Shown here: piece after piece, positions 1 to 64,000 of the stretch
How the letters are laid out: every line of letters starts with the position of its first letter
Position numbering within the stretch: the stretch's first letter is position 1
Assembly: GCF_008807075.1 (NCBI RefSeq)
Contig: NZ_CP035632.1
Coordinates: 2,542,001-2,606,000 of the forward strand
Direction of reading: 5' to 3'
Source of the DNA: Synechococcus sp. RSCCF101
GTDB lineage: Bacteria; Cyanobacteriota; Cyanobacteriia; PCC-6307; Cyanobiaceae
Length of the DNA stretch: 64,000 nucleotides
Translations under genes and position numbers: made by a program
Notes under the pieces: model-generated
Database searches by the model: none
The model's input: only the letters and a program-made list of their open reading frames with translations
Told to the model about the DNA's origin: nothing

Positions 1-90
1 AAACTCGGTTGATTCGACTGCGCTGCAGGTCAATCAGCTGGCCTGTAGCCGCTGATGCAACATGAAGTAAACCATAACGCTCCGGTGGGG

Positions 91-1335
91 TCACCCCGCG
101 GCGGGTGTGCTCCCGCTCTGCCGGTCCAGAAAGCGTTGCGCTTCCAGCAGGGCCTCCGCCGGTTCGCGGATGCGGCCGAAGGCCCGTTCCAACGTGAGAT
201 GGTCCAGCACCTGGCCCAGGCGTGGTGAGGGTTCCAGGCCGAGGCTCGCCTGGAGGGAACGGCCGTCGAGCGGTGAGCCGGGGTGGAACAGGGGGTCGCC
301 GGCGTCCCGCCAGCGCTCCATCCAGCGGCGCGCCATCGCTGTCGGGGCCAGCAGCAGCCAGGCGGGGAGATCCTGCTCCAGCTCGCGCTGCAGCCTCAGG
401 CGCCGCTGGTCCTCCCAGCCGGCCAGGTCGGTTTCGAGCCCCGTGCTCCAGGCGTCAGCCTCCCGTGAGGGAAGCCACCGCTGCAGTGCCCGGCAGCGCT
501 GCTGGAGCCGCCGCGAGGCCTTCAACCGGCTCAGCCCTTCCCCGCTCAGCATCAGAGCCAGCCGCGCCAGGGGCAGGGCTGAGGCGATCTCCACCGGCTG
601 CAGACCGCGCTCGAGCGCCCCGGCTGCATCAAGCCGGCCGGCCATCGCGAGGGTGTGCCGCCGCTCCCAGGGCCGCAGCAGACCCGAACGGATCAGCAGG
701 CCGATGCCGGAGGCGGGCAGGGGCGCGGCCACCAGGCGCTGCAGTTCCATCAGCACCCGCTCGGGTGCGGTGCGCCGCAGGTGGCAGGCGCCCATCCGGA
801 TCCAGCGCCAGGTGCGGGTCTCGATCGAAAAGCTCAGCTCAGCGGCAAGCCGGAGGCCGCGCAGCAGGCGGAGCGGGTCGTCCATCAGGTTCGCCTGGCT
901 GACGGCCCGGAGTCGCTGGGCCTGCCCGTCCTGCAGTCCGTTGCAGGGGTCCACCACACTCAGCTGGGAAGGCGGCAGCCGCACGGCGATCGCATTGACG
1001 CTGTAATCGCGTCGACGCAGGTCATGCTCCAGGGAGGGCCCCTCCTGCCGGGCCATGTCGATCGTCCAGTCGCCCAGCACGAGCCGGGCCATGCTCCGGC
1101 TGGCGTCCAGCACCACGGCCGTGCCGCCCCAGTCCCGGGCCAGGCCGCGGCAGAGGGCCACCGCCTCCACCGGCACCACGACATCGAGATCGGGCCGCTC
1201 CAGGCGCCGCTCCAGCAGGGCGTCGCGAACGGCCCCGCCCACCAGGGCGCTGCCTGCCGGGAAGGCCTCGGGCGGTACCGGCCACTGGCCGGGCCTCAGA
1301 CGACTCCAGAGTTCACGGGCCAGGGTGGTCGTCAC
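91..1335 (-). CDS. cca: CCA tRNA nucleotidyltransferase / poly(A) polymerase family
   Basis: Adds or repairs the CCA end of tRNAs in the cytoplasm. The class II nucleotidyltransferase head is visible: LVGGAVRDALL near residue 30, the catalytic DLDVVVP about 20 residues later, then the RRRDYSVNAIAV segment and the DDPLRLLRGLRLAAEL helix that binds the acceptor end. About 414 residues is normal. I chose the GTG at 1335: upstream sequence in the same frame runs over the opposite-strand ycf34 gene and is not family-like. It diverges from ycf34 with 27 bases between starts. The tRNA-Asn gene in this window does not encode CCA, so the enzyme is needed for maturation and not only repair. The C-terminal half is divergent, so a poly(A) polymerase role cannot be excluded. 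Confidence 0.9.
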   Translation of the reverse strand: MTTTLARELWSRLRPGQWPVPPEAFPAGSALVGGAVRDALLERRLERPDLDVVVPVEAVALCRGLARDWGGTAVVLDASRSMARLVLGDWTIDMARQEGPSLEHDLRRRDYSVNAIAVRLPPSQLSVVDPCNGLQDGQAQRLRAVSQANLMDDPLRLLRGLRLAAELSFSIETRTWRWIRMGACHLRRTAPERVLMELQRLVAAPLPASGIGLLIRSGLLRPWERRHTLAMAGRLDAAGALERGLQPVEIASALPLARLALMLSGEGLSRLKASRRLQQRCRALQRWLPSREADAWSTGLETDLAGWEDQRRLRLQRELEQDLPAWLLLAPTAMARRWMERWRDAGDPLFHPGSPLDGRSLQASLGLEPSPRLGQVLDHLTLERAFGRIREPAEALLEAQRFLDRQSGSTPAAG

Positions 1336-1362
1336 AATGGAGCGCCCCACGATCGGGAGAGC

Positions 1363-1614
1363 ATGTGCATCTGCGTGGACTGCACCTGGGTGGACCGTTG
1401 TCAGGCCTATCACGCGGTGGAGCGGCAGCACGGCGTGCCGCACCTCTGCGCGAGCCCTGACTTCCGGCCCGCCTCTCCCCGCATCCATGTGCAGGTGATC
1501 GATCTCTCCGCCGGTCAGGTGGGGATCGAATGGGATGTGCGCGGCTGCGGCAGCTACCGGCCGGAGTGGGGCCGCTGGCGTCGGCTGCGGCCTGGCCAGG
1601 CGGTTCCGGCATGA
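1363..1614 (+). CDS. ycf34: Ycf34 family protein
   Basis: An 83-residue protein matching Ycf34, a small cysteine-rich family conserved in cyanobacteria and algal plastids and reported to bind an iron-sulfur cluster. The N-terminus MCICVDCTWVDRC has four cysteines in CxCxxC/CxxxxxC spacing, followed by HGVPHLC and the conserved tail motif VGIEWDVRGCGSY. The start is the ATG beside the first cysteine pair; nothing upstream is family-like. The stop overlaps the tsaB start by four bases (ATGA), so the two are probably co-translated. The family is linked to photosynthetic electron transport, but its exact role is unsettled. Confidence 0.88.
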   Translation: MCICVDCTWVDRCQAYHAVERQHGVPHLCASPDFRPASPRIHVQVIDLSAGQVGIEWDVRGCGSYRPEWGRWRRLRPGQAVPA

Positions 1615-2273
1615 CCCCCTCCGCTGCGGCGCCGGCACCGGATGGCCTGATCCTGGCGCTGCACAGCAGCAGCAGCAGCCTCGGCGTGGCCTGCGCAGAG
1701 GCCTGGCCGCCAGAGGGCGGGGAGCGGGTGCGCTGTTTCCCGCTGGGGCGAGCCCTGAGCACGTCCCTGCTGCACTGCGTGGAGGAGGTGCTGCCGGCCG
1801 GCCGCTGGCCGCGGCTGGTCCGGCTGGCGGTCGCCACCGGGCCCGGGGGATTCACGGGGACGCGGCTGACGGTTGTGATGGCGCGCACCCTGGCGCAGCA
1901 GCTCGGCTGCCCGCTCAATGGCATCAGCAGCTTCCTCCTGATGGCCCACCGCCTCATCGCCGAGGGCCGCTCCGGCCCCGGACCGTTCTGGATCCGGCAG
2001 GAGCTGCCCCGCCGCGGCTTCGTGGTGGGACGGTACGGCTGTCCTGATGGGGGCGAGGATCCCGTGGAACTATCGGTGCCACATCTGGTTCCCCTGGAGC
2101 AGGAGGCCGGTTGGCGGGACCATGGCGAGCCGGTCCACCCCTTCCTGGATGCGGTGCCCCGTGATGTGACGTGCCTGCTGCAACGGGCACGCCGGGCGCA
2201 TCAGGGCGGGCAGCCGGCTGCCTGGGGCCCTGTGCTGCCGATCTACCCCACCAGCCCTGTCGGCGGCCTCTGA
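1611..2273 (+). CDS. tsaB: tRNA threonylcarbamoyladenosine biosynthesis protein TsaB
   Basis: Non-catalytic partner of TsaD in forming t6A37 on ANN-decoding tRNAs. The N-terminal ASKHA-fold strand LILALHSSSSSLGVA and the conserved loop ATGPGGFTGTRL near residue 80 are diagnostic. At 220 residues it has the usual length. The ATG overlaps the ycf34 stop (ATGA) and its own stop overlaps the following start (TGATG), so it sits in a translationally coupled cluster. The C-terminal half is weakly conserved, as usual for TsaB. Confidence 0.9.
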   Translation: MTPSAAAPAPDGLILALHSSSSSLGVACAEAWPPEGGERVRCFPLGRALSTSLLHCVEEVLPAGRWPRLVRLAVATGPGGFTGTRLTVVMARTLAQQLGCPLNGISSFLLMAHRLIAEGRSGPGPFWIRQELPRRGFVVGRYGCPDGGEDPVELSVPHLVPLEQEAGWRDHGEPVHPFLDAVPRDVTCLLQRARRAHQGGQPAAWGPVLPIYPTSPVGGL

Positions 2274-2845
2274 TGCCGCTGGTCCGGCGGCTGCTGCTGG
2301 TCTCCCTGCTGTCTGTGGCCGGAGTCGGCGGGATCTGGTGGGTCCGCACCGGAGGGTTCGCGCCGGCACCGGCGCAGCTGATCCTGGTGCTGGGTGGGGA
2401 CATCGCCCGGGAGGAGCATGCCGCCCGTCTGGCCCGGAACCACCGCCTGCCCGTGCTGGTGAGCGGCGGCAGCAACCCCGAATACGCCCGCTGGCTGTTC
2501 CGGCGCGCCGGCGTTCCCCACGATCAGCTGAAGCTCGACTATCGCGCCCGCGACACCCTGGGCAACTTCACCTCCGTCGTCGATGAGCTGCAGCGGGCCC
2601 GGGTGCGCCATGCCCTCCTGGTCACCAGCACGGATCACATGCCGAGAGCTCTGCTCGTGGGACGTCTCGTGGCCGGCAGCCGCGGCATCCGCCTGTCACC
2701 GGTTCCGGTGCCCTGTGACCCCGACTGTCAGCCGGAACGCCGGCTCAAGATCTGGGGAGACGGCCTGCGGGCCGCGATCTGGCTGCTGTCGGGCCGGGAC
2801 CTCAAGGCCCTCAGTCCCCGCTCCCTGCATCAAGCATGGCGTTGA
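2273..2845 (+). CDS. YdcF/ElyC-like DUF218 membrane-anchored protein
   Basis: A 190-residue protein with one N-terminal membrane segment (VRRLLLVSLLSVAGVGGIWW) and a DUF218 domain facing outward. Family motifs are LILVLGGDI, PVLVSGGSNPEYA, the ARDTLGN loop and LLVTSTDHMPRAL. DUF218 proteins are associated with envelope or polyprenyl-carrier functions (ElyC, SanA), but the substrate is not known for this group. Its first codon overlaps the tsaB stop. Its last 35 bases overlap the convergent plsC gene. Confidence 0.82.
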   Translation: MPLVRRLLLVSLLSVAGVGGIWWVRTGGFAPAPAQLILVLGGDIAREEHAARLARNHRLPVLVSGGSNPEYARWLFRRAGVPHDQLKLDYRARDTLGNFTSVVDELQRARVRHALLVTSTDHMPRALLVGRLVAGSRGIRLSPVPVPCDPDCQPERRLKIWGDGLRAAIWLLSGRDLKALSPRSLHQAWR

Positions 2846-3476
2846 TGCGCTCCCCGCAGAGCCGGGTCACCCGGTCGAGATCCCCGCGGGACCGGTTGGC
2901 CGGTGGCGGGATCGCCTCGCCGATGCGGATCTGGATCGGGACCCAGCGCGGCCAGCGTCGTCCCAGGCCCAGGGCTCGGTGGCTGTTCACGATCGCCACC
3001 GGCAGCAGGGGGGCTCCGGTGCGGGCCGCCAGGAGGGCGGCGCCGGGCTTGGGATCGTTCACCCGGCCATCGCTCTGGCGGGTGCCATCGAGAAACACAC
3101 CCGTTGCCCAGCCGCGCTGCAGCCGCTCGCTTGCGGTGCGGATCGCTTCGCGGTCGCTGGCGCCCCGTCGCACCGGATAGGCCCCGCAGGCGCGGATGAG
3201 GCGGCCCAGCAGGGGAATGCGGAAGAGCTCCTCCTTCGCCATGAACGCCACGGGCCGGCCGAGGGCATGGCCCAGCAGAGGCGGATCCAGATCGGACCCA
3301 TGGTTGGCCACCACCACCAGGGGGCCCGTTGACGGCACACGCTCCACACCGATCGTGCAGCCCCGGAACAGCAGGCGGTAGACGGGGAAGACGAGCAGAC
3401 CACTGATCATCCGGTAGGTCAGGCTCGGCTTCGGTGTGAGCAGGAGAGGCCCGCCCGGTTCGCTGGCTGCTGGCAT
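2811..3476 (-). CDS. plsC: 1-acyl-sn-glycerol-3-phosphate acyltransferase
   Basis: Makes phosphatidic acid from lysophosphatidic acid at the membrane. The HX4D catalytic motif is in VVVANHGSDLDPPLLG (about residues 56-71), followed by the acceptor-binding VFLDGTRQSDGR in place of the usual EGTRS block and the late PLLPVAIVNS segment. There is a hydrophobic N-terminal stretch and 221 residues in total, normal for the family. It is the last gene of the rpaB-plsX-fabH-fabD-plsC run, nine bases after fabD, so it completes a set for phospholipid initiation. Confidence 0.9.
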   Translation of the reverse strand: MPAASEPGGPLLLTPKPSLTYRMISGLLVFPVYRLLFRGCTIGVERVPSTGPLVVVANHGSDLDPPLLGHALGRPVAFMAKEELFRIPLLGRLIRACGAYPVRRGASDREAIRTASERLQRGWATGVFLDGTRQSDGRVNDPKPGAALLAARTGAPLLPVAIVNSHRALGLGRRWPRWVPIQIRIGEAIPPPANRSRGDLDRVTRLCGERINAMLDAGSGD

Positions 3477-3485
3477 CCGCCCGGT

Positions 3486-4382
3486 TCAGAGGCCCAGATC
3501 GCTGTGTCCGGAGATCTGGGAGAGGGTCACATCCTCCATGCTCCGCTTGACCAGGCCGCTCAGCACCTTGCCGGGCCCCACCTCCACCACGGTGGAGATG
3601 CCGGCCTGCTCCATCGCCTGCATGGTTTCCCGCCAGCGCACACCGCAGCACATCTGCTGCCTCAGGCGCTCGCGCAGCACGGCGGCATCGCTGCTCGGTG
3701 TGGGGTCGCTGTTGCTGATGACCGGGAACCGGGCGGGACGGAACTCCAGGCTGTCCAGCAGCTCGCTCAGCGCGGCCGCCGGGGTCGCCATCCGGGGGGA
3801 GTGGAATGCACCGGAGACCGGAAGCGTGACGTTCCGGCGCGGGCTGAGGGCCTCGCAGAGCGCCTCCAGGCCCGCTCTGGAACCGGAGAGCACCACCTGG
3901 GCCGCGCTGTTGTCGTTGGCGATCACCACATCTTCCTGCTGGGCCACCAACTGCTCCAGCCGCTCCCGCTCGAAGCCCATCACCGCACACATGCCGCCCT
4001 CGCCGGCGGCGGCCATCAGCTCGCTGCGACGGTGCACCAGCTGCAGTGAGCTCTCCAGGTCGAGCACACCCGCCGCGTAGAGCGCCACCAGTTCCCCCAG
4101 GCTGTGGCCCGCCACCAGCGCCGGCTGGCGACCCTGCTCCAGCAGGGCATCCACCAGGAGGCTCTCGACGGTGAACAGGGCCGGCTGGGTGTTGCGCGTG
4201 TCGTTGAGATCGGAGGGAGAGGTCTCCGACGCGGCCTCGCCGCTGCAGATCGCCAGCAGATCGCGGCCCAGCAGTTCGGAGACCCGGCTGAAGCGCTCCC
4301 TGGCGTCGCGGCAGGCGAGCACTCCATCAGCCATGCCGGGATGCTGGGAACCCTGTCCCGGAAACACCCAGGCGACGGCCAT
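3486..4382 (-). CDS. fabD: Malonyl-CoA:ACP transacylase
   Basis: Loads malonate onto acyl carrier protein for fatty-acid elongation. FPGQGSQHPGM near the N-terminus and the nucleophile elbow VAGHSLGELVALYA (Ser about residue 94) are classic, with the partner His region GAFHSPRM and the late VEVGPGKVLSGL. The length of 298 residues is standard. It lies 40 bases downstream of fabH and nine bases upstream of plsC on the same strand. Confidence 0.95.
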   Translation of the reverse strand: MAVAWVFPGQGSQHPGMADGVLACRDARERFSRVSELLGRDLLAICSGEAASETSPSDLNDTRNTQPALFTVESLLVDALLEQGRQPALVAGHSLGELVALYAAGVLDLESSLQLVHRRSELMAAAGEGGMCAVMGFERERLEQLVAQQEDVVIANDNSAAQVVLSGSRAGLEALCEALSPRRNVTLPVSGAFHSPRMATPAAALSELLDSLEFRPARFPVISNSDPTPSSDAAVLRERLRQQMCCGVRWRETMQAMEQAGISTVVEVGPGKVLSGLVKRSMEDVTLSQISGHSDLGL

Positions 4383-4422
4383 GACAGCTGATGCGGCGAG
4401 GCTGGAGCGTACGCCTCGGCGG

Positions 4423-5472
4423 TCAGGCGGGCACGTTCCCGGGACCCTGCCAGCGCATCAGAGCGGCGCCCCAGCTGAGCCCCGCTCCGAAGCCGGCGCT
4501 GGCGATCAGGTGGCCGGAGCGGATCCGGCCATCCCGCACCGCCTCGTCGAGCATGAGGGGAATCGTGGCCGCTGAGGTGTTGCCGTACTCGGCCAGATTG
4601 CTCAGGGCACGATCCGTGGGGATGCCCAGCCGTTCGGCCACGGCGTCGAGGATGCGCTGGTTGGCCTGATGAAGCACCAGCCAGTCCACGGACGCCGCAT
4701 CCGTGCCCGTCTCCTCGAGCAGCTCCCTGAGCAGCGCGGGCACATCCCGCACCGCGAACTTGTAGACCTCCTGGCCGTTCATGTGAATCGGGCTGAACCC
4801 GCCCGGCTGCCAGCGTGCCCCTGCCACCAGCGGCTCGTCCCCGCTCTGACGCGGCAGCTGCAGCACGGCACCGCGCCGGCCGTCGGATCGCATCCGGAAT
4901 CCGCACAGCCCGTCCTGCTCCGGCTCGCAGGCCTCGATGGCGATCGCCGCCGCGCCGTCGCCGAAGAGCACGCAGGTGCGCCGGTCATCCCAGTCCACCC
5001 AGCTGCTGAGCTGATCGGCTCCCACCACCAGCGCCCGGCGCATGGCACCGCTGCGCAGGTACTGGGCCGCGGTCACCAGGGCGAAGAGGAAGCCGCTGCA
5101 GGCGGCGGTGAGGTCGAAGGCCACGGCCCGGTCGGCACCGATTCCCGCCTGGACGGCCGGAGCCATTCCGAAGAGATCATCGGGGCTGGAGGTGGCCACC
5201 AGCACCAGGTCGAGACTGTCCGCCGACCAGCCGGCATGCGCGATCGCGGCGCGACCGGCGGCGGCGGCCAGTCCCTGGAGCGGTTCGCCGGCCCCCAGCA
5301 CCCGGCGGCGCCGGATGCCCGTGCGGCTGCGGATCCACTCGTCCGAGGTGTCGACCCGTCCGCTGAGCTGGTCATTGCTCAGGCTCTGGGATGGCAGGGC
5401 GCTGCCGCAGCCTCGCAGCGCAACACCGGCGAGCGGGAGCCCCGACTTGATGGCGCCAAGGCTCACGTGCAC
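4423..5472 (-). CDS. fabH: 3-oxoacyl-ACP synthase III
   Basis: Condenses acetyl-CoA with malonyl-ACP to start fatty-acid synthesis. The Cys-His-Asn triad is present: DLTAACSGFL (Cys about residue 125), WLVLHQANQRILD (His), and YGNTSAATIPLML (Asn). At 349 residues it is slightly longer than the usual 320-335, because about fifteen residues precede the family start GVALRGCGSALP; a later start is possible. It sits between plsX and fabD in the lipid operon. Confidence 0.94.
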   Translation of the reverse strand: MHVSLGAIKSGLPLAGVALRGCGSALPSQSLSNDQLSGRVDTSDEWIRSRTGIRRRRVLGAGEPLQGLAAAAGRAAIAHAGWSADSLDLVLVATSSPDDLFGMAPAVQAGIGADRAVAFDLTAACSGFLFALVTAAQYLRSGAMRRALVVGADQLSSWVDWDDRRTCVLFGDGAAAIAIEACEPEQDGLCGFRMRSDGRRGAVLQLPRQSGDEPLVAGARWQPGGFSPIHMNGQEVYKFAVRDVPALLRELLEETGTDAASVDWLVLHQANQRILDAVAERLGIPTDRALSNLAEYGNTSAATIPLMLDEAVRDGRIRSGHLIASAGFGAGLSWGAALMRWQGPGNVPA

Positions 5473-5525
5473 CAGCCTCGATCACGGGGGCTCAGTCAAT
5501 CACAGGTGCGTCTCCGGGGCGGCAG

Positions 5526-6827
5526 CTAGCCGACCGGAGCCATGGCGCCGCCGGCTTCGTGGGTCGGGTTCAGCCGGGCCAGATCGCCCATCACATCGTG
5601 GCTGGCGGCGGTGTGGGCCAGGCGCAGAGCGCTCACCACGGAGAGCGCCCGGCTGCTGCCGTGGCCGATGACGCAGATCCCGTTCACGCCCAGCAGCAGC
5701 GCCCCGCCGTGCTCGGCATGGTCAAGCCGCTTCTTGATCCGAACCAGATTGCTGCGCAGAAACGCGGATCCCACCTTGCCCCGGCGTCCGCGGGGCAGCT
5801 CGGCCCGGAGAACGCCGAGCAGAACGGTCCCGACCGATTCGAGGAACTTGAGCAGGACGTTGCCGGTGAAGCCATCGCAGACCACCACATCGAACGCACC
5901 CGAGAGCACGTCGCGGCCCTCGCAGTTGCCCGCGAAGTGAAAGCGATCGTCGGCCGCCAGGAGCGGGTGGGTCTTCAGGGCCAGGTCGTTGCCCTTGCAG
6001 GTCTCCTCGCCGATGTTGAGCAGGCCGACCCGCGGCCGATCCACCTCCAGCACATCGCGGCTGTAGATGTTGCCGAGCAGGGCGAACTGATGCAGCCAGG
6101 CGGGTTTGCAGTCGGTGTTCGCCCCGACGTCGAGCACCAGCACCTGCCGTCCCTGGTCCTTGGTCGGGAAGAGCGCTCCGATGGCGGGCCGCTCGATGCC
6201 GGGCAGTCGGCCCAGGCGGAAGATCGCGGAGGCCATCACGGCGCCCGAGTTCCCGGCCGAGTACACCGCCTTCGCCTCGCCTCGCTTGACCAGGTCCATG
6301 GCCATGTTGATGCTGGCGGAGCGCTTGCGCCGCACCGCGGTGGGCTCCTCGTGCATGCCGACGGACGGGCCGCTGTCCACCAGCTCCAGCAGTCCCTCCC
6401 GTTGGGCGTCCTCGAGGCCGTCGGCCAGATCGAGCTCGCGCACGGCCCGCTGCAGCACCTCCGGTTCCGCGAGGAAGCGGATGCGCAGCGGCAGCCGCTT
6501 CACGGCCAGCAGGCAGCCTTCGAGGATCGGGCCCGGGGCGTGGTCCCCGCCCATGCCGTCCACCGCCACCCAGACGCGCTCCGCCGGATCGATTGCGGCC
6601 GCGTCGTCCACCCCCTCCCCCTGAAGCCGGCGCAGGGGATCGAGCACGAGAGGCTGCAGCACCGAACCCGCCATGGACCCCGCAGCCGTGGCCGAGCTGG
6701 TGGCCGTCCCGACCAGGCTGGTGACGGCCGCATTGCGGCGATACCAGATCACCAGACGCCGGATGGCCCGGCTGGAGCGGGGCCGCCGGAGCGAGCCGGC
6801 TCTGGCGTCAGGATCCTTCGGAGGCAA
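5526..6827 (-). CDS. plsX: Phosphate acyltransferase PlsX
   Basis: Makes acyl-phosphate from acyl-ACP, the donor for PlsY in phospholipid synthesis. The family core begins at VWVAVDGMGGDHAPGPILEG (around residue 87) and continues with YSAGNSGAVMASA, LVLDVGANTDCKP and VVCDGFTGNVLLKF. The reading frame carries about 85 extra N-terminal residues (RRLVIWYRRNAAV...). From memory, similar extensions occur in related marine cyanobacteria, so I keep the long start at 6827, which overlaps the rpaB end by 20 bases. An internal ATG just before the core would give a product nearer the family length. Confidence 0.9.
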   Translation of the reverse strand: MPPKDPDARAGSLRRPRSSRAIRRLVIWYRRNAAVTSLVGTATSSATAAGSMAGSVLQPLVLDPLRRLQGEGVDDAAAIDPAERVWVAVDGMGGDHAPGPILEGCLLAVKRLPLRIRFLAEPEVLQRAVRELDLADGLEDAQREGLLELVDSGPSVGMHEEPTAVRRKRSASINMAMDLVKRGEAKAVYSAGNSGAVMASAIFRLGRLPGIERPAIGALFPTKDQGRQVLVLDVGANTDCKPAWLHQFALLGNIYSRDVLEVDRPRVGLLNIGEETCKGNDLALKTHPLLAADDRFHFAGNCEGRDVLSGAFDVVVCDGFTGNVLLKFLESVGTVLLGVLRAELPRGRRGKVGSAFLRSNLVRIKKRLDHAEHGGALLLGVNGICVIGHGSSRALSVVSALRLAHTAASHDVMGDLARLNPTHEAGGAMAPVG

Positions 6828-7560
6828 CGGCGTCGACGATGCGTTGGAACAGGTAACCGGTGCCGCGAGCCGTGAGGATCAGCTCCGGATTGGCCGGATC
6901 GTCCTCCAGTTTGGACCGGAGCCTGGAGATGTGAACGTCCACCACCCGGGTGTCGACGTGGCGCTCGGGTGTGTAGCCCCAGACCTCCTTGAGAATCTCG
7001 CTGCGGCTGAACGGCTCACCCGAGCGGCTGACCAGGAGCTCCAGCAGCGAGAACTCCATGCCGGTGAGGCGGATGCGGTCATCACCGCGGAACACCTGGC
7101 GTTTGTTGGTGTCGATGCGCAGATCAGCCACCTGGATCACACCCGAGTTGGGGATGCCGGCGGGGGTGTCCTTGTCGACCCGACGCAGCACGCAGCGGAT
7201 GCGGGCCTCCAGCTCCTTCGGGCTGAAGGGCTTGACGACGTAGTCATCGGCGCCGAGCTCCAGACCCGTGATGCGATCGGCCACATCGCCCAGGGCGGTG
7301 AGCATCACGATCGGGACGTCGGACTCCTTGCGGAGCTCCTGGCAGACGCCGTAGCCATCGAGCTTCGGCATCATCACGTCCAGCACCACCAGGTCGGGTG
7401 GAGCGCGATGGAACGCCTCCAGCGCCTCCTCACCGTCACTGGCGGTCACCACCTGGTAGCCGATCATCGAGAGCCGCGTCTCCAGGATCCGGCGGATGCT
7501 GGCCTCGTCATCGACGACCAGGATCGATTCTTTCGCGGGGGCGGAAGCCGTCATCACCAA
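6808..7560 (-). CDS. rpaB: OmpR-family response regulator RpaB
   Basis: Essential DNA-binding response regulator that controls high-light and photosystem genes through HLR1 sites, working with the kinase NblS (Hik33). The receiver domain shows the acidic pair DD17-18, phospho-acceptor Asp61 in VVLDVMMPKLDG, Thr88 and Lys110 in VVKPFSPKELE. The C-terminal winged helix has the [20 protein letters not shown] recognition segment. At 250 residues it is the normal length. It heads a co-directional run with four lipid genes (plsX, fabH, fabD, plsC), overlapping plsX by 20 bases, which suggests that light control and membrane-lipid supply share a transcript. A good minus-strand promoter lies just upstream. 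Confidence 0.93.
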   Translation of the reverse strand: MVMTASAPAKESILVVDDEASIRRILETRLSMIGYQVVTASDGEEALEAFHRAPPDLVVLDVMMPKLDGYGVCQELRKESDVPIVMLTALGDVADRITGLELGADDYVVKPFSPKELEARIRCVLRRVDKDTPAGIPNSGVIQVADLRIDTNKRQVFRGDDRIRLTGMEFSLLELLVSRSGEPFSRSEILKEVWGYTPERHVDTRVVDVHISRLRSKLEDDPANPELILTARGTGYLFQRIVDAVASEGS

Positions 7561-7633
7561 CGGTGGCGAGTGCTACGAAGCCCGACCATCGAAAAGGCCG
7601 GAGGGGCCATTGGTTCACCGAAAGCCACCATTC

Positions 7634-7663
7634 TTTATAAATCTGCGTGCCGCGTCCTGTCAC
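7634..7663 (-). promoter_or_regulatory. Probable sigma-70-type promoter of rpaB
   Basis: On the minus strand, GTGACA (7658-7663, five of six bases of TTGACA) is followed after 18 bases by TATAAA (7634-7639, five of six of TATAAT). This would start transcription near 7627, leaving a leader of about 65 bases before rpaB. The -35 box lies inside the first codons of radA. The same AT-rich block read on the plus strand (TATAAA, 7636-7641) could serve radA, but would put the start point at the radA GTG. Prediction from sequence only. Confidence 0.5.
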
Positions 7664-9113
7664 CGTCTACAGCTGCAGGGAATGCGGCGCCCAGGCCCGT
7701 CAGTTCTTCGGCCGCTGTCCCTCCTGCGGGGCGTGGAACAGCCTGGTGGAGGAGCGGTCGGGACCGCGCGGGCAGCCCGCTGCGAGCGGGCCTGCGGCTG
7801 AGCCCCGTCCCCGCCACTCCGAGGCGATCAACCTGGTGGCGGGTCCGCCGCTCTCGAGGCTGAGCAGCGGCAGCAGTGAGTTCGACCGGGTTCTCGGCGG
7901 CGGTGTCGTGCCGGGATCCCTGGTGCTCGTCGGGGGGGATCCCGGCATCGGCAAGTCGACCCTGCTGCTTCAGAGCGCCACGGCCATGGCCGCCGGCCAT
8001 CCGGTGCTCTATGTGAGCGCCGAGGAGTCGGCCCAGCAGGTGCGCCTGCGCTGGCGCCGCCTGATGGAGCGTCCAGCCGACGAGCGCCCCGCAGGTGATG
8101 GCGGCCCGGATCCGGACGCGGCCGGCGACCGGCTGCGCCTGCTGGCGGAGACCGATCTCGACCGCGTGCTCGAGGAGCTTCAGAGCCTCCGACCCTCCGT
8201 GGCGATCATCGACAGCATCCAGGCCCTGTGCGACGAAGCTCTGAGCAGTGCCCCGGGCTCGGTGGCCCAGGTGCGGGAGTGCGCCTCGGCCCTGCAGCGC
8301 CTGGCCAAGCGTCAGGGCACGGCGCTCCTGCTGGTGGGTCACGTCACCAAGGACGGTGTTCTGGCGGGGCCCAAGGTGCTGGAGCACCTGGTGGATGCCG
8401 TGCTGACCTTCGAGGGCGATCGGTTCGCCAGCCACCGCCTGCTGCGGGCGGTCAAGAACCGCTACGGCGCCACCCATGAGCTGGGTGTGTTCGAGATGCG
8501 CTCCGGTGGTCTTGAGGAGGTGAGCAACCCCAGCGAGCTCTTCCTCAGCGACGACAGCGCCGCCTGTGGGGTGGCGACGATCGTGGCCTGCGAGGGCACG
8601 CGGCCGCTGGTGGTGGAGCTGCAGGCGCTGGTCAACACCACGGCCTATGCCAGCCCCCGCCGAACCGCCACCGGCATCGGCACCAATCGGCTCCACCAGA
8701 TCCTGGCCGTGCTGGAGCGCCATCTCGGCCTGCCCCTCTCGCGCTACGACTGCTATCTGGCGGTGGCCGCCGGCCTGGCGGTGGAGGAACCCGCCTCCGA
8801 TCTGGGTGTGGCCGCGGCGGTTCTGGCCAGCTGCAGGACGTTCACCCTGCCGGCTGGAACGGTGCTGATCGGCGAGCTGGGCCTGGGCGGCCAGATCCGG
8901 CCGGTCAGCCAGCTCGAACTCAGGCTCCAGGAGGCCGCACGGCTCGGTTTCCGCCGGGCGATCATCCCCCGCGCCGGCACCGCCACGGCCATCTCATCCG
9001 TCGACGGCCTCGCCTGCCTGCCGGTGCGCACCCTGGCGGAGGCGATGGTGGCGGCGCTGGAGGTCGAGGCTTCGGATCTGGCCCCTGCCCCGGCGGACTG
9101 GGATCAGAAGTAG
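7647..9113 (+). CDS. radA: DNA repair protein RadA
   Basis: RecA-like ATPase/helicase that helps branch migration during recombination. Domain order: zinc finger [20 protein letters not shown] at residues 8-27, Walker [15 protein letters not shown] near residue 96, the RadA-specific [15 protein letters not shown], then a Lon-like C-terminal domain. At 488 residues it has normal length. The GTG at 7647 is the only start consistent with the zinc finger, and an AT-rich TATAAA lies only five bases upstream, so a leaderless message is possible. The 3' end overlaps the convergent ycf3 by ten bases. Confidence 0.94.
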
Positions 9114-9625
9114 ACGTCCACGTTGCTGCGGCCGCTCGCCTTGAGCCAGTTCTCGATGTCGAGGTAGCCGCCGGGGTTCTGCCGCACCGCCCGGGTCCAG
9201 ACCTGGGCGGCCTGATCGAACCAGCGATCGGCTTCGTCCCGCTCGCCGCTCTCCTCGGCCAGCCGGCCCCACTTCTCGTAGATCAGCCCCATGTTCTTCA
9301 GGCAGGAGGGCTGATTCGGGTTCTCCTCCAGAGCCCGCGCGTAGGTGTCGAGCGCCCGCTGCTCCTCGCCGTTGCTCATGTAGATGATCGCCATGTTCTT
9401 GAGGGTCTCGCCCCGGTCGATCGGATTGGCCTCGAGCCTCAGGCTCTCCTCATAGTTCTCCAGCGCTTCGGCGTAGTCGCCGTCGTTCTGGGCCGAGAGA
9501 CCATCGCGGTAGTACACGTAGGCCTCCTTGGCCTTGGCATCGATCGGCAGCAGCTTGACGATCAGGTCCGCCATCACCGTGAAGCTCTTGTCGATGAAGT
9601 TGTCGTTGCGTTGGCTGCGCGGCAC
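9104..9625 (-). CDS. ycf3: Photosystem I assembly protein Ycf3
   Basis: TPR chaperone required to assemble photosystem I on thylakoids. The start is the GTG giving the family's invariant beginning [19 protein letters not shown]; upstream residues in frame are not family-like. Three TPR units follow: the [20 protein letters not shown] segment, [20 protein letters not shown], and [20 protein letters not shown]. At 173 residues the length matches the family exactly. The 3' end overlaps radA by ten bases. Confidence 0.95.
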
Positions 9626-9702
9626 CGTCGGGTCCTGCTCGGAAGTCTTGCGGTCCATCCTGCCGAGGTGCGCCCGACTTGGGCGCACCTAGCCTTGCCG
9701 CC

Positions 9703-12138
9703 ATGACCCCACCATCCGCGCCCCCTGCGACGGCGAGCGACGGTCCAGCCGCTCACGCCGGGGCCCCCCGTCCGGTGCAGCCGCTGCTGCTCGACATCGA
9801 TGGTCTGAAGTGCGCCGGCTGCGTGCGGGCCGCGGAACGGACCCTGCTGCAGCAGCCCGGGGTGCGTGAGGCGAGCGTGAACCTGCTCACCCGCACGGCC
9901 TGGGTGGGGCTGGAGCCGGCAGCCGATGGGCAGGACCCCGCTCCACCTCCCTCCGACCACGTGCAGGGCCTGCTGGATGCTCTGGCCGGCCTCGGCTTCC
10001 GCGCCAGCGCCCGCAGCGAAGCCGATGGCCAGGCTCCCGCCCACGCCTCCGCTTCGCCCCCCGGCTGGTGGAGCAGCTGGCGGCAGCTGGTGGTGGCCCT
10101 GGTGCTGCTGCTTCTCTCCGGCGCCGGTCATCTGAGTCCTGCCGGTCCTCTGGGGTCGCTGAGCTTCCACGCGCTGCTGGCCACAGTCGCTCTGGCCGGC
10201 CCCGGCCGCCCGATCCTGGTTCGTGGGGTCAGGGCGGCCCTGGCGGGCATGCCCAGCATGGACACCCTGGTGGGGCTGGGGGTCGGCAGTGCCTATCTCG
10301 CCAGCGTGGTGGCCTGGATCTGGCCCGCGGTGGGCTGGCAGTGCTTCTTCAACGAGCCGGTGATGCTGCTGGGCTTCGTGCTGCTGGGCCGCTTCCTCGA
10401 GGACCGGGCCCGCCGCCGCACCGGTTCGGCGCTCGAGCAGCTGGCCCGCCTGCAGCCCGACACCGCCCGCCTGCTGATGGCCGATGGCAGCGTGCGCAGC
10501 GTCCGTCCCGGAGGCCTCCGGCCCGGGGATCGCATCCAGCTGCTGGCCGGCGACCGGATTCCGGTGGATGGCGTGGTTCTGGAGGGCACGTCCTCCATCG
10601 ACATGTCCAGCCTCACCGGCGAGCCGATGCCCGTGGAGGTGGCCGTCGCGGCTCCCCTGTCGGCCGGATGCCTGAATCTGAGCGGCACCCTGGTGCTGGC
10701 TGTGGAGCGCACCGGTTCGGCCACCGCCATGGCCCGGATCATCCGCATGGTGGAGGAAGCCCAGGCCCGCAAGGCCCCCATCCAGGGCCTGGCGGATCGG
10801 GTCTCGGGGCGCTTCTGCGTGGTGGTGCTGGCCCTGGCCCTGGCCACATTCCTGTTCTGGTGGCAGCTCGGCAGTCGCTGGTGGCCGCAGGTGCTGCAGA
10901 TGGCACCGTCCGCTCACGCCCACGGCGGCCATGTCCCCCTGGGCGCTGCGGCCGACACCCCGATCGCCCTGGCGCTGCAGCTGGCGATCGCCGTGCTCGT
11001 GGTGGCCTGCCCCTGCGCGCTCGGACTCGCCACCCCCACCGTGATCACCGTGGCCTCCGGCCTGGCGGCGCGGCGGGGCTGGCTGTTCCGCGGCGGCGAT
11101 GTGATCGAGGCCACCGCAACGGTGGACCGGGTGCTCTTTGACAAGACCGGCACCCTCACCCGGGGCCGGCCGCTGGTGAGCGCGCTGGCCACCGCCGGGT
11201 CCCTGGTCCCCGGCTCCGACGCCGCGACCATCGCGCGTGAGGAGCGGCACCTGCTCGGGCTTGCCGCCAGCCTCGAGCAGCAGAGCCGCCATCCCCTCGC
11301 CCACGCCCTGATTCAGGAGGCGCGCAGCCGTGATCTGTCGCTGGAGGCTCCGAGCGAGGTGCAGACCATCGCCGGGTGCGGGGTGATCGGCCGGCTCCCC
11401 TCCCAGCCCTCGCTTCCGATCCGGGTGGGCCGGCTCGACTGGCTGCAGGAGCAGGGCGTGCCGGTGGACCCGGCCTGGCGCGCCTCACTTGATCTCTGGG
11501 ACCAGCGGGGTGTAAGCACCCTGGCCGTGTCCGCCGGCCCCAGCCTGATCGGGCTGATCGCTGTCGAGGACACCCTGCGGCCGGATGCGCCGGAGACCGT
11601 GGCCAGCCTGCGGCGCATGGGGCTGGCCTCCGGTGTCCTCAGCGGCGACCGGCAGGCTTCGGTGGAACGGCTGGGGGCGGCCATCGGCCTGGACCCCGAC
11701 CAACTGGCCTGGGAGCTCCGCCCCGAGGACAAGCTCACGGCCATCGAGCGGTTTCAGCAGCGGCAGACCGTTGCGATGGTCGGCGACGGCATCAATGACG
11801 CCCCCGCCCTGGCCCGGGCACAGGTGGGGATCGCGGTCGGCACCGGCACCCAGATCGCCCAGGACAGCTCCGATGTGGTGGTGTTGGGGGACCGGCTGGC
11901 CGATCTGCCCGAACTGATCGGCCTGGCGCGCCGCGCGATGGGGCGGATCCGCCAGAACCTGTGGTGGGCCTTCGGCTACAACCTGATCGCCATCCCCCTG
12001 GCGGCCGGTGTGCTGTTGCCCGGGGCCGGTGTGCTGCTCTCGCCCCCGCTGGCGGCCCTGCTGATGGCCTTCAGCTCGATCACCGTGGTGCTCAATGCCC
12101 TCAGCCTCGCGGCTCCGCCGCAGAGGCGCGCAGTGTGA
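9703..12138 (+). CDS. Copper-transporting P1B-type ATPase
   Basis: Moves Cu(I) across a membrane using ATP; cyanobacterial relatives are CtaA (plasma membrane) and PacS (thylakoid). There is an N-terminal heavy-metal domain with GLKCAGC near residue 33, the TGEPMPVE actuator loop, the CPC metal site in VVACPCALGLATP, the phosphorylation motif DKTGTLT and the hinge GDGINDAPALA. The last membrane helices carry YN (FGYNLIAIP) and MAFSS, the residues linked with Cu(I) specificity. I start at the ATG at 9703 (811 residues); a TTG 24 bases upstream is less likely. The stop overlaps the tmk start. CtaA versus PacS cannot be decided here. Confidence 0.88.
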   Translation: MTPPSAPPATASDGPAAHAGAPRPVQPLLLDIDGLKCAGCVRAAERTLLQQPGVREASVNLLTRTAWVGLEPAADGQDPAPPPSDHVQGLLDALAGLGFRASARSEADGQAPAHASASPPGWWSSWRQLVVALVLLLLSGAGHLSPAGPLGSLSFHALLATVALAGPGRPILVRGVRAALAGMPSMDTLVGLGVGSAYLASVVAWIWPAVGWQCFFNEPVMLLGFVLLGRFLEDRARRRTGSALEQLARLQPDTARLLMADGSVRSVRPGGLRPGDRIQLLAGDRIPVDGVVLEGTSSIDMSSLTGEPMPVEVAVAAPLSAGCLNLSGTLVLAVERTGSATAMARIIRMVEEAQARKAPIQGLADRVSGRFCVVVLALALATFLFWWQLGSRWWPQVLQMAPSAHAHGGHVPLGAAADTPIALALQLAIAVLVVACPCALGLATPTVITVASGLAARRGWLFRGGDVIEATATVDRVLFDKTGTLTRGRPLVSALATAGSLVPGSDAATIAREERHLLGLAASLEQQSRHPLAHALIQEARSRDLSLEAPSEVQTIAGCGVIGRLPSQPSLPIRVGRLDWLQEQGVPVDPAWRASLDLWDQRGVSTLAVSAGPSLIGLIAVEDTLRPDAPETVASLRRMGLASGVLSGDRQASVERLGAAIGLDPDQLAWELRPEDKLTAIERFQQRQTVAMVGDGINDAPALARAQVGIAVGTGTQIAQDSSDVVVLGDRLADLPELIGLARRAMGRIRQNLWWAFGYNLIAIPLAAGVLLPGAGVLLSPPLAALLMAFSSITVVLNALSLAAPPQRRAV

Positions 12139-12836
12139 TCGACTCTGCCGGCGACCCGCCCAGCACCCGTCGCGGCTGCTTTCTGGTGGTCGAGGGTGTG
12201 GACGGGGCCGGCAAGACCACCCAGATCGACGCACTGAACCGCTGGCTGCCGGGCAGCGGTCTGATGCCAGCGGGAGCCCGCCTGGTGCTCACCCGCGAAC
12301 CGGGCGGTACCGCGCTGGGTGTGCGGCTGCGGGAGCTGCTCCTGCACCCCCCGGCCGATCAGGCCCCCGCCCCGTCCACTGAGCTGCTGCTCTACGCCGC
12401 CGATCGCGCCCAGCACGTGAACGGTCTGATCCGGCCGGCCCTCGAGCGCGGCGACTGGGTGCTGTGCGATCGCTACACCGGCTCCACACTGGCCTATCAG
12501 GGCTGGGGACGGGGTCTGGCGATCGATCACATCCGCCAGCTCCAGGCGATCGCCACCGAGGGGCTCGGGGCCGATGTGACCCTCTGGCTGGATCTGCCGC
12601 TGGAGGCGGCTCTGGAGCGGCGCGGCCGCAGGTCCGGTGAGCCCGATCGCATGGAGGCCAGCGGCCGGGCCTTTCTGGCGCGGGTCTGCGAGGGCTTCGA
12701 GGCCCTGAGCCGTGAACATCGCTGGCAGCGTCTCGATGCCGGCGCATCCCCCGACCGGGTTCAGGAGGCGGCCAGGGCCGTCCTGCGCCGCGTGCTGGCC
12801 CCGGCATCCCCAGCCGCTGATGAGCCTGTTCCGTGA
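12135..12836 (+). CDS. tmk: Thymidylate kinase
   Basis: Phosphorylates dTMP to dTDP. P-loop VEGVDGAGKTTQ, then LTREPGGTALGVRLRELLL, the DR motif in VLCDRYTGSTLAYQG, and a late LID region. At 233 residues it is slightly longer than typical because of a short N-terminal extension. The GTG start overlaps the ATPase stop (GTGTGA), and the 3' end overlaps holB by 17 bases. The tmk-holB pairing is common in bacteria. Confidence 0.94.
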   Translation: MIDSAGDPPSTRRGCFLVVEGVDGAGKTTQIDALNRWLPGSGLMPAGARLVLTREPGGTALGVRLRELLLHPPADQAPAPSTELLLYAADRAQHVNGLIRPALERGDWVLCDRYTGSTLAYQGWGRGLAIDHIRQLQAIATEGLGADVTLWLDLPLEAALERRGRRSGEPDRMEASGRAFLARVCEGFEALSREHRWQRLDAGASPDRVQEAARAVLRRVLAPASPAADEPVP

Positions 12837-13854
12837 CCTGCTCGGCCAGCCTCTGGCCGTCTCCCTGCTCACCTCCGCCCTCCGCAGCGGACGGCTGGCC
12901 CCGGCCTACCTCTTCCAGGGGCCGGAGGGCGTGGGGCGCACGCTCGCGGCGGAGCGATTCCTGGAAGGCATCGTCACCGGCGGGCAGGAGGACCCCCGCG
13001 TCCGCCGCCGCCTGCGGGCCCGCAACCATCCCGACCTGCTCTGGGTCGAACCCACCTACCAGGTTCAGGGACGGCTGATCCCGCGCTCCCGGGCCCTCGA
13101 GGAGGGTGTGAGCCGCAGGGCCGAGCCCCAGGTCCGCCTGGAGCAGGTGCGGCAGATCACTGCAGCGGTGGCCCGGCCGCCGCTGGAGGCTGCACGCTCG
13201 CTGGTGGTGCTCGAGGGGGCCGAGGCGATGGCGGAGGCGGCGGCCAATGCGCTGCTCAAGACGCTGGAGGAGCCCGGCTCGGCCTGTCTTCTGCTGATCT
13301 GCGCGGCGCCGGATCAGCTGCTCAGCACGATCCGCTCCCGCTGCCAGGCGATTCCCTTCCGGCCGCTGGACCGGGCCAGCTTCCAGGCGGTGCTGGATCG
13401 CCTGCCGATGCCCGATGGTGACCCTGCTTCAGACCAGGCGAGCGGGGAGGATGCCGACCTCCACCGGGATCTGCTGGAGCGGATGGCGGCCGGTTCCCCC
13501 GGGGCCCTGCTCGCCCACCGGCAGCACTGGCATGAGCTGCCCCCCGAGCTGGTGACGGGGCTCTGCGCTCTCGGCGCCAGCCGGAGCGATGCCCTGAGGC
13601 TGGCGGCGGCGGTGAGCGATGCCCTGGATGTGGAGTCCCAGCTCTGGCTGGTGGAGTGGTGGCGCTGGTGGCTCTGGACGCGCCAGGCCGATCCGGCCGT
13701 GCAGCTCCGCCTGCAGCGGCTGCAGCGTCACCTGAGGGCCTACGTGCAGCCCCGGCTGGCCTGGGAGGTGGCAGCGCTCGAGGTGGCCGCCCTGATCAGG
13801 CGCTGGCCTTCGTGTTCTCCAGGCGCTGCCGCTGCACCGCCTCGGCCTGTCTGA
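12820..13854 (+). CDS. holB: DNA polymerase III delta' subunit
   Basis: Clamp-loader subunit, AAA+ fold. [18 protein letters not shown] begins the domain, followed by the Walker A-like [16 protein letters not shown] in which the usual Lys is Arg; delta' subunits are typically not ATPases, so this fits. Then [20 protein letters not shown] and the [14 protein letters not shown] sensor regions. The ATG overlaps the end of tmk by 17 bases, and the last 59 bases overlap the convergent rpaA gene. At 344 residues it has normal length. Confidence 0.9.
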
Positions 13855-14569
13855 TCAGGGCCTCTCCCGTGGGGAGCTCGAGGCAGTAGCCGGCGCCGTA
13901 GACGGTCTTGATGAAGCGGGGCTTGCGCGGTTCGGGCTCCAGCTTCGTGCGCAGATGCCGCACATGAACCCGGATCGTCTCGATGTCGTCGTCCGGCTCG
14001 TAGCCCCACACCTCCTTCAGGATCAGGGAGGGGGCCACCGTCTGACCATGGCGCTGCAGCAGGCAGTGCAGCAGCTCGAATTCCAGGTGGGTGAGACGCA
14101 CCGGGGCGTCGAACCAGATGGCCTCGAACCGCTCGGGTACCAGCGTCAGAGGCCCGTAGCTGAGGATCTCGCTGTGGCTGGCGGCCAGGGGGGCGTGTTC
14201 GCTGCGGCGCAGCAGCGCCTTGATCCGCACATGCAGCTCCTCGAGATCAAAGGGCTTGGTCAGATAGTCGTCCGCACCGGAATTGAAGCCGCTCACCTTG
14301 TCCTTCGTTCCCCCGAGGGCGGTCAGCATCAGGATCGGAATCCGTGATGTGCGTTCGTCGCGCCGCAGCCGCTGACACAGGGTGAGCCCGTCGACCTTGG
14401 GCAGCATGAGGTCGAGCAGGATCAGATCCGGGGTGAACTGCAGCGCCAGGGCCTGCCCCTTGATGCCGTCATCGGCCTTCTGCACGTCGAAACCGCTGTG
14501 CTGCAGATGGCCCGAGACCAGCTCCAGCATGTCCTTGTCGTCTTCGATCAGCAGAATCGAGGGCTTCAT
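13796..14569 (-). CDS. rpaA: OmpR-family response regulator RpaA
   Basis: Master output regulator of the circadian clock, phosphorylated through SasA, and first described for phycobilisome-photosystem coupling. The receiver has DD10-11, phospho-acceptor Asp53 in [13 protein letters not shown] and [10 protein letters not shown]. The C-terminal DNA-binding domain contains the highly conserved [20 protein letters not shown] and [14 protein letters not shown]. The length is 257 residues. Its 3' end overlaps holB by 59 bases. It is only about 6 kb from rpaB, the other global light regulator. Confidence 0.94.
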
Positions 14570-14690
14570 GGCTGATGCCCCTGGCCGGGGGGTCTGGCAA
14601 ACCCCTTCATTCTCTTCGCTTCAGCCCGATCCTGCAGCGACCTGAAACGTGCGGGCCGCGCTCCGCCGACGCTCGCCGGGCTCGCCCAAG

Positions 14691-14715
14691 AAAAAAGCCA
14701 CGGCGGAGCCGTGGC
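14691..14715 (-). terminator. Rho-independent terminator of tRNA-Asn
   Basis: Read on the minus strand: an 8-bp perfect stem GCCACGGC/GCCGTGGC with a three-base loop TCC, followed by six T residues. It sits 12 bases after the tRNA gene, so it ends that transcript before the rpaA promoter region. Confidence 0.88.
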
Positions 14716-14727
14716 CTGCAACTGCAA

Positions 14728-14799
14728 CTCCCCGGGCGGGATTCGAACCTGCGACCAATCGATTAACAGTCGACCGCTCTACCGCTGAGCTACCGAGGA
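14728..14799 (-). tRNA. trnN-GUU: tRNA-Asn (anticodon GTT)
   Basis: A 72-base cloverleaf on the minus strand. Acceptor stem TCCTCGG pairs with CCGGGGA with one G-T wobble. D-arm AGCTCAGCGGTAGAGC, anticodon loop CTGTTAA with GTT, and T-arm loop GGTTCGAATCC are all present. The 3' CCA is not encoded, so it must be added after transcription. An intrinsic terminator follows directly. Confidence 0.97.
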
Positions 14800-14849
14800 A
14801 TCAGCGTGGCCAATGATACCTCCTGGCGGTGCGCCTCCAGCCCGTGGGC

Positions 14850-15575
14850 TCAGCCCCCCGGGCGCTTCAGGCCGCTCCGCAGCGCGGCGCCGCTTCGCCA
14901 TGGCCCCAGCCGTCCCGACTCCATCAGTGCCGCCCCGTGGCAGCGGTCCAGCTCCTCCAGGCGATGGGTGATCCAGAGGGCCGTGATCGGGTGGTCCCCC
15001 CGTTCACACAGGCCCAGGATCACATCGAGCACATCGCCCTGGTGCTCCGGGTCAAGCAGGGCGGTCGGCTCGTCGAGCAGCAGCAGATCGCCATCCCCGG
15101 CCAGGGCTCCGGCGATGGCGAGCCTCTGCTTCTGCCCGCCGCTGAGGGTGTGGATCGGTCGCTCCTCGAAGCCGGCCAGGCCCACATCCGCCAGGGCCCG
15201 GCTCACCCGGGCCTCCGTCTCATGTCTTGAAAGCGTGGCTGGCATGCCCAGCTGCAGGTCGCTGCTGCAGGTGGGGAGCAGGAGCTGGTGATCGGGATTC
15301 TGGAAGACGAGAGCGGGCTTGCCTGTGGAGTGGACCGTGCCCGCATCGGGGCTGATCAGGCCGGCGATCACCCGGAACAGCGTGCTCTTGCCGCAGCCGT
15401 TGCGGCCCACGATCATCCAGAGGCCGGGGCCGGGCAGGCGGGTGCTGCAGCCGGAGAGGGCGGGCCGACCCGATGGCCAGTGGAACGTCACCGACTCCAG
15501 TACGAGCGGAGCGGTTGCGGCTGAGGTCAACGGTTCAGCTGTCGAGGCTGAAGCCGGGCCGGCGCACACCGCCAC
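14850..15575 (-). CDS. ABC transporter ATP-binding protein, ECF/CbiO-like
   Basis: Energises an importer, most like the A-components of energy-coupling-factor systems. Walker [19 protein letters not shown]-loop [13 protein letters not shown], signature [15 protein letters not shown], Walker [13 protein letters not shown] and H-loop ITHRLEEL are all intact. At 241 residues it is a single ATPase domain. No permease or substrate-binding gene is adjacent, so the substrate is unknown. The start at 15575 overlaps the upstream UPF0367 gene by 41 bases, so the true start may be somewhat later. Confidence 0.82.
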
Positions 15576-15798
15576 CGGTGCTGGATTTCTCGTACATCTG
15601 AACCGCCACGATCTCGCTGCTGAGCAGGCAGACCCGTTTCTCCTCGTCCTTCTCGCAGCTGAGGTTCAGCAGGCGGGGCTGCTGGTTCTCGAGGGCCTGG
15701 CGGACCTCGGCGAACAGCCCCTCGGCGGCGTCCCGCTCCTTGCGCTGCACCGAGAAGGGCATGGGACTGAGCTTCAGGCTCATCTCGATGACGTACAC
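15535..15798 (-). CDS. UPF0367 family protein
   Basis: An 87-residue protein of a family confined, as far as I know, to cyanobacteria and some plastids. The GTG start gives the family beginning [20 protein letters not shown]; later conserved parts are [19 protein letters not shown] and VSEIL-like [16 protein letters not shown]. It has no membrane segment or signal peptide. Function is unknown. It is upstream of, and overlaps, the ABC ATPase gene, and diverges from psbD with a 168-base spacer. Confidence 0.82.
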
Positions 15799-15947
15799 GG
15801 TGCGTCCACGGCAGGGGGCGCCCACTCTGGCGAATCACCGGCAGGCCATCGCGCGGGAAGCCGGCTGAGTACTTCTGCTCATCGGGGCCGGCGGAAGGGC
15901 GGCAGCCCTGCACGGCCCCGCTCAGCTCTCTAGTATCACCGCTGTAA

Positions 15948-15961
15948 AGCTTCATGAAGCT
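15948..15961. promoter_or_regulatory. Perfect 14-bp palindrome in the psbD leader
   Basis: AGCTTCATGAAGCT reads identically on both strands and ends five bases before the psbD ATG. It could form a hairpin over the ribosome-binding region or serve as a protein site. A possible -10 element TAGTAT lies at 15931-15936, with no clear -35 box. Confidence 0.45.
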
Positions 15962-15966
15962 CACTC

Positions 15967-17022
15967 ATGACGATCGCTGTAGGGCGCGCGCCACAGCGGG
16001 GATGGTTTGACGTCCTCGATGACTGGTTGAAGCGCGACCGCTTTGTTTTTGTCGGCTGGTCCGGCATCCTGCTGTTCCCGACCGCCTACCTGGCGATCGG
16101 CGGCTGGCTGACCGGCACGACCTTCGTGACCTCCTGGTACACGCACGGAATTGCGTCGTCGTACCTGGAGGGTTGCAACTTCCTGACCGCGGCGGTGAGC
16201 ACACCGGCCGACGCGATGGGCCACAGCCTGCTGCTGCTCTGGGGCCCTGAGGCCCAGGGCGATTTTGTGCGCTGGTGCCAGCTGGGAGGCCTGTGGGCCT
16301 TCGTGGCGCTGCACGGCGCCTTCGCGCTGATCGGCTTCATGCTGCGTCAGTTCGAGATTGCCCGTCTGGTGGGCATCCGCCCGTACAACGCGATTGCCTT
16401 CTCAGGCCCGATCGCGGTGTTCGTGAGCGTGTTCCTGATGTATCCGCTGGGCCAGAGCAGCTGGTTCTTCGCGCCGAGCTTCGGCGTGGCGGCGATTTTC
16501 CGCTTCCTGCTGTTCCTGCAGGGCTTCCACAACTGGACGCTGAACCCGTTCCACATGATGGGCGTGGCCGGCATTCTGGGTGGCGCGCTGTTGTGCGCGA
16601 TCCACGGAGCCACGGTGGAGAACACGCTGTTCGAGGACGGCGAGCAGGCCAACACCTTCAAGGCGTTCGAGCCGACGCAGGAGGAGGAGACCTACTCGAT
16701 GGTGACGGCCAACCGTTTCTGGAGCCAGATTTTCGGGATTGCGTTCTCGAACAAGCGCTGGCTGCACTTCTTCATGCTGTTCGTGCCTGTGATGGGCCTG
16801 TGGACGAGCTCGATCGGGATCATCGGTCTGGCGCTGAACCTGCGTGCGTATGACTTCGTGTCGCAGGAGATCCGTGCAGCAGAGGATCCTGAGTTCGAGA
16901 CGTTCTACACCAAGAACATTCTGCTGAATGAAGGTCTGCGTGCCTGGATGGCACCAGCGGACCAACCGCACGAAAACTTCGTCTTCCCTGAAGAGGTTCT
17001 GCCCCGCGGTAACGCCCTCTGA
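15967..17022 (+). CDS. psbD: Photosystem II D2 protein
   Basis: Core reaction-centre subunit of photosystem II in the thylakoid. The sequence is a full-length D2 of 351 residues: it starts [20 protein letters not shown], has the TyrD region [14 protein letters not shown], the chlorophyll and iron ligands in [15 protein letters not shown], the second iron ligand in the NKRWLHFF segment, and ends [10 protein letters not shown]. There is no psbC downstream, so this is probably the stand-alone second psbD copy rather than the psbDC operon. Codon choice differs from its neighbours: many GCG and ATT codons where they use GCC and ATC. A 14-bp palindrome overlaps the leader, and an intrinsic terminator follows. 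Confidence 0.97.
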
Positions 17023-17053
17023 TCACCAGAGAGTGTCCAACTCCGTTCTCTCG

Positions 17054-17077
17054 GCCCCCGTAAGGGGGCTTATTTGT
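17054..17077 (+). terminator. Rho-independent terminator of psbD
   Basis: Six-bp stem GCCCCC/GGGGGC with loop GTAA, followed by TTATTTGT. It lies 32 bases after the psbD stop and marks the boundary to lower-GC DNA. Confidence 0.85.
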
Positions 17078-17189
17078 TGGCTGATCCAAATCGGGGTGAC
17101 GTGCACCCCGGAAATCGCTCCAGGGTGAACAAGGCCGTTTGCAGTAGCGTCCGAGAACAGCCTGTACTGCTTGATTGGGTGAGCCTCCC

Positions 17190-18176
17190 ATGCTCGATGT
17201 CTACGGCTCCAGCCAGCCGCCGGAGCGATCTGCTGCTCCCGGGGAGTTGATCCGGCGGCAGCGACTCGTTCAGCGTCTGATCGGCTTGGTTCTGTGCTTC
17301 GGTGGCAGCGCTCTTGTTGTGGCCTCTGGCGTGAAAGCGATGTTGTCGATCACGCAGGGCCTTCCCTGGACCGGAGAAGTTCCCCTCGCGATCGCCGGAA
17401 CGGTGGTCGTGTCGCTGGGGATCGGTGCAGGCCGATCACGACAGCTGGCGCTGTTGCTTGGGGGCCTGAGCAGGCGGGCGCGCAAGAGAAGGGCCTTCGT
17501 GGTCGCGGTGGTCGCGGTGGCTTTGGTGGCATGCATGGTTGGCATGAAGCTCTCTGTTGGCAGTGTCTCTCGATACAAGCGCCTGCTTGGCGAGGGCGGC
17601 TTGATTGAGTACGGCCAGGTTCTTCTGCTGGCTGCGTCAGCCTGGTGCACCGCTCTCATTGCCAAAGACTGTTTCCGCCGACTTGGCTTGCGGGCCTTGG
17701 GGACGGCCAGCGCCGTTGCATCGTTTGGCCTTGCTTTTCTCGTGATGGAGGAGCTGGCATGGGGGCAAGTCTTGTTTGGCTGGCAGACTCCGGAGGGAAT
17801 CGCCAATGTCAATGCGCAGAATCAAACAACATTCCATAATCTTGACGTCTTTCAGTCGTCCCTGGACGTCTCCTTTTTTCTGTTGATGCTTGCGCTCCTG
17901 ATTGTCATCGTGGTTCAGCCTTTCGGTTCATACCCGACGTCTCAGGATGGTCTCAGTCCCAAAGCCGTGGGTGCTCTCCTTTTGCCTCCACGCTACTTCT
18001 GGCCGCTTGGCCTGGTGTCAGTCCTGATCTCCCTGTTCGTCGCCAGTAAAGGCGCGCCAACAATCATCTTTAATCGTGATCAGGAGTGGGCCGAGTTGGT
18101 CTTTTATCTTGTGCTCGCATTGGCCTCTCTTCGAGGCTACATCTTGTTGGGTGGGATGAATCGGTCCGCTGAGTGA
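17190..18176 (+). CDS. Uncharacterised polytopic membrane protein
   Basis: A 328-residue protein with about eight hydrophobic segments, for example LIGLVLCFGGSALVVASGV near residue 35, VVAVVAVALVACMVGM near 112 and SFFLLMLALLIVIVV near 230. The central conserved patch MEELAWGQVLFGWQTPE followed by AQNQTTFHNL resembles an uncharacterised family of bacterial membrane proteins seen beside surface-polysaccharide genes. The start is the ATG at 17190. GC is clearly lower than in the flanks (42 percent in 17821-17880), which suggests acquisition. A glycan-related role is inferred from position only. Confidence 0.6.
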   Translation: MLDVYGSSQPPERSAAPGELIRRQRLVQRLIGLVLCFGGSALVVASGVKAMLSITQGLPWTGEVPLAIAGTVVVSLGIGAGRSRQLALLLGGLSRRARKRRAFVVAVVAVALVACMVGMKLSVGSVSRYKRLLGEGGLIEYGQVLLLAASAWCTALIAKDCFRRLGLRALGTASAVASFGLAFLVMEELAWGQVLFGWQTPEGIANVNAQNQTTFHNLDVFQSSLDVSFFLLMLALLIVIVVQPFGSYPTSQDGLSPKAVGALLLPPRYFWPLGLVSVLISLFVASKGAPTIIFNRDQEWAELVFYLVLALASLRGYILLGGMNRSAE

Positions 18177-18355
18177 GTGCAGTTCCAGGTGAGGCATCAG
18201 GCCTTGGCCATTGCACAACCGGCTGGTATGCCAGCAACACGGCTCATGGCAGGCGCTGTCAACGCACCACTAAGTGAGTCATCTCCAGCCGACGGCTCTC
18301 ATTGTTGTGCAGGGGCGCTCAGCACGTCTCACTGCGTCAAACTCGCAGGGCAGTG

Positions 18356-19390
18356 TCATCGTCTGTCGCTGGCGCTTGGGCGAAATCCTTCAGCCTCCGG
18401 GAAGGCCTGGCTGATGACGTAGTGAGGGCGTTGCTTGACTTCGATGAATATTCTGCCAACATATTCTCCCAGGATGCCAATCCCCAGAAGCTGAAGTCCC
18501 CCTAGAAAAGTGACCGCTGTGAACACTGAGGCGTAGCCCGGAACATCGCGCCCACTCAGCAGCGTCTGGATGGTGACATTCAGGCCAAGGGTGAACGAGA
18601 TGACCGTGAACAGGAGGCCGATATAGCTCCATACTCTCAGTGCTGACGTCGAGAAGCCAAACAGTCCGTCAAGAGCGTAGTTCCACAGCTTCCAGTACGC
18701 CCACTTTCCTGATCCATGGGCTCGGTGGTCTCTTTTGTAATAGAGAGGGTCCTGCCTGAAGCCAGACCATGCGAAGAAGCCCTTTGAGAAGCGAACACTC
18801 TCGCGACACGAGCGGATCGCCTGGACGGCTCGATTGTCCAGCAGGCGAAAGTCGCTGGAGTCAAGCTGAATGCTGAGCTTCGAGGTCGATCGGAAGAGTC
18901 GATAAAAGATCTTTGCCGTCAGCTGCTTCAGCCAAGTGTCCGATTCCCGGTTGGAGCGCACGCAATTGACGACCTGCGTCCCCTGTCTCCACATGGACAC
19001 CATTGCGGGGATGATCTCAGGTGGATCCTGAAGGTCGGCGTCAATAAGAATGCAGGCGTCGTCGAATGCTCTGTCCAACCCGGCAAGCAGTGCCGCCTCC
19101 TTGCCGAAGTTCCTGGAGAGTTCAAGGGCGGTTCCCTCGCACCATGCGTGATGAAGGGCAAACAGGCGGATGGCTTCAGAATACGTATCGTCCGTGCTTC
19201 CATCGCTGATCACAAGCAGCCTCCAGCGACAGTCGTCCACCAAGGCGCAGGCCGCTTTCAGCCGCTGGAACAAGTGGGGCAGATTCCTGGATTCGTTGAA
19301 GCATGGCACAATGATCGAGATCAGGTCTGTTGCCAGTTTCTCCGGGTGATCGCCCTGATCATCGGGGCAACCTGGATCAGAGAGTGCCAT
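18356..19390 (-). CDS. GtrB-like polyprenyl-phosphate glycosyltransferase (GT2)
   Basis: Transfers a sugar from a nucleotide donor to undecaprenyl phosphate for later use outside the membrane. GT2 motifs: ISIIVPCFNESRNLP near residue 26, VISDGSTDDT, ELSRNFGKEAALLAGLDRA, and the donor-metal motif ILIDADLQDPPE. Two C-terminal membrane helices follow (YIGLLFTVISFTLGLNVTI and AVTFLGGLQLLGIGILGEYV). At 344 residues the length is as expected for GtrB/DPM1-type proteins. It lies in the lower-GC stretch (58 percent in 18961-19020). The 179 bases downstream to the previous gene hold no feature I can support. Confidence 0.85.
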   Translation of the reverse strand: MALSDPGCPDDQGDHPEKLATDLISIIVPCFNESRNLPHLFQRLKAACALVDDCRWRLLVISDGSTDDTYSEAIRLFALHHAWCEGTALELSRNFGKEAALLAGLDRAFDDACILIDADLQDPPEIIPAMVSMWRQGTQVVNCVRSNRESDTWLKQLTAKIFYRLFRSTSKLSIQLDSSDFRLLDNRAVQAIRSCRESVRFSKGFFAWSGFRQDPLYYKRDHRAHGSGKWAYWKLWNYALDGLFGFSTSALRVWSYIGLLFTVISFTLGLNVTIQTLLSGRDVPGYASVFTAVTFLGGLQLLGIGILGEYVGRIFIEVKQRPHYVISQAFPEAEGFRPSASDRR

Positions 19391-19769
19391 GATTCCCAGC
19401 TCTGGAGTCAGAACGGTAGGCGCTTACTGATCCTAGACTTGATGGGTATGCCTCTCGCCTGAGAGCAAGACGACGGCGACAGAGATGGTCATGGAGCTTG
19501 GATCGTTCCTGACCAAGCGCTGGAGGAAACTGCAGCTGGGCTCGCTGCGTGATGCCAACGCGCTTTCTCGCTCTCTCGAGCTGTCACAGCAATCGTCCCG
19601 ATGCAGCCTCAGCACGTCACCGCGTAGACGAGATGACGTCGTATCGCCTCATTCGCTTGCCTGTCGTTGCTGCTGTGCTTCCACACTCGCCTCGAGCCTG
19701 TTGAGCCGATGTCCAACCAAGTCCGTTCCAGACCATCCCTATCCTGCTCGGACCTTGAGTCAGGTCTGC
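19391..19769. other. Intergenic region without a supported gene
   Basis: 379 bases between the divergent GtrB-like and DUF2079 genes. An open frame of about 95 codons runs into the DUF2079 gene, but its residues look random (Ser/Arg/Cys-rich) and are unlike the family. It probably contains both promoters; I could not identify convincing -35/-10 pairs. Confidence 0.5.
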
Positions 19770-21395
19770 ATGAACGACCCCAGCCCATCAGGAGTGAACC
19801 GGCGTTGGCGCCTGCCTGCTCCAGTGATGGCCATGGCGGGAGCGTTCTTTCTGCTTTGCCTTGCGATTCAGATCTGGCGTCTTGAGAGCCTCACGGCCAC
19901 CTACGACCAGGCGCTATTCCTGCAGGAACTCTGGTCCACAGCCCAGGGGCGTCCCTTTGAGAGCACCCTGTCATCCGTGCTGTCGGCACCGGTGAAGCTT
20001 GGTGGTGATCTTCCCTGGGTTGGCTACCTCCACCTGGGCCAGCACTCCAACGTCCTCACGCTGCTGGTGGCGCCGCTGGTGGTGGTGCTCGGTGCCTGGG
20101 CGCTGCCGTTGACGCAGGTGACCGTGCTGACGGCGTCAGGATTGGTGCTCTGGCGGATCGCTGCCAGGCGGTTGCCTGAATCGCTTGCCCTCTGGATCAC
20201 GGCCGCCTATTTCCTCAGCGGAGCGGTGATCGGTCCGGCGATCGAGAACTTCCACGATCTCATCTGGCTGCCTCTGTTCGGTTTCCTTGTGGTGGAGGGG
20301 TTGCTGGAACGGAAGCACCGGCAGGTGGTCATCAGCGCGCTGCTGCTTCTGTTGGTGCGGGAAGACAGCGGCCTGGTGCTGTTCTCCATTGGGCTCTGGG
20401 CTCTGGTGCGTCAGCCGGGGGAGCGCCGGATGGGAATGAGCCTGATGGTGGCGGCCTTTCTCTGGGTGGTGCTGGTCACGGGCTGGATCCAGCCGATGGT
20501 CGATTCCTCGCTGTCTGATCGCTTCCTTCAGGAGAAGTTCGGGCATCTGGTGGAGGACGTGTCGGGCGGCACCCTCTCGGTGCTGCTCGGCATGGTTCGG
20601 AACCCTCTGGCTCTGCTGAAGACCCTGGGCTCCCCGCCCGGGGCGACGCTCGCTTTCCTTCTCGCGCTGACCCTGCCGCTGCTGTTCATCCCGCTGCTCT
20701 CGATCGATTCGGCATTGCTTGTGGCGGCCCCGCTGTTCATTGCTCTGGTGTCGCAGGGGCGTTCGGCCCTGTCTCCGACGCTGCGGTACGTGATGGCCGT
20801 GGTGCCGGGGCTCTATCTCGGCGCCATCCTCTGGTGGCAGCGCCATCGTGCGCTCTGGTCCCGGCGCTGGATCCGCCGCTGCTGGACCGGGCTCCTCTCC
20901 CTTGGGCTGGTTCTGACGGTGGTCGGGAACCCCAATCGAAGCTTCTCTGCCCTGGTTCCGGACAGTTTTTCGCCCTGGGTGCACATCACGCCGGCCGACA
21001 TGCTCCAACGGCGCGCTGCTGCGCTTGACGCGGTGGCCACGATCCCCCGGCAGGCCAGCGTTTCGGCCGATACGCCGCTGTTGCCGCTGCTGGCGCAACG
21101 CGAAGTGGCGATTCGGTTCCCGAAGTTCACCCGCTATCGCGACCGTGAGGGCGTGCCTCACTATGTGGACTGGGTGGTGGCGTTTCCCGGCTTCTACAGG
21201 CCTTACATGCCCCTGTTCCGAGACGAAACCCAGGCCTTCAAGCGCATCGGCGAGCGGATTCGCGCAGCGCTCAGGGATGGTGACTATCAGCTGGCCTACT
21301 GCAAGGACGGTGCCCTGGTGCTGAGCCGGGAACCGGTGTCTGATCCGCCGCCCGCCACCTGCCTTGACCGGGCGCTGGCCCCACCCGGCACCTGA
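19770..21395 (+). CDS. DUF2079 polytopic membrane protein
   Basis: A 541-residue integral membrane protein of DUF2079, a family with GT-C-like topology. N-terminal motifs shared with its paralogue at 21779-23425: ATYDQALFLQELWSTAQG, FESTLSS, LGQHSNVLTLLVAPL and LLVREDSGLVLF. A soluble C-terminal part contains SVSADTPLLPLLAQREVAIR and RYRDREGVPHYVDWV. I start at the ATG at 19770, just before the first membrane helix. A role in cell-surface glycosylation or lipid-linked sugar transfer is inferred from topology and the surrounding glycosyltransferases. Confidence 0.8.
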   Translation: MNDPSPSGVNRRWRLPAPVMAMAGAFFLLCLAIQIWRLESLTATYDQALFLQELWSTAQGRPFESTLSSVLSAPVKLGGDLPWVGYLHLGQHSNVLTLLVAPLVVVLGAWALPLTQVTVLTASGLVLWRIAARRLPESLALWITAAYFLSGAVIGPAIENFHDLIWLPLFGFLVVEGLLERKHRQVVISALLLLLVREDSGLVLFSIGLWALVRQPGERRMGMSLMVAAFLWVVLVTGWIQPMVDSSLSDRFLQEKFGHLVEDVSGGTLSVLLGMVRNPLALLKTLGSPPGATLAFLLALTLPLLFIPLLSIDSALLVAAPLFIALVSQGRSALSPTLRYVMAVVPGLYLGAILWWQRHRALWSRRWIRRCWTGLLSLGLVLTVVGNPNRSFSALVPDSFSPWVHITPADMLQRRAAALDAVATIPRQASVSADTPLLPLLAQREVAIRFPKFTRYRDREGVPHYVDWVVAFPGFYRPYMPLFRDETQAFKRIGERIRAALRDGDYQLAYCKDGALVLSREPVSDPPPATCLDRALAPPGT

Positions 21396-21519
21396 CGCGC
21401 CCTACGGCCACTTCCGTTACATTGAGCGGGTTCCGTCAGCAGTGGAGTGATCCGACCCCCCGGGGCCTGATCGCACGCTCCGCCGGCTGTCATTCATTCC
21501 CAATCTGGAGGAGGTGCCC

Positions 21520-21573
21520 GTGAGTCACAGTTGTTGCAAGCAGGGTCTGCTGATCGCGGAGAACGCCGTCTGA
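21520..21573 (+). CDS. Candidate 17-codon small ORF
   Basis: GTG start preceded at five-base spacing by GGAGGAGG (21507-21514), the strongest ribosome-binding site I noticed in the window. The peptide reads (V/M)SHSCCKQGLLIAENAV, then TGA. A second in-frame GTG lies at 21514. It lies in the 383-base gap between two convergent DUF2079 genes and is followed by a terminator at 21630-21664, so it may be an independent short transcript. I do not recognise the peptide. It may be a leader peptide, a small protein or chance. Confidence 0.35.
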   Translation: MSHSCCKQGLLIAENAV

Positions 21574-21629
21574 CCACGGCATCGAGTCCTTCGATCATTC
21601 GGTTCCGTGCCATAGCGGACCCGGCGAGA

Positions 21630-21664
21630 GCCCCCTGGTCCTCTGGATCAGGGGGCATCGTTTT
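21630..21664 (+). terminator. Intrinsic terminator with duplicated 3' arm
   Basis: Stem GCCCCCTG (21630-21637) with CAGGGGGC (21649-21656), 11-base loop, then ATCGTTTT. A second copy of the 3' arm lies within GATCAGGGGGCA at 21669-21680, so the 5' arm has two possible partners. The rest of the 21396-21778 gap shows nothing further. Confidence 0.65.
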
Positions 21665-21778
21665 GGCTGATCAGGGGGCAGTGGTTCGACCGATTGACGT
21701 CCCCTGAGGTCAACCGCCGATTCCCAGAGGCTTGCTGCCGGGCCGTCTCGCTGTGAGCCGTTCACGCTGCAGCGGGGA

Positions 21779-23425
21779 TCAGACCTCCGCCTGAAGCCGA
21801 GAGAGCAATCGCTTCAGATCCGCGTCCGCCTGCCCGGCTTCGGCGTCGTCCGGCGGATGGCGGCGGTGCTGCAGCACCACCACGCCGTCCTCGACGCGCA
21901 GCGGCCGGTAACGGTCGCTCAACTCGACAAGGGTGCGGATCGCCCTCTCCAGCTTGCGTCGGTCGCTGGGGAAGGCCCGGCCGTAATGGCGCAGCCAGCC
22001 CAGATCCACGGCGATCCAGTCCACCTCCCGCTCGATGCCCTGCCGGTCGCGATAGCGGTGTCCACGGGGAAAGCGCACCAGGGCCGGCCGTTGCGCCAGC
22101 CAGGGCACCAGCGGCGTGTTCGCCGAAACAGAGGCGTCCGGCGGGATCACCGCCAGGGCCCGCTGTGCCGCCCGGCCGTGCTGCCACTGGCGCGCCGGTG
22201 AGCTGTAGACCCAGGGCTGGATGCTGTCGGGGATCAGAAACGAGAGGCTGCGGTTCGGGTTGCTGGTGAGGGTGAAGAGCAGCGAGAGAACGATGCAGCC
22301 GAGCCACAGCGAACGCCAGCGCCGGGCCGGGACCCTGCCGCCGCGGCGGTGCCACCAGAACACCGTGCCGCTGAACAGGCCGGGCACCACCAGCAGGGTG
22401 TAGCGGATGTTGATCGAGAGGGGGTCGTTGTCCCCCTGGGCCAGGAACAGCCCCAGCAAGCTGGGGCCGGCCAGCAGCCAGCTGTCGATCGACACGAGCG
22501 GCACCAGCGCCAGCGGCAGGCTCTGGCCCAGCAGATAGAGCAGGGTCTGCAGCGGCGGCGACACCAGCTCCCGCAGCACCAGCACCGGCTGTGCCAGCAC
22601 GTGGCCCAGCACCTCCAGGCTGCTGGCCTGATCCCTTTCGCCCAGGTACTGGCCGAAGTTCTCGACCATGAAGCGGCGCGAGCTGTCTTCGCTGAACAGG
22701 GGCATCAGCACCGTGGTGCAGAGCAGCACCCAGCCACCTCCGTAGAGGGCGAGCAGGAGAGCCAGCCGCCAGCGCTCGCGCTGCCGCACCAGCATCCAGA
22801 TGGCGACGGCCACCAGCAGCACGCCGGTGTCCTCCCGGATCAGAGGGATCACCAGCGCTGCGATGGCGATGAGCCAGGTGCGCTGCTGGCGCAGGCCCAG
22901 CATCAGGGCGAAGAAGGCCAGCGGCAACTGGCAGAGGTCGGTGAAGTTGCCGAGGGTGGGCCCGATCAGGGCGTTGGCGCCGAAGTACGACCAGGCCACG
23001 AGGCGGGCCAGGACAGGGGCCAACAGGATTTCGGCCAGCCGGTGCAGCACCAGGCCCGCCCCGGTGATCAGACCCACCTGCACCAGCGGCAGGGCCCAGG
23101 CCCCCAGCAGCGCCACCAGCGGCGCCCAGAGCGCCAGCATCGGTGTGAAGTGCTGGCCAAGCCTCCGGTAGCCCAGCACAGGCAGGGCTCCGTCGTGAAC
23201 CACCGGTGTCGAGAGCTGGGACGAGAGCGTGCTCTCGAACCAGTGGCCCCGGGCCGTGTTCCAGAGCACCTGGAGGAAGATGCCCTGGTCGTAGCTGGCC
23301 GTGAGCACCTGCAGCCGCCACCAGTGCAGAGCCAGGGCCGTGATCGCGAAGAGGGCCGCCACCAGCCAGACCCGTCGTCGTTCGCGCTGCCGTTCCAGCC
23401 CGGTCCCGGTCGCCGGGTCCCTCAT
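21779..23425 (-). CDS. DUF2079 polytopic membrane protein, second copy
   Basis: A 548-residue paralogue of the protein at 19770-21395, in convergent orientation. Shared motifs: ASYDQGIFLQVLWNTARG, FESTLSSQLSTPVV, LGQHFTPMLALWAPL and IPLIREDTGVLLV. The C-terminal part has SVSANTPLVPWLAQRPALVR and RYRDRQGIEREVDWI. I choose the ATG at 23425, which overlaps the stop of the preceding GT39 gene as ATGA. It is the last gene of a four-gene minus-strand operon for surface-sugar transfer. The catalytic activity is unknown. Confidence 0.82.
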   Translation of the reverse strand: MRDPATGTGLERQRERRRVWLVAALFAITALALHWWRLQVLTASYDQGIFLQVLWNTARGHWFESTLSSQLSTPVVHDGALPVLGYRRLGQHFTPMLALWAPLVALLGAWALPLVQVGLITGAGLVLHRLAEILLAPVLARLVAWSYFGANALIGPTLGNFTDLCQLPLAFFALMLGLRQQRTWLIAIAALVIPLIREDTGVLLVAVAIWMLVRQRERWRLALLLALYGGGWVLLCTTVLMPLFSEDSSRRFMVENFGQYLGERDQASSLEVLGHVLAQPVLVLRELVSPPLQTLLYLLGQSLPLALVPLVSIDSWLLAGPSLLGLFLAQGDNDPLSINIRYTLLVVPGLFSGTVFWWHRRGGRVPARRWRSLWLGCIVLSLLFTLTSNPNRSLSFLIPDSIQPWVYSSPARQWQHGRAAQRALAVIPPDASVSANTPLVPWLAQRPALVRFPRGHRYRDRQGIEREVDWIAVDLGWLRHYGRAFPSDRRKLERAIRTLVELSDRYRPLRVEDGVVVLQHRRHPPDDAEAGQADADLKRLLSRLQAEV

Positions 23426-24959
23426 GGCCGACCCGCCGCCGCCAGAGGGATCACGTAGCTGCGGTCCTCCGCCGCGCAACCCGGTGCTGCGGCGCCCTCC
23501 GGGCAGAGCAGGTCCCGCAGCTCACTGCGCTGGCCGGAGTCGAGAGGGGCATGGCTTTCCTGCACCTCCCAGCTGCCGGCGATGTGGGTGGCGCCGGCCT
23601 CTTGCCACTCCTGCAGTCGGTCGGGGCTGACCCGGCCCGCCCGGGTCAGCCAGCCCTTGCGGTGAGCGAGGTACAGCAACGTGGGATCGCTGCCGGTCAC
23701 GCTCACGATCCGCTCGTCGGGGGCGGTGTGGTGTTGGATCAGCTCTGCGCTGTGCCAGACGGGCTGCCGCTGGGGTGCTTCCACCCGCCAGTAGTCGATG
23801 GTCAGGATGGTGAGGCTGATCAGCAGCCAGACCCCCAGCAGCAGCGCCGGGCCGCGGCGTAAACCCCGTGCGGCCGCCAGCGCCTGCCAGCGCAGCCAGC
23901 CGAGGCCGATCAGGGGGCAGGCGAACAGCATCAGCGGGAGCTGGTAGTACTCATGCACAGCGCTGGATTCGGGTGCCAGGGCCCCGGCGGCCAGTACCGC
24001 CGCCATCCCGGCCAGCAGCAGCCGCCTGGCCTCCCGCGATCCCGACGCTCCGATCCCCGGGCCCAGCGGCCTCAGGGGAGCCAGGATCCCCGCCCCAGCA
24101 GGGGAAGGCCGATCACGGCGAGGTTGCGCACCGTTATCCGCAGAAGCAGGTCCCCCCAGTAGCGAGGCGACGCTAAATCGATCCAGCTGTAGCGGTTCGC
24201 CTCGGCGCCCCAGAACCCGAAGCTCAGGCCCGTGCTCTGCCCCAGCTGGTGGGCATGGGCATACCAGGCGGCGGTGACGAGGGCGGCGCTCAGACCGAAC
24301 AGCCAGGGGAGCGGCCGCAGCGGGATGCGGCGCCAGGAGGGCGCATCCCAGCTGAGCAACAGCAGCAGAGGCAGCCCCAGCCAGACCACGGGCAGCAGCT
24401 TGACCAGCAGGCAGCCGCTGAAGCCCAGCCAGCAGAACAGCAGATCGCGGCGCCGGCCCCGATCCCTCCAGGCCAGCGCCCGCTCCAGGCACCAGGCCGC
24501 CAGCAGCATCAGGGTGGCCTCCGGCTGCACGGTGCGTCCGTAAAACACCGGGATCGGCAGGAACGCATAGCTCAGGGCACCCCACCAGCCGGCCCGTGCC
24601 CCCAGCAGGCGCTCCCCGATCCGCGCCACCAGAACGATCGTGAGCACACTGGCCAGCACCGAGAGCCCCCGGGCCAGCCAGACCTGCACGCCGCTCAGCT
24701 GGTACAGCAGGGCCACCGCCCACGAGTAGATGGGGAAATCGGTTTCGGCGAATCCCGGCCCGGCTCCGCTCCAGTCGACACGGGGCAGCCACAGCGCCAT
24801 GCCCTGCTCGAGATAGTTGCGGGCGATGGCGGCGGTGTCGGCCTGCCGCCAGCTGTGCACGCCGAGGATCGGCGCCTGCAGGTTCACCAGCCGCAGCGCC
24901 AGGCCGAGACCGAGCGGGATCCACAGCGGCGGCGCGGTGCCTCGGGACGCGGGGCTCAT
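23422..24959 (-). pseudogene. GT39/ArnT-like glycosyltransferase, frame disrupted
   Basis: Membrane glycosyltransferase using lipid-linked sugar. The first frame (24959 to 24072) starts MSPASRGTAPPLW, has LGVHSWRQADTAAIARNYLE and TDFPIYSWAVALLYQ, and stops after LPLLGRGSWLP. The second frame continues the same protein: ILAPLRPL, then AVHEYYQLPLMLFACPLIGL and IVSVTGSDPTLLYLAHRKGW, ending at 23422. Adding one G to the G-run (plus-strand Cs 24088-24091 or 24093-24096) joins them into about 512 residues. Both joints of the operon are ATGA overlaps, as expected for an intact gene. Probably a sequence error; real loss or slippage switching remain possible. Confidence 0.8.
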
Positions 24960-26107
24960 GGCTGGTGCCAGACAAAGCGGGAGGAGGCGGCGTACTTCCA
25001 GACGAAATCCACCGTGATCCCGGCCAGCAGCGCCAGCAGGGCCGCACCGCTGAAGCGTTCGAACACCACGCTGGCCACACTGATGTTGGCGATCATGCCA
25101 AGCGAGCTCACCAGCAGGAACTTCAGCAGTCCGATCAGCAGCCCTCGTCCTTTCAGGCGCAGGCGCCGGAACGTGAGCGCGTTGTTGATCAGGTAGTTGG
25201 AGCTGGCGGCGGCGATCACCGCCGAGATCTGAGCCGTGAGGAAGGCCCCATGCACGCTGCTTTGGCCGCTCTGCTGCACCTGGCCGTAGACGAGGCCGAA
25301 GATCAGCAGGTGCACGGCGACACCGCTGAGACCCACCAGTCCGAAGCTCACCGCCCGGCGCGGAATCAGCCGCAGGCAGAGGCTGTGGACCATCGACACG
25401 GCCAGATCCCAGACCACGGCGTTGTCGAGCTTGGAGACCCCCTCCTGCCGCGGGGCGAACTGAAGCGGAATCTCCTCAACCCGCAGCCGGCCGCCGCTCA
25501 CCGCCAGCAGCTCATAGAGGAACTTGAATCCCTGCACGTCCACCCGCCGCACCAGCGGCAACAGGGACGGCCGCAGCGCGAAGAACCCGCTCATGGCATC
25601 AGAGACGCCGCTGTAGGCCGGCAGGGTCCAGCGGGCGGCCCGGTTCGCCAGCCGTGAGTTGGCCTGTCGCTGCCGGCTCAGCCCCTGCAGGCTGGCCCGG
25701 GGATGGAAGCGGCTTCCCACCACCAGATCGGGTGCGGCCGATTCCGGCCCGCCCCTGATCAGGGCGTCCAGAGCCTGCTCCACCGCCGCCGGCTCATGCT
25801 GACCGTCGCAGTCCATCACCACCAGCCAGTCACCGCTGGCGTTGAGCAGGCCCTCCTTGATCGCCCCCGCCAGGCCGCTGCGGCCCAGCCGCAGCACCAG
25901 CCGCACACGGTCGTCGTCATGGGCGATGCGGCGCACCAGATCGGCAGTGCCGTCGCTGGAATCGTCGTCGACGAAGATCAGCTCCAGCTGCCAGCGCCGC
26001 CGCAGGTAGGCCAGGGCCTCAACGATCGGGGCCACGTTGGCCCGCTCGTTGTAGGTGGGCAGCACGATCGATACCCGCGTTCCAACGCCTGGATCCGAAG
26101 GGGCCAT
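24956..26107 (-). CDS. GT2-GtrA fusion, polyprenyl-phosphate sugar transferase
   Basis: Two domains in one chain. Residues about 10-230 form a DPM1-like GT2 enzyme: SIVLPTYNERANVAPIVEAL, FVDDDSSDGTADLVRRI, VVMDCDGQHEPAA and MSGFFALRPSLLP. Residues about 250-383 are a GtrA-type four-helix membrane domain (FGLVGLSGVAVHLLIFGLVY, NYLINNALTFRRLRLKG, ITVDFVWKYAASSRFVW). Synthesis of a polyprenyl-phosphate sugar and its flipping could thus be coupled. I use the ATG at 26107 with a GAGG-type site; a GTG at 26137 would add ten residues. It is flanked in the same operon by two GT39 enzymes, likely users of the lipid-linked sugar. Confidence 0.85.
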   Translation of the reverse strand: MAPSDPGVGTRVSIVLPTYNERANVAPIVEALAYLRRRWQLELIFVDDDSSDGTADLVRRIAHDDDRVRLVLRLGRSGLAGAIKEGLLNASGDWLVVMDCDGQHEPAAVEQALDALIRGGPESAAPDLVVGSRFHPRASLQGLSRQRQANSRLANRAARWTLPAYSGVSDAMSGFFALRPSLLPLVRRVDVQGFKFLYELLAVSGGRLRVEEIPLQFAPRQEGVSKLDNAVVWDLAVSMVHSLCLRLIPRRAVSFGLVGLSGVAVHLLIFGLVYGQVQQSGQSSVHGAFLTAQISAVIAAASSNYLINNALTFRRLRLKGRGLLIGLLKFLLVSSLGMIANISVASVVFERFSGAALLALLAGITVDFVWKYAASSRFVWHQP

Positions 26108-26146
26108 GGCCTCAGGGCAGCGGGGGAGCGGTGGCACCCTCGCAGC

Positions 26147-27739
26147 TCAGCAGCTCCCACCCGCCCGAGCTGGCCACCGGCAGGCAGTCTTCGGGGGATC
26201 CTCATCGGTGCCGGCCGGCCCCATCAGCAGCCAGGCCGCCGGTTCGCTCTGACGGTGGCGGCGGATCCGTTGTCCGGCATACCAGTTGAGGCTCGGGCGC
26301 TCATCGTGGCCCAGCAGGGCCACCGGTTCCTTCACGCTGAGGGCCAGCGCCGCCGGAGCCTGCACCGGCCAGGTCTCCTGCAGTTCCCAGAGCCACAGCG
26401 GCCCCTGCAGCAGCACCGCCAGCCCCAGCACGCTGCCACCCGTCAGGGCGGCGGCGCCGATGCGGCGACGGCTGAGGCGGTTGGCCAGCAGCAGCAGGCC
26501 GCCGGAACTCCAGCCCAGGCCGCAGGCCAGGGCCACGCCGACCAGCTCACCCGGCAGTGGGATCCAGCCCAGGCCTGTGCCTGCGGCGGCCAGCAGCAGC
26601 AGCACGCCCAGGCCCAGCCACACCTTTGGCACCTGCAGCAGCAGTCCGCGCCAGGGCGGAGCCGCCGGTGGATGTGGCTGCTCGATCAGCCAGGCCAGCA
26701 CAGGGCCGCAGAGGACTGCGAAGGGGAGCCAGAGGGGATGGCTGTACCAGGGCAGCTGGGTCTTCAGGGGCAGGATCGACGCCGCCAGCACCATCTGCAG
26801 CGCGAGGGCCCAGCGGCCCCAGCGGCTGTTTCGCTGCTGCCAGGCCCAGGCCAGAGCGACGGGCCAGAGCAGCAGCCAGGGCCAGCCGCCCTCCAGCAGT
26901 TCGGTGAGCGGCACGCGCCAGCCCAGGTCGCTGCCCTCACCGGCATCCAGCAGCACCCGGCCGGCCCCGTCGCCGCCCCAGAGCCAGAGGGCATCGCCCC
27001 CCCGCACCGCTCCATGCCAGAGGTGCCAGGCCAGCCCGGGCAGCAGCCCGGCGCCCAGCCAGCCGAGCCCCTGCGGCCGCCAGCGGCGGCGCTCCTCACC
27101 GCTGGCCAGCAGGGGCAGGGCCGCGGCGACGGCCACCGGAAGCAGCAGCGGTGCCTTGAGCAGCAGCATGCCGCTGCCCGCGAGGCCGGCCGTCAGGGCG
27201 CGCCGCCGGTCCGCCCGCGAGCGATCGATGCTCAGCAGCTGCCACCAGAGCAGTCCGATCAGGCTCAGCTGCGTGCCGTCGAGCATGGCCAGCCGGCCGT
27301 GGCGGGCCAGCGGCAGCAGGGTGAGCAGGATCGCGGCCGTGGCCAGTGCCGCTGCTCGCTCACCGGGGCGCAGCCGCCACTGGATCAGGCCGCCCAGCGG
27401 CACCACCAGGGTTGAGAGCAGGGCCGGGATCAGCCGCACCCATCCCTCCGGCGGCGGTTCCAGGCCCGGCCAGGCCCGCAGCAGCAGGGCAATCAGTCCG
27501 TGCAGGCCCGGGGGCTTGTTGAGGTAGGGCTGGTCCCAGAGGGTGGGCAACAGCACCGCCGTGCCCTCGGTGCGGCTCAGCTCCAGCGCCACCCGCGCCA
27601 CGGTGGCCTCGTCCCAGTCGCGCAGCGGCGGATCCCCCAGGCCCGGCAGCGCCAGCAGGCAGCCCACGACCCACAGCAGCAGGAGGCCCGGGACCAGCGA
27701 GCAGGCCGGCTGGGCTGGTTCAGCGCTCGCCACGGCCAC
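26147..27739 (-). CDS. GT39/ArnT-like glycosyltransferase
   Basis: First gene of the minus-strand glycan operon. A 530-residue polytopic protein with the family's N-terminal catalytic loop LRDWDEATVARVALELSR and the following LWDQPYLNKPPGLHGLIALL, which resembles ArnT. About twelve hydrophobic helices follow, and LPWYSHPLWLPFAVLCGPV near residue 330 matches the HPLxxPF-type region of the family. It should transfer a sugar from a polyprenyl carrier to an acceptor outside the membrane; the acceptor is unknown. It diverges from the first porin gene. Confidence 0.82.
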   Translation of the reverse strand: MAVASAEPAQPACSLVPGLLLLWVVGCLLALPGLGDPPLRDWDEATVARVALELSRTEGTAVLLPTLWDQPYLNKPPGLHGLIALLLRAWPGLEPPPEGWVRLIPALLSTLVVPLGGLIQWRLRPGERAAALATAAILLTLLPLARHGRLAMLDGTQLSLIGLLWWQLLSIDRSRADRRRALTAGLAGSGMLLLKAPLLLPVAVAAALPLLASGEERRRWRPQGLGWLGAGLLPGLAWHLWHGAVRGGDALWLWGGDGAGRVLLDAGEGSDLGWRVPLTELLEGGWPWLLLWPVALAWAWQQRNSRWGRWALALQMVLAASILPLKTQLPWYSHPLWLPFAVLCGPVLAWLIEQPHPPAAPPWRGLLLQVPKVWLGLGVLLLLAAAGTGLGWIPLPGELVGVALACGLGWSSGGLLLLANRLSRRRIGAAALTGGSVLGLAVLLQGPLWLWELQETWPVQAPAALALSVKEPVALLGHDERPSLNWYAGQRIRRHRQSEPAAWLLMGPAGTDEDPPKTACRWPARAGGSC

Positions 27740-27905
27740 GGCTCGGGTACGGAAGGGCCCCAGCTTCTCTCGCCCGGGGCCTGCACCCGGGGGTGTGCCT
27801 TTGACGACCGGCCAAGGTGCCTAGTGGCACAGACCCTCTGCCGACCCGGGTCTCCGTCCGCAACATTTGTGTCGGCGCCATGCGCCACTTCTGTGTGAGG
27901 ACCCC

Positions 27906-29609
27906 ATGAAACTCTTCCAGCGACTGCTGGTGGCACCTGCGGCCCTGGGCCTTCTGGCTCCTGTGGCCGCCGGTGTGGCCGGCAGCGCCAACGCCTCCGA
28001 GCTGAACCTGGACGGCGTCGGCGACTACTCCAGCTCCCGTGAGCAGGTCACCAGCATCTCCCAGTTCTCGGACGTCTACCCGACCGACTGGGCCTACCAG
28101 GCGCTCTCGAACCTGATCGAGCGCTACGGCTGCGTGGCCGGCTATCCGGACGGCACCTACCGCGGCGGCCGTGCCATGACCCGCTTCGAGGCGGCGGCAC
28201 TGCTGAACGCCTGCCTGGATCGGATCACCGAGGTGACCGACGAACTCAAGCGCCTGATGAAGGAGTTCGAGAAGGAACTCGCCATCCTCAAGGGCCGCGT
28301 CGATGGCCTCGAGGCCCGCGTGGGTGAGCTGGAGGCCAACCAGTTCTCCACCACCACCAAACTCAATGGTGTCGCCTACATGGTGATCGGCGCCAACAGC
28401 TTCGGCGGTGACGCTGAGCAAGGCGCGCGAGATCTCGTCCTCGGCACCAACGCCTCTGATGGCGATGGTGGTTTCGTGACCAAAGGCTTTGGTTCCGATC
28501 GTGCTGAGGCTGCCGCTGCTGCCTCCGGTGGCACGGTCTTCAACTACGACCTCCGGATCGATCTGGACACCAGCTTCACCGGTAAGGACCTGCTGCGGAC
28601 CCGTCTGCGCGCCGGCAACTTCGGCGACTCTCCCTTCGGTGGCGGCGGCTATGTGGGCCTGACCGGCATGGAGGTTGCGTTTGAGGAAGACGGCGACGAC
28701 ACCGTCAACATCAACCGCCTCTTCTACCAGTTCCCCGTCGGTGAGAACTGGACGGTGACGGCCGGTGCTCGTGTCCGTCAGGACGACATGCTGGCTGTGT
28801 GGCCTTCGGCTTACCCCGATGACACCATCCTCGACATCTTCACCTACGCCGGTGCTCCGGGTGCCTACAACCTGACCCTCGGCGGAGGCGGTGGTCTCTG
28901 GTGGGAGAGCGGCGACTTCAGCATCAGCGCCCTGTATGTGTCGGGTAACGCCGACGACGGCAACCCCAACACCGGCGGTATCGCCACGGACGGCGCTGCC
29001 AGCACCGGTACCGTTCAGCTGGCCTATGCACCCAGCAACTGGGGACTGGCTGCGGCCTACACCTACAGCTCCGGCGACAATGGCGCCGGCATCTACGCAG
29101 GCAACGGCACTCCTCTGGCCAACACCCTTTCGGCCGCTGGCCGCACCAATGCCGTTGGTGTGAGCGCCTGGTGGGAGCCCGAGAACCCGGGCTGGATCCC
29201 TGGCATCAGCGCAGGCTGGGGTCTGAACAGTGTCGACACCAACGACGACACCGCGTTCGGTACCATCATCGACAGTGGTACGTCCCAGTCCTGGTACGTG
29301 GGTCTCCAGTGGAAGGATGCCTTCCTCAAGGGCAACACCCTTGGCATGGCTGTGGGTCAGGCCACCTTCGTCACCAACCTCGAAGTTGACGACGACTTCG
29401 ACGATGTCCTCACCGACTGGGCTGGCGACGGCAACTACGCCTGGGAGTGGTGGTACAAGTTCCAGGTGACCGACAACATCTCGCTCACCCCCGCCATCTA
29501 CTACCTCAGCCGCCCCTACGGTCAGCTGACCAACGGCACCATTGACGGTGATCGCGACGACACCTTCAACAACTTCGGTGGCCTTGTGAAGGCAACCTTC
29601 AAGTTCTGA
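27906..29609 (+). CDS. SLH-domain outer-membrane porin (copy 1)
   Basis: Cyanobacterial SomA/iron-uptake-type porin, 567 residues. Signal peptide MKLFQRLLVAPAALGLLAPV ending at NAS|E; SLH domain around residues 45-100 (SDVYPTDWAYQALSNLIERY, GYPDGTYRGGRAMTRFEAAA); a coiled-coil with KRLMKEFEKELAILKGRVDG; then a beta-barrel ending in F (GGLVKATFKF). The SLH domain should bind peptidoglycan-linked polymer. Upstream, TTGACG (27801-27806) and an inverted repeat GTGCC-TAGT-GGCAC (27817-27830) are candidate promoter parts. Residues 47-151 are almost identical at DNA level to copy 2. Confidence 0.92.
   Translation: MKLFQRLLVAPAALGLLAPVAAGVAGSANASELNLDGVGDYSSSREQVTSISQFSDVYPTDWAYQALSNLIERYGCVAGYPDGTYRGGRAMTRFEAAALLNACLDRITEVTDELKRLMKEFEKELAILKGRVDGLEARVGELEANQFSTTTKLNGVAYMVIGANSFGGDAEQGARDLVLGTNASDGDGGFVTKGFGSDRAEAAAAASGGTVFNYDLRIDLDTSFTGKDLLRTRLRAGNFGDSPFGGGGYVGLTGMEVAFEEDGDDTVNINRLFYQFPVGENWTVTAGARVRQDDMLAVWPSAYPDDTILDIFTYAGAPGAYNLTLGGGGGLWWESGDFSISALYVSGNADDGNPNTGGIATDGAASTGTVQLAYAPSNWGLAAAYTYSSGDNGAGIYAGNGTPLANTLSAAGRTNAVGVSAWWEPENPGWIPGISAGWGLNSVDTNDDTAFGTIIDSGTSQSWYVGLQWKDAFLKGNTLGMAVGQATFVTNLEVDDDFDDVLTDWAGDGNYAWEWWYKFQVTDNISLTPAIYYLSRPYGQLTNGTIDGDRDDTFNNFGGLVKATFKF
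28044..28358 (+). repeat. Conserved SLH/coiled-coil tract, copy A
   Basis: This 315-base segment matches 30116-30430 with only four differences (at 28067, 28229, 28304 and 28339 by my reading), while flanking porin sequence differs strongly. It encodes the SLH domain and coiled-coil. Confidence 0.85.
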
Positions 29610-29667
29610 TCATCACCGGACCAAGAGCAGCATTGCCCTGCTCTTGATCACCGTTCGATCAACTATG

Positions 29668-29693
29668 AGCCCGGCAATCGCCGGGCTTTTCTG
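29668..29693 (+). terminator. Rho-independent terminator after porin copy 1
   Basis: Eight-bp stem AGCCCGGC/GCCGGGCT, loop AATC, then TTTTCTG. A weaker hairpin AAGAGCAG...CTGCTCTT lies just before it at 29623-29645. The remaining 269 bases to the next porin are AT-richer than the flanks and probably hold its promoter; I saw no convincing -35/-10 pair and no other gene. Confidence 0.85.
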
Positions 29694-29962
29694 TTGGCCT
29701 GGATCGAATGCCCAGTCTGTTGCTTGCGTTGAGCCTGGGCGGCTTGACGACCTTGCTGTTTGGCTCCATTCTGAGTCTGCTTCAGTTGACAGTCTGCGGC
29801 ACGTGGCAGACTTCAAGGAATCAGAAGTTAAGGCCAGTTAAAGATGAGTTTGTGCGTTCTTGATGGACGCAGTCTCAGCTGGAATGCCTGCAATCTTTGT
29901 TATTCCAGATAAGGTGTTGGCGGGCATTTTTGCCCGCAATCTTCAATTGGTGTGAGGACCCA

Positions 29963-31780
29963 ATGAAACTCTTCCAGCGTCTGCTGGTTGCTCCCGCTGC
30001 CCTGGGCCTGCTGGCTCCCGTGGCGGCCGGGCTGCCCAGTGCCGCTTCCGCCGGTGAGCTGAACCTCGATGGAGTCAGTGCTTACAGTGTTGACGAGGAG
30101 GATCTGGAATACGACCAGGTCACCAGCATCTCCCAGTTTTCGGACGTCTACCCGACCGACTGGGCCTACCAGGCGCTCTCGAACCTGATCGAGCGCTACG
30201 GCTGCGTGGCCGGCTATCCGGACGGCACCTACCGCGGCGGCCGTGCCATGACCCGCTTCGAGGCGGCGGCACTGCTGAACGCCTGCCTGGATCGGATCAC
30301 TGAGGTGACCGACGAACTCAAGCGCCTGATGAAGGAGTTCGAGAAGGAACTCGCCATCCTCAAGGGCCGCGTCGACGGCCTCGAGGCCCGCGTGGGTGAG
30401 CTGGAGGCCACCCAGTTCTCCACCACCACCGTGCTCAAGGGCAAGAACACCTTTGTGATGGGTGCGGTGAACGGCTCGGGCGACAACCCCGATGGCACCC
30501 TCGACAGCTACCTGCTGGCCGGTGGCCGCCAGGAGGAACTCTTCCCTGCGGTGGGCTCGGATGAGTACAACGCGGAGGAAGGCGCCTTCACCTTCAGCTA
30601 CGACGCCCGCATCGAGCTGAAGACCAGCTTCACCGGCAAGGACCTGCTGTTCACCCGCCTGCGCGCCAACAACTTCGACAACGCCTTCAACGGCGACGGT
30701 CTGGCCGGCAACCTGACCAAGCTGGACATCGCGGACGACACCAGCAATACCGTCAAGATCAACCGTCTATACTACAAGTTCCCGCTTGGCGATTCCTTCA
30801 CGGCCATCGTCGGCCCGGTGGCCCGGAACACGGAATCCCTGGCCATGAAGCCGTCGGTCTACGGCAAGAAGGGCGACAAGATCCTTGATTTCTTCGGTGG
30901 CACCTGGGGCACCCCCGGTGTCTACAACAAGGAGACCGGTGGCCTGATCGGTGCCTACTGGAAGCAGAAGGTCGACAAGGGAGATCCTGCCTTCAGCGTG
31001 TCGGTCAACTACGTGGCCGACAGCGGTGAAGCCAGCGACGGCAACCCCAACACCGGCGGCTTCATGACCGATAACTCCGAGGGCAACATCCTTGCCCAGC
31101 TGGGTTACGGCAACAAGCAGTGGGGCCTGGCCCTGGGCTATCGCTACGGCCAGTGCCAGGCGAAGTTCCGCAACGGCACCGACTTCGTGGCGGCCAACAG
31201 CTTCTGGCAGGACTGCGAGAAGATCACCGACATCACGGTGGATGCCGACGGCAACTTCGATGGCTTCGAGCGGGGCGGCCGCAGCGACGCCGATTCCCAC
31301 AGCTTCGCGGTGAACGCCTACTGGCAGCCGAAGGAGGCCGGCTGGATTCCCTCCATCAGCGTCGGCTGGGCCATCTCCTCGCTCAACGGCAAGCAGGTGG
31401 ATCTGGATTCCGACAGCTATACCTACATCCTCAACGGCACCAGCTACACGGTGGATGCCGATGACATCGAGGATCGCGTGCCCAACGAGTTCCAGAGCTG
31501 GATGGTCGGCCTGCAGTGGCGCGACGTGTTCATCGAAGGCAACGACCTCGGCTTCGCCGTGGGTCAGCCCCAGTTCGTGACCTCGCTCAAGGGCGGTGAC
31601 ACCCCCTTCGATGGCAACTACGCCTGGGAGCTCTGGTATCAGTTCCAGGTGACCGACAACATCGCCATCACTCCGGCGCTGTTCTACCTGAGCCGCCCGC
31701 AGGGCAACCTCACCGGCCCCACCTACGACAACAACTTCTCCGTCTTCGGCGGCCTGGTTCAGACCACCTTCAAGTTCTGA
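29963..31780 (+). CDS. SLH-domain outer-membrane porin (copy 2)
   Basis: A 605-residue paralogue of the preceding porin. Signal peptide MKLFQRLLVAPAALGLLAPV, cleavage near ASA|GE, then SLH domain, coiled-coil and a barrel that ends in GGLVQTTFKF with the terminal Phe recognised by the BAM machinery. The barrel region differs from copy 1 (for example YRYGQCQAKFRNGTDFVAAN with a Cys, paired with SFWQDCEK), so pore selectivity may differ. The start context GTGAGGACCCAATGAAACTC is nearly the same as in copy 1. An intrinsic terminator follows at 31814. Confidence 0.92.
   Translation: MKLFQRLLVAPAALGLLAPVAAGLPSAASAGELNLDGVSAYSVDEEDLEYDQVTSISQFSDVYPTDWAYQALSNLIERYGCVAGYPDGTYRGGRAMTRFEAAALLNACLDRITEVTDELKRLMKEFEKELAILKGRVDGLEARVGELEATQFSTTTVLKGKNTFVMGAVNGSGDNPDGTLDSYLLAGGRQEELFPAVGSDEYNAEEGAFTFSYDARIELKTSFTGKDLLFTRLRANNFDNAFNGDGLAGNLTKLDIADDTSNTVKINRLYYKFPLGDSFTAIVGPVARNTESLAMKPSVYGKKGDKILDFFGGTWGTPGVYNKETGGLIGAYWKQKVDKGDPAFSVSVNYVADSGEASDGNPNTGGFMTDNSEGNILAQLGYGNKQWGLALGYRYGQCQAKFRNGTDFVAANSFWQDCEKITDITVDADGNFDGFERGGRSDADSHSFAVNAYWQPKEAGWIPSISVGWAISSLNGKQVDLDSDSYTYILNGTSYTVDADDIEDRVPNEFQSWMVGLQWRDVFIEGNDLGFAVGQPQFVTSLKGGDTPFDGNYAWELWYQFQVTDNIAITPALFYLSRPQGNLTGPTYDNNFSVFGGLVQTTFKF
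30116..30430 (+). repeat. Conserved SLH/coiled-coil tract, copy B
   Basis: Partner of 28044-28358, with four differences in 315 bases; three are third-position silent changes and the last changes Asn to Thr. Confidence 0.85.
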
Positions 31781-31813
31781 AGCGCGGTTCCTGAACCCTC
31801 CTCACACACACCG

Positions 31814-31843
31814 GCCCCTCCCTCGTGGAGGGGCTTTTTCTTG
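31814..31843 (+). terminator. Rho-independent terminator after porin copy 2
   Basis: Eight-bp stem GCCCCTCC/GGAGGGGC, five-base loop, then TTTTTCTT. It separates copy 2 from the degraded third porin. Confidence 0.9.
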
Positions 31844-31896
31844 GCGCCCTCCAGGCACGTGGCGCAGCATGGGCCCGAGTTCTGGCCAGGCGTGCC

Positions 31897-33729
31897 ATGA
31901 CAGCGGCAGGCGCCGTCCCCGATGCAGCGGCTGCGGGCCCGGGTCTGCCTGGTCCCATCCGTCCTCTGTGGGCTGGTGCCGTGCTGGCTCTGGCCCTGTT
32001 GCCGCAGGCTGGGGCCAGGGAGCTCAACCTGAGTGCCATCGAGACGTATGCCGGGCCTCCGGAGCCGGATGCGGCCTCCCGCACTTCCGGCGAGCGGCGG
32101 CTGAGCGCCTCGGACGAGCAGGCCCTCACCCGCCTGATCGAGCGCAGTGGCTGCGCGGCCCGCCTCCCGGATGGCCCCGGCCGGGATGGCCGTGCCCTGA
32201 CCCGCTTCGAGGCCGCGGCCGTCCTCAACGTCTGCCTGCCTCAGATCGCCGCGGTGTCGGACGACCTCAGGCCCCTGATCCGTGCGTTCGAGCCGGAACT
32301 GGCGATCCTCAGGGGCCGGGCGGACGGTCTCGACGCGCGCCTGGGTGAACTGGAGGCGAGCCGGTTCTCCACCACCACTGTTCTCAATGCTTCGACCAGC
32401 GGCGTGCTCGGGGCGGTGTCGGCGTCGGGCGACGACCCCCGGGGTCGACTCGACAGCGCGCTGCCGGCCGGGAGCGTGCCATCGGAGCTGTTCCCGGCCC
32501 TGGGGGCCTCGGCCTACAACGCGGAGGAGGGTGCGCTGGTGTTCAGCACCGACCTGAGCATCACGCAGACCACGAGCTTCAGCGGAAGGGACCGGCTCCT
32601 CTTCCGCATGCACGCCAACAACTTCAACAACGCTTTCAACGGTCGGGGGCTGCCCGGCCGGCTCACGAATCTGGTGGTCTCGGATGACACCGAGGGTGTG
32701 GTGAAGGTGAACCGCCTGCACTACACCGTGCCCCTCAACGACACGCTCACCGCTTATGTCGGTGCCCGGGCCCGCAACACCGAATCGATCGCCCTGATTC
32801 CGTCCGTCTATGGCAAGAACGGAGAGAGGATTCTCGACTTCTTCGGCGGAGTCTGGGGGGCGCCTGCGGTCTACAACAAGGCGACCGGTGCCCTGATCGG
32901 CCTCAGCTGGGAGCAGCCCGTCACCGCAGGCCAGCCGGGCTGGAGTCTGTCGGCCAATGTCGTGACGCCGAGCAACCGCGCCAGCCGGGGGGAGTCCGGC
33001 TCTGGAGGGGTTCTCAGCGAGAACGCGGCGGCCTCCCTGCTGGCGCAGCTGGCCTACGGGGGCAGCCGCTGGGGCATCGCGGCCGGCTACCGCCACGGCC
33101 AGTGCGAGTCGTCGTTCCGCACCGGCACCGACTTCGCCGCGGCCAACAGCTTCTGGCAGGACTGCCGGACGATCACCGACCTCGCCATCGCTGCCGACGG
33201 CACAGTGCAGGCGCTGCAGCGTGAGGGCCGCAGTGGCGCCCGATCCAACAGCGTGGCGCTGAACGCGTACTGGCAGCCGGAACGGGCCGGCTGGATCCCC
33301 TCCGTCAGCGCCGGCTGGGCCCTGGCCTCGCTCTCCGGGCGGCAGCTGGACCTCCAGGAGGATCGCTAAATCCTCAATCTGAACGGACGCCGCACGACAC
33401 TGTCCAGCTCCGATCTCGAAGGGCGGGTGCCGGCTCAGTTCCAGAGCTGGATGGTCGGCCTGCAGTGGCGGGATGTGCTCGCCAGCGGCAACGATCTGGG
33501 GCTCGCCGTGGGCCAGCCTCAGTTCGTGACCCGGCTGAAGGGGGGCGGCACGCCCTTCGATGGCAACACCGCCTGGGAGCTCTGGTACCAGATCCAGATC
33601 TCCGATGCCATCTCGCTCACACCGGCCCTCTTCTATCTGAGCCGTCCGCAGGGCAATCTGACCGGACCGGCCGGCCGGAACCGCTTCTCGGTGTTCGGGG
33701 GCCTGGTGCAGACCGTCTTCCGGTTCTGA
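31897..33729 (+). pseudogene. Degraded SLH porin (copy 3), in-frame stop
   Basis: Third porin paralogue. The frame is open from the ATG at 31897 to a TAA at 33367-33369, then continues in the same frame to 33729 with [28 protein letters not shown] and the barrel end [10 protein letters not shown]. In copy 2 the matching codon is TAC in TYILNG, so one C-to-A change made the stop. The SLH domain is also eroded: the YPTDWAYQAL part is lost and GYPDGTYRGG has become RLPDGPGRDG, while the coiled-coil has lost its Lys/Glu pattern. It begins 54 bases after a strong terminator, with no clear promoter of its own. A true pseudogene is most likely. Confidence 0.85.
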
Positions 33730-33791
33730 TCGCCCGGTCCCCGTTCCTCCGGCCCCACCGCTATTCCCCCGGTGTCCCGCACGACCCGACC

Positions 33792-34757
33792 ATGGCCATC
33801 GCCTCCGACATCACGGCTCTGGTGGGCCGCACGCCGCTGGTGCGCCTCAACCGGATTCCCGCCGCCGAAGGCTGCCGGGCCGAACTGGTGGCCAAGCTGG
33901 AGAGCTTCAATCCCACCGCCTCGGTGAAGGACCGCATCGCCGGGGCGATGGTGGAGGCGGCGGAGCGGGAGGGACGACTCCTGCCGGGTCATTCCGTGCT
34001 GGTGGAGCCCACCAGCGGCAACACCGGCATTGCTCTGGCCATGGTGGCCGCCGCGCGGGGCTACCGGCTCATTCTCACCATGCCCGACACGATGAGCGTG
34101 GAGCGGCGGGCCATGCTGCGGGCCTACGGAGCCGAGCTGCAGCTCACGCCCGGCCAGGACGGCATGGCCGGCGCGATCGAGCGGGCCCGCGAGCTGGTGG
34201 AGTCGATCCCGGGAGCCGTGCAGCTGGAGCAGTTCACCAATCCCGCCAATCCGGCCGTGCACGCGGCCACCACCGCCGAGGAGATCTGGGCCGACTGCGA
34301 CGGGCAGCTCGATGCCCTGGTGGCGGGCGTGGGCACCGGCGGCACCCTGACCGGCTGCGCCGGCGTGCTGCGAGCGCGCCGTCCAGCGCTGCACATGGTG
34401 GCGGTGGAGCCGGAGGCCAGCGCCGTGCTCTCCGGTGGCCCGGCCGGTCCCCATCGCATTCAGGGCATCGGCGCCGGTTTTGTTCCGCCGGTGCTCGACC
34501 GGAGCCTGATCGATGAGATCGTGACCGTCAGCGATGAGCGGGCGATGGAGATCGGACGCCGACTGGCCCGGGAGGAGGGGCTGCTGAGCGGCATCAGCAG
34601 CGGTGCCGCCGTGGCGGCGGCCCTGGCCGTGGGCTGCCGTGAGGGCATGGAGGGTCGCCGCATCGTGGTGATTCTCGCCAGCTTCGGGGAGCGCTATCTC
34701 TCCACGCCGATGTTCAGCGACGCTCCATTGAGCCCTGCGGCGGGAGCGTTGCTCTGA
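33792..34757 (+). CDS. cysK: Cysteine synthase (O-acetylserine sulfhydrylase)
   Basis: PLP enzyme that makes cysteine from O-acetylserine and sulfide. PLP lysine about residue 46 in [17 protein letters not shown], substrate loop [16 protein letters not shown], and phosphate loop [10 protein letters not shown]. The final [13 protein letters not shown] provides the PLP N1-binding serine. At 321 residues the length is normal. CysK versus CysM type is not separable by eye. Its stop overlaps the start of the J-domain gene (TGATG). Confidence 0.92.
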
Positions 34758-35455
34758 TGGCCCCGGCGCCGCTGCCCGATCCCTATCGCGTGCTGGGTGT
34801 GCCCCGCAGCGCCAGCGGCGCGGCGATCAAGGCCGCCTACCGGTCGCTGGTGAAGCGCCATCATCCCGATGCCGGCGGTGATGAGCAGCGCATGCTCGCC
34901 ATCAACGCCGCCTGGGAGGTGCTCGGCGATGGCGACCGCCGCCGGGCCTACGACCGCCGTTCGGCGCCCGCCGGCGCCGTGTCCCGTGCTGATGCTCCCG
35001 CCGGCGCCGCCGGAGCGTCCGTCCGGAGCCGTCCGCGCGCCCGGGCGGAGCAGGATGCGGACCTGGTCCGCTGGCTGCGGGTGGTGTACGCCCCGATCGA
35101 TCGCCTGCTGGGCCAGGTGATCAATCCCTTCCCCGCTCACCTGCGGGACCTGGCCGCCGATCCCTACGACGACGGACTGATGGAGACCTTCTGCAGCTAC
35201 CTGGAGCAGAGCCAGCGCAAGCTGGAGACCGTGGAGACCCTGTTCCGCTCCACACCCACGCCCCCGGCGGCGCGCGGATTCGGGCTGAGCCTGTACCACT
35301 GCCTCGCCCAGGTGAAGGACGCCCTGGTGGAGCTGGACCGCTACACGATGGGCTACGTGGACAGCTACCTGCGCGATGGTCGCGAGATGCTGCGCGAGGC
35401 CGGCCGCCGCCGCCGTGAGCTCAAGGCCGAGCGCCGCCGTCTGCAGGGCGCCTGA
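34757..35455 (+). CDS. J-domain protein (DnaJ-like co-chaperone)
   Basis: A 232-residue protein with an N-terminal J domain (DPYRVLGVPRSASGAAIKAA, HHPDAGG with the HPD motif, and WEVLGDGDRRRAYDR). The zinc-finger and C-terminal peptide-binding domains of DnaJ are absent. The remaining 150 residues are helical and charged (for example DAGREMLREAGRRRRELKAE-like end), so the client is unknown. It should stimulate an Hsp70. Translationally coupled to cysK by a one-base overlap. Confidence 0.85.
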   Translation: MAPAPLPDPYRVLGVPRSASGAAIKAAYRSLVKRHHPDAGGDEQRMLAINAAWEVLGDGDRRRAYDRRSAPAGAVSRADAPAGAAGASVRSRPRARAEQDADLVRWLRVVYAPIDRLLGQVINPFPAHLRDLAADPYDDGLMETFCSYLEQSQRKLETVETLFRSTPTPPAARGFGLSLYHCLAQVKDALVELDRYTMGYVDSYLRDGREMLREAGRRRRELKAERRRLQGA

Positions 35456-35473
35456 GGCGGAGCGGAACCATCC

Positions 35474-37641
35474 ATGCGCAGCACCTCCCCGCGATCCACC
35501 CCCGACCGGGTCCGCTCCCAGCGCCCATGGGCCTTCCCGCTCGCCGTGATGGCGATCGTGCTGATCGCCACGGCCGCCGATCGCCTCTGGTGGCAGGCCA
35601 GCACCGGACTGCCGGCCTGGGATCAGGCCGACTACCTCAACAGTGCCCTGGATCACGGCCGGGCGCTGGGCTGGCTGCCCGGCGGTGGCTGGCAGGGGTG
35701 GGATGCGCTCCTGGATCTCTCCCCGAAGATCCCCCCCTGGCCTCGCTGGTGAACGCCGGTGTGATGGCGGCGGCCGGCGATCACCCTTCCCAGGCGGCCT
35801 GGAGCCTGAGCCTCTGGAACGCCCTGCTGCTGGTGGTGGTGGCCGGCTGGAGCCGGGCCCTGGCCGGCCGGGCCTTCGCCCTGCTGGCCACCGCCCTGGT
35901 GGCCCTCACCCCGGCGCTGCTGGCCCTCCGCAGCGACTACGTCCTGGAGATCCCGCTCACGGCGCTGGTGGTGCTGGCCCTCTGGCGCCTCGGGGCGTGG
36001 TGGTCACCGCTCTCCGGCGGCCGCTGGCACCAGGCGCTGCCGGCGGCCGCGGCGGTCGCGGCGGCGCTGCTGGTGAAGCAGAGCGCCCTCCTGCCCCTGC
36101 TGCCGGCCCTGCTCTGGTCCTGCACCGCAGCCGCCCGTCGGCCCGCCGGCCGGCGCCAGATCGCCGCCGGCCTGCTGCTGGTGCTCGCGGCGCTCGTTCC
36201 CTGGCTCCATCACAACTGGATCACCACGCTCGGCGGCACCAACCGAGCGGTGATCGAGTCGGCGGCGCGGGAGGGTGACCCTTCCCTGCTCTCGCTGGAG
36301 AGCTGGCTCTGGTACGCCCGTCTGCTGCCGGAGCAGGTGGGCGTCTCCATGCTCCTGGTGGGCCTCGCGGGCCTGATCGGCCTGGGCCTGATCCGCTGGC
36401 GTCGATCCGGCCTCGAGGGAGTCCTGGGGCGGCTGTGCGCCGTGGTTCCCGATCGAGACTCGCCCTGGTGGTGGCTGCTGGGCTGCCTCGCCGGTGGCTG
36501 GCTGCTCACCACCCTCAGCCCCAACAAGAGCGACCGCTACATCGCACCCCTGCTGCCGCTGGTCGTCATCCTGCTGGCCCGCGGCTGGTGGGCCTGGGGC
36601 CCGCCGCTTCGCCGGCTCGGCCGGCCTCTGCCGGTCCTGGCCCTGGCGGCGGCCCTGCTGGCGTCCGCCTGGACCGGCCTCCGCAACCAGCTCGTGCGGC
36701 TCGAGGACCGGCCCCGCGGACCGCTGGAAGCGATCGTGGCGGCGGCCGGCGGAGCGGATCCGCAGCGGCCGCCGCGGACCCTGATTGTCGTGCCGAGCAC
36801 GCCGGATCTGAACCAGCACAACGTCAGCTACTTCGGTCGCCGCTCCGGCGGGCGGCTGGTCGGTCGTCAGCTGGGCAGCCATCAGGGCGAGATCGCTCCG
36901 GCGCTGGAGCGCAGCACATGGCTGGTGCTGGCCGAAGGCGACCAGGGATCGGTCTCCGAGGCCGCCCTGGAGCTGAGCCGGGCTGTGCGCGAGAGCGGCC
37001 TGTTCGAGCTGCAGGGCCGATGGCCGCGGCCGGAGGGCGGGGCCTACGAGCTCTGGCACCGCCGCGATGAGGCACCGGACCCGCCGGTCTTCGCGGAGCG
37101 CTTCCGCGGACTGGCCGCCGGCATGGCTGCCGGGCCGGCGGGTCTGGAGCCCGTGTTCGCAGAAGTGGCCGTCGAGCACATGGTCGATGGCCACAGGACC
37201 TACCGCGAAGCGGTGCGTGAGTCGGCCCGTGCCCGCCTGGAGCGGGATCCGGCCGATCGCGATGCGCTCTGGCAGCTGGCCCTTCTGGCCGTGCTCGACA
37301 ACCGCCCCACCGCAGCCGGCGCGGCCTTCGCCCGGTTGGAGGCCATTGAGAGGACCTCCCCCTGGCCCAGCGCCTACGGCGCTGTGGTGGCCCTGGCCGA
37401 CTGGAACCCCTGGCGTGCGCTGGCCACCGCGGATCGCGGCAGCCGCCAGGCCCCGGACGAGCCGGTGCTGCGCGGACTGCGGGAGCTGTCTGCGGTGCTG
37501 AGCGGTCGGCTCTGGCGCCTGCCCCAGGCCCGCCGCGCCATCCCCGAAGCGGCGGCCTCGGTGGAGCGCGCCCTTGCGGGTGAAACGGACCCGCAACCGG
37601 CGGCCCGGCCGACTCAGGCGGCCGGGCAGGCCTCCAGCTGA
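35474..37641 (+). pseudogene. PMT/GT39-family glycosyltransferase, frame disrupted
   Basis: Polytopic glycosyltransferase of about 722 residues if repaired. The first frame (35474-35752) has [20 protein letters not shown] and [10 protein letters not shown], the family's catalytic loop and following motif, then runs into a stop. The second frame continues [40 protein letters not shown] and LSPNKSDRYIAPLLPLVVIL to 37641. Adding one C to the C7 run at 35731-35737 gives [11 protein letters not shown] and a single open frame. A C-terminal repeat-like soluble part (RLERDPADRDALWQLALLAV) resembles TPR. Probable homopolymer error; phase variation is an alternative. Confidence 0.82.
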
Positions 37642-37859
37642 GCCACCGGCAGCCACACGTCGGGCACCGGCAGGCGCCAGCGCACCTGGGCGTGGGGACC
37701 CTTCACCACCAGCACTTCGCCCGGCCCCTCGAAGATGTAGGCCGGCGGGATGGGATCACTGGCCCGGGCCTCGATGCTGCCGTTGTAGGCCTCGCGATTC
37801 ACCCGCACCAGGGCTCCCTTGCGCAGGGCCGGGGCTTTGGCGGGGGCGGGATCGGCCAT
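37614..37859 (-). CDS. ndhO: NAD(P)H-quinone oxidoreductase subunit O
   Basis: Small peripheral subunit of the photosynthetic NDH-1 complex. An 81-residue SH3-like protein: LRKGALVRVNREAYNGSIEA, ASDPIPPAYIFEGPGEVLVV and the end RLPVPDVWLPVAQLEAC match NdhO. I start at the ATG at 37859; upstream residues in frame are not family-like. The gene overlaps the convergent PMT-family gene by 28 bases. Confidence 0.9.
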   Translation of the reverse strand: MADPAPAKAPALRKGALVRVNREAYNGSIEARASDPIPPAYIFEGPGEVLVVKGPHAQVRWRLPVPDVWLPVAQLEACPAA

Positions 37860-37912
37860 GACGGGTTCTCGCGGCAGCGGCAGGCTAGAACCCACCCATC
37901 GAAGCGGCGCCC

Positions 37913-39187
37913 GTGGACGCAACCCTGGCCCTGTTCCTGGCCACCTTCGGTGCCCTGCTGGTGGTGGCGGTGTTCCTGGATGACATCGCCGCCCGCATCC
38001 GCCTGCCCGGGATCCTGATGGTGCTGGTGCTCGGCCTGCTGGTGGACAACCGCGTGGATCTGGCGGTTCCTCACACAGCGGCGGAGCCCAGTCCGGTGGA
38101 GCCCCTGCTCACCCTCGCCCACGCTCAGGAGATCACCCAGGTGGCCCTGGTGCTGGTTCTGTTCTTCGGTGGGCTCACCACCAACTGGCGCCAGATGCGC
38201 TCGGTGCTGCGGCCCGCCAGCCGGCTGGCCACAGCCGGCGCCCTGCTCACGGCTCTGCTGATCACCGTGGTGATCCTGGCGGCCATGGAGAGCCCCCTGC
38301 TCTCGAGACCGGTCAATCTGCCCCTGGCCCTGTTCGTGGGGGCCATGCTCTGCAGCACCGATGCCTCCGCGGTGCTCGCCCTGCTGCGGCCCCTCACCGA
38401 TCGCCTGCCCAAGCGCCTGCTTGATCTGATCGAAGCCGAATCGGCCTTCAACGATCCGATGGCCGTGGTGCTGGCCGGCCTGGCGCTGGCCTTGGCCGGC
38501 GGCGATTCGGCCGAGCCGGCGGTGCTGGTGGCAGCGGTGCTGCGCCAGTTCCTGCTCGGGATCCTGCTCGGCTTCCTCGGCGGAACCCTGGCCCACCAGC
38601 TTCTGCTGAGCCGCCCCTCCATCAGCGACTCATCCCTGCTGGCGGTGGTGAGCCTGGCGCTGCTGATGCTGATCGCCGGTGGCACCGAGGCGCTGGGCGG
38701 CAGCGGACTGCTGGCGGCCTACATCGCCGGCCTGGTGATCGGCAACAGCAGCCGGCTGGACCGGGGGGTGCTCGAGGAGGCCCACGCGGGCTTCGCCAAG
38801 ATGGCCGAGCTGCTGCTGTTCCTCTGCATGGGGCTGGTGGTGGCCCCCCCGGATGTGGTGCGGCTGCTGCCCATGGGCCTGGGGCTGTTCGTGCTCCTGC
38901 TGCTGGTGCGCCTGGTGATGGTGCATGGACTCCTGATGGGGGCCGGCTTTTCCGTGCCGGAGCGCCACTTCGCCTGCTGCGTGGGCCTGCGGGGTGCGGT
39001 GCCGATCGCCGTGGCGATCCAGGCCGCCGACAGCTCGATTCCCTGGGGAGCCTGGATGCCCGCCCTGGCCCTCACGGTCGTGCTGTTCGGGCTGCTGATC
39101 CAGGGGTTCACCCTGGTCCCCCTGGCCGAATGGCTCGGGCTGGCCGCGCCGCTGCCGCAACCCCGGCCGGAACCACCCCACCCCTAG
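37913..39187 (+). CDS. CPA1-family Na+(K+)/H+ antiporter
   Basis: A 424-residue cation-proton antiporter with about twelve membrane helices and no C-terminal RCK/TrkA domain. The core ion-binding region is seen in FVGAMLCSTDASAVLALLRP and IEAESAFNDPMAVVLAGLAL, typical of NhaP-type CPA1 proteins, followed by RGAVPIAVAIQAA. The start is a GTG at 37913. Likely functions are salt or pH homeostasis at the plasma or thylakoid membrane; ion preference cannot be read from the sequence. Confidence 0.85.
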   Translation: MDATLALFLATFGALLVVAVFLDDIAARIRLPGILMVLVLGLLVDNRVDLAVPHTAAEPSPVEPLLTLAHAQEITQVALVLVLFFGGLTTNWRQMRSVLRPASRLATAGALLTALLITVVILAAMESPLLSRPVNLPLALFVGAMLCSTDASAVLALLRPLTDRLPKRLLDLIEAESAFNDPMAVVLAGLALALAGGDSAEPAVLVAAVLRQFLLGILLGFLGGTLAHQLLLSRPSISDSSLLAVVSLALLMLIAGGTEALGGSGLLAAYIAGLVIGNSSRLDRGVLEEAHAGFAKMAELLLFLCMGLVVAPPDVVRLLPMGLGLFVLLLLVRLVMVHGLLMGAGFSVPERHFACCVGLRGAVPIAVAIQAADSSIPWGAWMPALALTVVLFGLLIQGFTLVPLAEWLGLAAPLPQPRPEPPHP

Positions 39188-39211
39188 CGTTGGGCCTGTC
39201 TGGCTGCCCCC

Positions 39212-40147
39212 ATGCGTCTTCTCCTGATCGGCTGCAGCGGTTTCGTGGGCCGTGAGCTGGTGCCGATGCTGCTGGAGGCGGGTGACACGATCACCCTGAT
39301 CAGCCGGCGGAGCGGCCATCCCGCCGGTCTGGAGCACCCCGGCCTGCGCTGCCTGCAGCTGGACCCGGCGGAGGAGGCCAGCTGGAGTGATCCGCGCCTC
39401 CAGAGCGCCCTGGCGGAGGCCGAGGGGGTGGTGAATCTGGCCGGTGAACCGATCGCCGAGCAGCGCTGGACGCCGGCCCACCGGCAGCGCCTTCAGGACA
39501 GCCGCCTGCGCACCACCGCCGGCCTCTGCCGGGCGATGGCCTCGCTGGAGACCCCGCCCGCTGTGCTCGTGAACGCCTCGGCAGTGGGCTTCTACGGCAC
39601 CGATCCCGAGCAGCGGTTCGTTGAATCCAGCCCAGCGGGGGGCGACTTCCTCGCCGACCTCTGCAGCCGCTGGGAGGCCGCCGCCACGGCCGCCCCCGAG
39701 GCCACGCGGGTCGTGCTGCTGCGCATCGGCATCGTTCTGGGGCCCGACGGGGGGGCGCTGGGCAAGATGCTGCCGGTGTTCCGGGCCGGCTTCGGCGGAC
39801 CGGTGGGCGACGGATCCCAGTGGATGAGCTGGATCCACCGCACGGATCTCTGCCGCCTGATCATCGCCGCCCTGAAGGAGGACATCTTCCGGGGGGTGTA
39901 CAACGCCGTGGCCCCCGATCCGGTGACCATGGCCACCCTCTCTCGCCGGCTGGGGGCAGCCCTCTCGCGCCCGAGCCTGCTGCCGGTTCCGGCCCCGATC
40001 CTCAGGATTCTGCTGGGGGATGGCGCCCGGGTGGTTCTGGAAGGGCAGCAGGTGGCCTCCGAGCGGCTGCCGGAGACCGGTTTCAGCTTCCGCTTTCCCG
40101 GGATCGACCAGGCCCTCGCCGCTGCCACCAGCCCAGAGCACCGCTGA
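39212..40147 (+). CDS. TIGR01777-family SDR epimerase
   Basis: A 311-residue extended short-chain dehydrogenase-like protein. N-terminal NAD(P) loop LLIGCSGFVGRELVPMLLEA, then VVNLAGEPIAEQRWT, NASAVGFYG (Tyr of the active site) and the family hallmark VVLLRIGIVLGPDGGALGKM and WIHRTDLCRLI. The family is linked to cell division or plastid shape in plants (GC1/SulA-like) but has no proven substrate. The 3' end overlaps a convergent small gene by 65 bases. Confidence 0.85.
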   Translation: MRLLLIGCSGFVGRELVPMLLEAGDTITLISRRSGHPAGLEHPGLRCLQLDPAEEASWSDPRLQSALAEAEGVVNLAGEPIAEQRWTPAHRQRLQDSRLRTTAGLCRAMASLETPPAVLVNASAVGFYGTDPEQRFVESSPAGGDFLADLCSRWEAAATAAPEATRVVLLRIGIVLGPDGGALGKMLPVFRAGFGGPVGDGSQWMSWIHRTDLCRLIIAALKEDIFRGVYNAVAPDPVTMATLSRRLGAALSRPSLLPVPAPILRILLGDGARVVLEGQQVASERLPETGFSFRFPGIDQALAAATSPEHR

Positions 40148-40367
40148 TCAGGCTGGCCGCCATCAGCAGCCCGATCGCCGGGGTGAACAGCGGTTCCCAG
40201 AGGCTCTTGAACAGGGTCAGGGGCGCATCGATCGCGCGGGCGTGGAGCAGCACCGCGATCAGGAACCAGACCGCCCCGCCCAGCACCAGAAACACATCCG
40301 CCACCAGCACGCGGTCCAGCAGCGTGCGGGCGACGGTCAGGGGCCCGGGGGACGTGTCGTCAGGCAT
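40083..40367 (-). CDS. Conserved small two-helix membrane protein
   Basis: A 94-residue protein with two membrane helices (VFLVLGGAVWFLIAVLLHAR and FTPAIGLLMAASLISGALGW) separated by PLTLFKSLWEPL. A hydrophilic basic end follows. I believe similar proteins are conserved in marine picocyanobacteria, but no function is known. It overlaps the epimerase by 65 bases at the 3' end and the upstream LpxB-like gene by eight bases, so it is likely co-transcribed with the latter. Confidence 0.7.
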   Translation of the reverse strand: MPDDTSPGPLTVARTLLDRVLVADVFLVLGGAVWFLIAVLLHARAIDAPLTLFKSLWEPLFTPAIGLLMAASLISGALGWWQRRGPGRSRESGS

Positions 40368-41571
40368 GGTCGGCAGGCTCAGCCAGCAGGGAGTGAATCG
40401 CCTCGGCCATTCTGCGGCTGCCGCCGGGGGGGCCGATCCGCTGCGCCGCCATGCTGCGGCAGCGCTGCTGCAGTGCACCGGATTTCTCCCCTGACAGCGC
40501 GTCCAGCAGCGACAGCAGCAGCTGGGCGCTCGCCCGGTGATGCCCGTCGCTGCCAGCCTCTCCTGCGGCGCAGACCACGGTGGGGCCGAGCAGGCGTCGC
40601 TGCGCGTCGGCGAACGCGGCGGTGAACTGGGGGCCATGACCGAGCACCTGGAGCACCGGCCGGCCCAGTCCCACGGCCTGCTCGCTGGCCGTTCCGGTCA
40701 TCGCCAGCAGGAGTGTGCTGCGGCCCAGCACGTCGCTGAACGCCCCCCAGCGCAGATGCACCCGGCAGCCCGGGCGCTCCAGCTGGGTCCCCGTGGCGTC
40801 CTGCCGGAGTTGCCAGCCCCGATCCGCCGCCGGAGCCGCGAGCGAGGCCCCCGTGAGATCGCCCACCAGGGCGGCTTCGATCTCCAGTTGCGAGGAGCGT
40901 TCAGCCGGCAGGTGCTCGAGCACCGCCAGCAGTTCCATCAGGTTGGCGCCGGCCTCGGGCAGCCGGCTGCCCGGCAGCAGGCCCAGACGGCCCGGGCGCG
41001 CGGTGACCGCCGCAGCGGCCGGCGGGCAGACGGGATCGAGAAAGGGATTGCCCAGGAAATCGCAGCGGCGCCTCAGCTGCCCACTCAAATCGTCCGCCGT
41101 CAGGGCGTCGCGGCAGAAGAGGCGCGCCACCCGCCGGCTGCGCAGGCAGGGGGCGCAGGGCCACGGCAGCCGCAGCCGGCCTTCGTAATGGCTGGAGTAG
41201 GCGACCAGGTAGGTGGCCACGGGCCTGCCGCTCAGCCAGGCCAGCACCACCGGGATCACATCCCCCACCACCACCACCAGCGCGAAGGCGTGGCGCCGGC
41301 GCAGGAGGAGCAGGGCCTGGTCGAGCAGGTGAAACACCTGGCCCTGACGCAGCTCGGTCAGGCGGCCGCGCCAGCTCGTGTAGCCGAGCCCGCCCGTGCT
41401 GAAGGAGCGGGGCCGGCCCAGCACCGCCAGTCCGGCGCGCCGGTAGGGCTCACCGGTGCCCACCAGGGGCAGGGCCGAGACGCGATGGCCCATCCCCTGG
41501 AGTTCCGCGCCGATCAGGCTGCCGCTGAGGTCCTCTCCGTGACCGTTGCTCAGCAGCAGGATGGCGCTCAA
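40360..41571 (-). CDS. Lipid-A-disaccharide synthase-related protein (TIGR03492-like)
   Basis: A 403-residue GT-B-fold protein. ILLLSNGHGEDLSGSLIGAE at the N-terminus, VVVVGDVIPVVLAWLSGRPV and VAYSSHYEGRL are features of the cyanobacterial and plant LpxB-related group. The C-terminal half has TLLLAMTGTASEQAVGLGRP, the donor-side loop. True LpxB function is doubtful, since this group is distinct from lipid A enzymes. It overlaps its neighbours on both sides (eight and four bases), forming a three-gene run with 41568-41987 and 40083-40367. Confidence 0.8.
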   Translation of the reverse strand: MSAILLLSNGHGEDLSGSLIGAELQGMGHRVSALPLVGTGEPYRRAGLAVLGRPRSFSTGGLGYTSWRGRLTELRQGQVFHLLDQALLLLRRRHAFALVVVVGDVIPVVLAWLSGRPVATYLVAYSSHYEGRLRLPWPCAPCLRSRRVARLFCRDALTADDLSGQLRRRCDFLGNPFLDPVCPPAAAAVTARPGRLGLLPGSRLPEAGANLMELLAVLEHLPAERSSQLEIEAALVGDLTGASLAAPAADRGWQLRQDATGTQLERPGCRVHLRWGAFSDVLGRSTLLLAMTGTASEQAVGLGRPVLQVLGHGPQFTAAFADAQRRLLGPTVVCAAGEAGSDGHHRASAQLLLSLLDALSGEKSGALQQRCRSMAAQRIGPPGGSRRMAEAIHSLLAEPADHA

Positions 41572-41987
41572 AGGTCCAGCCAGGTTTTCACCTTGATCAG
41601 CTCCTTCCAGTCGGGGCGCCGCTTCAGGCCGTCCTCAATGGACTCCCGCAGCTCAGTGCCCAGATCGGGGGCCATGGACAGGATGCGCTGCACCACCTGG
41701 ATCTGATCGCGCACGCCGGCCGCACCGGTGGCCAGGAGGGCCAGCGCCAGGTTGATGCGCGCCTGGGGATCCTGGGGACTGAGCCGGACGCCGGTGCGGG
41801 CCGAGCGCAGGGCGTCCTCGCCATCGCCGGTGAGCAGCTGCAGCCACGCCAGGCAGATCCAGCCCGAGGCCTGGCGGGGGGCCTGGCTGGTGATGGCTTC
41901 GAAATCGGGCAGAAGCGCAGAGGCCTCGGCGCCGTTGCGGTAGCGCTCAAGCGCCTGCTCGAAGAGCGAGTCGCAGCTGGTGGGCAT
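41568..41987 (-). CDS. TPR-like conserved hypothetical protein
   Basis: A 139-residue soluble helical protein with repeat-like units (SGWICLAWLQLLTGDGEDAL and PQARINLALALLATGAAGVR), resembling TPR. The end RRPDWKELIKVKTWL is hydrophilic. It overlaps the LpxB-like gene start by four bases. No enzyme motif is visible; I infer a protein-binding role only from the fold. Confidence 0.72.
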   Translation of the reverse strand: MPTSCDSLFEQALERYRNGAEASALLPDFEAITSQAPRQASGWICLAWLQLLTGDGEDALRSARTGVRLSPQDPQARINLALALLATGAAGVRDQIQVVQRILSMAPDLGTELRESIEDGLKRRPDWKELIKVKTWLDL

Positions 41988-42039
41988 GGCGGCCGGCGGG
42001 TGTGGGGGTCAGCCTCCCATGGCGTCCGTTGCCCGCTCC

Positions 42040-42483
42040 TCAGACCGCGAAGCTGGACCCGCAGCCGCAGGTCTGGCTCGCATTGGGATTGGTGAAGTTG
42101 AAGCCACCGCCGATCAGGGCGGATGAGAAGTCGAGCTGCAGGCCGTAGATGTAGAGCAGGCTCTTGGGATCGCTCACCACGCGGAACTGCTGACCGTCGG
42201 CCGTGGCGTAGCTGTACACCTCGTCGCTGCCGGACTGGATCGAGCTTTCGGACACGAAATCCATCGTGTAGCTCATGCCGCTGCAGCCTCCGGAGCGAAC
42301 CCCGACCCTGAGAACGCTGTTCTCGCCCTGCTCGCTGCAGAGGCGGGCGAGCTGCTGCATGGCGGCGTCGGTGATCAGGATCCCCTTGCCGTCGGTGCCG
42401 GTGTGGCCGGCCGCTGCGGGGGCCTGCGCTTTGGCTTCGCCCGTCAGGGCGGACGGCGCGGCTTCAGGACTCTGAGTCGCCAT
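42040..42483 (-). CDS. HesB/IscA-like iron-sulfur assembly protein
   Basis: A-type scaffold or carrier for Fe-S clusters. The three conserved cysteines are seen: RVGVRSGGCSGMSY near residue 90 and SQTCGCGSSF at the C-terminus. The domain is typical (ITDAAMQQLARLC, GLQLDFSSALIGGGFNF), but about 33 low-complexity Ala/Gly-rich residues precede it, making 147 residues in total. It diverges from crtQ. Confidence 0.9.
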   Translation of the reverse strand: MATQSPEAAPSALTGEAKAQAPAAAGHTGTDGKGILITDAAMQQLARLCSEQGENSVLRVGVRSGGCSGMSYTMDFVSESSIQSGSDEVYSYATADGQQFRVVSDPKSLLYIYGLQLDFSSALIGGGFNFTNPNASQTCGCGSSFAV

Positions 42484-42517
42484 GGCGGGCAGGGATTGGT
42501 GAGTGATCCGACGGAGC

Positions 42518-42537
42518 GGATCGTGCTGGGACGATCC
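42518..42537. promoter_or_regulatory. Inverted repeat between iscA-like gene and crtQ
   Basis: GGATCGT (42518-42524) and ACGATCC (42531-42537) form a perfect 7-bp inverted repeat with a six-base spacer. It lies in the 153-base divergent region, so it could be an operator or a hairpin in a leader. No known site consensus is matched. Confidence 0.35.
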
Positions 42538-42636
42538 TATGCAGCGTGAACGGAGCCTGCCGCAACATCCGCCCTCCCCCGGCGTCGCGCCCTGCCGGCA
42601 CGGCTCCATAGAGTTCCGTCACTGTCGGGTGTCAGC

Positions 42637-44118
42637 GTGCACGTCGCGATCATTGGTGCCGGTCTGGCGGGCCTCGCCGCGGCCGTTGATCTGGTGGACA
42701 ACGGTCATGAGGTGGACCTCTACGAAGCCCGTCCGTTTCCCGGAGGCAAGGTGGGCAGCTGGGAGGACCCCCAGGGCAACCACATCGAAATGGGGTTGCA
42801 CGTCTTCTTCTACAACTACGCCAACCTCTTCGCGCTGATGGAGAAGGTGGGGGCTCGCGATCACCTGCTACCCAAGGAGCACCACCACCTCTTCGTCAAC
42901 AAGGGGGCCGATGTGCGCGCCCTTGATTTCCGTTTCCCCGTCGGGGCGCCGTTCAACGGCCTCAAGGCCTTCTTCACCACCGCTCAGCTGAGCTGGGTGG
43001 ACAAGTTGCGCAACGCCCTGGCCCTGGGCACCTCCCCGATCGTGCGCGGTCTGGTCGATTACGAGGGCGCCATGGGGACGATCCGCAGGCTTGATTCCGT
43101 CAGCTTCCGCCAGTGGTTTCTCAGCCATGGCGGCAGCGAGCGCAGCATCGAGCGTCTGTGGAACCCGATCGCCTACGCACTGGGTTTCATCGACTGCGCG
43201 ACCATCTCGGCCCGCTGCATGCTCACCATCTTCATGATGTTCGCGGCACGCACCGAAGCCTCCCGCCTGAACCTGCTGCAGGGTTCGCCGCACCGCTGGC
43301 TCACCGGCCCGATCCTCGACTACATCCAGGCCCGCGGCGGACGGCTGCACCTCCGCCACCGCCTCAAGCAGCTGCGGCACGAGGACGACAAGGGCAGCGA
43401 CGCGCCGACGGTCGTGGGCCTGACCCTCGGCACTCCGGAGGGCGACCGGGAGATCGCCGCCGATCGCTACCTGCTCGCCTGCGATGTGCCCGGAATTCAG
43501 CGGGTCCTGCCGCCGGAGTGGAACCGCTATCCCCAGTTCCAGAGGATTCATGAGCTGGAGGCCGTGCCGGTGGCCACGGTGCAGCTCCGATACGACGGCT
43601 GGGTCACGGAACTGGGCGACGATGCCGCCTCGGGCCAGCGGCGGCGTGACCTGGACCGACCGGCCGGGCTCGACAACCTCCTGTACACCGCGGATGCCGA
43701 TTTCAGCTGCTTCGCGGATCTGGCGCTGGCCAGCCCGGTCGATTACCGCCGCCCCGGTCAGGGCTCTCTGCTTCAGTGCGTGCTGACCCCCGGAGACCCC
43801 TGGATCAGTCGCGGCAAGGAGGAGATCGTGGCCCACACCGATGCCCAGGTGCGTGAGCTCTTCCCCTCGGCCCGGGATCTCACCCTCACCTGGAGCAACG
43901 TGGTGAAGCTGGCCCAGTCCCTCTATCGAGAGGCCCCGGGGATGGAGCCCTACCGTCCTGCACAGGCCACTCCGGTGCCCAACCTCTTCCTCGCCGGCAG
44001 CTACACCCGCCAGGACTACATCGACTCGATGGAAGGAGCCACGATGAGCGGACGTCTCGCCGCCGCTGCCATTCTCGGCCGCGAGGCCCAGCTGGCCCGC
44101 AACGCCGCCGCGGCCTGA
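42637..44118 (+). CDS. crtQ: Zeta-carotene desaturase
   Basis: Plant-type (CrtP-related) desaturase that converts zeta-carotene to lycopene isomers using FAD and plastoquinone. The Rossmann start [20 protein letters not shown], the following [28 protein letters not shown] and the C-terminal FAD segment [19 protein letters not shown] are diagnostic. The GTG start at 42637 gives 493 residues, the usual length. It is six bases upstream of an SRPBCC gene and probably co-transcribed with it. Confidence 0.93.
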
Positions 44119-44124
44119 ACGCCC

Positions 44125-44580
44125 ATGGGACGCTGGCTGGAACACACGGTCACCACCGAGGTTCAGGCTCCTCTGGAGCAGGTCTGGGCCGTGTGGAGCG
44201 ACCTCGAGGCGATGCCCCGCTGGATGCGCTGGATCGAATCGGTCACCACCCTTGAGGATCCCGATCTGACCGAGTGGCATCTGGCGGCTCAGGGGTTCCG
44301 CTTCTCCTGGAAGGCCCGGATCAGCGATCGGGTGGAGGCCCAGCGGCTCCAGTGGCATTCCGTGGGCGGTCTGCCCACCCGCGGCGCCGTCCGCTTCTAT
44401 TCGATGACGCCGCAGCGGACAGCGGTCAAGCTCACCGTCTCCTACGAGTTGCCCGGGATCCTGGCCCCGCTGATGGAGCCGAAGGCTCTCGGCGGCATCG
44501 TCAACCGTGAGCTCCAGGCCAATCTCAACCGCTTCCGCGATCTGGTCGAGAGGGGGTCAGCCCCCGCCGCCCGCAGCTGA
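44125..44580 (+). CDS. SRPBCC/COQ10-like cyclase-dehydrase domain protein
   Basis: A 151-residue START-like domain protein. EHTVTTEVQAPLEQVWAVWS begins the fold, followed by MPRWMRWIESV, RFSWKARISDRVEAQRLQW and TVSYELPGILAPLMEP; a C-terminal amphipathic helix ends the protein. Such proteins bind hydrophobic molecules including quinones and pigments, and the gene follows crtQ by six bases, so a pigment or quinone link is plausible but inferred. It overlaps the convergent hemD by 24 bases. Confidence 0.8.
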   Translation: MGRWLEHTVTTEVQAPLEQVWAVWSDLEAMPRWMRWIESVTTLEDPDLTEWHLAAQGFRFSWKARISDRVEAQRLQWHSVGGLPTRGAVRFYSMTPQRTAVKLTVSYELPGILAPLMEPKALGGIVNRELQANLNRFRDLVERGSAPAARS

Positions 44581-45369
44581 GCCCCAGTCCCGGTGCGGCG
44601 TGGCCCGCCGGCAGGCGGCCAGCAGTCCGTTCAGATCGTGGGGGTCGGCCTCCGCGTCCGGTTCCCCGAGCAGCTCCCGGCAGGTCCGGCTGGTCTGGGG
44701 GCCGATCGACACCAGCGCCGTGTCCCGCAGCGGCTCCCGCCAGTGCTCGCCGAAGTGCTGCTGCAGCAGGGCGACGCTGTGGCGCACCGTCTTGCCGCTG
44801 CTGAAGGTGATCGCCGCCAGCGCCCCCTCCCTCAGGACCGTCACCGTCGCTTCGGGCCAGGCCCGGGGACAGCGCGATTCGTAGGCCGCCACCTCCACCA
44901 CCCGGGCGCCGGCCTCACCGAACGCCTCGGCCAGAAGGGTGCGGCCGCCGCTCTGCACGCGTGGCAGCAGCATCCGCAGCCCGAAGCCCGACACCGGGAA
45001 GGTGTCGATCAGGCTGTCGGCCACGAAATCGGCCGGCACGAAATCGGCGGCGGCCCCCTGCGCCTCGAGCACCTCGGCGGTGCGGCGACCCACCGCCGCC
45101 AGGCGCAGCCCCCGGGGCCGGCGGCTCAGGCTCCGCCCCTGCCGCGCCAGACGGGCTTCCACCGCCTCCACGCCGTTGGCACTGGAGAAGAGAATCCAGT
45201 GGAACTGATCCCACTCGGCCAGGGCGTCATCGAGCGGGCCCCAGCTGTCGGGCGGGCCGATCTCGAGGGCCGGCAGATCCAGCACATCGGCGCCGGCGGC
45301 CTCGAACAGCCGCCGCGCCTGGGACAGCTGGCCGGCCGCCCGTGTGACACCGATCAGGGGGCGGGTCAT
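44557..45369 (-). CDS. hemD: Uroporphyrinogen-III synthase
   Basis: Closes hydroxymethylbilane with inversion of ring D, for heme, chlorophyll and bilins. The sequence is very variable across the family, but the fold markers are visible: PLIGVTRAAGQLSQARRLFE, FHWILFSSANGVEAVEARLA, LAAVGRRTAEVLEA, and ITFSSGKTVRHSVALL with VSIGPQTSRTC. At 270 residues the length is normal. It overlaps the GT2-TPR gene by four bases (ATGA) at its start. Confidence 0.88.
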   Translation of the reverse strand: MTRPLIGVTRAAGQLSQARRLFEAAGADVLDLPALEIGPPDSWGPLDDALAEWDQFHWILFSSANGVEAVEARLARQGRSLSRRPRGLRLAAVGRRTAEVLEAQGAAADFVPADFVADSLIDTFPVSGFGLRMLLPRVQSGGRTLLAEAFGEAGARVVEVAAYESRCPRAWPEATVTVLREGALAAITFSSGKTVRHSVALLQQHFGEHWREPLRDTALVSIGPQTSRTCRELLGEPDAEADPHDLNGLLAACRRATPHRDWGSAAGGGG

Positions 45370-46559
45370 GGCGCCACCTTCACCAGACCCTCCAGCCGTT
45401 GGCGCAGGGCATGGGCCTCCCCGTTGCGGCCCTGGGCCTCGAGCAGAGCGATGGCGGTGGCAAAGCCGCGCCGGGCGCCCTGGATCTCGCCGCTGAGGAG
45501 CTGGGCCACGGCCAGGTTCTGGTGGGTCTCGGCATGCTCCGGGTCGCATGCGGCGGCCCGGGTGTAGGCGGCGGTCGCGCCGCTGAGATCGCCGGCCTGG
45601 CGTCGGATCAGCCCGAGATTGAACCAGGCCAGCCCCAGGTCAGGAGCGACGCGGCTCGTCTCCTCGGCGATCGCCATCGCCTGCCGGCTGTCGCCGTTGC
45701 GGAGCAGCAGGGCCGTGAGGTTGAGCCTGGCCCCGACACTGACCCGCGCCGGCACCGGCAGGTCGATGGCTTCGGCGTAGCTGGCGGCGGCAGCGGCGGG
45801 ATCCCGTTCCGCCAGGGCCAGGCCGCGGTGGAAGAGCAGTTCGTAGCGCTCGCTGCTCCGCTCCCGGGGGCAGTGCTCCAGTGCCGCTCGGATCAGCTCG
45901 AGGGCCTGCTGGATGCGGCCGGCGCTGATCTCGAGCCCGGCCAGCTTGGCGCTGGCGTAGGGATCGGCTGGGGTCTGCTGCAGTTCGGCCTGCATCGCGT
46001 CGCGCAGCCGGGCCGCCTTGGCGCCGTCCGCCAGCTGCTCCGGGCTGTAGCCGTCGTGCAGGAGCGCCGGTTCCGGGCAGTCAGCAACCCGCCAGTGGGG
46101 TTCCCGTTCGATCAAGGCACGGACGCTGTCGTCCACCATCGAGTGGTACGGGCGGCTCCAGGCCAGCTCCGGATGGCGCCGGAACAGGCGGCTGACGCTT
46201 GAGTAGGGCGACTGCCGCGCCCCCAGTTCGACGCGGATCAGGTTGATCAGCAGCAGATCGGGCTCGGCCATCAGGGCCCGCAGGGCGGGCACCACCTCGG
46301 GCCGGAGGCGTTCATCGGCATCGAGCACCAGCACCCAGTCGCCGTGGACCCACTGCAGGGCCTGGTTGCGGGCCGGAGCGAAATCCCCGGGCCAGGCGAT
46401 GGTGTGCACCGTGGCGCCGGCGGCACGGGCGATGGCCACGGTTGCATCGCGCGAGCCGGTGTCCACCACCACCATCTCGTCCACCACGCCCTGCACCGAC
46501 TGCAGGCAGCCCTCCAGTCGCTCCGCCTCATCGCGCACGATCATCGAGAGGCTCAGCAT
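45366..46559 (-). CDS. GT2 glycosyltransferase with TPR tail
   Basis: Residues 1-230 are a GT2 catalytic domain of the SunS/WaaE-like type: LSLSMIVRDEAERLEGCLQS, VVVDTGSRDATVAIARAAGA, ARNQALQWVHGDWVLVLDAD with the DxD motif. Residues about 230-397 are TPR repeats (GLAWFNLGLIRRQAGDLSGA, EHAETHQNLAVAQLLSGEIQ). No membrane helices or signal peptide. Acceptor unknown; the TPR part suggests a protein partner. Overlaps hemD by four bases. Confidence 0.85.
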   Translation of the reverse strand: MLSLSMIVRDEAERLEGCLQSVQGVVDEMVVVDTGSRDATVAIARAAGATVHTIAWPGDFAPARNQALQWVHGDWVLVLDADERLRPEVVPALRALMAEPDLLLINLIRVELGARQSPYSSVSRLFRRHPELAWSRPYHSMVDDSVRALIEREPHWRVADCPEPALLHDGYSPEQLADGAKAARLRDAMQAELQQTPADPYASAKLAGLEISAGRIQQALELIRAALEHCPRERSSERYELLFHRGLALAERDPAAAAASYAEAIDLPVPARVSVGARLNLTALLLRNGDSRQAMAIAEETSRVAPDLGLAWFNLGLIRRQAGDLSGATAAYTRAAACDPEHAETHQNLAVAQLLSGEIQGARRGFATAIALLEAQGRNGEAHALRQRLEGLVKVAP

Positions 46560-46624
46560 CCGGCCCGGCTCCGCTGCGGGGAGGGTAGAAGGCGGACCGG
46601 AGGAGCGATCCCGCCACGCCGGAG

Positions 46625-48241
46625 TCAGTCGGTGAAGCCGGCGTCGGGTCCCGCTGCGCTGCTCCAGCCCAGCCGCTGCAGGCAGAGGGCCTGGGCGTCA
46701 GGCATCTGGCCCGGGCTGAACACGCCGGCCACCCCCTCCGCCAGCTCCTGCCTGAGCGCCTGCCAGAGGTAGGGGCTGCCGTAGACGATCAGAGCCGCCA
46801 GTCGCTGCTCCTGCTGCAGCTGCCGCACCACGGCACTCCAGCGCCGCTGCGCGTCGCTGCGGCCGCGGAAGGGATTGCCCCGGATGAAGAGCTGCAGCAG
46901 CACCGGCCCCTCCGGCAGACGCTCGCTCGCCAGGGGCCGCTCCTCGCGGTCGGTCCAGGGATCGGGGCTGCGCCCATCGATGATCCGCGTGGTCCAGCCG
47001 TCGCGCTCGGGCCAGATCACGGCCGGGGCCAGTCCGGCCAGGGGCGGGCACTGCAGCGTCGAGTCGACGCGGATCAGATTCAGCCCCGGCCCGCGGGCGG
47101 GACCGCTCGAGCCGCTCTGCTCCAGGCTCCGCAGCAGCAGGCTCTGCCGCAGCGCCCGGTCCTCCCCCTGCTCCAGGGTCGCCAGGCGCTCCGGGTCCGG
47201 CCCGTCGTCATCTTCGTGCGGCAGCTGCTCAAGGGCCCGCTGCCGCCGCTGCAGGCTCGCCTCCAGGTCGTCCGTCGAGAGGCGGCCAGTCAGGAAGGCC
47301 GTTTCGAGGGCCTCCAGGGCGGCGCCGGCATCGGCCGGCATCAACAGCAGGTCGGAGCCGGCGGCGAAGGCCCGCACGGCGGCTTCCCCCGGGCCATGGC
47401 GGGCGCTGATGGCCTCCATCACCAGGGCATCGGTCACCACCAGCCCCTGGAAGCCCAGGCGCTGCCGCAGCAGGTCGTGCAGCACCGCCCGGGAGAGGGT
47501 GGCGGGCTGCTCCGGATCGAGGGCGGGAAGGCTCAGGTGGGCTGTCATCACGCTGGCGACACCGCTTGCGATCGCCCGGCGGAAGGGCGGCAGCTCCACC
47601 GCCTCGAGTCGGGCGAGGTCGTGGGGGAGCACCGGCAGATCCAGGTGGGAGTCCACGTCGCTGTCGCCGTGGCCCGGGAAATGCTTGGCGCAGCACAGCA
47701 CGCCCCCGGCCTGGGCCGCGCGGATGAAGGCACTGGTCAGCTCGGCGCTGCAGGCGCTGCTGCTGCCCCAGGCCCGCACGTTGATGACGGGATTGGCCGG
47801 GTTGTTGTTGACGTCGCACACCGGTGCCAGAAGCCAGTTCAGCCCCACCGCACGGGCCTGCCGGGCGGTGCAGGCTCCGTAGCGTGCGGCCAGTTCCCGG
47901 GCTTCCTCGCCGGCAGCGCTCTGCCAGAGCCGCTCGAGACCGAGGGGCGGCGGCAGCCAGGTGGCTCCCTCGAACCGCTGACCCACGCCCTCCTCCACGT
48001 CGGCGCAGAGCAGCAGCCGCCGGCCGCCGGCCCAGCGGCGCAGCATCCGGCAGCGCAGCGCCAGCTCGGCGGCACTGCCTCCCAGCAGGATCACGCCGCC
48101 CACCCCGAGCTCGAGCAGCTGCTGCAGTTCGCCGTTGTCCAGCTCCCAGCGGGGATAGCGGCGCTGGCCGTCGGCCAGATGACCGCTGGCCCGCACCACC
48201 AGCAGTCGGGCGATGCGCTCTCGCAGGCTCAGCCTCTCCAC
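46625..48241 (-). CDS. nagZ: Beta-N-acetylhexosaminidase / glycoside hydrolase family 3
   Basis: Cleaves GlcNAc from muropeptides in peptidoglycan recycling if it is a true NagZ. The GH3 motif KHFPGHGDSDVDSHLDLPVL near residue 180 contains the His-Asp pair typical of NagZ, and the nucleophile is in FQGLVVTDALVMEAI. The length of 538 residues is longer than the classic 340, because of a C-terminal extension of about 180 residues seen in cyanobacterial members. It is nine bases downstream of rbfA. Confidence 0.88.
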   Translation of the reverse strand: MERLSLRERIARLLVVRASGHLADGQRRYPRWELDNGELQQLLELGVGGVILLGGSAAELALRCRMLRRWAGGRRLLLCADVEEGVGQRFEGATWLPPPLGLERLWQSAAGEEARELAARYGACTARQARAVGLNWLLAPVCDVNNNPANPVINVRAWGSSSACSAELTSAFIRAAQAGGVLCCAKHFPGHGDSDVDSHLDLPVLPHDLARLEAVELPPFRRAIASGVASVMTAHLSLPALDPEQPATLSRAVLHDLLRQRLGFQGLVVTDALVMEAISARHGPGEAAVRAFAAGSDLLLMPADAGAALEALETAFLTGRLSTDDLEASLQRRQRALEQLPHEDDDGPDPERLATLEQGEDRALRQSLLLRSLEQSGSSGPARGPGLNLIRVDSTLQCPPLAGLAPAVIWPERDGWTTRIIDGRSPDPWTDREERPLASERLPEGPVLLQLFIRGNPFRGRSDAQRRWSAVVRQLQQEQRLAALIVYGSPYLWQALRQELAEGVAGVFSPGQMPDAQALCLQRLGWSSAAGPDAGFTD

Positions 48242-48250
48242 TGCCGCCCG

Positions 48251-48670
48251 TCAGCTCCCGGGGTCCGGCTCAGCCGGTTCGGGCTCCGCGGCGGCGGGGG
48301 CGCCCGCTTTCTCGTCGCGCTCCCGTTCCAGCCGGCCGAGCAGACCCAGCACATCGGAGCCCTGCTCCAGGCCGCGATCGAGGCGGAACACCACCTCCGG
48401 AGCCCGCCTCAGCTGCAGGCGGCGTCCCAGCTCCCCCCTCACGTAGCCGGCGGCTGAGCGCAGCCCCTCCATCACCGCCTCCCGGTCGGCACCGTCGCCG
48501 TAGATGCTCACGTGGATGCGGCAGTGCTGCAGATCCCCGGCCACCTGCACGTCCGTGAGGCTGACCATGCCCTGCCGGACCCGGTCGTCGCGGATGCCGT
48601 TGATCAGCATGTCGCTCACCTCACGGCGGATCAGGGCCGCCACCCTCTGGCTGCGTCGCTGGGGAGCCAT
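48251..48670 (-). CDS. rbfA: Ribosome-binding factor A
   Basis: 30S maturation factor. A 139-residue KH-type protein: [40 protein letters not shown], and [20 protein letters not shown]. The C-terminus is a Glu/Pro/Ala-rich tail. The downstream nagZ is nine bases away and DUF751 is two bases upstream. Confidence 0.93.
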
Positions 48671-48672
48671 GC

Positions 48673-48876
48673 TCAGCTGACCGGAGCGGTGACCATCGCC
48701 CGCAGCACCAGGGTCAGGCTGACCCCGCCGCTGATCAGGGCCCCCACCAGCGCCACCGCCGTGACGGGATTGCTGCGGCGCCGGGCCATCGGACCCACCA
48801 CCGATTCGATCACGCCGAGGCTGAACGCCACCAAGTAGCGCGGATAACGGGTGACGTTGATCAGAAACTCCCGCAT
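48673..48876 (-). CDS. DUF751 family small membrane protein
   Basis: A 67-residue protein conserved in cyanobacteria and plastids. [20 protein letters not shown] is the family signature, with two hydrophobic segments (the second [20 protein letters not shown]). Function is unknown. It lies two bases from rbfA, so they are probably co-transcribed, and it diverges from the GST gene with 58 bases between. Confidence 0.85.
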
Positions 48877-48934
48877 CAGCAGACCGGTGCATGGGTGATG
48901 GAAGTACTCTGCCGGCTGACGGGCGGCCCCGCCG

Positions 48935-49663
48935 ATGCTGGAGCTCCATCAGTTCCGCCACTCCGCCTTCTGCGAGAAGGTGCGCCTGGTGCTGCGCGCC
49001 AAGAGGCTCAGTTTCAGCGTGGTCGAGGTCACGCCCGGACTCGGTCAGCTCGACCTGTTCCGCCTCTCGGGTCAGCGCCAGGTGCCCGTGCTGGTGGACG
49101 GCGAGAGGGTGATCAGCGATTCCACCACCATCGCCCTGCACCTGGAGGAGACGGTGCCGGAGCCACCGCTGCTGCCCGCCGACCCGGCTCAGCGCGCCGA
49201 GGTGCTCCTCCTGGAGGACTGGGCCGACACCACCCTGGCCCAGCGGGCGCGGCTGGCTCTGCTGCAGACCATGGGCCGCGATCCGGTGTTGCGCGAGGCG
49301 CTGCTGCCCGAGGTCACACCCGAGCCACTGCGTCGGGCGGTGGGGGCGATCCCCGCCGGGTGGGCCTCCGATCTGGGTGACGTGGTGGCGGCCCGCGAGC
49401 GGCAGCTGCTGATGGAAAGCCTCGAGCAGCTGGCGGCGCTGACCGCCCGGCGCGCCCATCTGGTGGGGGCGACCCTCTCCCTGGCGGATCTGGCGGTGGC
49501 CGCCCAGCTCTCTCTGCTGCGCTTCCCGGCCTCCGCCGGAGCCTCACTCGCCGGCCGCGGTGTCCCCGGTCTGCACGACCACCCCCAGCTCCAGCCGCTG
49601 TTCGAGTGGCGCGACGCCATCGAGGCCTCGCTCACGCCGGACCCGGACCAGGCTCCGATGTGA
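48935..49663 (+). CDS. Glutathione S-transferase family protein
   Basis: A 242-residue GST: thioredoxin-like N-terminal half ([20 protein letters not shown] with an active-site-like Cys, then [20 protein letters not shown], which has the cis-Pro) and an all-helical C-terminal half. The [20 protein letters not shown] segment is the conserved N-capping region of GSTs. Substrate unknown. The end overlaps the convergent DUF6816 gene by 32 bases. Confidence 0.86.
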
Positions 49664-50360
49664 GTCGCTCGAGGGTGAAGCTCTCGTGCTCGCTCCGCAT
49701 CGCCACCGCCGCCAGGCCCTCCGACGGCGATGGATAGGTGGCCTGCCACTGCTCCACCAGCACCGTCTGCACCGGCCCGGCAACCCCGCCGGCACCGCTC
49801 TCCCCATCCACCGGCGTGGGAGTGAGCCGGGTCAGGGTCTCCACCCGGCTGACCCGGGGTGCGGTGCCATCCCCGCCGGCAGCCGGGGGCGGGTGCAGCA
49901 CCTGCAGGGCCAGCTCGTCGCAGAGAAAGCGGCCTGCGGGCAGGTTCCGGCTGGCCCGGCCGATCACGCTGGACTCCAGCCGCACCTCGCCCCGGAGCCG
50001 GGCCAGCTGGCGGTTGGGGTTGGCCGGATCCGTGCTCACCGAGAGCAGATCCTCCCCCAGCACCGCCCGGCCGGCCATCAGGGCATTGAAGGCCCGATCG
50101 CCCACCACCCGCTCCCGGTTGTCGCGCCGGAACCGCAACCGCTGGCAGGGATCCGATGGTCCGGCCGGGCAGCGCTGCCACTCGCCCGCCAGCCAGTCGG
50201 GATAGACCAGATCGGACTGGCCGGGCTGCTGCAGCGGTGCCGGCAGCTGCCAGTCCGGCCAGGCTGCGGCGCGGGCCGCCAGGTCCGGCGGTGCGGCGAG
50301 CGCCTCCTGCGGTAGCAGCAGCAGAATCCCCGTCAGCCAGGCCAGTGCCAGCGCCGCCAT
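49632..50360 (-). CDS. DUF6816-like secreted/lumenal protein
   Basis: A 242-residue protein with a signal peptide ALALAWLTGILLLLPQEALA ending at ALA|AP, then the segment DWQLPAPLQQPGQSDLVYPD and LAGEWQ, features I associate with the DUF6816 family of cyanobacteria and chloroplasts. Export to the periplasm or thylakoid lumen is likely. The remaining region is lipocalin-like (beta-rich) by appearance only. Its start codon shares two bases with the opposite-strand start of the CRR7-like gene. Confidence 0.72.
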   Translation of the reverse strand: MAALALAWLTGILLLLPQEALAAPPDLAARAAAWPDWQLPAPLQQPGQSDLVYPDWLAGEWQRCPAGPSDPCQRLRFRRDNRERVVGDRAFNALMAGRAVLGEDLLSVSTDPANPNRQLARLRGEVRLESSVIGRASRNLPAGRFLCDELALQVLHPPPAAGGDGTAPRVSRVETLTRLTPTPVDGESGAGGVAGPVQTVLVEQWQATYPSPSEGLAAVAMRSEHESFTLERLTSEPGPGPA

Positions 50361-50628
50361 GTCCGATCCCCTGATCCGCGAGCTCGATCATTACGTGGTG
50401 CTCGAGGCCGGCCGCGGCGAGCGGATCCTCAGCGCCGCCGAAACGCTGGAGTGGCTCTGCGGGGTGCTCGCGGCCCTGCCGGAGCCGCCGGAGGATCTGC
50501 GGCACTGCCCGGATGAGCGGAGCCGGGCGCTGCGGCTGCTCGAGACGGCCTGTGAGCTGGCCCTGCCGGGCGGAGCCAGTGTTCAGTGGTTCGCCGTGCG
50601 GCTGGAACCTCCCAGCCCCGGTGCCTGA
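50359..50628 (+). CDS. CRR7-like chlororespiratory reduction protein
   Basis: An 89-residue soluble protein similar to CRR7, which in plants is needed for assembly of chloroplast NDH. ELDHYVVLEAGRGERILSAA, ETLEWLCGVL and LRLLETACELALPGGASVQW, followed by AVRLEPP, match the family pattern. No other ndh gene is adjacent, but ndhO occurs elsewhere in this window. Divergent from, and overlapping in its start codon with, the DUF6816 gene; convergent with aroK (46-base overlap). Confidence 0.72.
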   Translation: MSDPLIRELDHYVVLEAGRGERILSAAETLEWLCGVLAALPEPPEDLRHCPDERSRALRLLETACELALPGGASVQWFAVRLEPPSPGA

Positions 50629-51173
50629 AGCCGCGCCGCGATGGCCTCCAGCAGCGCGCTCACCACCTGCTCCGGCGTCTCCTGCGTGATCGCCAGGTGC
50701 ACGTCCGCCTGGGCGTAGAGCGGACGCCGGGCCTCCAGCAGGGCATCGAGACGCGCGGCCGGATCCCCCTCCCCCGCCAGCAGCGGCCGCCCCCCGGGCT
50801 GCTCCCGCAGCCGCTGCAGCAGCACATTGCGGTCGGGATCGAGCCAGAGCACCAGGCCCTGGTGCATGTGGCCCCAGTTCACCGCTTCGGTGACGATCCC
50901 GCCTCCGGTGGCCACCACCAGGGAGTGGCGGCAGGCGATCTGATTGAGCACGGCGGTCTCGATGGCGCGGAAGCCCCGCTCTCCGTCCTCGGCGAAGATC
51001 GCGCTGATGCTGCGGCCGCTGCAGGCCTCGATCGTGCTGTCGGCATCCACGAAGCCGTAGCCGAGCTGCTCGGCCAGGGGACGCCCCACCGTGCTCTTGC
51101 CAGCGCCCATCATTCCGACCAGATACAGGTTGCGCCCCCCCAGTCGGGACCGCAGAGCGCTGACCTGCTGCAT
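50583..51173 (-). CDS. aroK: Shikimate kinase
   Basis: Phosphorylates shikimate in the aromatic amino acid pathway. P-loop NLYLVGMMGAGKSTVGRPLA, shikimate-binding DADSTIE and ATGGGIV, and the LID region GGRPLLAGEG. The length is 196 residues. The last 46 bases overlap the CRR7-like gene on the other strand. Confidence 0.93.
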   Translation of the reverse strand: MQQVSALRSRLGGRNLYLVGMMGAGKSTVGRPLAEQLGYGFVDADSTIEACSGRSISAIFAEDGERGFRAIETAVLNQIACRHSLVVATGGGIVTEAVNWGHMHQGLVLWLDPDRNVLLQRLREQPGGRPLLAGEGDPAARLDALLEARRPLYAQADVHLAITQETPEQVVSALLEAIAARLQAPGLGGSSRTANH

Positions 51174-51204
51174 TTCTTTAGGATGTCACCAGTTGACGCA
51201 ACCC

Positions 51205-52128
51205 ATGATCGTCGCCAGCACGACAGCGCCCCACGGACGCGGCCGCGGCTGTGTGATCACCCGCCGGGCCGAGTTCAGCGCCTCCCATCGTTACTGGCTC
51301 CCCGAGCTGGACGCCGATGAGAACGCCGCCCGCTTCGGAGCCTGCTCCCTGGAGCCGGGTCACGGTCACAACTACGAGCTCGTGGTGGCCATGGGCGGCC
51401 CTCTGGATGAGGACGGCATGGTGCTGAACCTCTCCGAGGTCAAGCACGCCATCCGCGACCAGGTCACCGACCAGCTCGCCTACCGCTTCCTCAACAGCGC
51501 CTGGCCGGAGTTCGATGTCTCCCGCCCCGACGGCTGCCTGCCCACCACCGAAGCGCTGGTGCGTGTCATCTGGCAGCGCCTGCAGTCCCACCTTCCCCTG
51601 GTGGCGCTGCGTCTCTACGAACACCCCAAGCTCTGGGCCGACTACCTCGGACACACCATGGATGCCTTCCTGACCATCCGCACCCATTTCGCGGCTGCCC
51701 ACCGACTGGCCCGCCCGGAGCTCAGTCAGGAGGAGAACGAGCGCATCTACGGCAAGTGCGCCCGGCCCCACGGCCACGGCCACAACTACCTCGTGGATGT
51801 GACGGTGCGCGGCCCGATCGATCCCCGCACCGGCATGGTCTGCGACCTGGCCGCCCTGCAGAGCCTGGTGGACGATCTGGTGGTCGAACCCTTCGATCAC
51901 ACCTTCCTCAACAAGGACGTCCCCCACTTCGCCGACTGCGTTCCCACAGCGGAGAACATCGCCCTTCACATCGCCGATCGGTTGAGCACGCCCATCCGGG
52001 CCATCGGGGCCACGCTCCACAAGATCCGCCTGCAGGAGAGCCCCAACAACGCCGCCGAGGTCTACGCCGAGACCCCTCAGCTCGAGATGTCCCCGGCCCG
52101 GGCTCTGGAGGCTCTGGCTGTCTCCTGA
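51205..52128 (+). CDS. Tandem 6-pyruvoyltetrahydropterin/6-carboxytetrahydropterin synthase
   Basis: A 307-residue protein with two PTPS-fold domains in a row. Domain 1 (about residues 13-150) has ITRRAEFSASHRYW and the Cys-His block FGACSLEPGHGHNYEL; domain 2 (about 160-300) has THFAAAHRL and YGKCARPHGHGHNYLV. Both keep the three zinc histidines and the C-x5-HGH spacing. The product could be 6-carboxytetrahydropterin (queuosine) or tetrahydrobiopterin-type pterin; the sequence does not decide. The ATG at 51205 is chosen because domain 1 begins shortly after. A RibD-like reductase follows by 11 bases. Confidence 0.86.
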   Translation: MIVASTTAPHGRGRGCVITRRAEFSASHRYWLPELDADENAARFGACSLEPGHGHNYELVVAMGGPLDEDGMVLNLSEVKHAIRDQVTDQLAYRFLNSAWPEFDVSRPDGCLPTTEALVRVIWQRLQSHLPLVALRLYEHPKLWADYLGHTMDAFLTIRTHFAAAHRLARPELSQEENERIYGKCARPHGHGHNYLVDVTVRGPIDPRTGMVCDLAALQSLVDDLVVEPFDHTFLNKDVPHFADCVPTAENIALHIADRLSTPIRAIGATLHKIRLQESPNNAAEVYAETPQLEMSPARALEALAVS

Positions 52129-52138
52129 CGCCGCATCG

Positions 52139-52801
52139 GTGAGACCCGAGGTCCGCCTCGTTCTCGCCGTCAGCATCGATGGCCGTCTGGCCCCCTCTGC
52201 TGGCGGGGCGGCCAGCATCGGCGGTGCACCCGACCGCGTGGTGCTGGAGCAGGCCCTCGCCTGGGCCGATGCTGCCCTGATCGGTGCCACCACGCTTCGC
52301 CTGCATGGCGGCACGGCCCTGATCCGGCGGCCCGATCTGCTCGACGAACGCTTCCGCGGCGGCCGCTCCCCCCAGCCCCCGGCCCTCGTGGTGAGCCGCA
52401 GCGGACGGATTCCGCCCGACCTGCCCTTCTTCCACCAGCCCCTGCAGCGCTGGTGGCTCGACCGACAGGAACCGCCGGGGGGTGACCCGTCCGCAGCGCC
52501 GCTGCCGGGCTTCGATGAGCGTCTGCCCTGGTCGCCCTGGCCCGAGACCCTCCGGGTCCTCAGGCAGCGCGGCCTGAGCCGGCTGCTGGTGCTCGGGGGC
52601 GCGCAGCTCGCCGCCACCCTTCTGGCCGAGGATCTGCTCGACACGCTGCAGCTCACGGTGTGCCCCCGCCTGCTGGGCGGGCCGCACCTTTGGATGCCCG
52701 CGGGACATCTGCTCCCGGAGCACTGGCAGCTGGAGACGGCCCGCGCGCTGGGGGAGGGGGAGGTGCTGCTGCGCTATCGCCGATCCCGGGGCAGCAGCTG
52801 A
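52139..52801 (+). CDS. RibD C-terminal-type reductase domain protein
   Basis: A 220-residue DHFR-fold reductase like the C-terminal domain of RibD: EVRLVLAVSIDGRLAPSAGG, the ADAALIGATTLRLHGGTALI segment and LLVLGGAQLAATLLAEDLLD. No deaminase domain precedes it. The start is the GTG at 52139, 11 bases after the tandem PTPS gene, so a pteridine/riboflavin-type substrate is plausible. Overlaps the convergent small gene by 28 bases. Confidence 0.84.
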   Translation: MRPEVRLVLAVSIDGRLAPSAGGAASIGGAPDRVVLEQALAWADAALIGATTLRLHGGTALIRRPDLLDERFRGGRSPQPPALVVSRSGRIPPDLPFFHQPLQRWWLDRQEPPGGDPSAAPLPGFDERLPWSPWPETLRVLRQRGLSRLLVLGGAQLAATLLAEDLLDTLQLTVCPRLLGGPHLWMPAGHLLPEHWQLETARALGEGEVLLRYRRSRGSS

Positions 52802-53181
52802 TCCAGGGGCAGGGCCTGCAGCGACTCGGCCGGCAGGCCCAGCAGCTCCGCCGCGCAGAGCTTGATCACCGCCTCGGTGTCGTCGCCGATGCGCCCGGCC
52901 ATCAGCTCACGCATCACCCCCAGCTCCCGACCGCTGCGGCTGGTCTGGCGGATCAGGCATTCGCTCGCCGGCCGCGCCAGAGCCCGGCAGGGTTCGGCTG
53001 CGGCCTCACCGATCGCCGCATCGCCATCGCTCACCAGACGGGTGCATTGCTCGCTGAGATGCCGCTCCAGGCGCGGCCGCATCAGCTGCAGCACGGGAGC
53101 CAGGAGGCTGGCCCGGGCGGCGGGTGCGGCGAGGGTCGCCAGAGCGATCAGCGGCGTCGCGCCCAGCGCGAGCGTCCGCAT
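52774..53181 (-). CDS. Secreted hypothetical protein
   Basis: A 135-residue protein with a signal peptide TLALGATPLIALATLAAPAA ending near ARA|S. The mature part is helical with four Cys residues (EQCTRL, EPCRAL, SECLIR, KLCAAEL) that could form two disulfides. I do not recognise the family. The start is the ATG just before the signal sequence; an upstream in-frame ATG at 53208 is possible. It overlaps the RibD-like gene by 28 bases. Confidence 0.65.
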   Translation of the reverse strand: MRTLALGATPLIALATLAAPAARASLLAPVLQLMRPRLERHLSEQCTRLVSDGDAAIGEAAAEPCRALARPASECLIRQTSRSGRELGVMRELMAGRIGDDTEAVIKLCAAELLGLPAESLQALPLDQLLPRDRR

Positions 53182-53312
53182 CGATGCTCCACGTCGGCCG
53201 TTCTCCATCGCCGTGCTGCGGAAGCGCCACTGCAAGGGGGACACTCTGGCAAAGCCTGCCGGAGGCACCGGGCTGGTTAGCGTTCCGCACCAGGCCTGCG
53301 CCCTGCCGCGAC

Positions 53313-54515
53313 GTGACCACCCTCACCTGCCGCTGGCATCAGAGCATTGCGGAAATTCCGGCTGACGCCTGGGAGGCCCTGGTCGGAGCCGATGCGATCC
53401 CCTTCTACCGCTGGCGCTGGCTGGAGGCCCTGGAGCGCTCCGGCAGCACCACGGGTCGTCAGGGCTGGCAGCCCCTCCACCTGGCTCTCTGGCGGGGCGA
53501 TGCCCTGCTGGGCCTGGCCCCGCTGTACCTCAAGGGGCACAGCTACGGGGAGTTCGTCTTTGATCAGAGCTTCGCCCGACTCGCCTCCGATCTGGGCCTC
53601 CGCTACTACCCCAAGCTGCTGGGGATGAGCCCGGTGAGCCCGGTCCGGGGCTACCGCTTTCTCATCGCCGACGGTGAGGACCCCGCGCGCATCACGGCCC
53701 TGCTGATGGCGGAGATCGATCGCTTCTGCCGCGAGCACGGAATTCTGAGCTGCAACTTTCTCTATGTCGATCGCGACTGGCAGCCGCTGGCCGAAGCGGC
53801 GGGGTGCGCCACCTGGCTCAATCAGCAGAGCCTCTGGCATGGCGAGGATCTGGACAGCTTCGAGGCCTACCTGGAGCGCTTCAACGCGAACCAGCGGCGC
53901 AACATCCGGCGCGAACGCAAGGCGGTGAGCAAGGCCGGCCTCAGCGTGACGCCCCTCAGCGGTGACGCCCTCGACCCGGCCCTGCTCAGCCGCATGCACC
54001 GCTTCTACGCCGATCACTGCTCCCGCTGGGGCCCCTGGGGCAGCAAGTACCTCAGCGAGGCCTTCTTCTCCCATCTGGCCGAACCCGAGCTGCGGCGCCA
54101 TGTGGTGCTGTTCAGCGCCCATCGCGGTGACCCGTGCGACCCCGTGGCCATGTCGCTGTGCGTGCACGATGCCCAGCATCTCTGGGGGCGCTACTGGGGC
54201 AGCGATGAGGAGGTCGACTGCCTTCATTTCGAGGTGTGTTACTACGCCCCCATCACCTGGGCGATCGAGCGGGGCATCCGCTGCTTCGATCCCGGTGCCG
54301 GGGGTGGCCACAAGCGTCGCCGGGGCTTCCTCGCCCATCCTCACGCCAGTCTGCATCGCTGGTACGACCCGGGCTTCGATCGGCTGGTGCGCCAGTGGCT
54401 GCCCAGGGCGAATGCCCTGATGCTCGAGGAGATCGAAGCGGTGAACCAGGAGCTCCCCTACCGCGCCCAGCTGCCGGATCTCAGCGCCGGGGGAGCCCCC
54501 GGTGGTGCTGGTTAG
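53313..54515 (+). CDS. GNAT-superfamily protein, FemAB/COG3146-like
   Basis: A 400-residue protein made of two acyltransferase-like halves. LALWRGDALLGLAPLYLKGH and VFDQSFARLASDLGLRYYPK in the first half and FNANQRRNIRRERKAVSKAG, then HVVLFSAHRGDP and CFDPGAGGGHKRRRGF in the second half match the COG3146 group, which is often named peptidoglycan biosynthesis-like without proof. The GTG at 53313 is chosen because the conserved domain begins directly. The DUF4346 gene follows by 29 bases. Confidence 0.82.
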   Translation: MTTLTCRWHQSIAEIPADAWEALVGADAIPFYRWRWLEALERSGSTTGRQGWQPLHLALWRGDALLGLAPLYLKGHSYGEFVFDQSFARLASDLGLRYYPKLLGMSPVSPVRGYRFLIADGEDPARITALLMAEIDRFCREHGILSCNFLYVDRDWQPLAEAAGCATWLNQQSLWHGEDLDSFEAYLERFNANQRRNIRRERKAVSKAGLSVTPLSGDALDPALLSRMHRFYADHCSRWGPWGSKYLSEAFFSHLAEPELRRHVVLFSAHRGDPCDPVAMSLCVHDAQHLWGRYWGSDEEVDCLHFEVCYYAPITWAIERGIRCFDPGAGGGHKRRRGFLAHPHASLHRWYDPGFDRLVRQWLPRANALMLEEIEAVNQELPYRAQLPDLSAGGAPGGAG

Positions 54516-54544
54516 ATTCGCTCCGCAGACCGGAAGGACAGCAC

Positions 54545-54949
54545 CTGGAGACCCTCGCGCCCCTCGCCAGCGACCGACTGGCGGCTCTTGATGCGCTGGA
54601 CGCTCGCCTGTCCCAGCGGTTCATCGCCCTCGACCCCCTCGGCTACTTCCTGATCCGTGTGGACGGCGAGGCGGGGGATCTCGTTCTCGAGCACTACAGC
54701 AACGGCATCGACGAGCGGGGCCGTGCCACTGATCCGGAGACCGGAGAGGTGCTCCGCTGCAGCGGTGCCGGGCCCCGCACGCCGGTCCGCACCTACCGCG
54801 GACGCACCGCCAAGGAGGTGGGCATCCAGATCTCCGAGGGCGAGGGGCCCCACCCGATCAGTTGCCTCGACCACGCCGTGTACCTCGGCCGAGAGCTGCA
54901 GCGGGCCGAGCACTGTCTGCGTGAGGGGCGCCGCTACATCCAGGACTAA
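54545..54949 (+). CDS. DUF4346 domain protein, probable CTG start
   Basis: A 134-residue soluble protein with the DUF4346 signature: RFIALDPLGYFLIRVD, LVLEHYSNGIDERG, ATDPETGEV, and YRGRTAKEVGIQI; the end is LGRELQRAEHCLREGRRYIQ. DUF4346 also occurs fused to other domains in cyanobacteria. No ATG, GTG or TTG exists in frame upstream within the intergenic space; a CTG at 54545 is preceded by GGAAGGA at six-base spacing and gives METLAPLAS as the N-terminus. Start is therefore uncertain, but the gene itself is well supported. Confidence 0.78.
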   Translation: METLAPLASDRLAALDALDARLSQRFIALDPLGYFLIRVDGEAGDLVLEHYSNGIDERGRATDPETGEVLRCSGAGPRTPVRTYRGRTAKEVGIQISEGEGPHPISCLDHAVYLGRELQRAEHCLREGRRYIQD

Positions 54950-54990
54950 CGGCCCCCGGGCCGGGAGCCGCTGCGGAAGGGACGAGCGAC

Positions 54991-56589
54991 TCAGGCCGTC
55001 ATCAGTTCGGGTTCAGCGGCGGTGCGCTTCTCCTGCTCCAGGCGCTGCTCCTCCTTCTCCAGGGTCGCCAGCTGATCGCGGATCTCCTGCTGGACGATGC
55101 CGCGGTATTCGAGGAAGTGCTCGTTGTGGGCCAGCACCACCAGAAACTGCTCCAGCATGGCCGGATTCTGTCTGGCCATGCCCCACATGTAGCGCCAGAA
55201 CCGGGAGCGGGTGTTGCGCTTGATCCCCTGACGCCAGGTCACGATGGCCAGGGCACGGATGTCGGTGAAGCTGGGCAGCTTGGCCTTCGCCTTCCAGCGC
55301 GGTGCACCGATCTTGAGGTAGTAGCTGTAGACGCGGTCCATGTAGGCCCGCGGCTCGTAGAGGGCGCAGAAGGCGTCCACGTACTCCGTGGCGATTTCGC
55401 GAATCGGCCGGGTGGGAACGAAATTCAGCAGGTTGGTCTGATTGACCCCCTTGGCCGCTTCCTTGTCCTGGATCAGCCGGCCCTCCTTCTCCAGTCGATG
55501 CCAGAGAGCGGTGTTGGGCAGAGCCTGCAGCATGCCCATCATCGCGGCCGGGATGCCGGTACGGGTCACGAAGTCGACGATCCGGTCACCGGCGCCGCTC
55601 TTCTCGCCATCGAAGCCGATGATGAATCCGGCCATCACGCGCAGGCCGTTGGCTGTGATCCGGTCCACCGCCTCATCGAGGGGGTTGCGCGTGTTCTGAA
55701 CCTTTCGGGCCGTCTCCAGGCTGGATTCGTCCGGAGTTTCGATGCCGAGGAACACGCTTTCAAAGCGCGCATCGTGCATCATCCGCATCATCTCCTCGTC
55801 TGAGGCGAGATCCACCGACGCCTCGGTGCTGAAGCTGAACGGATAGCCCCTCTCCTCCTGCCAGGCCCGGATGGCCGGGAGCAGCAGCTTGGCGTTGCGC
55901 TTGTTGCCGATGAAGTTGTCGTCCACCAGGAAGATGGAACGCCGCCAGCCCAGGTCGTAGAGGGCCTGCAGTTCGGCGATCAGCTGCTCGGGACTCTTGG
56001 TGCGGGGTTTGCGGCCGTAGAGAACGATGATGTCGCAGAACTCGCAGTTGAACGGGCAGCCGCGTGAGAACTGCACCGACATCGAGTCGTAGGCATCCAG
56101 CTCCAGCAGATCGAAGCGGGGGATCGGCGTGGCCGTGACATCCGGCTTGTCGCCACCCGAGCGGAAGGTGCCGGAGGATTCGCCGCGCTCGAGCGCCTCC
56201 AGGAACATCGGCAGGGTGATCTCCCCTTCATCGAGGACCTTGTAATCCGCCTCGGCGATCTCCGGCGCGTGCGGTGTGGAGGTTGCGAACGGGCCGCCCA
56301 CCATCACAGGCAGGTTGTGCGCCTTGGCAACGCTGATCTGCCGCTGCATGTCGTCCTTCTGGACGATCATGCCGGAGATCACCACCAGCTCGGCCCACTG
56401 CCATTCCTCCTCGGTGACCTCGCGCACGTTGCGGTCCACCAGGCGGATGTCCCAGCTCTCCGGCAGCATCGCCGCCACCGTGACCATGCCCAGGGGCGGC
56501 AGGAGCACCTTGCGGTTCACCAGCTCCAGGATCTTCTCGTAGCTCCAGAAGGTCTTGGGAAATTCGGGGTAGACGAACAGGGCACGCAT
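54991..56589 (-). CDS. B12-binding-domain radical SAM protein (DUF4070)
   Basis: A 532-residue enzyme: N-terminal cobalamin-binding-like region (LFVYPEFPKTFWSYEKILEL, LLPPLGMVTVAAMLPESWDI), then the radical SAM CxxxCxxC cluster motif in SRGCPFNCEFCDIIVLYGRK, and a C-terminal DUF4070 region. HpnP hopanoid methylases share this domain plan, but many cyanobacterial members are not HpnP, so I do not name the product. A Glu/Gln-rich coiled tail closes the protein. No pathway neighbours give further clues. It diverges from petL with a 205-base spacer in which I see no other gene. Confidence 0.86.
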   Translation of the reverse strand: MRALFVYPEFPKTFWSYEKILELVNRKVLLPPLGMVTVAAMLPESWDIRLVDRNVREVTEEEWQWAELVVISGMIVQKDDMQRQISVAKAHNLPVMVGGPFATSTPHAPEIAEADYKVLDEGEITLPMFLEALERGESSGTFRSGGDKPDVTATPIPRFDLLELDAYDSMSVQFSRGCPFNCEFCDIIVLYGRKPRTKSPEQLIAELQALYDLGWRRSIFLVDDNFIGNKRNAKLLLPAIRAWQEERGYPFSFSTEASVDLASDEEMMRMMHDARFESVFLGIETPDESSLETARKVQNTRNPLDEAVDRITANGLRVMAGFIIGFDGEKSGAGDRIVDFVTRTGIPAAMMGMLQALPNTALWHRLEKEGRLIQDKEAAKGVNQTNLLNFVPTRPIREIATEYVDAFCALYEPRAYMDRVYSYYLKIGAPRWKAKAKLPSFTDIRALAIVTWRQGIKRNTRSRFWRYMWGMARQNPAMLEQFLVVLAHNEHFLEYRGIVQQEIRDQLATLEKEEQRLEQEKRTAAEPELMTA

Positions 56590-56794
56590 GGTGAGCGGGA
56601 AGGAGGAGAGAAGGAAAGCTGGACCTCGGTCCGCATCACGCGGCCGGACGTGTCCGGCGTTCGAAAGCCGCGATCGGCTGGCAGGTGGATGGAAGGGAGG
56701 GGACCGGCGAACAATGGAGTTGGGTGAACCTTAAGGGCATCAGGGCCTCTCTGCCCCCGGCTCTGCTGTAATGGTGGCCACCTCCTGGAGCTGC

Positions 56795-56887
56795 ATGGGC
56801 ATCGCGATCTACTTCGCTCTGGTCGCCGCCGGCCTGGTCGCCGCCTTCGTGCTCACCACCCTTCTCAGGGGCATCAAGCTGATCTGA
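56795..56887 (+). CDS. petL: Cytochrome b6-f complex subunit PetL
   Basis: A 30-residue single-helix protein, IAIYFALVAAGLVAAFVLTT followed by LLRGIKLI. The length and the IKLI end resemble PetL. A GGAG ribosome-binding site sits five bases before the ATG at 56795. An in-frame ATG at 56771 would add eight residues not expected in PetL. Too short to be certain; other single-helix photosystem proteins are the alternative. Confidence 0.62.
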   Translation: MGIAIYFALVAAGLVAAFVLTTLLRGIKLI

Positions 56888-56914
56888 AAGCCCGCGTCGG
56901 CTCCACACCTCGTG

Positions 56915-58158
56915 TCAGACCGAGGCCGGCCTGGCGCTGGGCAGGCGAACTGAGCCCCTCCGGACCAGTTCCCAGCCGGCCAGCAGGGATCCCAGGCCTC
57001 CTGTCACCGCGAAGGTCAGGGGAAGACCCATCGCACTCACCAGGCTCGCGGCGAGCAATCCGCTCAGGCCACCGCCCCCAGGACGGCGATCTGGCTCAGT
57101 CCGGCCATCCGCCCCCGCAGCGCCTGATCCGATCCGACCTGGGTGATCACGTTGCAGCTGGCGATCATCCCGGCCGTGCCGGCGCCGATCAGCAGCGTCA
57201 TCGGCCAGTGCAGGCCACCCTGGCCACCGGCGGTCATGCCCAGCTGGCCGATGGCCGTGACCATCGCGAAGCCGGCGAGCGTCCGCATCGGCCAGCGGCT
57301 GAAGCGCTGGCTCTGACGCTGCAGCACCAGCCCACCGGCGATGCTGCCGGCGGCCAGCACGCTGGTGAAGAGTCCGAGGTCCTGTGGCCCCGGCCCGATC
57401 ACCTCCCGCGCGATCAGGGGGGTCAGGCCCGGGTGGAAGAACCCCACCAGGCAGATCAGACCGGTGAAGCGGAGCACGTGGCGCATCGGAGCGCCGCAGA
57501 GGATCCAGGCGGCTCCGAGCGTTCCGGCGGACCCGGCCGCACTGCGTCGCTCCAGCTCACGCCGGGGAGTGAGCAGCCAGATCACACTGATGATCGGCAG
57601 CAGATAGCTGGCCGCGTCCAGGCTGAGGGCGGTCGCGGGACCGAGAGCCGCCACCAGCCAGCCTCCCACCGGCGGCCCGATCAGCTTGCCCACGTTGAAC
57701 ACCACCGAGAAGCTGGTGAGGTATCCGGGAAGCTGCTCGGGCGACTCCACCAGCAGCGAGCAGTACTTGTTGCGCGCACTGAGCTCGAAGGCCCCGGCAA
57801 TGCCCACCATCAGGGTGGAGGCCAGCAGCAGGATCACCTGGGGCCGACCCGTCAGCAGGGGGATCGCGAGGGCCGCCAGCAGACCCGCCGCCAGCAGTGC
57901 CCACTGCGCCTGGATCAGCACGCGTTCGCAGCCGAGCCGATCGGTGCGCACGCCGGCCGGCCCGCTCACCAGGAGCGAGGGCAGAGCCAGGGCCCCGAAG
58001 TGGAGCGCCAGAACGAAGGCGTTGTCGGTGCCCTCCATCAGCACCCATCCCTTCGCCGTCAGGCCGGCGAAGGACCCCGCCGTGCTCAGCCCGGACACCA
58101 GCAGGAACAGCTGTCGCTGTCGCAGCGGCGTGAGAAGGGGTCGAGATGGCGCCGTCAA
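56915..58158 (-). pseudogene. MFS exporter (EntS-like), frame disrupted
   Basis: Twelve-helix major facilitator of the enterobactin-exporter-like group. The frame from 58158 has LLVSGLSTAGSFAGLTAKGW, FGALALPSLLVSGPAGVRTD and GRMAGLSQIAVLG, then hits a TGA at 57064. The last helix continues in another frame: GLSGLLAASLVSAMGLPLTF, then ELVRRGSVRLPS to 56915. Adding one G to the G5 run (plus-strand Cs 57075-57079) restores about 414 residues. The start overlaps rimO (ATGA), as expected for a working pair. Substrate unknown. Confidence 0.82.
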
Positions 58159-59564
58159 TGGGCGGAGTCCGTTCCGGGCGTCCGCCCTTCGCCCGTCAGC
58201 CGCACGCCTGTCAACCGCTCGTCCGTCAGCAGCTCGGCCTCCAGGTCGTAGACATCGGCGGCGGTGATCCGTGCCGGCACCATCGAGCCCGGAGCCGCGC
58301 CCGGCGCTCCGGTCCGGGGGCTCAGGCGCACCAGACCGTCCACATCCGGCGCGAAGCGGGCGCAGCGACCGATCATCGCGCCGCTGACGGGGTTCTCCTG
58401 CTCCACCAGCACATCCACCGTGCGGCCCACCCAGGCGCTGTTGCGCTCGGCGGCGATGGGTTGCTGCAGGCGCATCAGGGCATCGCGGCGCTCGGCGGCG
58501 ATGGCGGAGTCCACAGGGTCGCTCAGGGATGCCGCGGCGGTGCCCTCCTCGGGAGAGAAGGCGAACACGCCGACGTGATCGAAGCGCTGCCGCCGCAGGA
58601 ACTCCTGCAGGTGATCGAAATGGTGGTCGCGCTCACCGGGGAAGCCCACGATCAGCGTGGTGCGGAGCACCGCGTCGGGCAGCTGCTCGCGGATCCGATC
58701 CAGAACCGCCGACGTCACATCCCGCTGCCAGGGCCGGTTCATCGCCCGGAGGATCTCCGGATGGCTGTGCTGCAGCGGCAGGTCCAGGTAGGGGAGCACG
58801 TTCGGAACGTCCCGGAAGGCCGCCAGCACCTCATCGGTCAGACCGGTGGGGTAGGCGTAGTGCACCCGGATCCAGGGAATGGCCACCTCCCCGAGGGCGC
58901 GCAGCAGATCGGCCAGCCGGGGGCGACCGTAGAGATCCAGTCCGTAGTTGGTGGTGATCTGGCTGATCAGGATCAGCTCCTTCACCCCCTGGGCGGCCAG
59001 CTCGTGGGCCTCGCTCACGATCGACTCGATCGGCCGCGAGCGCTGGTTGCCCCGCAGGCTCGGAATGATGCAGAAGGCGCAGCGGTAGTCGCATCCCTCG
59101 GCCACCTTCAGGTAGGCCACCGGCTCCGGCGTGGTGCGGTAGCGGGGCAGGGTGTGGTCGCCGACGAAGGTCGGCACGCTGCTCACCCGCTCGACCCGCT
59201 CGCCGGCCTCCACCCGCTGCAGCACCTCCACGATGTGCTGGTAGTCACCGGTTCCCACCACGGCCCGGGCTTCCGGCAGCGCCTCCAGCAGCTCGCTCTG
59301 GAAGTGCTGGGCGAGGCAGCCGGCGATGATCAGCTCCTTGCCCTGTTCCGCCAGACCCACCAGGGTGCGCACGGACTCCTCCCGGGCGTCCTGGATGAAG
59401 CTGCAGGTGTTGACGACCACCAGGGCGGCATCGCGCTCATCGGCGCTGATGCCGTAGCCGGCCTCGGCCAGCAGGCCGAGCATGTGTTCGGTGTCCACCC
59501 GGTTCTTCTCGCAGCCCAGGTGGGCGAAGGCCACCGTGGGCCGTGCTGTTGTGGCGGATGTCAT
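58155..59564 (-). CDS. rimO: Ribosomal protein S12 methylthiotransferase
   Basis: Adds a methylthio group to Asp of ribosomal protein S12. An N-terminal UPF0004 domain ([34 protein letters not shown] with its three cluster cysteines), radical SAM motif [20 protein letters not shown], and a C-terminal TRAM domain. RimO, not MiaB, is indicated by the start SxGCxKN-like LGCEKNRVD and the [10 protein letters not shown] segment. At 469 residues it is as expected. It overlaps the MFS gene by four bases. Confidence 0.92.
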
Positions 59565-59675
59565 GGGTCTCTGGCCGTTCCGGTGACGGAAGCCGAGTCC
59601 ATCAATCCGTGGGCCTCCACCCTATGGAACGGCTCCGTCTTCAGCTGCCACAATCGCCCCAGCAGCATCGTCAGG

Positions 59676-60605
59676 GTGAGCACCAGCCGACTCGGCAGTC
59701 GCCGCCGCAGTGATCCCGGTAAGCGCTGGGCCAGGGTGAGCATGGCCGTGCTGGCCACCATCGGGGTCATCGACACCGGCGCGATCACCCTCACTCGCTG
59801 GGGCTGGATCGGAAGCCTCAGCTGCCCGGGCGGCAGCGAAGGCGGTTGCGACAGGGTTCTCAACAGCGCCTGGGGCAGCGTCCTGGGACAGCCGCTCTCT
59901 CTGCTCGGCCTCCTGGCCTACGGGGCGGTGCTCGTGCTCGCGCTGCTGCCGCTGGTGCTGCCGGCGGAGTCCCGCAGGCGGGCCTCCGAACTGAGCTGGA
60001 TGGCTTTGCTGCTGATCAGCGCCGGCATGGCGGTGTTCAGCCTGCTGCTGATGGGGCTGCTGGTGTTCAAGATCCAGGCCTTCTGCTTCTTCTGCGTCCT
60101 CTCGGCCCTGCTCTCGATTGCCCTGCTGGTGCTCACGCTGCTGGGTGGCGGCTGGAGCGAGCCCGGGCCGGTGGTCTTCCGGGCTCTCATCACCGCCATC
60201 GCCGTGGGACTGGTGGGCGCCGCCTGGGCCAGCGCCGTGGATCCGGCGCGATCGCCCCAGCTCTCCAGGCCCCCCAACAGCCCACCACCGGTCACCAGCA
60301 CCAGCACCCCGGCCTCGATCGCCCTGGCGGACCATCTGCAGGAGCAGGGGGCGGTGATGTACTCGGCCTATTGGTGCCCCCACTGCCACGACCAGAAGGA
60401 ACTGTTCGGCACGGAGGCCACGAGCCGGCTGACGATCATCGAGTGTGCCGAGGACGGCCTCAACAGCCAGCGCGAGCTGTGCGAGAGCAAGGGGCTGCTG
60501 GGCTTTCCCAGCTGGGAGATCAACGGCACGCTCGATTCCGGCGTGAAGTCCCTCGAGACGCTCTCCGACCTCAGCGGCTACGAGGGATCGAGGGAGTTCC
60601 GCTAG
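59676..60605 (+). CDS. VKOR-thioredoxin fusion, disulfide-forming enzyme
   Basis: Oxidises the periplasm or thylakoid lumen: quinone-linked VKOR domain fused to a thioredoxin-like domain (LTO1-like). Four helices with CPGGSEGGCDRVLNSAWG (residues about 50-67) and the quinone-side CxxC in FKIQAFCFFCVLSALLS, then a linker and the thioredoxin motif YWCPHCHDQKELFG, and a cis-Pro region GLLGFPSWEING. I use the GTG at 59676 (309 residues); an earlier GTG at 59583 is less natural. The end overlaps nadB by 35 bases. In plants the homologue assists PSII assembly. Confidence 0.88.
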   Translation: MSTSRLGSRRRSDPGKRWARVSMAVLATIGVIDTGAITLTRWGWIGSLSCPGGSEGGCDRVLNSAWGSVLGQPLSLLGLLAYGAVLVLALLPLVLPAESRRRASELSWMALLLISAGMAVFSLLLMGLLVFKIQAFCFFCVLSALLSIALLVLTLLGGGWSEPGPVVFRALITAIAVGLVGAAWASAVDPARSPQLSRPPNSPPPVTSTSTPASIALADHLQEQGAVMYSAYWCPHCHDQKELFGTEATSRLTIIECAEDGLNSQRELCESKGLLGFPSWEINGTLDSGVKSLETLSDLSGYEGSREFR

Positions 60606-62291
60606 GTCCCGGCACCTTCGGCGGGTCGATGGCCAGGGTGCTGATGGGCCGCCCTCGTCTCTGAAGACTGTGCCGCTGCCAGTGCGGCTGCGTCCCCGGG
60701 GCGTCCTCGCGGAAGTGACCGCCCCGGCTCTCAGCCCGGAAGGCGCAGGCCTCCAGCAGCAGCCGGCTCACCGTCAAGCGGTGGCTGTAGTCCACGCTCA
60801 CCGCCAGGGACACCGCGACGTCCGCCGGCAGGGCCACATCCCGCCCGACCGGCAGCGCCGCCACCAGCGCCGGCAACGGCCTGGCGTTCCATTGCTCCTG
60901 CAGTCGGGCGAGCCGGGGCAGCGCCCGCTGCAGATCCCGTCCGCTCCGCTCCACACCGGCCACCTGCCAGCAGAGCTGCCGCAGATCCTCGATCCGGTTC
61001 AGCACCTGCTCCGGGGCCTCCCAGTCTCCTGGGTGCAGCTGGAGGGTGCCGGCATCACACTGTTCCTGCCGCGCCTGCCAGGGAGGGGCGGCCGCCGGCA
61101 GCAGGTCGATCCTCCTGAGCGCTCTGGCGAAGACCAGACACTCCATCAGGGAGTTGCTGGCCAATCGGTTGGCGCCGTGCACCCCGGTGCAGGCCACCTC
61201 GCCCACCGCGTAGAGCCCGGGTACGGAGGTGGCGGCCCGCAGATCGGTGCGCACCCCACCCATCCAGTAGTGGGCCGCCGGGGCCACCGGGATCGGTTGG
61301 CGGGTCGGGTCGACGCCGTACTCCCGGCAGCGACGCAGGATCGTGGGGAAGCGCCGCTGCAGGCGGTCGTCCTCGATGCCCCCAAGATCGAGGCCGATCG
61401 CCAGGCGTTCGGAGCGCCGGATCGCACGCACGAGGGCCCGGCTCACCTGGTCCCGGGGAGCCAGATCGCCGCCGGGAAGTGAGGCCACCGGGCTGGTGCC
61501 GTCCGGGTGACGCAGGCGCCCTCCCTCCCCCCGCACCGCCTCGGAGATGAGGAAATGGGGCGCACCCGGCACCATCAGAGCCGTGGGGTGAAACTGCACG
61601 AATTCGAGATCGCTGATGCCGGCACCGAGCTGGTGGGCCATGGCGATGCCGTCGCCGCTGGAGGACGGTGGGTTGGTGCTGTTGGCGAACAGGTGGGCCC
61701 CACCCCCCGTGGCCAGCACCACGGCTCTGGCGCTCAGCCAGCGCAGTCGCTCACCCTCCAGCACCAGCAGGCCCCGGCAGCACCCGCCGTCCTGCCAGAG
61801 CCGCAGCGCCAGCACGCCATTGCCCCGCGTCAGCAGTGGGCGGGCGCGGACGCGCTCGGCCAGCGCCTGAACCAGGGCCTTGCCGGTCCGGTCCTGAACG
61901 TGCAGGACACGGTGGTGGCTGTGGGCGGCCTCCAGGGTCGTGCTCAGGCCCGTCCCGGAACGGTCGAACTCCATGCCCAGCGCCAGCAGGCGTTGCACGC
62001 AGCCCGGTGCCTCACGCACCAGCAGCTCCACCGCGCTGGGGTCGCAGAGCCCCGCACCGGCGCGGAAGGTGTCGTCGCGATGGCTCGCGAGGCTGTCTTC
62101 CGGGCGGGTCACGGCCGCGATTCCCCCCTGGGCCCAGCGGCTGGAGGACCTCGGTCCCGCGTCCTTGTTGAGCAGCAGAACTCTGAGCCCCTGCGGCAGT
62201 TCCAGGCAGCTCATCAGCCCGGCGGCCCCCCGCCGACCACGATCACATCCCAGCTGTCGTCGAGCACGGGGGCTGGGGCAGGGGCGACCAT
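60571..62291 (-). pseudogene. nadB: L-aspartate oxidase, frame disrupted
   Basis: FAD enzyme that oxidises aspartate to iminoaspartate, first step of NAD synthesis. From ATG 62291 the frame reads MVAPAPAPVLDDSWDVIVVG, then GGPPG and a stop. The next frame opens with MSCLELPQGLRVLLLNKDAG, then SSRWAQGGIAAV, LEAAHSHHRVLHVQDRTG, VQFHPTAL and NRLASNSLMECLVFARAL, running to 60571. One extra G in the G6 run (plus-strand Cs 62226-62231) gives VVGGGAAGLMSCLELP, the exact FAD loop expected. An essential gene with such a tiny lesion suggests a sequence error. It is 77 bases downstream of psbU. Confidence 0.88.
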
Positions 62292-62368
62292 CGCCGGGGA
62301 TCAGGCCGACTCAGAAGCCTCCTGGGCTCCGGCCGGGGATGCTGAGAGGAGGGCCAGGGGAGCGAGGC

Positions 62369-62734
62369 TCAGCGGTACTGACCGTCGTTGATGCGGTCGA
62401 AGCCCTCGTTGAGGGCGATCTCCGGCTCCGTCACGATGAAGGAATCGCGGTAGGTCTCGAACAGCTCCTTCTGACGCTCGCTCAGATCCAGCTTGAGCAC
62501 GTCATCGACACTGTCGTAGGGGCCGCCCAGCACGATCTTGCCCGCCAGGGTCGGGTACATCCCCGGGAACTGCTGAAAGCGACGCACTGAGGAATTGTTG
62601 AGGTCCACCTTCCCTCCCCGCTCGGCGATCTTGTCGTCGGCGATGTTCCTCGGTGCGTCAGCGAGCGCCGCGCCCGGGAACCAGAGCACCAGCACCAGCA
62701 CCAGCCCGAGGGCCAGCCGTGCGACGCGGCCCAT
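62369..62734 (-). CDS. psbU: Photosystem II 12 kDa extrinsic protein PsbU
   Basis: Lumenal extrinsic protein that stabilises the oxygen-evolving complex. Signal peptide RLALGLVLVLVLWFPGAALA; mature part begins near DAPRNIADDK, with the helix-hairpin-helix core KVDLNNSSVRRFQQFPGMYP, TLAGKIVLGGPYDSVDDVLK and the LDLSERQKELFETYRDSFIV segment. At 121 residues the precursor is normal. The start is the ATG at 62734. It lies upstream of nadB on the same strand. Confidence 0.94.
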   Translation of the reverse strand: MGRVARLALGLVLVLVLWFPGAALADAPRNIADDKIAERGGKVDLNNSSVRRFQQFPGMYPTLAGKIVLGGPYDSVDDVLKLDLSERQKELFETYRDSFIVTEPEIALNEGFDRINDGQYR

Positions 62735-62943
62735 CAGTGCGCTCGTCCACGCTCCGGCCCCAGCCCGGCCATGCTGCGAGGCCGTTGTGGAGGAGCGGAG
62801 CAGCGGGCAATGCAGGGAGGGAGACACAGACAGAGACGGTGAAGCCGTGATGTGTTGCGAGCCAACCTACAGCTCGCAGGCGCACCAGAACCCCCGCCAG
62901 CGCTGGCGTTTTGCAGATCGTTTCACTCCGCCGCCGGTGATTC

Positions 62944-63675
62944 TCAGATCAGTCCGCTCAGTCTGGGGCTGAGGGCTGCCAGCAGCAGAAACAGACCGTC
63001 GACGGCGATGGTGGTCATCAGGGCGGCACCCGCCACGGCGGTGGCCGTGCTGCGCCGTGCCAGAAGCCGATCGCTGGCGTTGATCAGCACCGTGGCGCCG
63101 AAGGCGATGCTCAGCAGCCCCCGCAGCTGCAGGCAGGCGGCCGCGGCATCGCTCAGGCGCTGGGGCAGTTCCGCGCTGGGCGCGCCGAGAACAGCGGGCC
63201 AGTGCGGCATCACGCCGGCCAGGGCCATGGCACCGTCCGTGCAGGCGGTGCCCACCAGGGAAGCCAGGTAGAAAGCCCCCGCCAGACGCCAGCGGGTTCC
63301 GAGCCCGGCGATCGCCAGAGGCAGGGCGAAGGCTTCGATCGGCAGATGCCAGATGGGAGCCATGCGGAACCAGCCCCAGAACACGGCCCCCGCCAGCCAG
63401 CTGCCGCTGAAGCCGAGCAACAGAGGAGCGAGAACGGAGCCGATGGCATCGCTGCGCCGTGCCAGGAGCAGGGCAGCAGCCACGAGCGGAACGGTCAGAG
63501 CGACCGCCCCTGCCGGAGACAGCCGCACCAGGGGGGCCTCCAGAAAAACGGGGATGCTCACCAGAGCAGCGCTGAGACCGATGACCGGGGTCTCGATGGC
63601 CGCCGCGCTGATTCGGCTGCTCAGACTGGTGTCGAGAGTGGCGCTGCGGAGGTTCGTCGAGGGAACACCGATCAC
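62944..63675 (-). CDS. DUF3120 polytopic membrane protein
   Basis: A 243-residue cyanobacterial membrane protein with about six helices. [40 protein letters not shown] and [20 protein letters not shown] are features of DUF3120. No function is known. The start is the ATG at 63675, but the first forty residues are not family-like, so the real start may be later. It diverges from uppP with 95 bases between, and is 209 bases upstream of psbU on the same strand; that gap shows no other gene. Confidence 0.78.
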
Positions 63676-63770
63676 GCCGAGGCCACTGGGAGGGCTCCGA
63701 CCTTAGGCTTGCCGGCTGTGGGAGCGTGGGCTTCAGTCTGCAGGGGGTCACGGCCCCACCCGACCCACTG

Positions 63771-64000
63771 ATGCTGCCTCAACCCCTGGCCGAGATCGCA
63801 GCAGGGGGCGGCCGACCCGCCGCCGATCTGATGGAAGCGTGCTGGCGGCAGCTGGTCCTCGGTGCCGTCCAGGGTCTGACGGAATTCCTCCCCATCAGCA
63901 GCACCGCCCACCTCAAGGTGGTTCCGGTCTGGCTGGGCTGGGGTGACCCCGGCGTCTCGGCCACCGCGGTGATCCAGCTGGGAAGCATCGCGGCTGTGGT
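63771..64000 (+). CDS. uppP: Undecaprenyl-diphosphatase UppP/BacA (5' part)
   Basis: Recycles undecaprenyl pyrophosphate for peptidoglycan synthesis. The hallmark is in [20 protein letters not shown] (residues about 28-47), with the GxxxE and the catalytic-site SSTAH. The ATG at 63771 gives a 20-residue hydrophilic head; the ATG at 63831 is another choice. The gene is cut by the window end after about 76 codons. Confidence 0.88.

Follow-up and report, generated by a model that had tools for sequence, protein, structure and literature searches.

The window, that is the whole 64,000-nt stretch of Synechococcus sp. RSCCF101 DNA analysed here, contains two DUF2079 membrane-protein genes that face each other, and the gap between them holds a predicted autonomous RNA of 235 nt on the forward strand, whose start near 21430 is a guess (Table 1). 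Along this strand a -10-like box is followed by a covarying 5' hairpin (H1), a ribosome-binding site, a 17-codon frame, a long central helix (H2) and a terminator. The first-pass annotation had pointed to a ribosome site, a 17-codon frame ended by TGA and a hairpin with a T tail in a gap between convergent genes, and all of these elements are present in the sequence. It had placed the unit at 21507-21664. One of our covariance models, R2, aligns exactly there and this stretch is the core of the predicted RNA, but the element begins further upstream, the match of the other model, R1, covering 21403-21665. At the level of sequence the observation is confirmed, and the element is larger than had been described.

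Table 1. Positions in the window of the parts of the predicted RNA and of other genes discussed
Feature	Position	Strand	Basis or remark
tRNA-Asn (GTT)	14727-14800	-	
DUF2079 gene	19485-21395	+	
-10-like box TACATT, putative promoter	21418-21423	+	sequence
Predicted RNA	~21430-21665	+	start guessed
5' hairpin H1	21435-21491	+	RNAalifold and pair counts, 52 sequences
Ribosome-binding site GGAGGAGGTG	21507-21516	+	sequence
17-codon ORF	21520-21573	+	GTG start 21520, TGA stop 21571-21573
H2 5' arm, central helix	21543-21568	+	inside frame, end of codon 8 to codon 17
H2 3' arm	21600-21622	+	21601-21622 able to self-fold instead
Extended terminator hairpin H3 with T tail	21623-21664	+	hairpin scan, pair counts
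Terminator-like hairpin proper	21630-21656	+	TTTT runs to 21664
DUF2079 gene	21779-23479	-	
SLH/OprB porin gene	27906-29609	+	~6.2 kb past RNA; Pfam OprB and SLH, tblastn; start by eye
Second SLH/OprB porin gene	29897-31780	+	~8.2 kb past RNA; Pfam

In the -10-like box the first T, the A and the last T are at least 90 per cent conserved among 52 aligned sequences; a simple sigma-70 scan found no two-hexamer site. The hairpin scan alone is weak, with 2 sites versus a mean of 1.2 in shuffles, and the fold of 21480-21670 exceeds shuffles in stability (z -2.43; 2 of 200 shuffles equal). The peptide of the frame in the window RNA reads V/M-SHSCCKQGLLIAENAV. A DNA search finds a single copy of the element in the source genome.

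Distribution within and beyond the Cyanobiaceae

A 181-nt stretch of the locus is matched in 211 of 400 Cyanobiaceae genomes (E<=0.1) and the 17-residue peptide in 164 of the same 400 (E<=1). Covariance model R1, built from 52 sequences, matches 203 of the 400 (E<=0.01), or 146 of 251 when genomes of good quality are counted. These 211 and 203 matches, together with the alignment of R2 to the core of the element, show conservation that exceeds chance, unlike the hairpin scan alone. A search pattern in which part of the site, an A/GTG start and the beginning of the helix are fixed, with frame length and stop left free, gave 82 distinct picocyanobacterial sequences including that of the window; instances without 125 nt upstream or without a recognised terminator had been excluded before the 123-instance set. 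In named genomes the pattern scan returned 72 contigs, among them those of Synechococcus WH7803 and RCC307, Vulcanococcus, Cyanobium and Prochlorococcus sp. MIT 0701. More than one R1 match was found in four genomes (G034, G229, G311 and G342). Since the R1 search scored the best four candidates per genome and the R2 search the best six, copy numbers from both are in principle lower bounds. The second copy in G034 (L152, 9318-9588, minus strand) lies 5.1 kb from the intact one and is decayed: it matches R1 with site and frame gone.

No R1 match was found in the other half of the 400-genome sample. Among the 20 R1-negative genomes listed (177 more are negative), 19 measure 1.0-1.9 Mb and one, G047, 3.0 Mb. 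Further small genomes, of genera g18 and g40, gave no match in the class-wide R2 search, and a weak R2 match in the small Prochlorococcus-type genome G039 looked spurious, having neither site nor frame. Spread by phages or plasmids was considered and rejected, as the Cyanobiaceae form was not found in viral contigs (searched with the exact pattern), phage records or plasmids. One contig labelled 'MAG: Bifidobacterium breve' (L086, CALPNT020000072.1) carries the cyanobacterial RNA; its neighbour genes cluster with picocyanobacterial contigs, and the label looks wrong or the bin contaminated.

Beyond the Cyanobiaceae, R1 gives weak matches in further cyanobacterial families, and one genome that it matches there we take to be S. 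elongatus PCC 6301. Thirteen of the weakly matching loci were read singly. All have a strong site (mostly AGGAGGTGATGCCC) and a frame that is 17, 23 or 24 codons long, and a T-rich terminator is present where the sequence was followed far enough, with deviations in L190 and L191. Model R2, built from 14 non-Cyanobiaceae sequences only, matches 249 of 291 genomes of the class, or 226 of 261 if good ones are counted; of the 249, 229 lie outside the Cyanobiaceae. Its E-values reach 2e-89, and a second match was seen in two genomes only (G436 and G588). It recovers the element of the window at E 1.6e-8 in the genome search and finds 20 Cyanobiaceae genomes at E 7e-15 to 2e-6. R1 in turn finds the seeds of R2 at E-values from 2e-11 to 0.05, three seeds doing no better than 0.02-0.05. 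As R2 descends from R1 hits, the independence of the two models is incomplete. Genomes matched by R2 presumably include Gloeobacter violaceus, Gloeobacter kilaueensis and Thermosynechococcus BP-1, and some sizeable genomes (G414, G424, G431 and G432) are without a match.

For the comparisons below, 130 outside sequences were taken from the 229 hits, namely 30 returned loci and 100 further listed R2 matches, a set in which weak members are under-represented because it was drawn from the listed matches. Thirty weaker or deeper loci were also read, and in 28 of these the frame-calling script gives 17-24 codons. For L343 it gave 47 codons, though by eye an in-frame start that yields 24 codons follows the usual site, and for L329 no frame was found under the site filter. 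Three reduced forms of family f23 (L356, L357 and L358) keep a GGAGGTGATG site and a frame of 22-23 codons; by eye the central helix and the usual terminator seem lost from them, and they could show which part is dispensable.

The predicted RNA is ancient, present in most of the cyanobacterial genomes searched and nearly always once per genome. A chance frame is ruled out by conservation both in genomes and of frame length. Conservation likewise supports the proposal of the first-pass annotation that this is an independent unit with its own terminator; the outcome that it had named as contrary evidence, a frame or ribosome site unconserved in relatives, was looked for and did not occur.

The short frame and the helix that contains it

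The small frame is maintained, as had been supposed. It has 17 codons in all 82 pattern-selected picocyanobacterial sequences, the window's included, and in 29 of 30 weaker, model-selected Cyanobiaceae loci, L167 having 10 codons. In the 130 outside loci, where the script prefers frames with the short motifs of the family, it counts 23 codons in 121, 24 in five, 17 in three and 16 in one, and starts with ATG in 128 and GTG in two. Its position relative to the helix hardly moves: from the start codon to the helix start GGGT there are 23 nt in 126 of these loci and 26 nt in four, and from GGGT to the stop 46 nt in 125, 49 in one, 28 in three and 25 in one. As a control, the linker after the stop takes 44 distinct lengths in the same loci, with phases of 50:39:27 and 14 undefined; the Cyanobiaceae control, from stop to GGTT, gives phases of 29:6:47. 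At three loci (L068, L080 and L107) everything 3' of the frame has been rebuilt and TAG replaces TGA, the frame still has 17 codons, and the rebuilt 3' half pairs with the frame in the predicted fold using different nucleotides.

Within the Cyanobiaceae (alignment A2, 52 of 56 representatives), both sides have changed in 15 of 18 pairs of H1 and in 10 of 17 pairs of H3 (52 sequences). H2 shows compensatory changes in 0 of 17 pairs, and gives no compensatory evidence there because the helix is nearly invariant. Outside the family alignment A4 holds 14 of 15 sequences, and in the larger alignment A6 of 100 sequences, which was fitted to the model and favours the structure of the model, three helices with codons 11-21 as their 5' arm have both-side changes in 17 of 21 pairs. 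In these 100 sequences 94.7, 98.7 and 99.3 per cent of cells are paired in the three frame helices, and the whole-structure values for outside sequences were reached by none of 500 shuffles. A start-codon hairpin with a helix of at least 7 pairs occurs in 80 of the 130 outside loci; the 82 Cyanobiaceae sequences form at most 6 pairs, and the hairpin was rejected as a universal part. Comparison across genomes establishes the predicted RNA with its helices, frame, ribosome site and terminator.

The residues are kept far less strictly. Codon changes inferred on a tree from the RNA outside the frame (121 sequences) fall on codon positions 1, 2 and 3 as 224:233:269, and in the 23-codon set 500 nonsynonymous against 226 synonymous changes give no support to the idea that the peptide is the main thing selected. 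At codon 16 the Arg codon CGG stands opposite G in 55 sequences and the Trp codon TGG opposite A in 18, the combination of TGG and G being seen in 2; predicted structure outranks the residue at this position, the exchange of Arg for Trp following base pairing. Codons 2, 6-8, 10 and 12-15 change their residue more often than not. The Cys pair, to which the first-pass annotation had attached meaning, occurs in only 5 of 82 picocyanobacterial peptides, with residue 6 being F, S, L, C, K, Q or M. Coding constraint appears weak but not absent, because the synonymous share is highest in the true frame (210/638 versus 157/638 and 129/638 in the other two), and there is room for a peptide role because codons 19-23 (AGAVL) lean synonymous, with 47 synonymous versus 29 nonsynonymous changes.

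An mRNA for a bioactive micro-peptide, in which the RNA structure only protects or times the peptide, would find support in these last two results, in the presence of the frame in all 82 and all 130 selected sequences, and in shared motifs: of the 130 outside peptides 113 contain AGA and 86 contain LCAGA, and RLCAGA occurs also at four loci of a Gloeobacter-type group (L352-L355). Against it stand the residue-changing codons, the dependence of codon 16 on base pairing and the rarity of the Cys pair, and also the frames of Cyanobiaceae and of the S. elongatus type, which end at codon 17 and lack the AGAVL-type C-terminus. We regard a micro-peptide gene as unlikely. The first-pass annotation had left the choice between a small protein and a peptide-coding regulatory RNA; of the two, the latter fits better.

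Fold prediction gives a less uniform picture. For the window RNA started at 21430 the computed probability is 0.67 for H2 and 0.31 for a self-hairpin of the 3' arm, and the means over 53 of 56 Cyanobiaceae representatives are 0.68 and 0.24, H2 being above 0.5 in 37 of the 53 and the self-hairpin in 12. Outside the family the helix probability averages 0.65 and is above 0.5 in 79 of 100 sequences. The minimum-energy fold from 21430 is without H2: its 3' arm is already folded on itself when the frame is free, so that blocking the frame leaves that part of the best fold unchanged. With a start at 21480 the best fold contains H2, and with a start at 21507 H2 is nearly lost; because of this difference among starts the prediction depends on the true 5' end. 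The Cyanobiaceae test of the self-hairpin used a pattern that already demanded both halves and that occurs in 52 of 56 sequences. The self-hairpin is not favoured outside the family (mean z 0.16, 92 sequences), so that a common second shape is not established, and a 3'-arm hairpin common to all cyanobacteria was rejected on the same result. The predicted ensembles of Cyanobiaceae hold both shapes, which we count in favour of a fold gated by translation.

Known RNAs, neighbouring genes and possible function

Three Rfam scans, of the window, the RNA region and 10 relatives, were negative for a known RNA family. With Rfam 15 only a tRNA reached the gathering threshold in the whole window, in which a lone tRNA-Asn is the sole tRNA found. 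For the RNA region at E<=5 the best match is aspS, on the other strand (E 0.33; 20.3 bits against a threshold of 42.5), and at E<=1 the 10 relatives gave one miRNA match, below threshold. Downstream-peptide/Yfr6 (RF01704) gave no match at gathering level or at E<=5, and 6S RNA (RF00013) none in the window, the 6S gene of the source genome lying elsewhere (982552-982736).

The closest named RNAs are Yfr6/Downstream-peptide, Yfr103 and the dual-function small RNAs. Genome G215, which we take to be Synechococcus CC9605, has one R1 match with the four best candidates scored. Yfr103 is an abundant ncRNA of 290-328 nt with seven paralogs in strain CC9605, and resembles our element in being a structured RNA that stands alone, in marine Synechococcus and in some Prochlorococcus (PMC5069720); the window RNA would measure about 235 nt if started near 21430, and copy number, one match in G215 versus seven paralogs, argues against identity. 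Yfr6 of picocyanobacteria is, according to PMC2864571, a structured RNA that measures about 250 nt and carries a short frame, and is of similar size and make-up; its structure lies 5' of the frame, whereas here the main helix contains the frame. Norf4 of Synechocystis, likewise a conserved short cyanobacterial frame in a longer RNA, is excluded by its 31 residues, its predicted membrane region and its absence in alpha-cyanobacteria (PMC5126843). Dual-function small RNAs of the SgrS/SgrT type have, like the predicted element, a promoter and a terminator of their own and a short frame with a ribosome site (PMC5126843 and general background). The element differs from them in that its frame overlaps the main helix and no pairing target was found among the tested neighbours. 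With regard to a possible independent transcript of this kind, terminator and -10 box are conserved and the neighbours at part of the loci are convergent or unrelated. Passages with matching terms in the main text of PMC8632094, PMC11109978 and PMC5341163 hold no description of the RNA. No such description was met in the literature searched as a whole, in which subscription papers were few; the transcript may be listed, undiscussed, in studies of primary transcriptomes. Novelty here means without an Rfam 15 match and absent from the literature searched, not never seen.

A pterin-4a-carbinolamine dehydratase gene and/or an SLH/OprB porin gene lies downstream on the same strand in 84 of the 130 outside loci (both genes in 41, porin only in 33, dehydratase only in 10; the Pfam names of neighbours were tested on four proteins). 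Of the 72 named Cyanobiaceae loci, 28 have a porin hit within 5.2 kb, and in each of these the nearest hit is downstream on the same strand; 21 of the others gave no porin hit with more than 2.5 kb of downstream sequence, and 23 have shorter sequence. Two porin genes follow the RNA in the window at greater distance (Table 1). The clusters that flank the element in relatives resemble, and by resemblance only, DUF2079 and ArnT-type genes. The order of RNA, dehydratase and porin looks like an old arrangement that was later loosened, and the porins as regulated genes are a lead only. No base-pairing signal was detected to porin start regions (mean z -0.17, n=62) or to those of the dehydratase (mean z -0.28, n=45), in a test against mononucleotide shuffles that covered the start regions of neighbouring genes of these two kinds, and base pairing with these sites was dropped as a candidate.

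Leader-peptide attenuators of the trp, erm and tnaC type have a short frame whose translation opens a helix, and then a terminator. The element is built alike, in that translation would open its helix and a terminator follows, and it might be, or have been, a cis-acting leader that makes read-through of the terminator into a downstream dehydratase and porin operon depend on whether the frame is translated. The 84 loci with such genes and the constant orientation of the nearest porin in Cyanobiaceae agree with this. At the remaining 46 of 130 outside loci, however, neither gene is in reach, and the next ORF of at least 80 codons is convergent in 21 of the 130; in the window, too, the next gene downstream is the convergent DUF2079 gene and not a regulated gene on the same strand. 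Neither gene was found beside the element at the two Gloeobacter-type loci and the one Thermosynechococcus-type locus checked. No antiterminator was found, the alternative 3' hairpin of Cyanobiaceae leaving the terminator intact and no other alternative to the terminator being detected. A cis-acting leader seems improbable to us. It is a good deal harder to believe in a ribosome-binding RNA that titrates 30S subunits, with the extended anti-16S site doing the work and the frame merely following it: the site has a continuous match of 10-12 nt to the complement of what we take to be the 16S 3' end in 118 of the 130 outside loci, but only 8 nt in 79 of the 82 Cyanobiaceae sequences (7 nt in three), and the fixed phase of the frame and the covarying helix would go unexplained. 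A purely non-coding structured RNA with an accidental frame, suggested by strong structural covariation beside weak residue conservation, is disfavoured to the point of being scarcely credible, given that linkers outside the frame drift and its start, stop and phase do not, and that the lineage with a rebuilt 3' half retained its 17 codons.

The explanation that we prefer, and to which we give about an even chance, is not a peptide gene but a structured small RNA gated by translation, which would have a promoter and a terminator of its own and normally occurs once per genome; the interpretation offered in the first-pass annotation is to this extent partly supported. The RNA is probably both transcribed and translated. 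A ribosome would bind the strong site and translate the short frame. Since the central helix takes its 5' arm from the second half of the frame, a ribosome has to open this helix in order to translate, and would free its 3' arm, which in Cyanobiaceae may self-fold as an alternative; the free RNA could hold the helix closed. An RNA with a translated and an untranslated shape would report translation or be controlled by it. We infer that translation switches the shape of the RNA and that the released 3' arm, or the changed RNA, acts on something else. Gating by translation is the most likely common principle, although we would hold it only as firmly as we would doubt it, and the computed fold probabilities left this estimate as it was.

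A broader reading is more tentative, and we lean somewhat against it: a riboregulator that goes back to the common ancestor of the oxygenic cyanobacteria, with a helix built of the codons of its short frame and opened by the ribosome, may have served all through the cyanobacteria as a translation sensor that stood for long beside the outer-membrane porins and may still govern them. The same reading would have it normally in one copy in each genome and lost from some lineages, among them Prochlorococcus types with small genomes. A widespread, mostly single-copy cyanobacterial RNA without a family in Rfam 15 is rare, and its presence in laboratory models, namely a genome of the S. elongatus PCC 6301 type, Synechococcus WH7803 and RCC307, makes its function testable at once. 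If translation does gate the fold, the RNA would offer a natural system in which a frame and a helix have shared their nucleotides over the age of the cyanobacteria, and would let one ask why some lineages could drop it.
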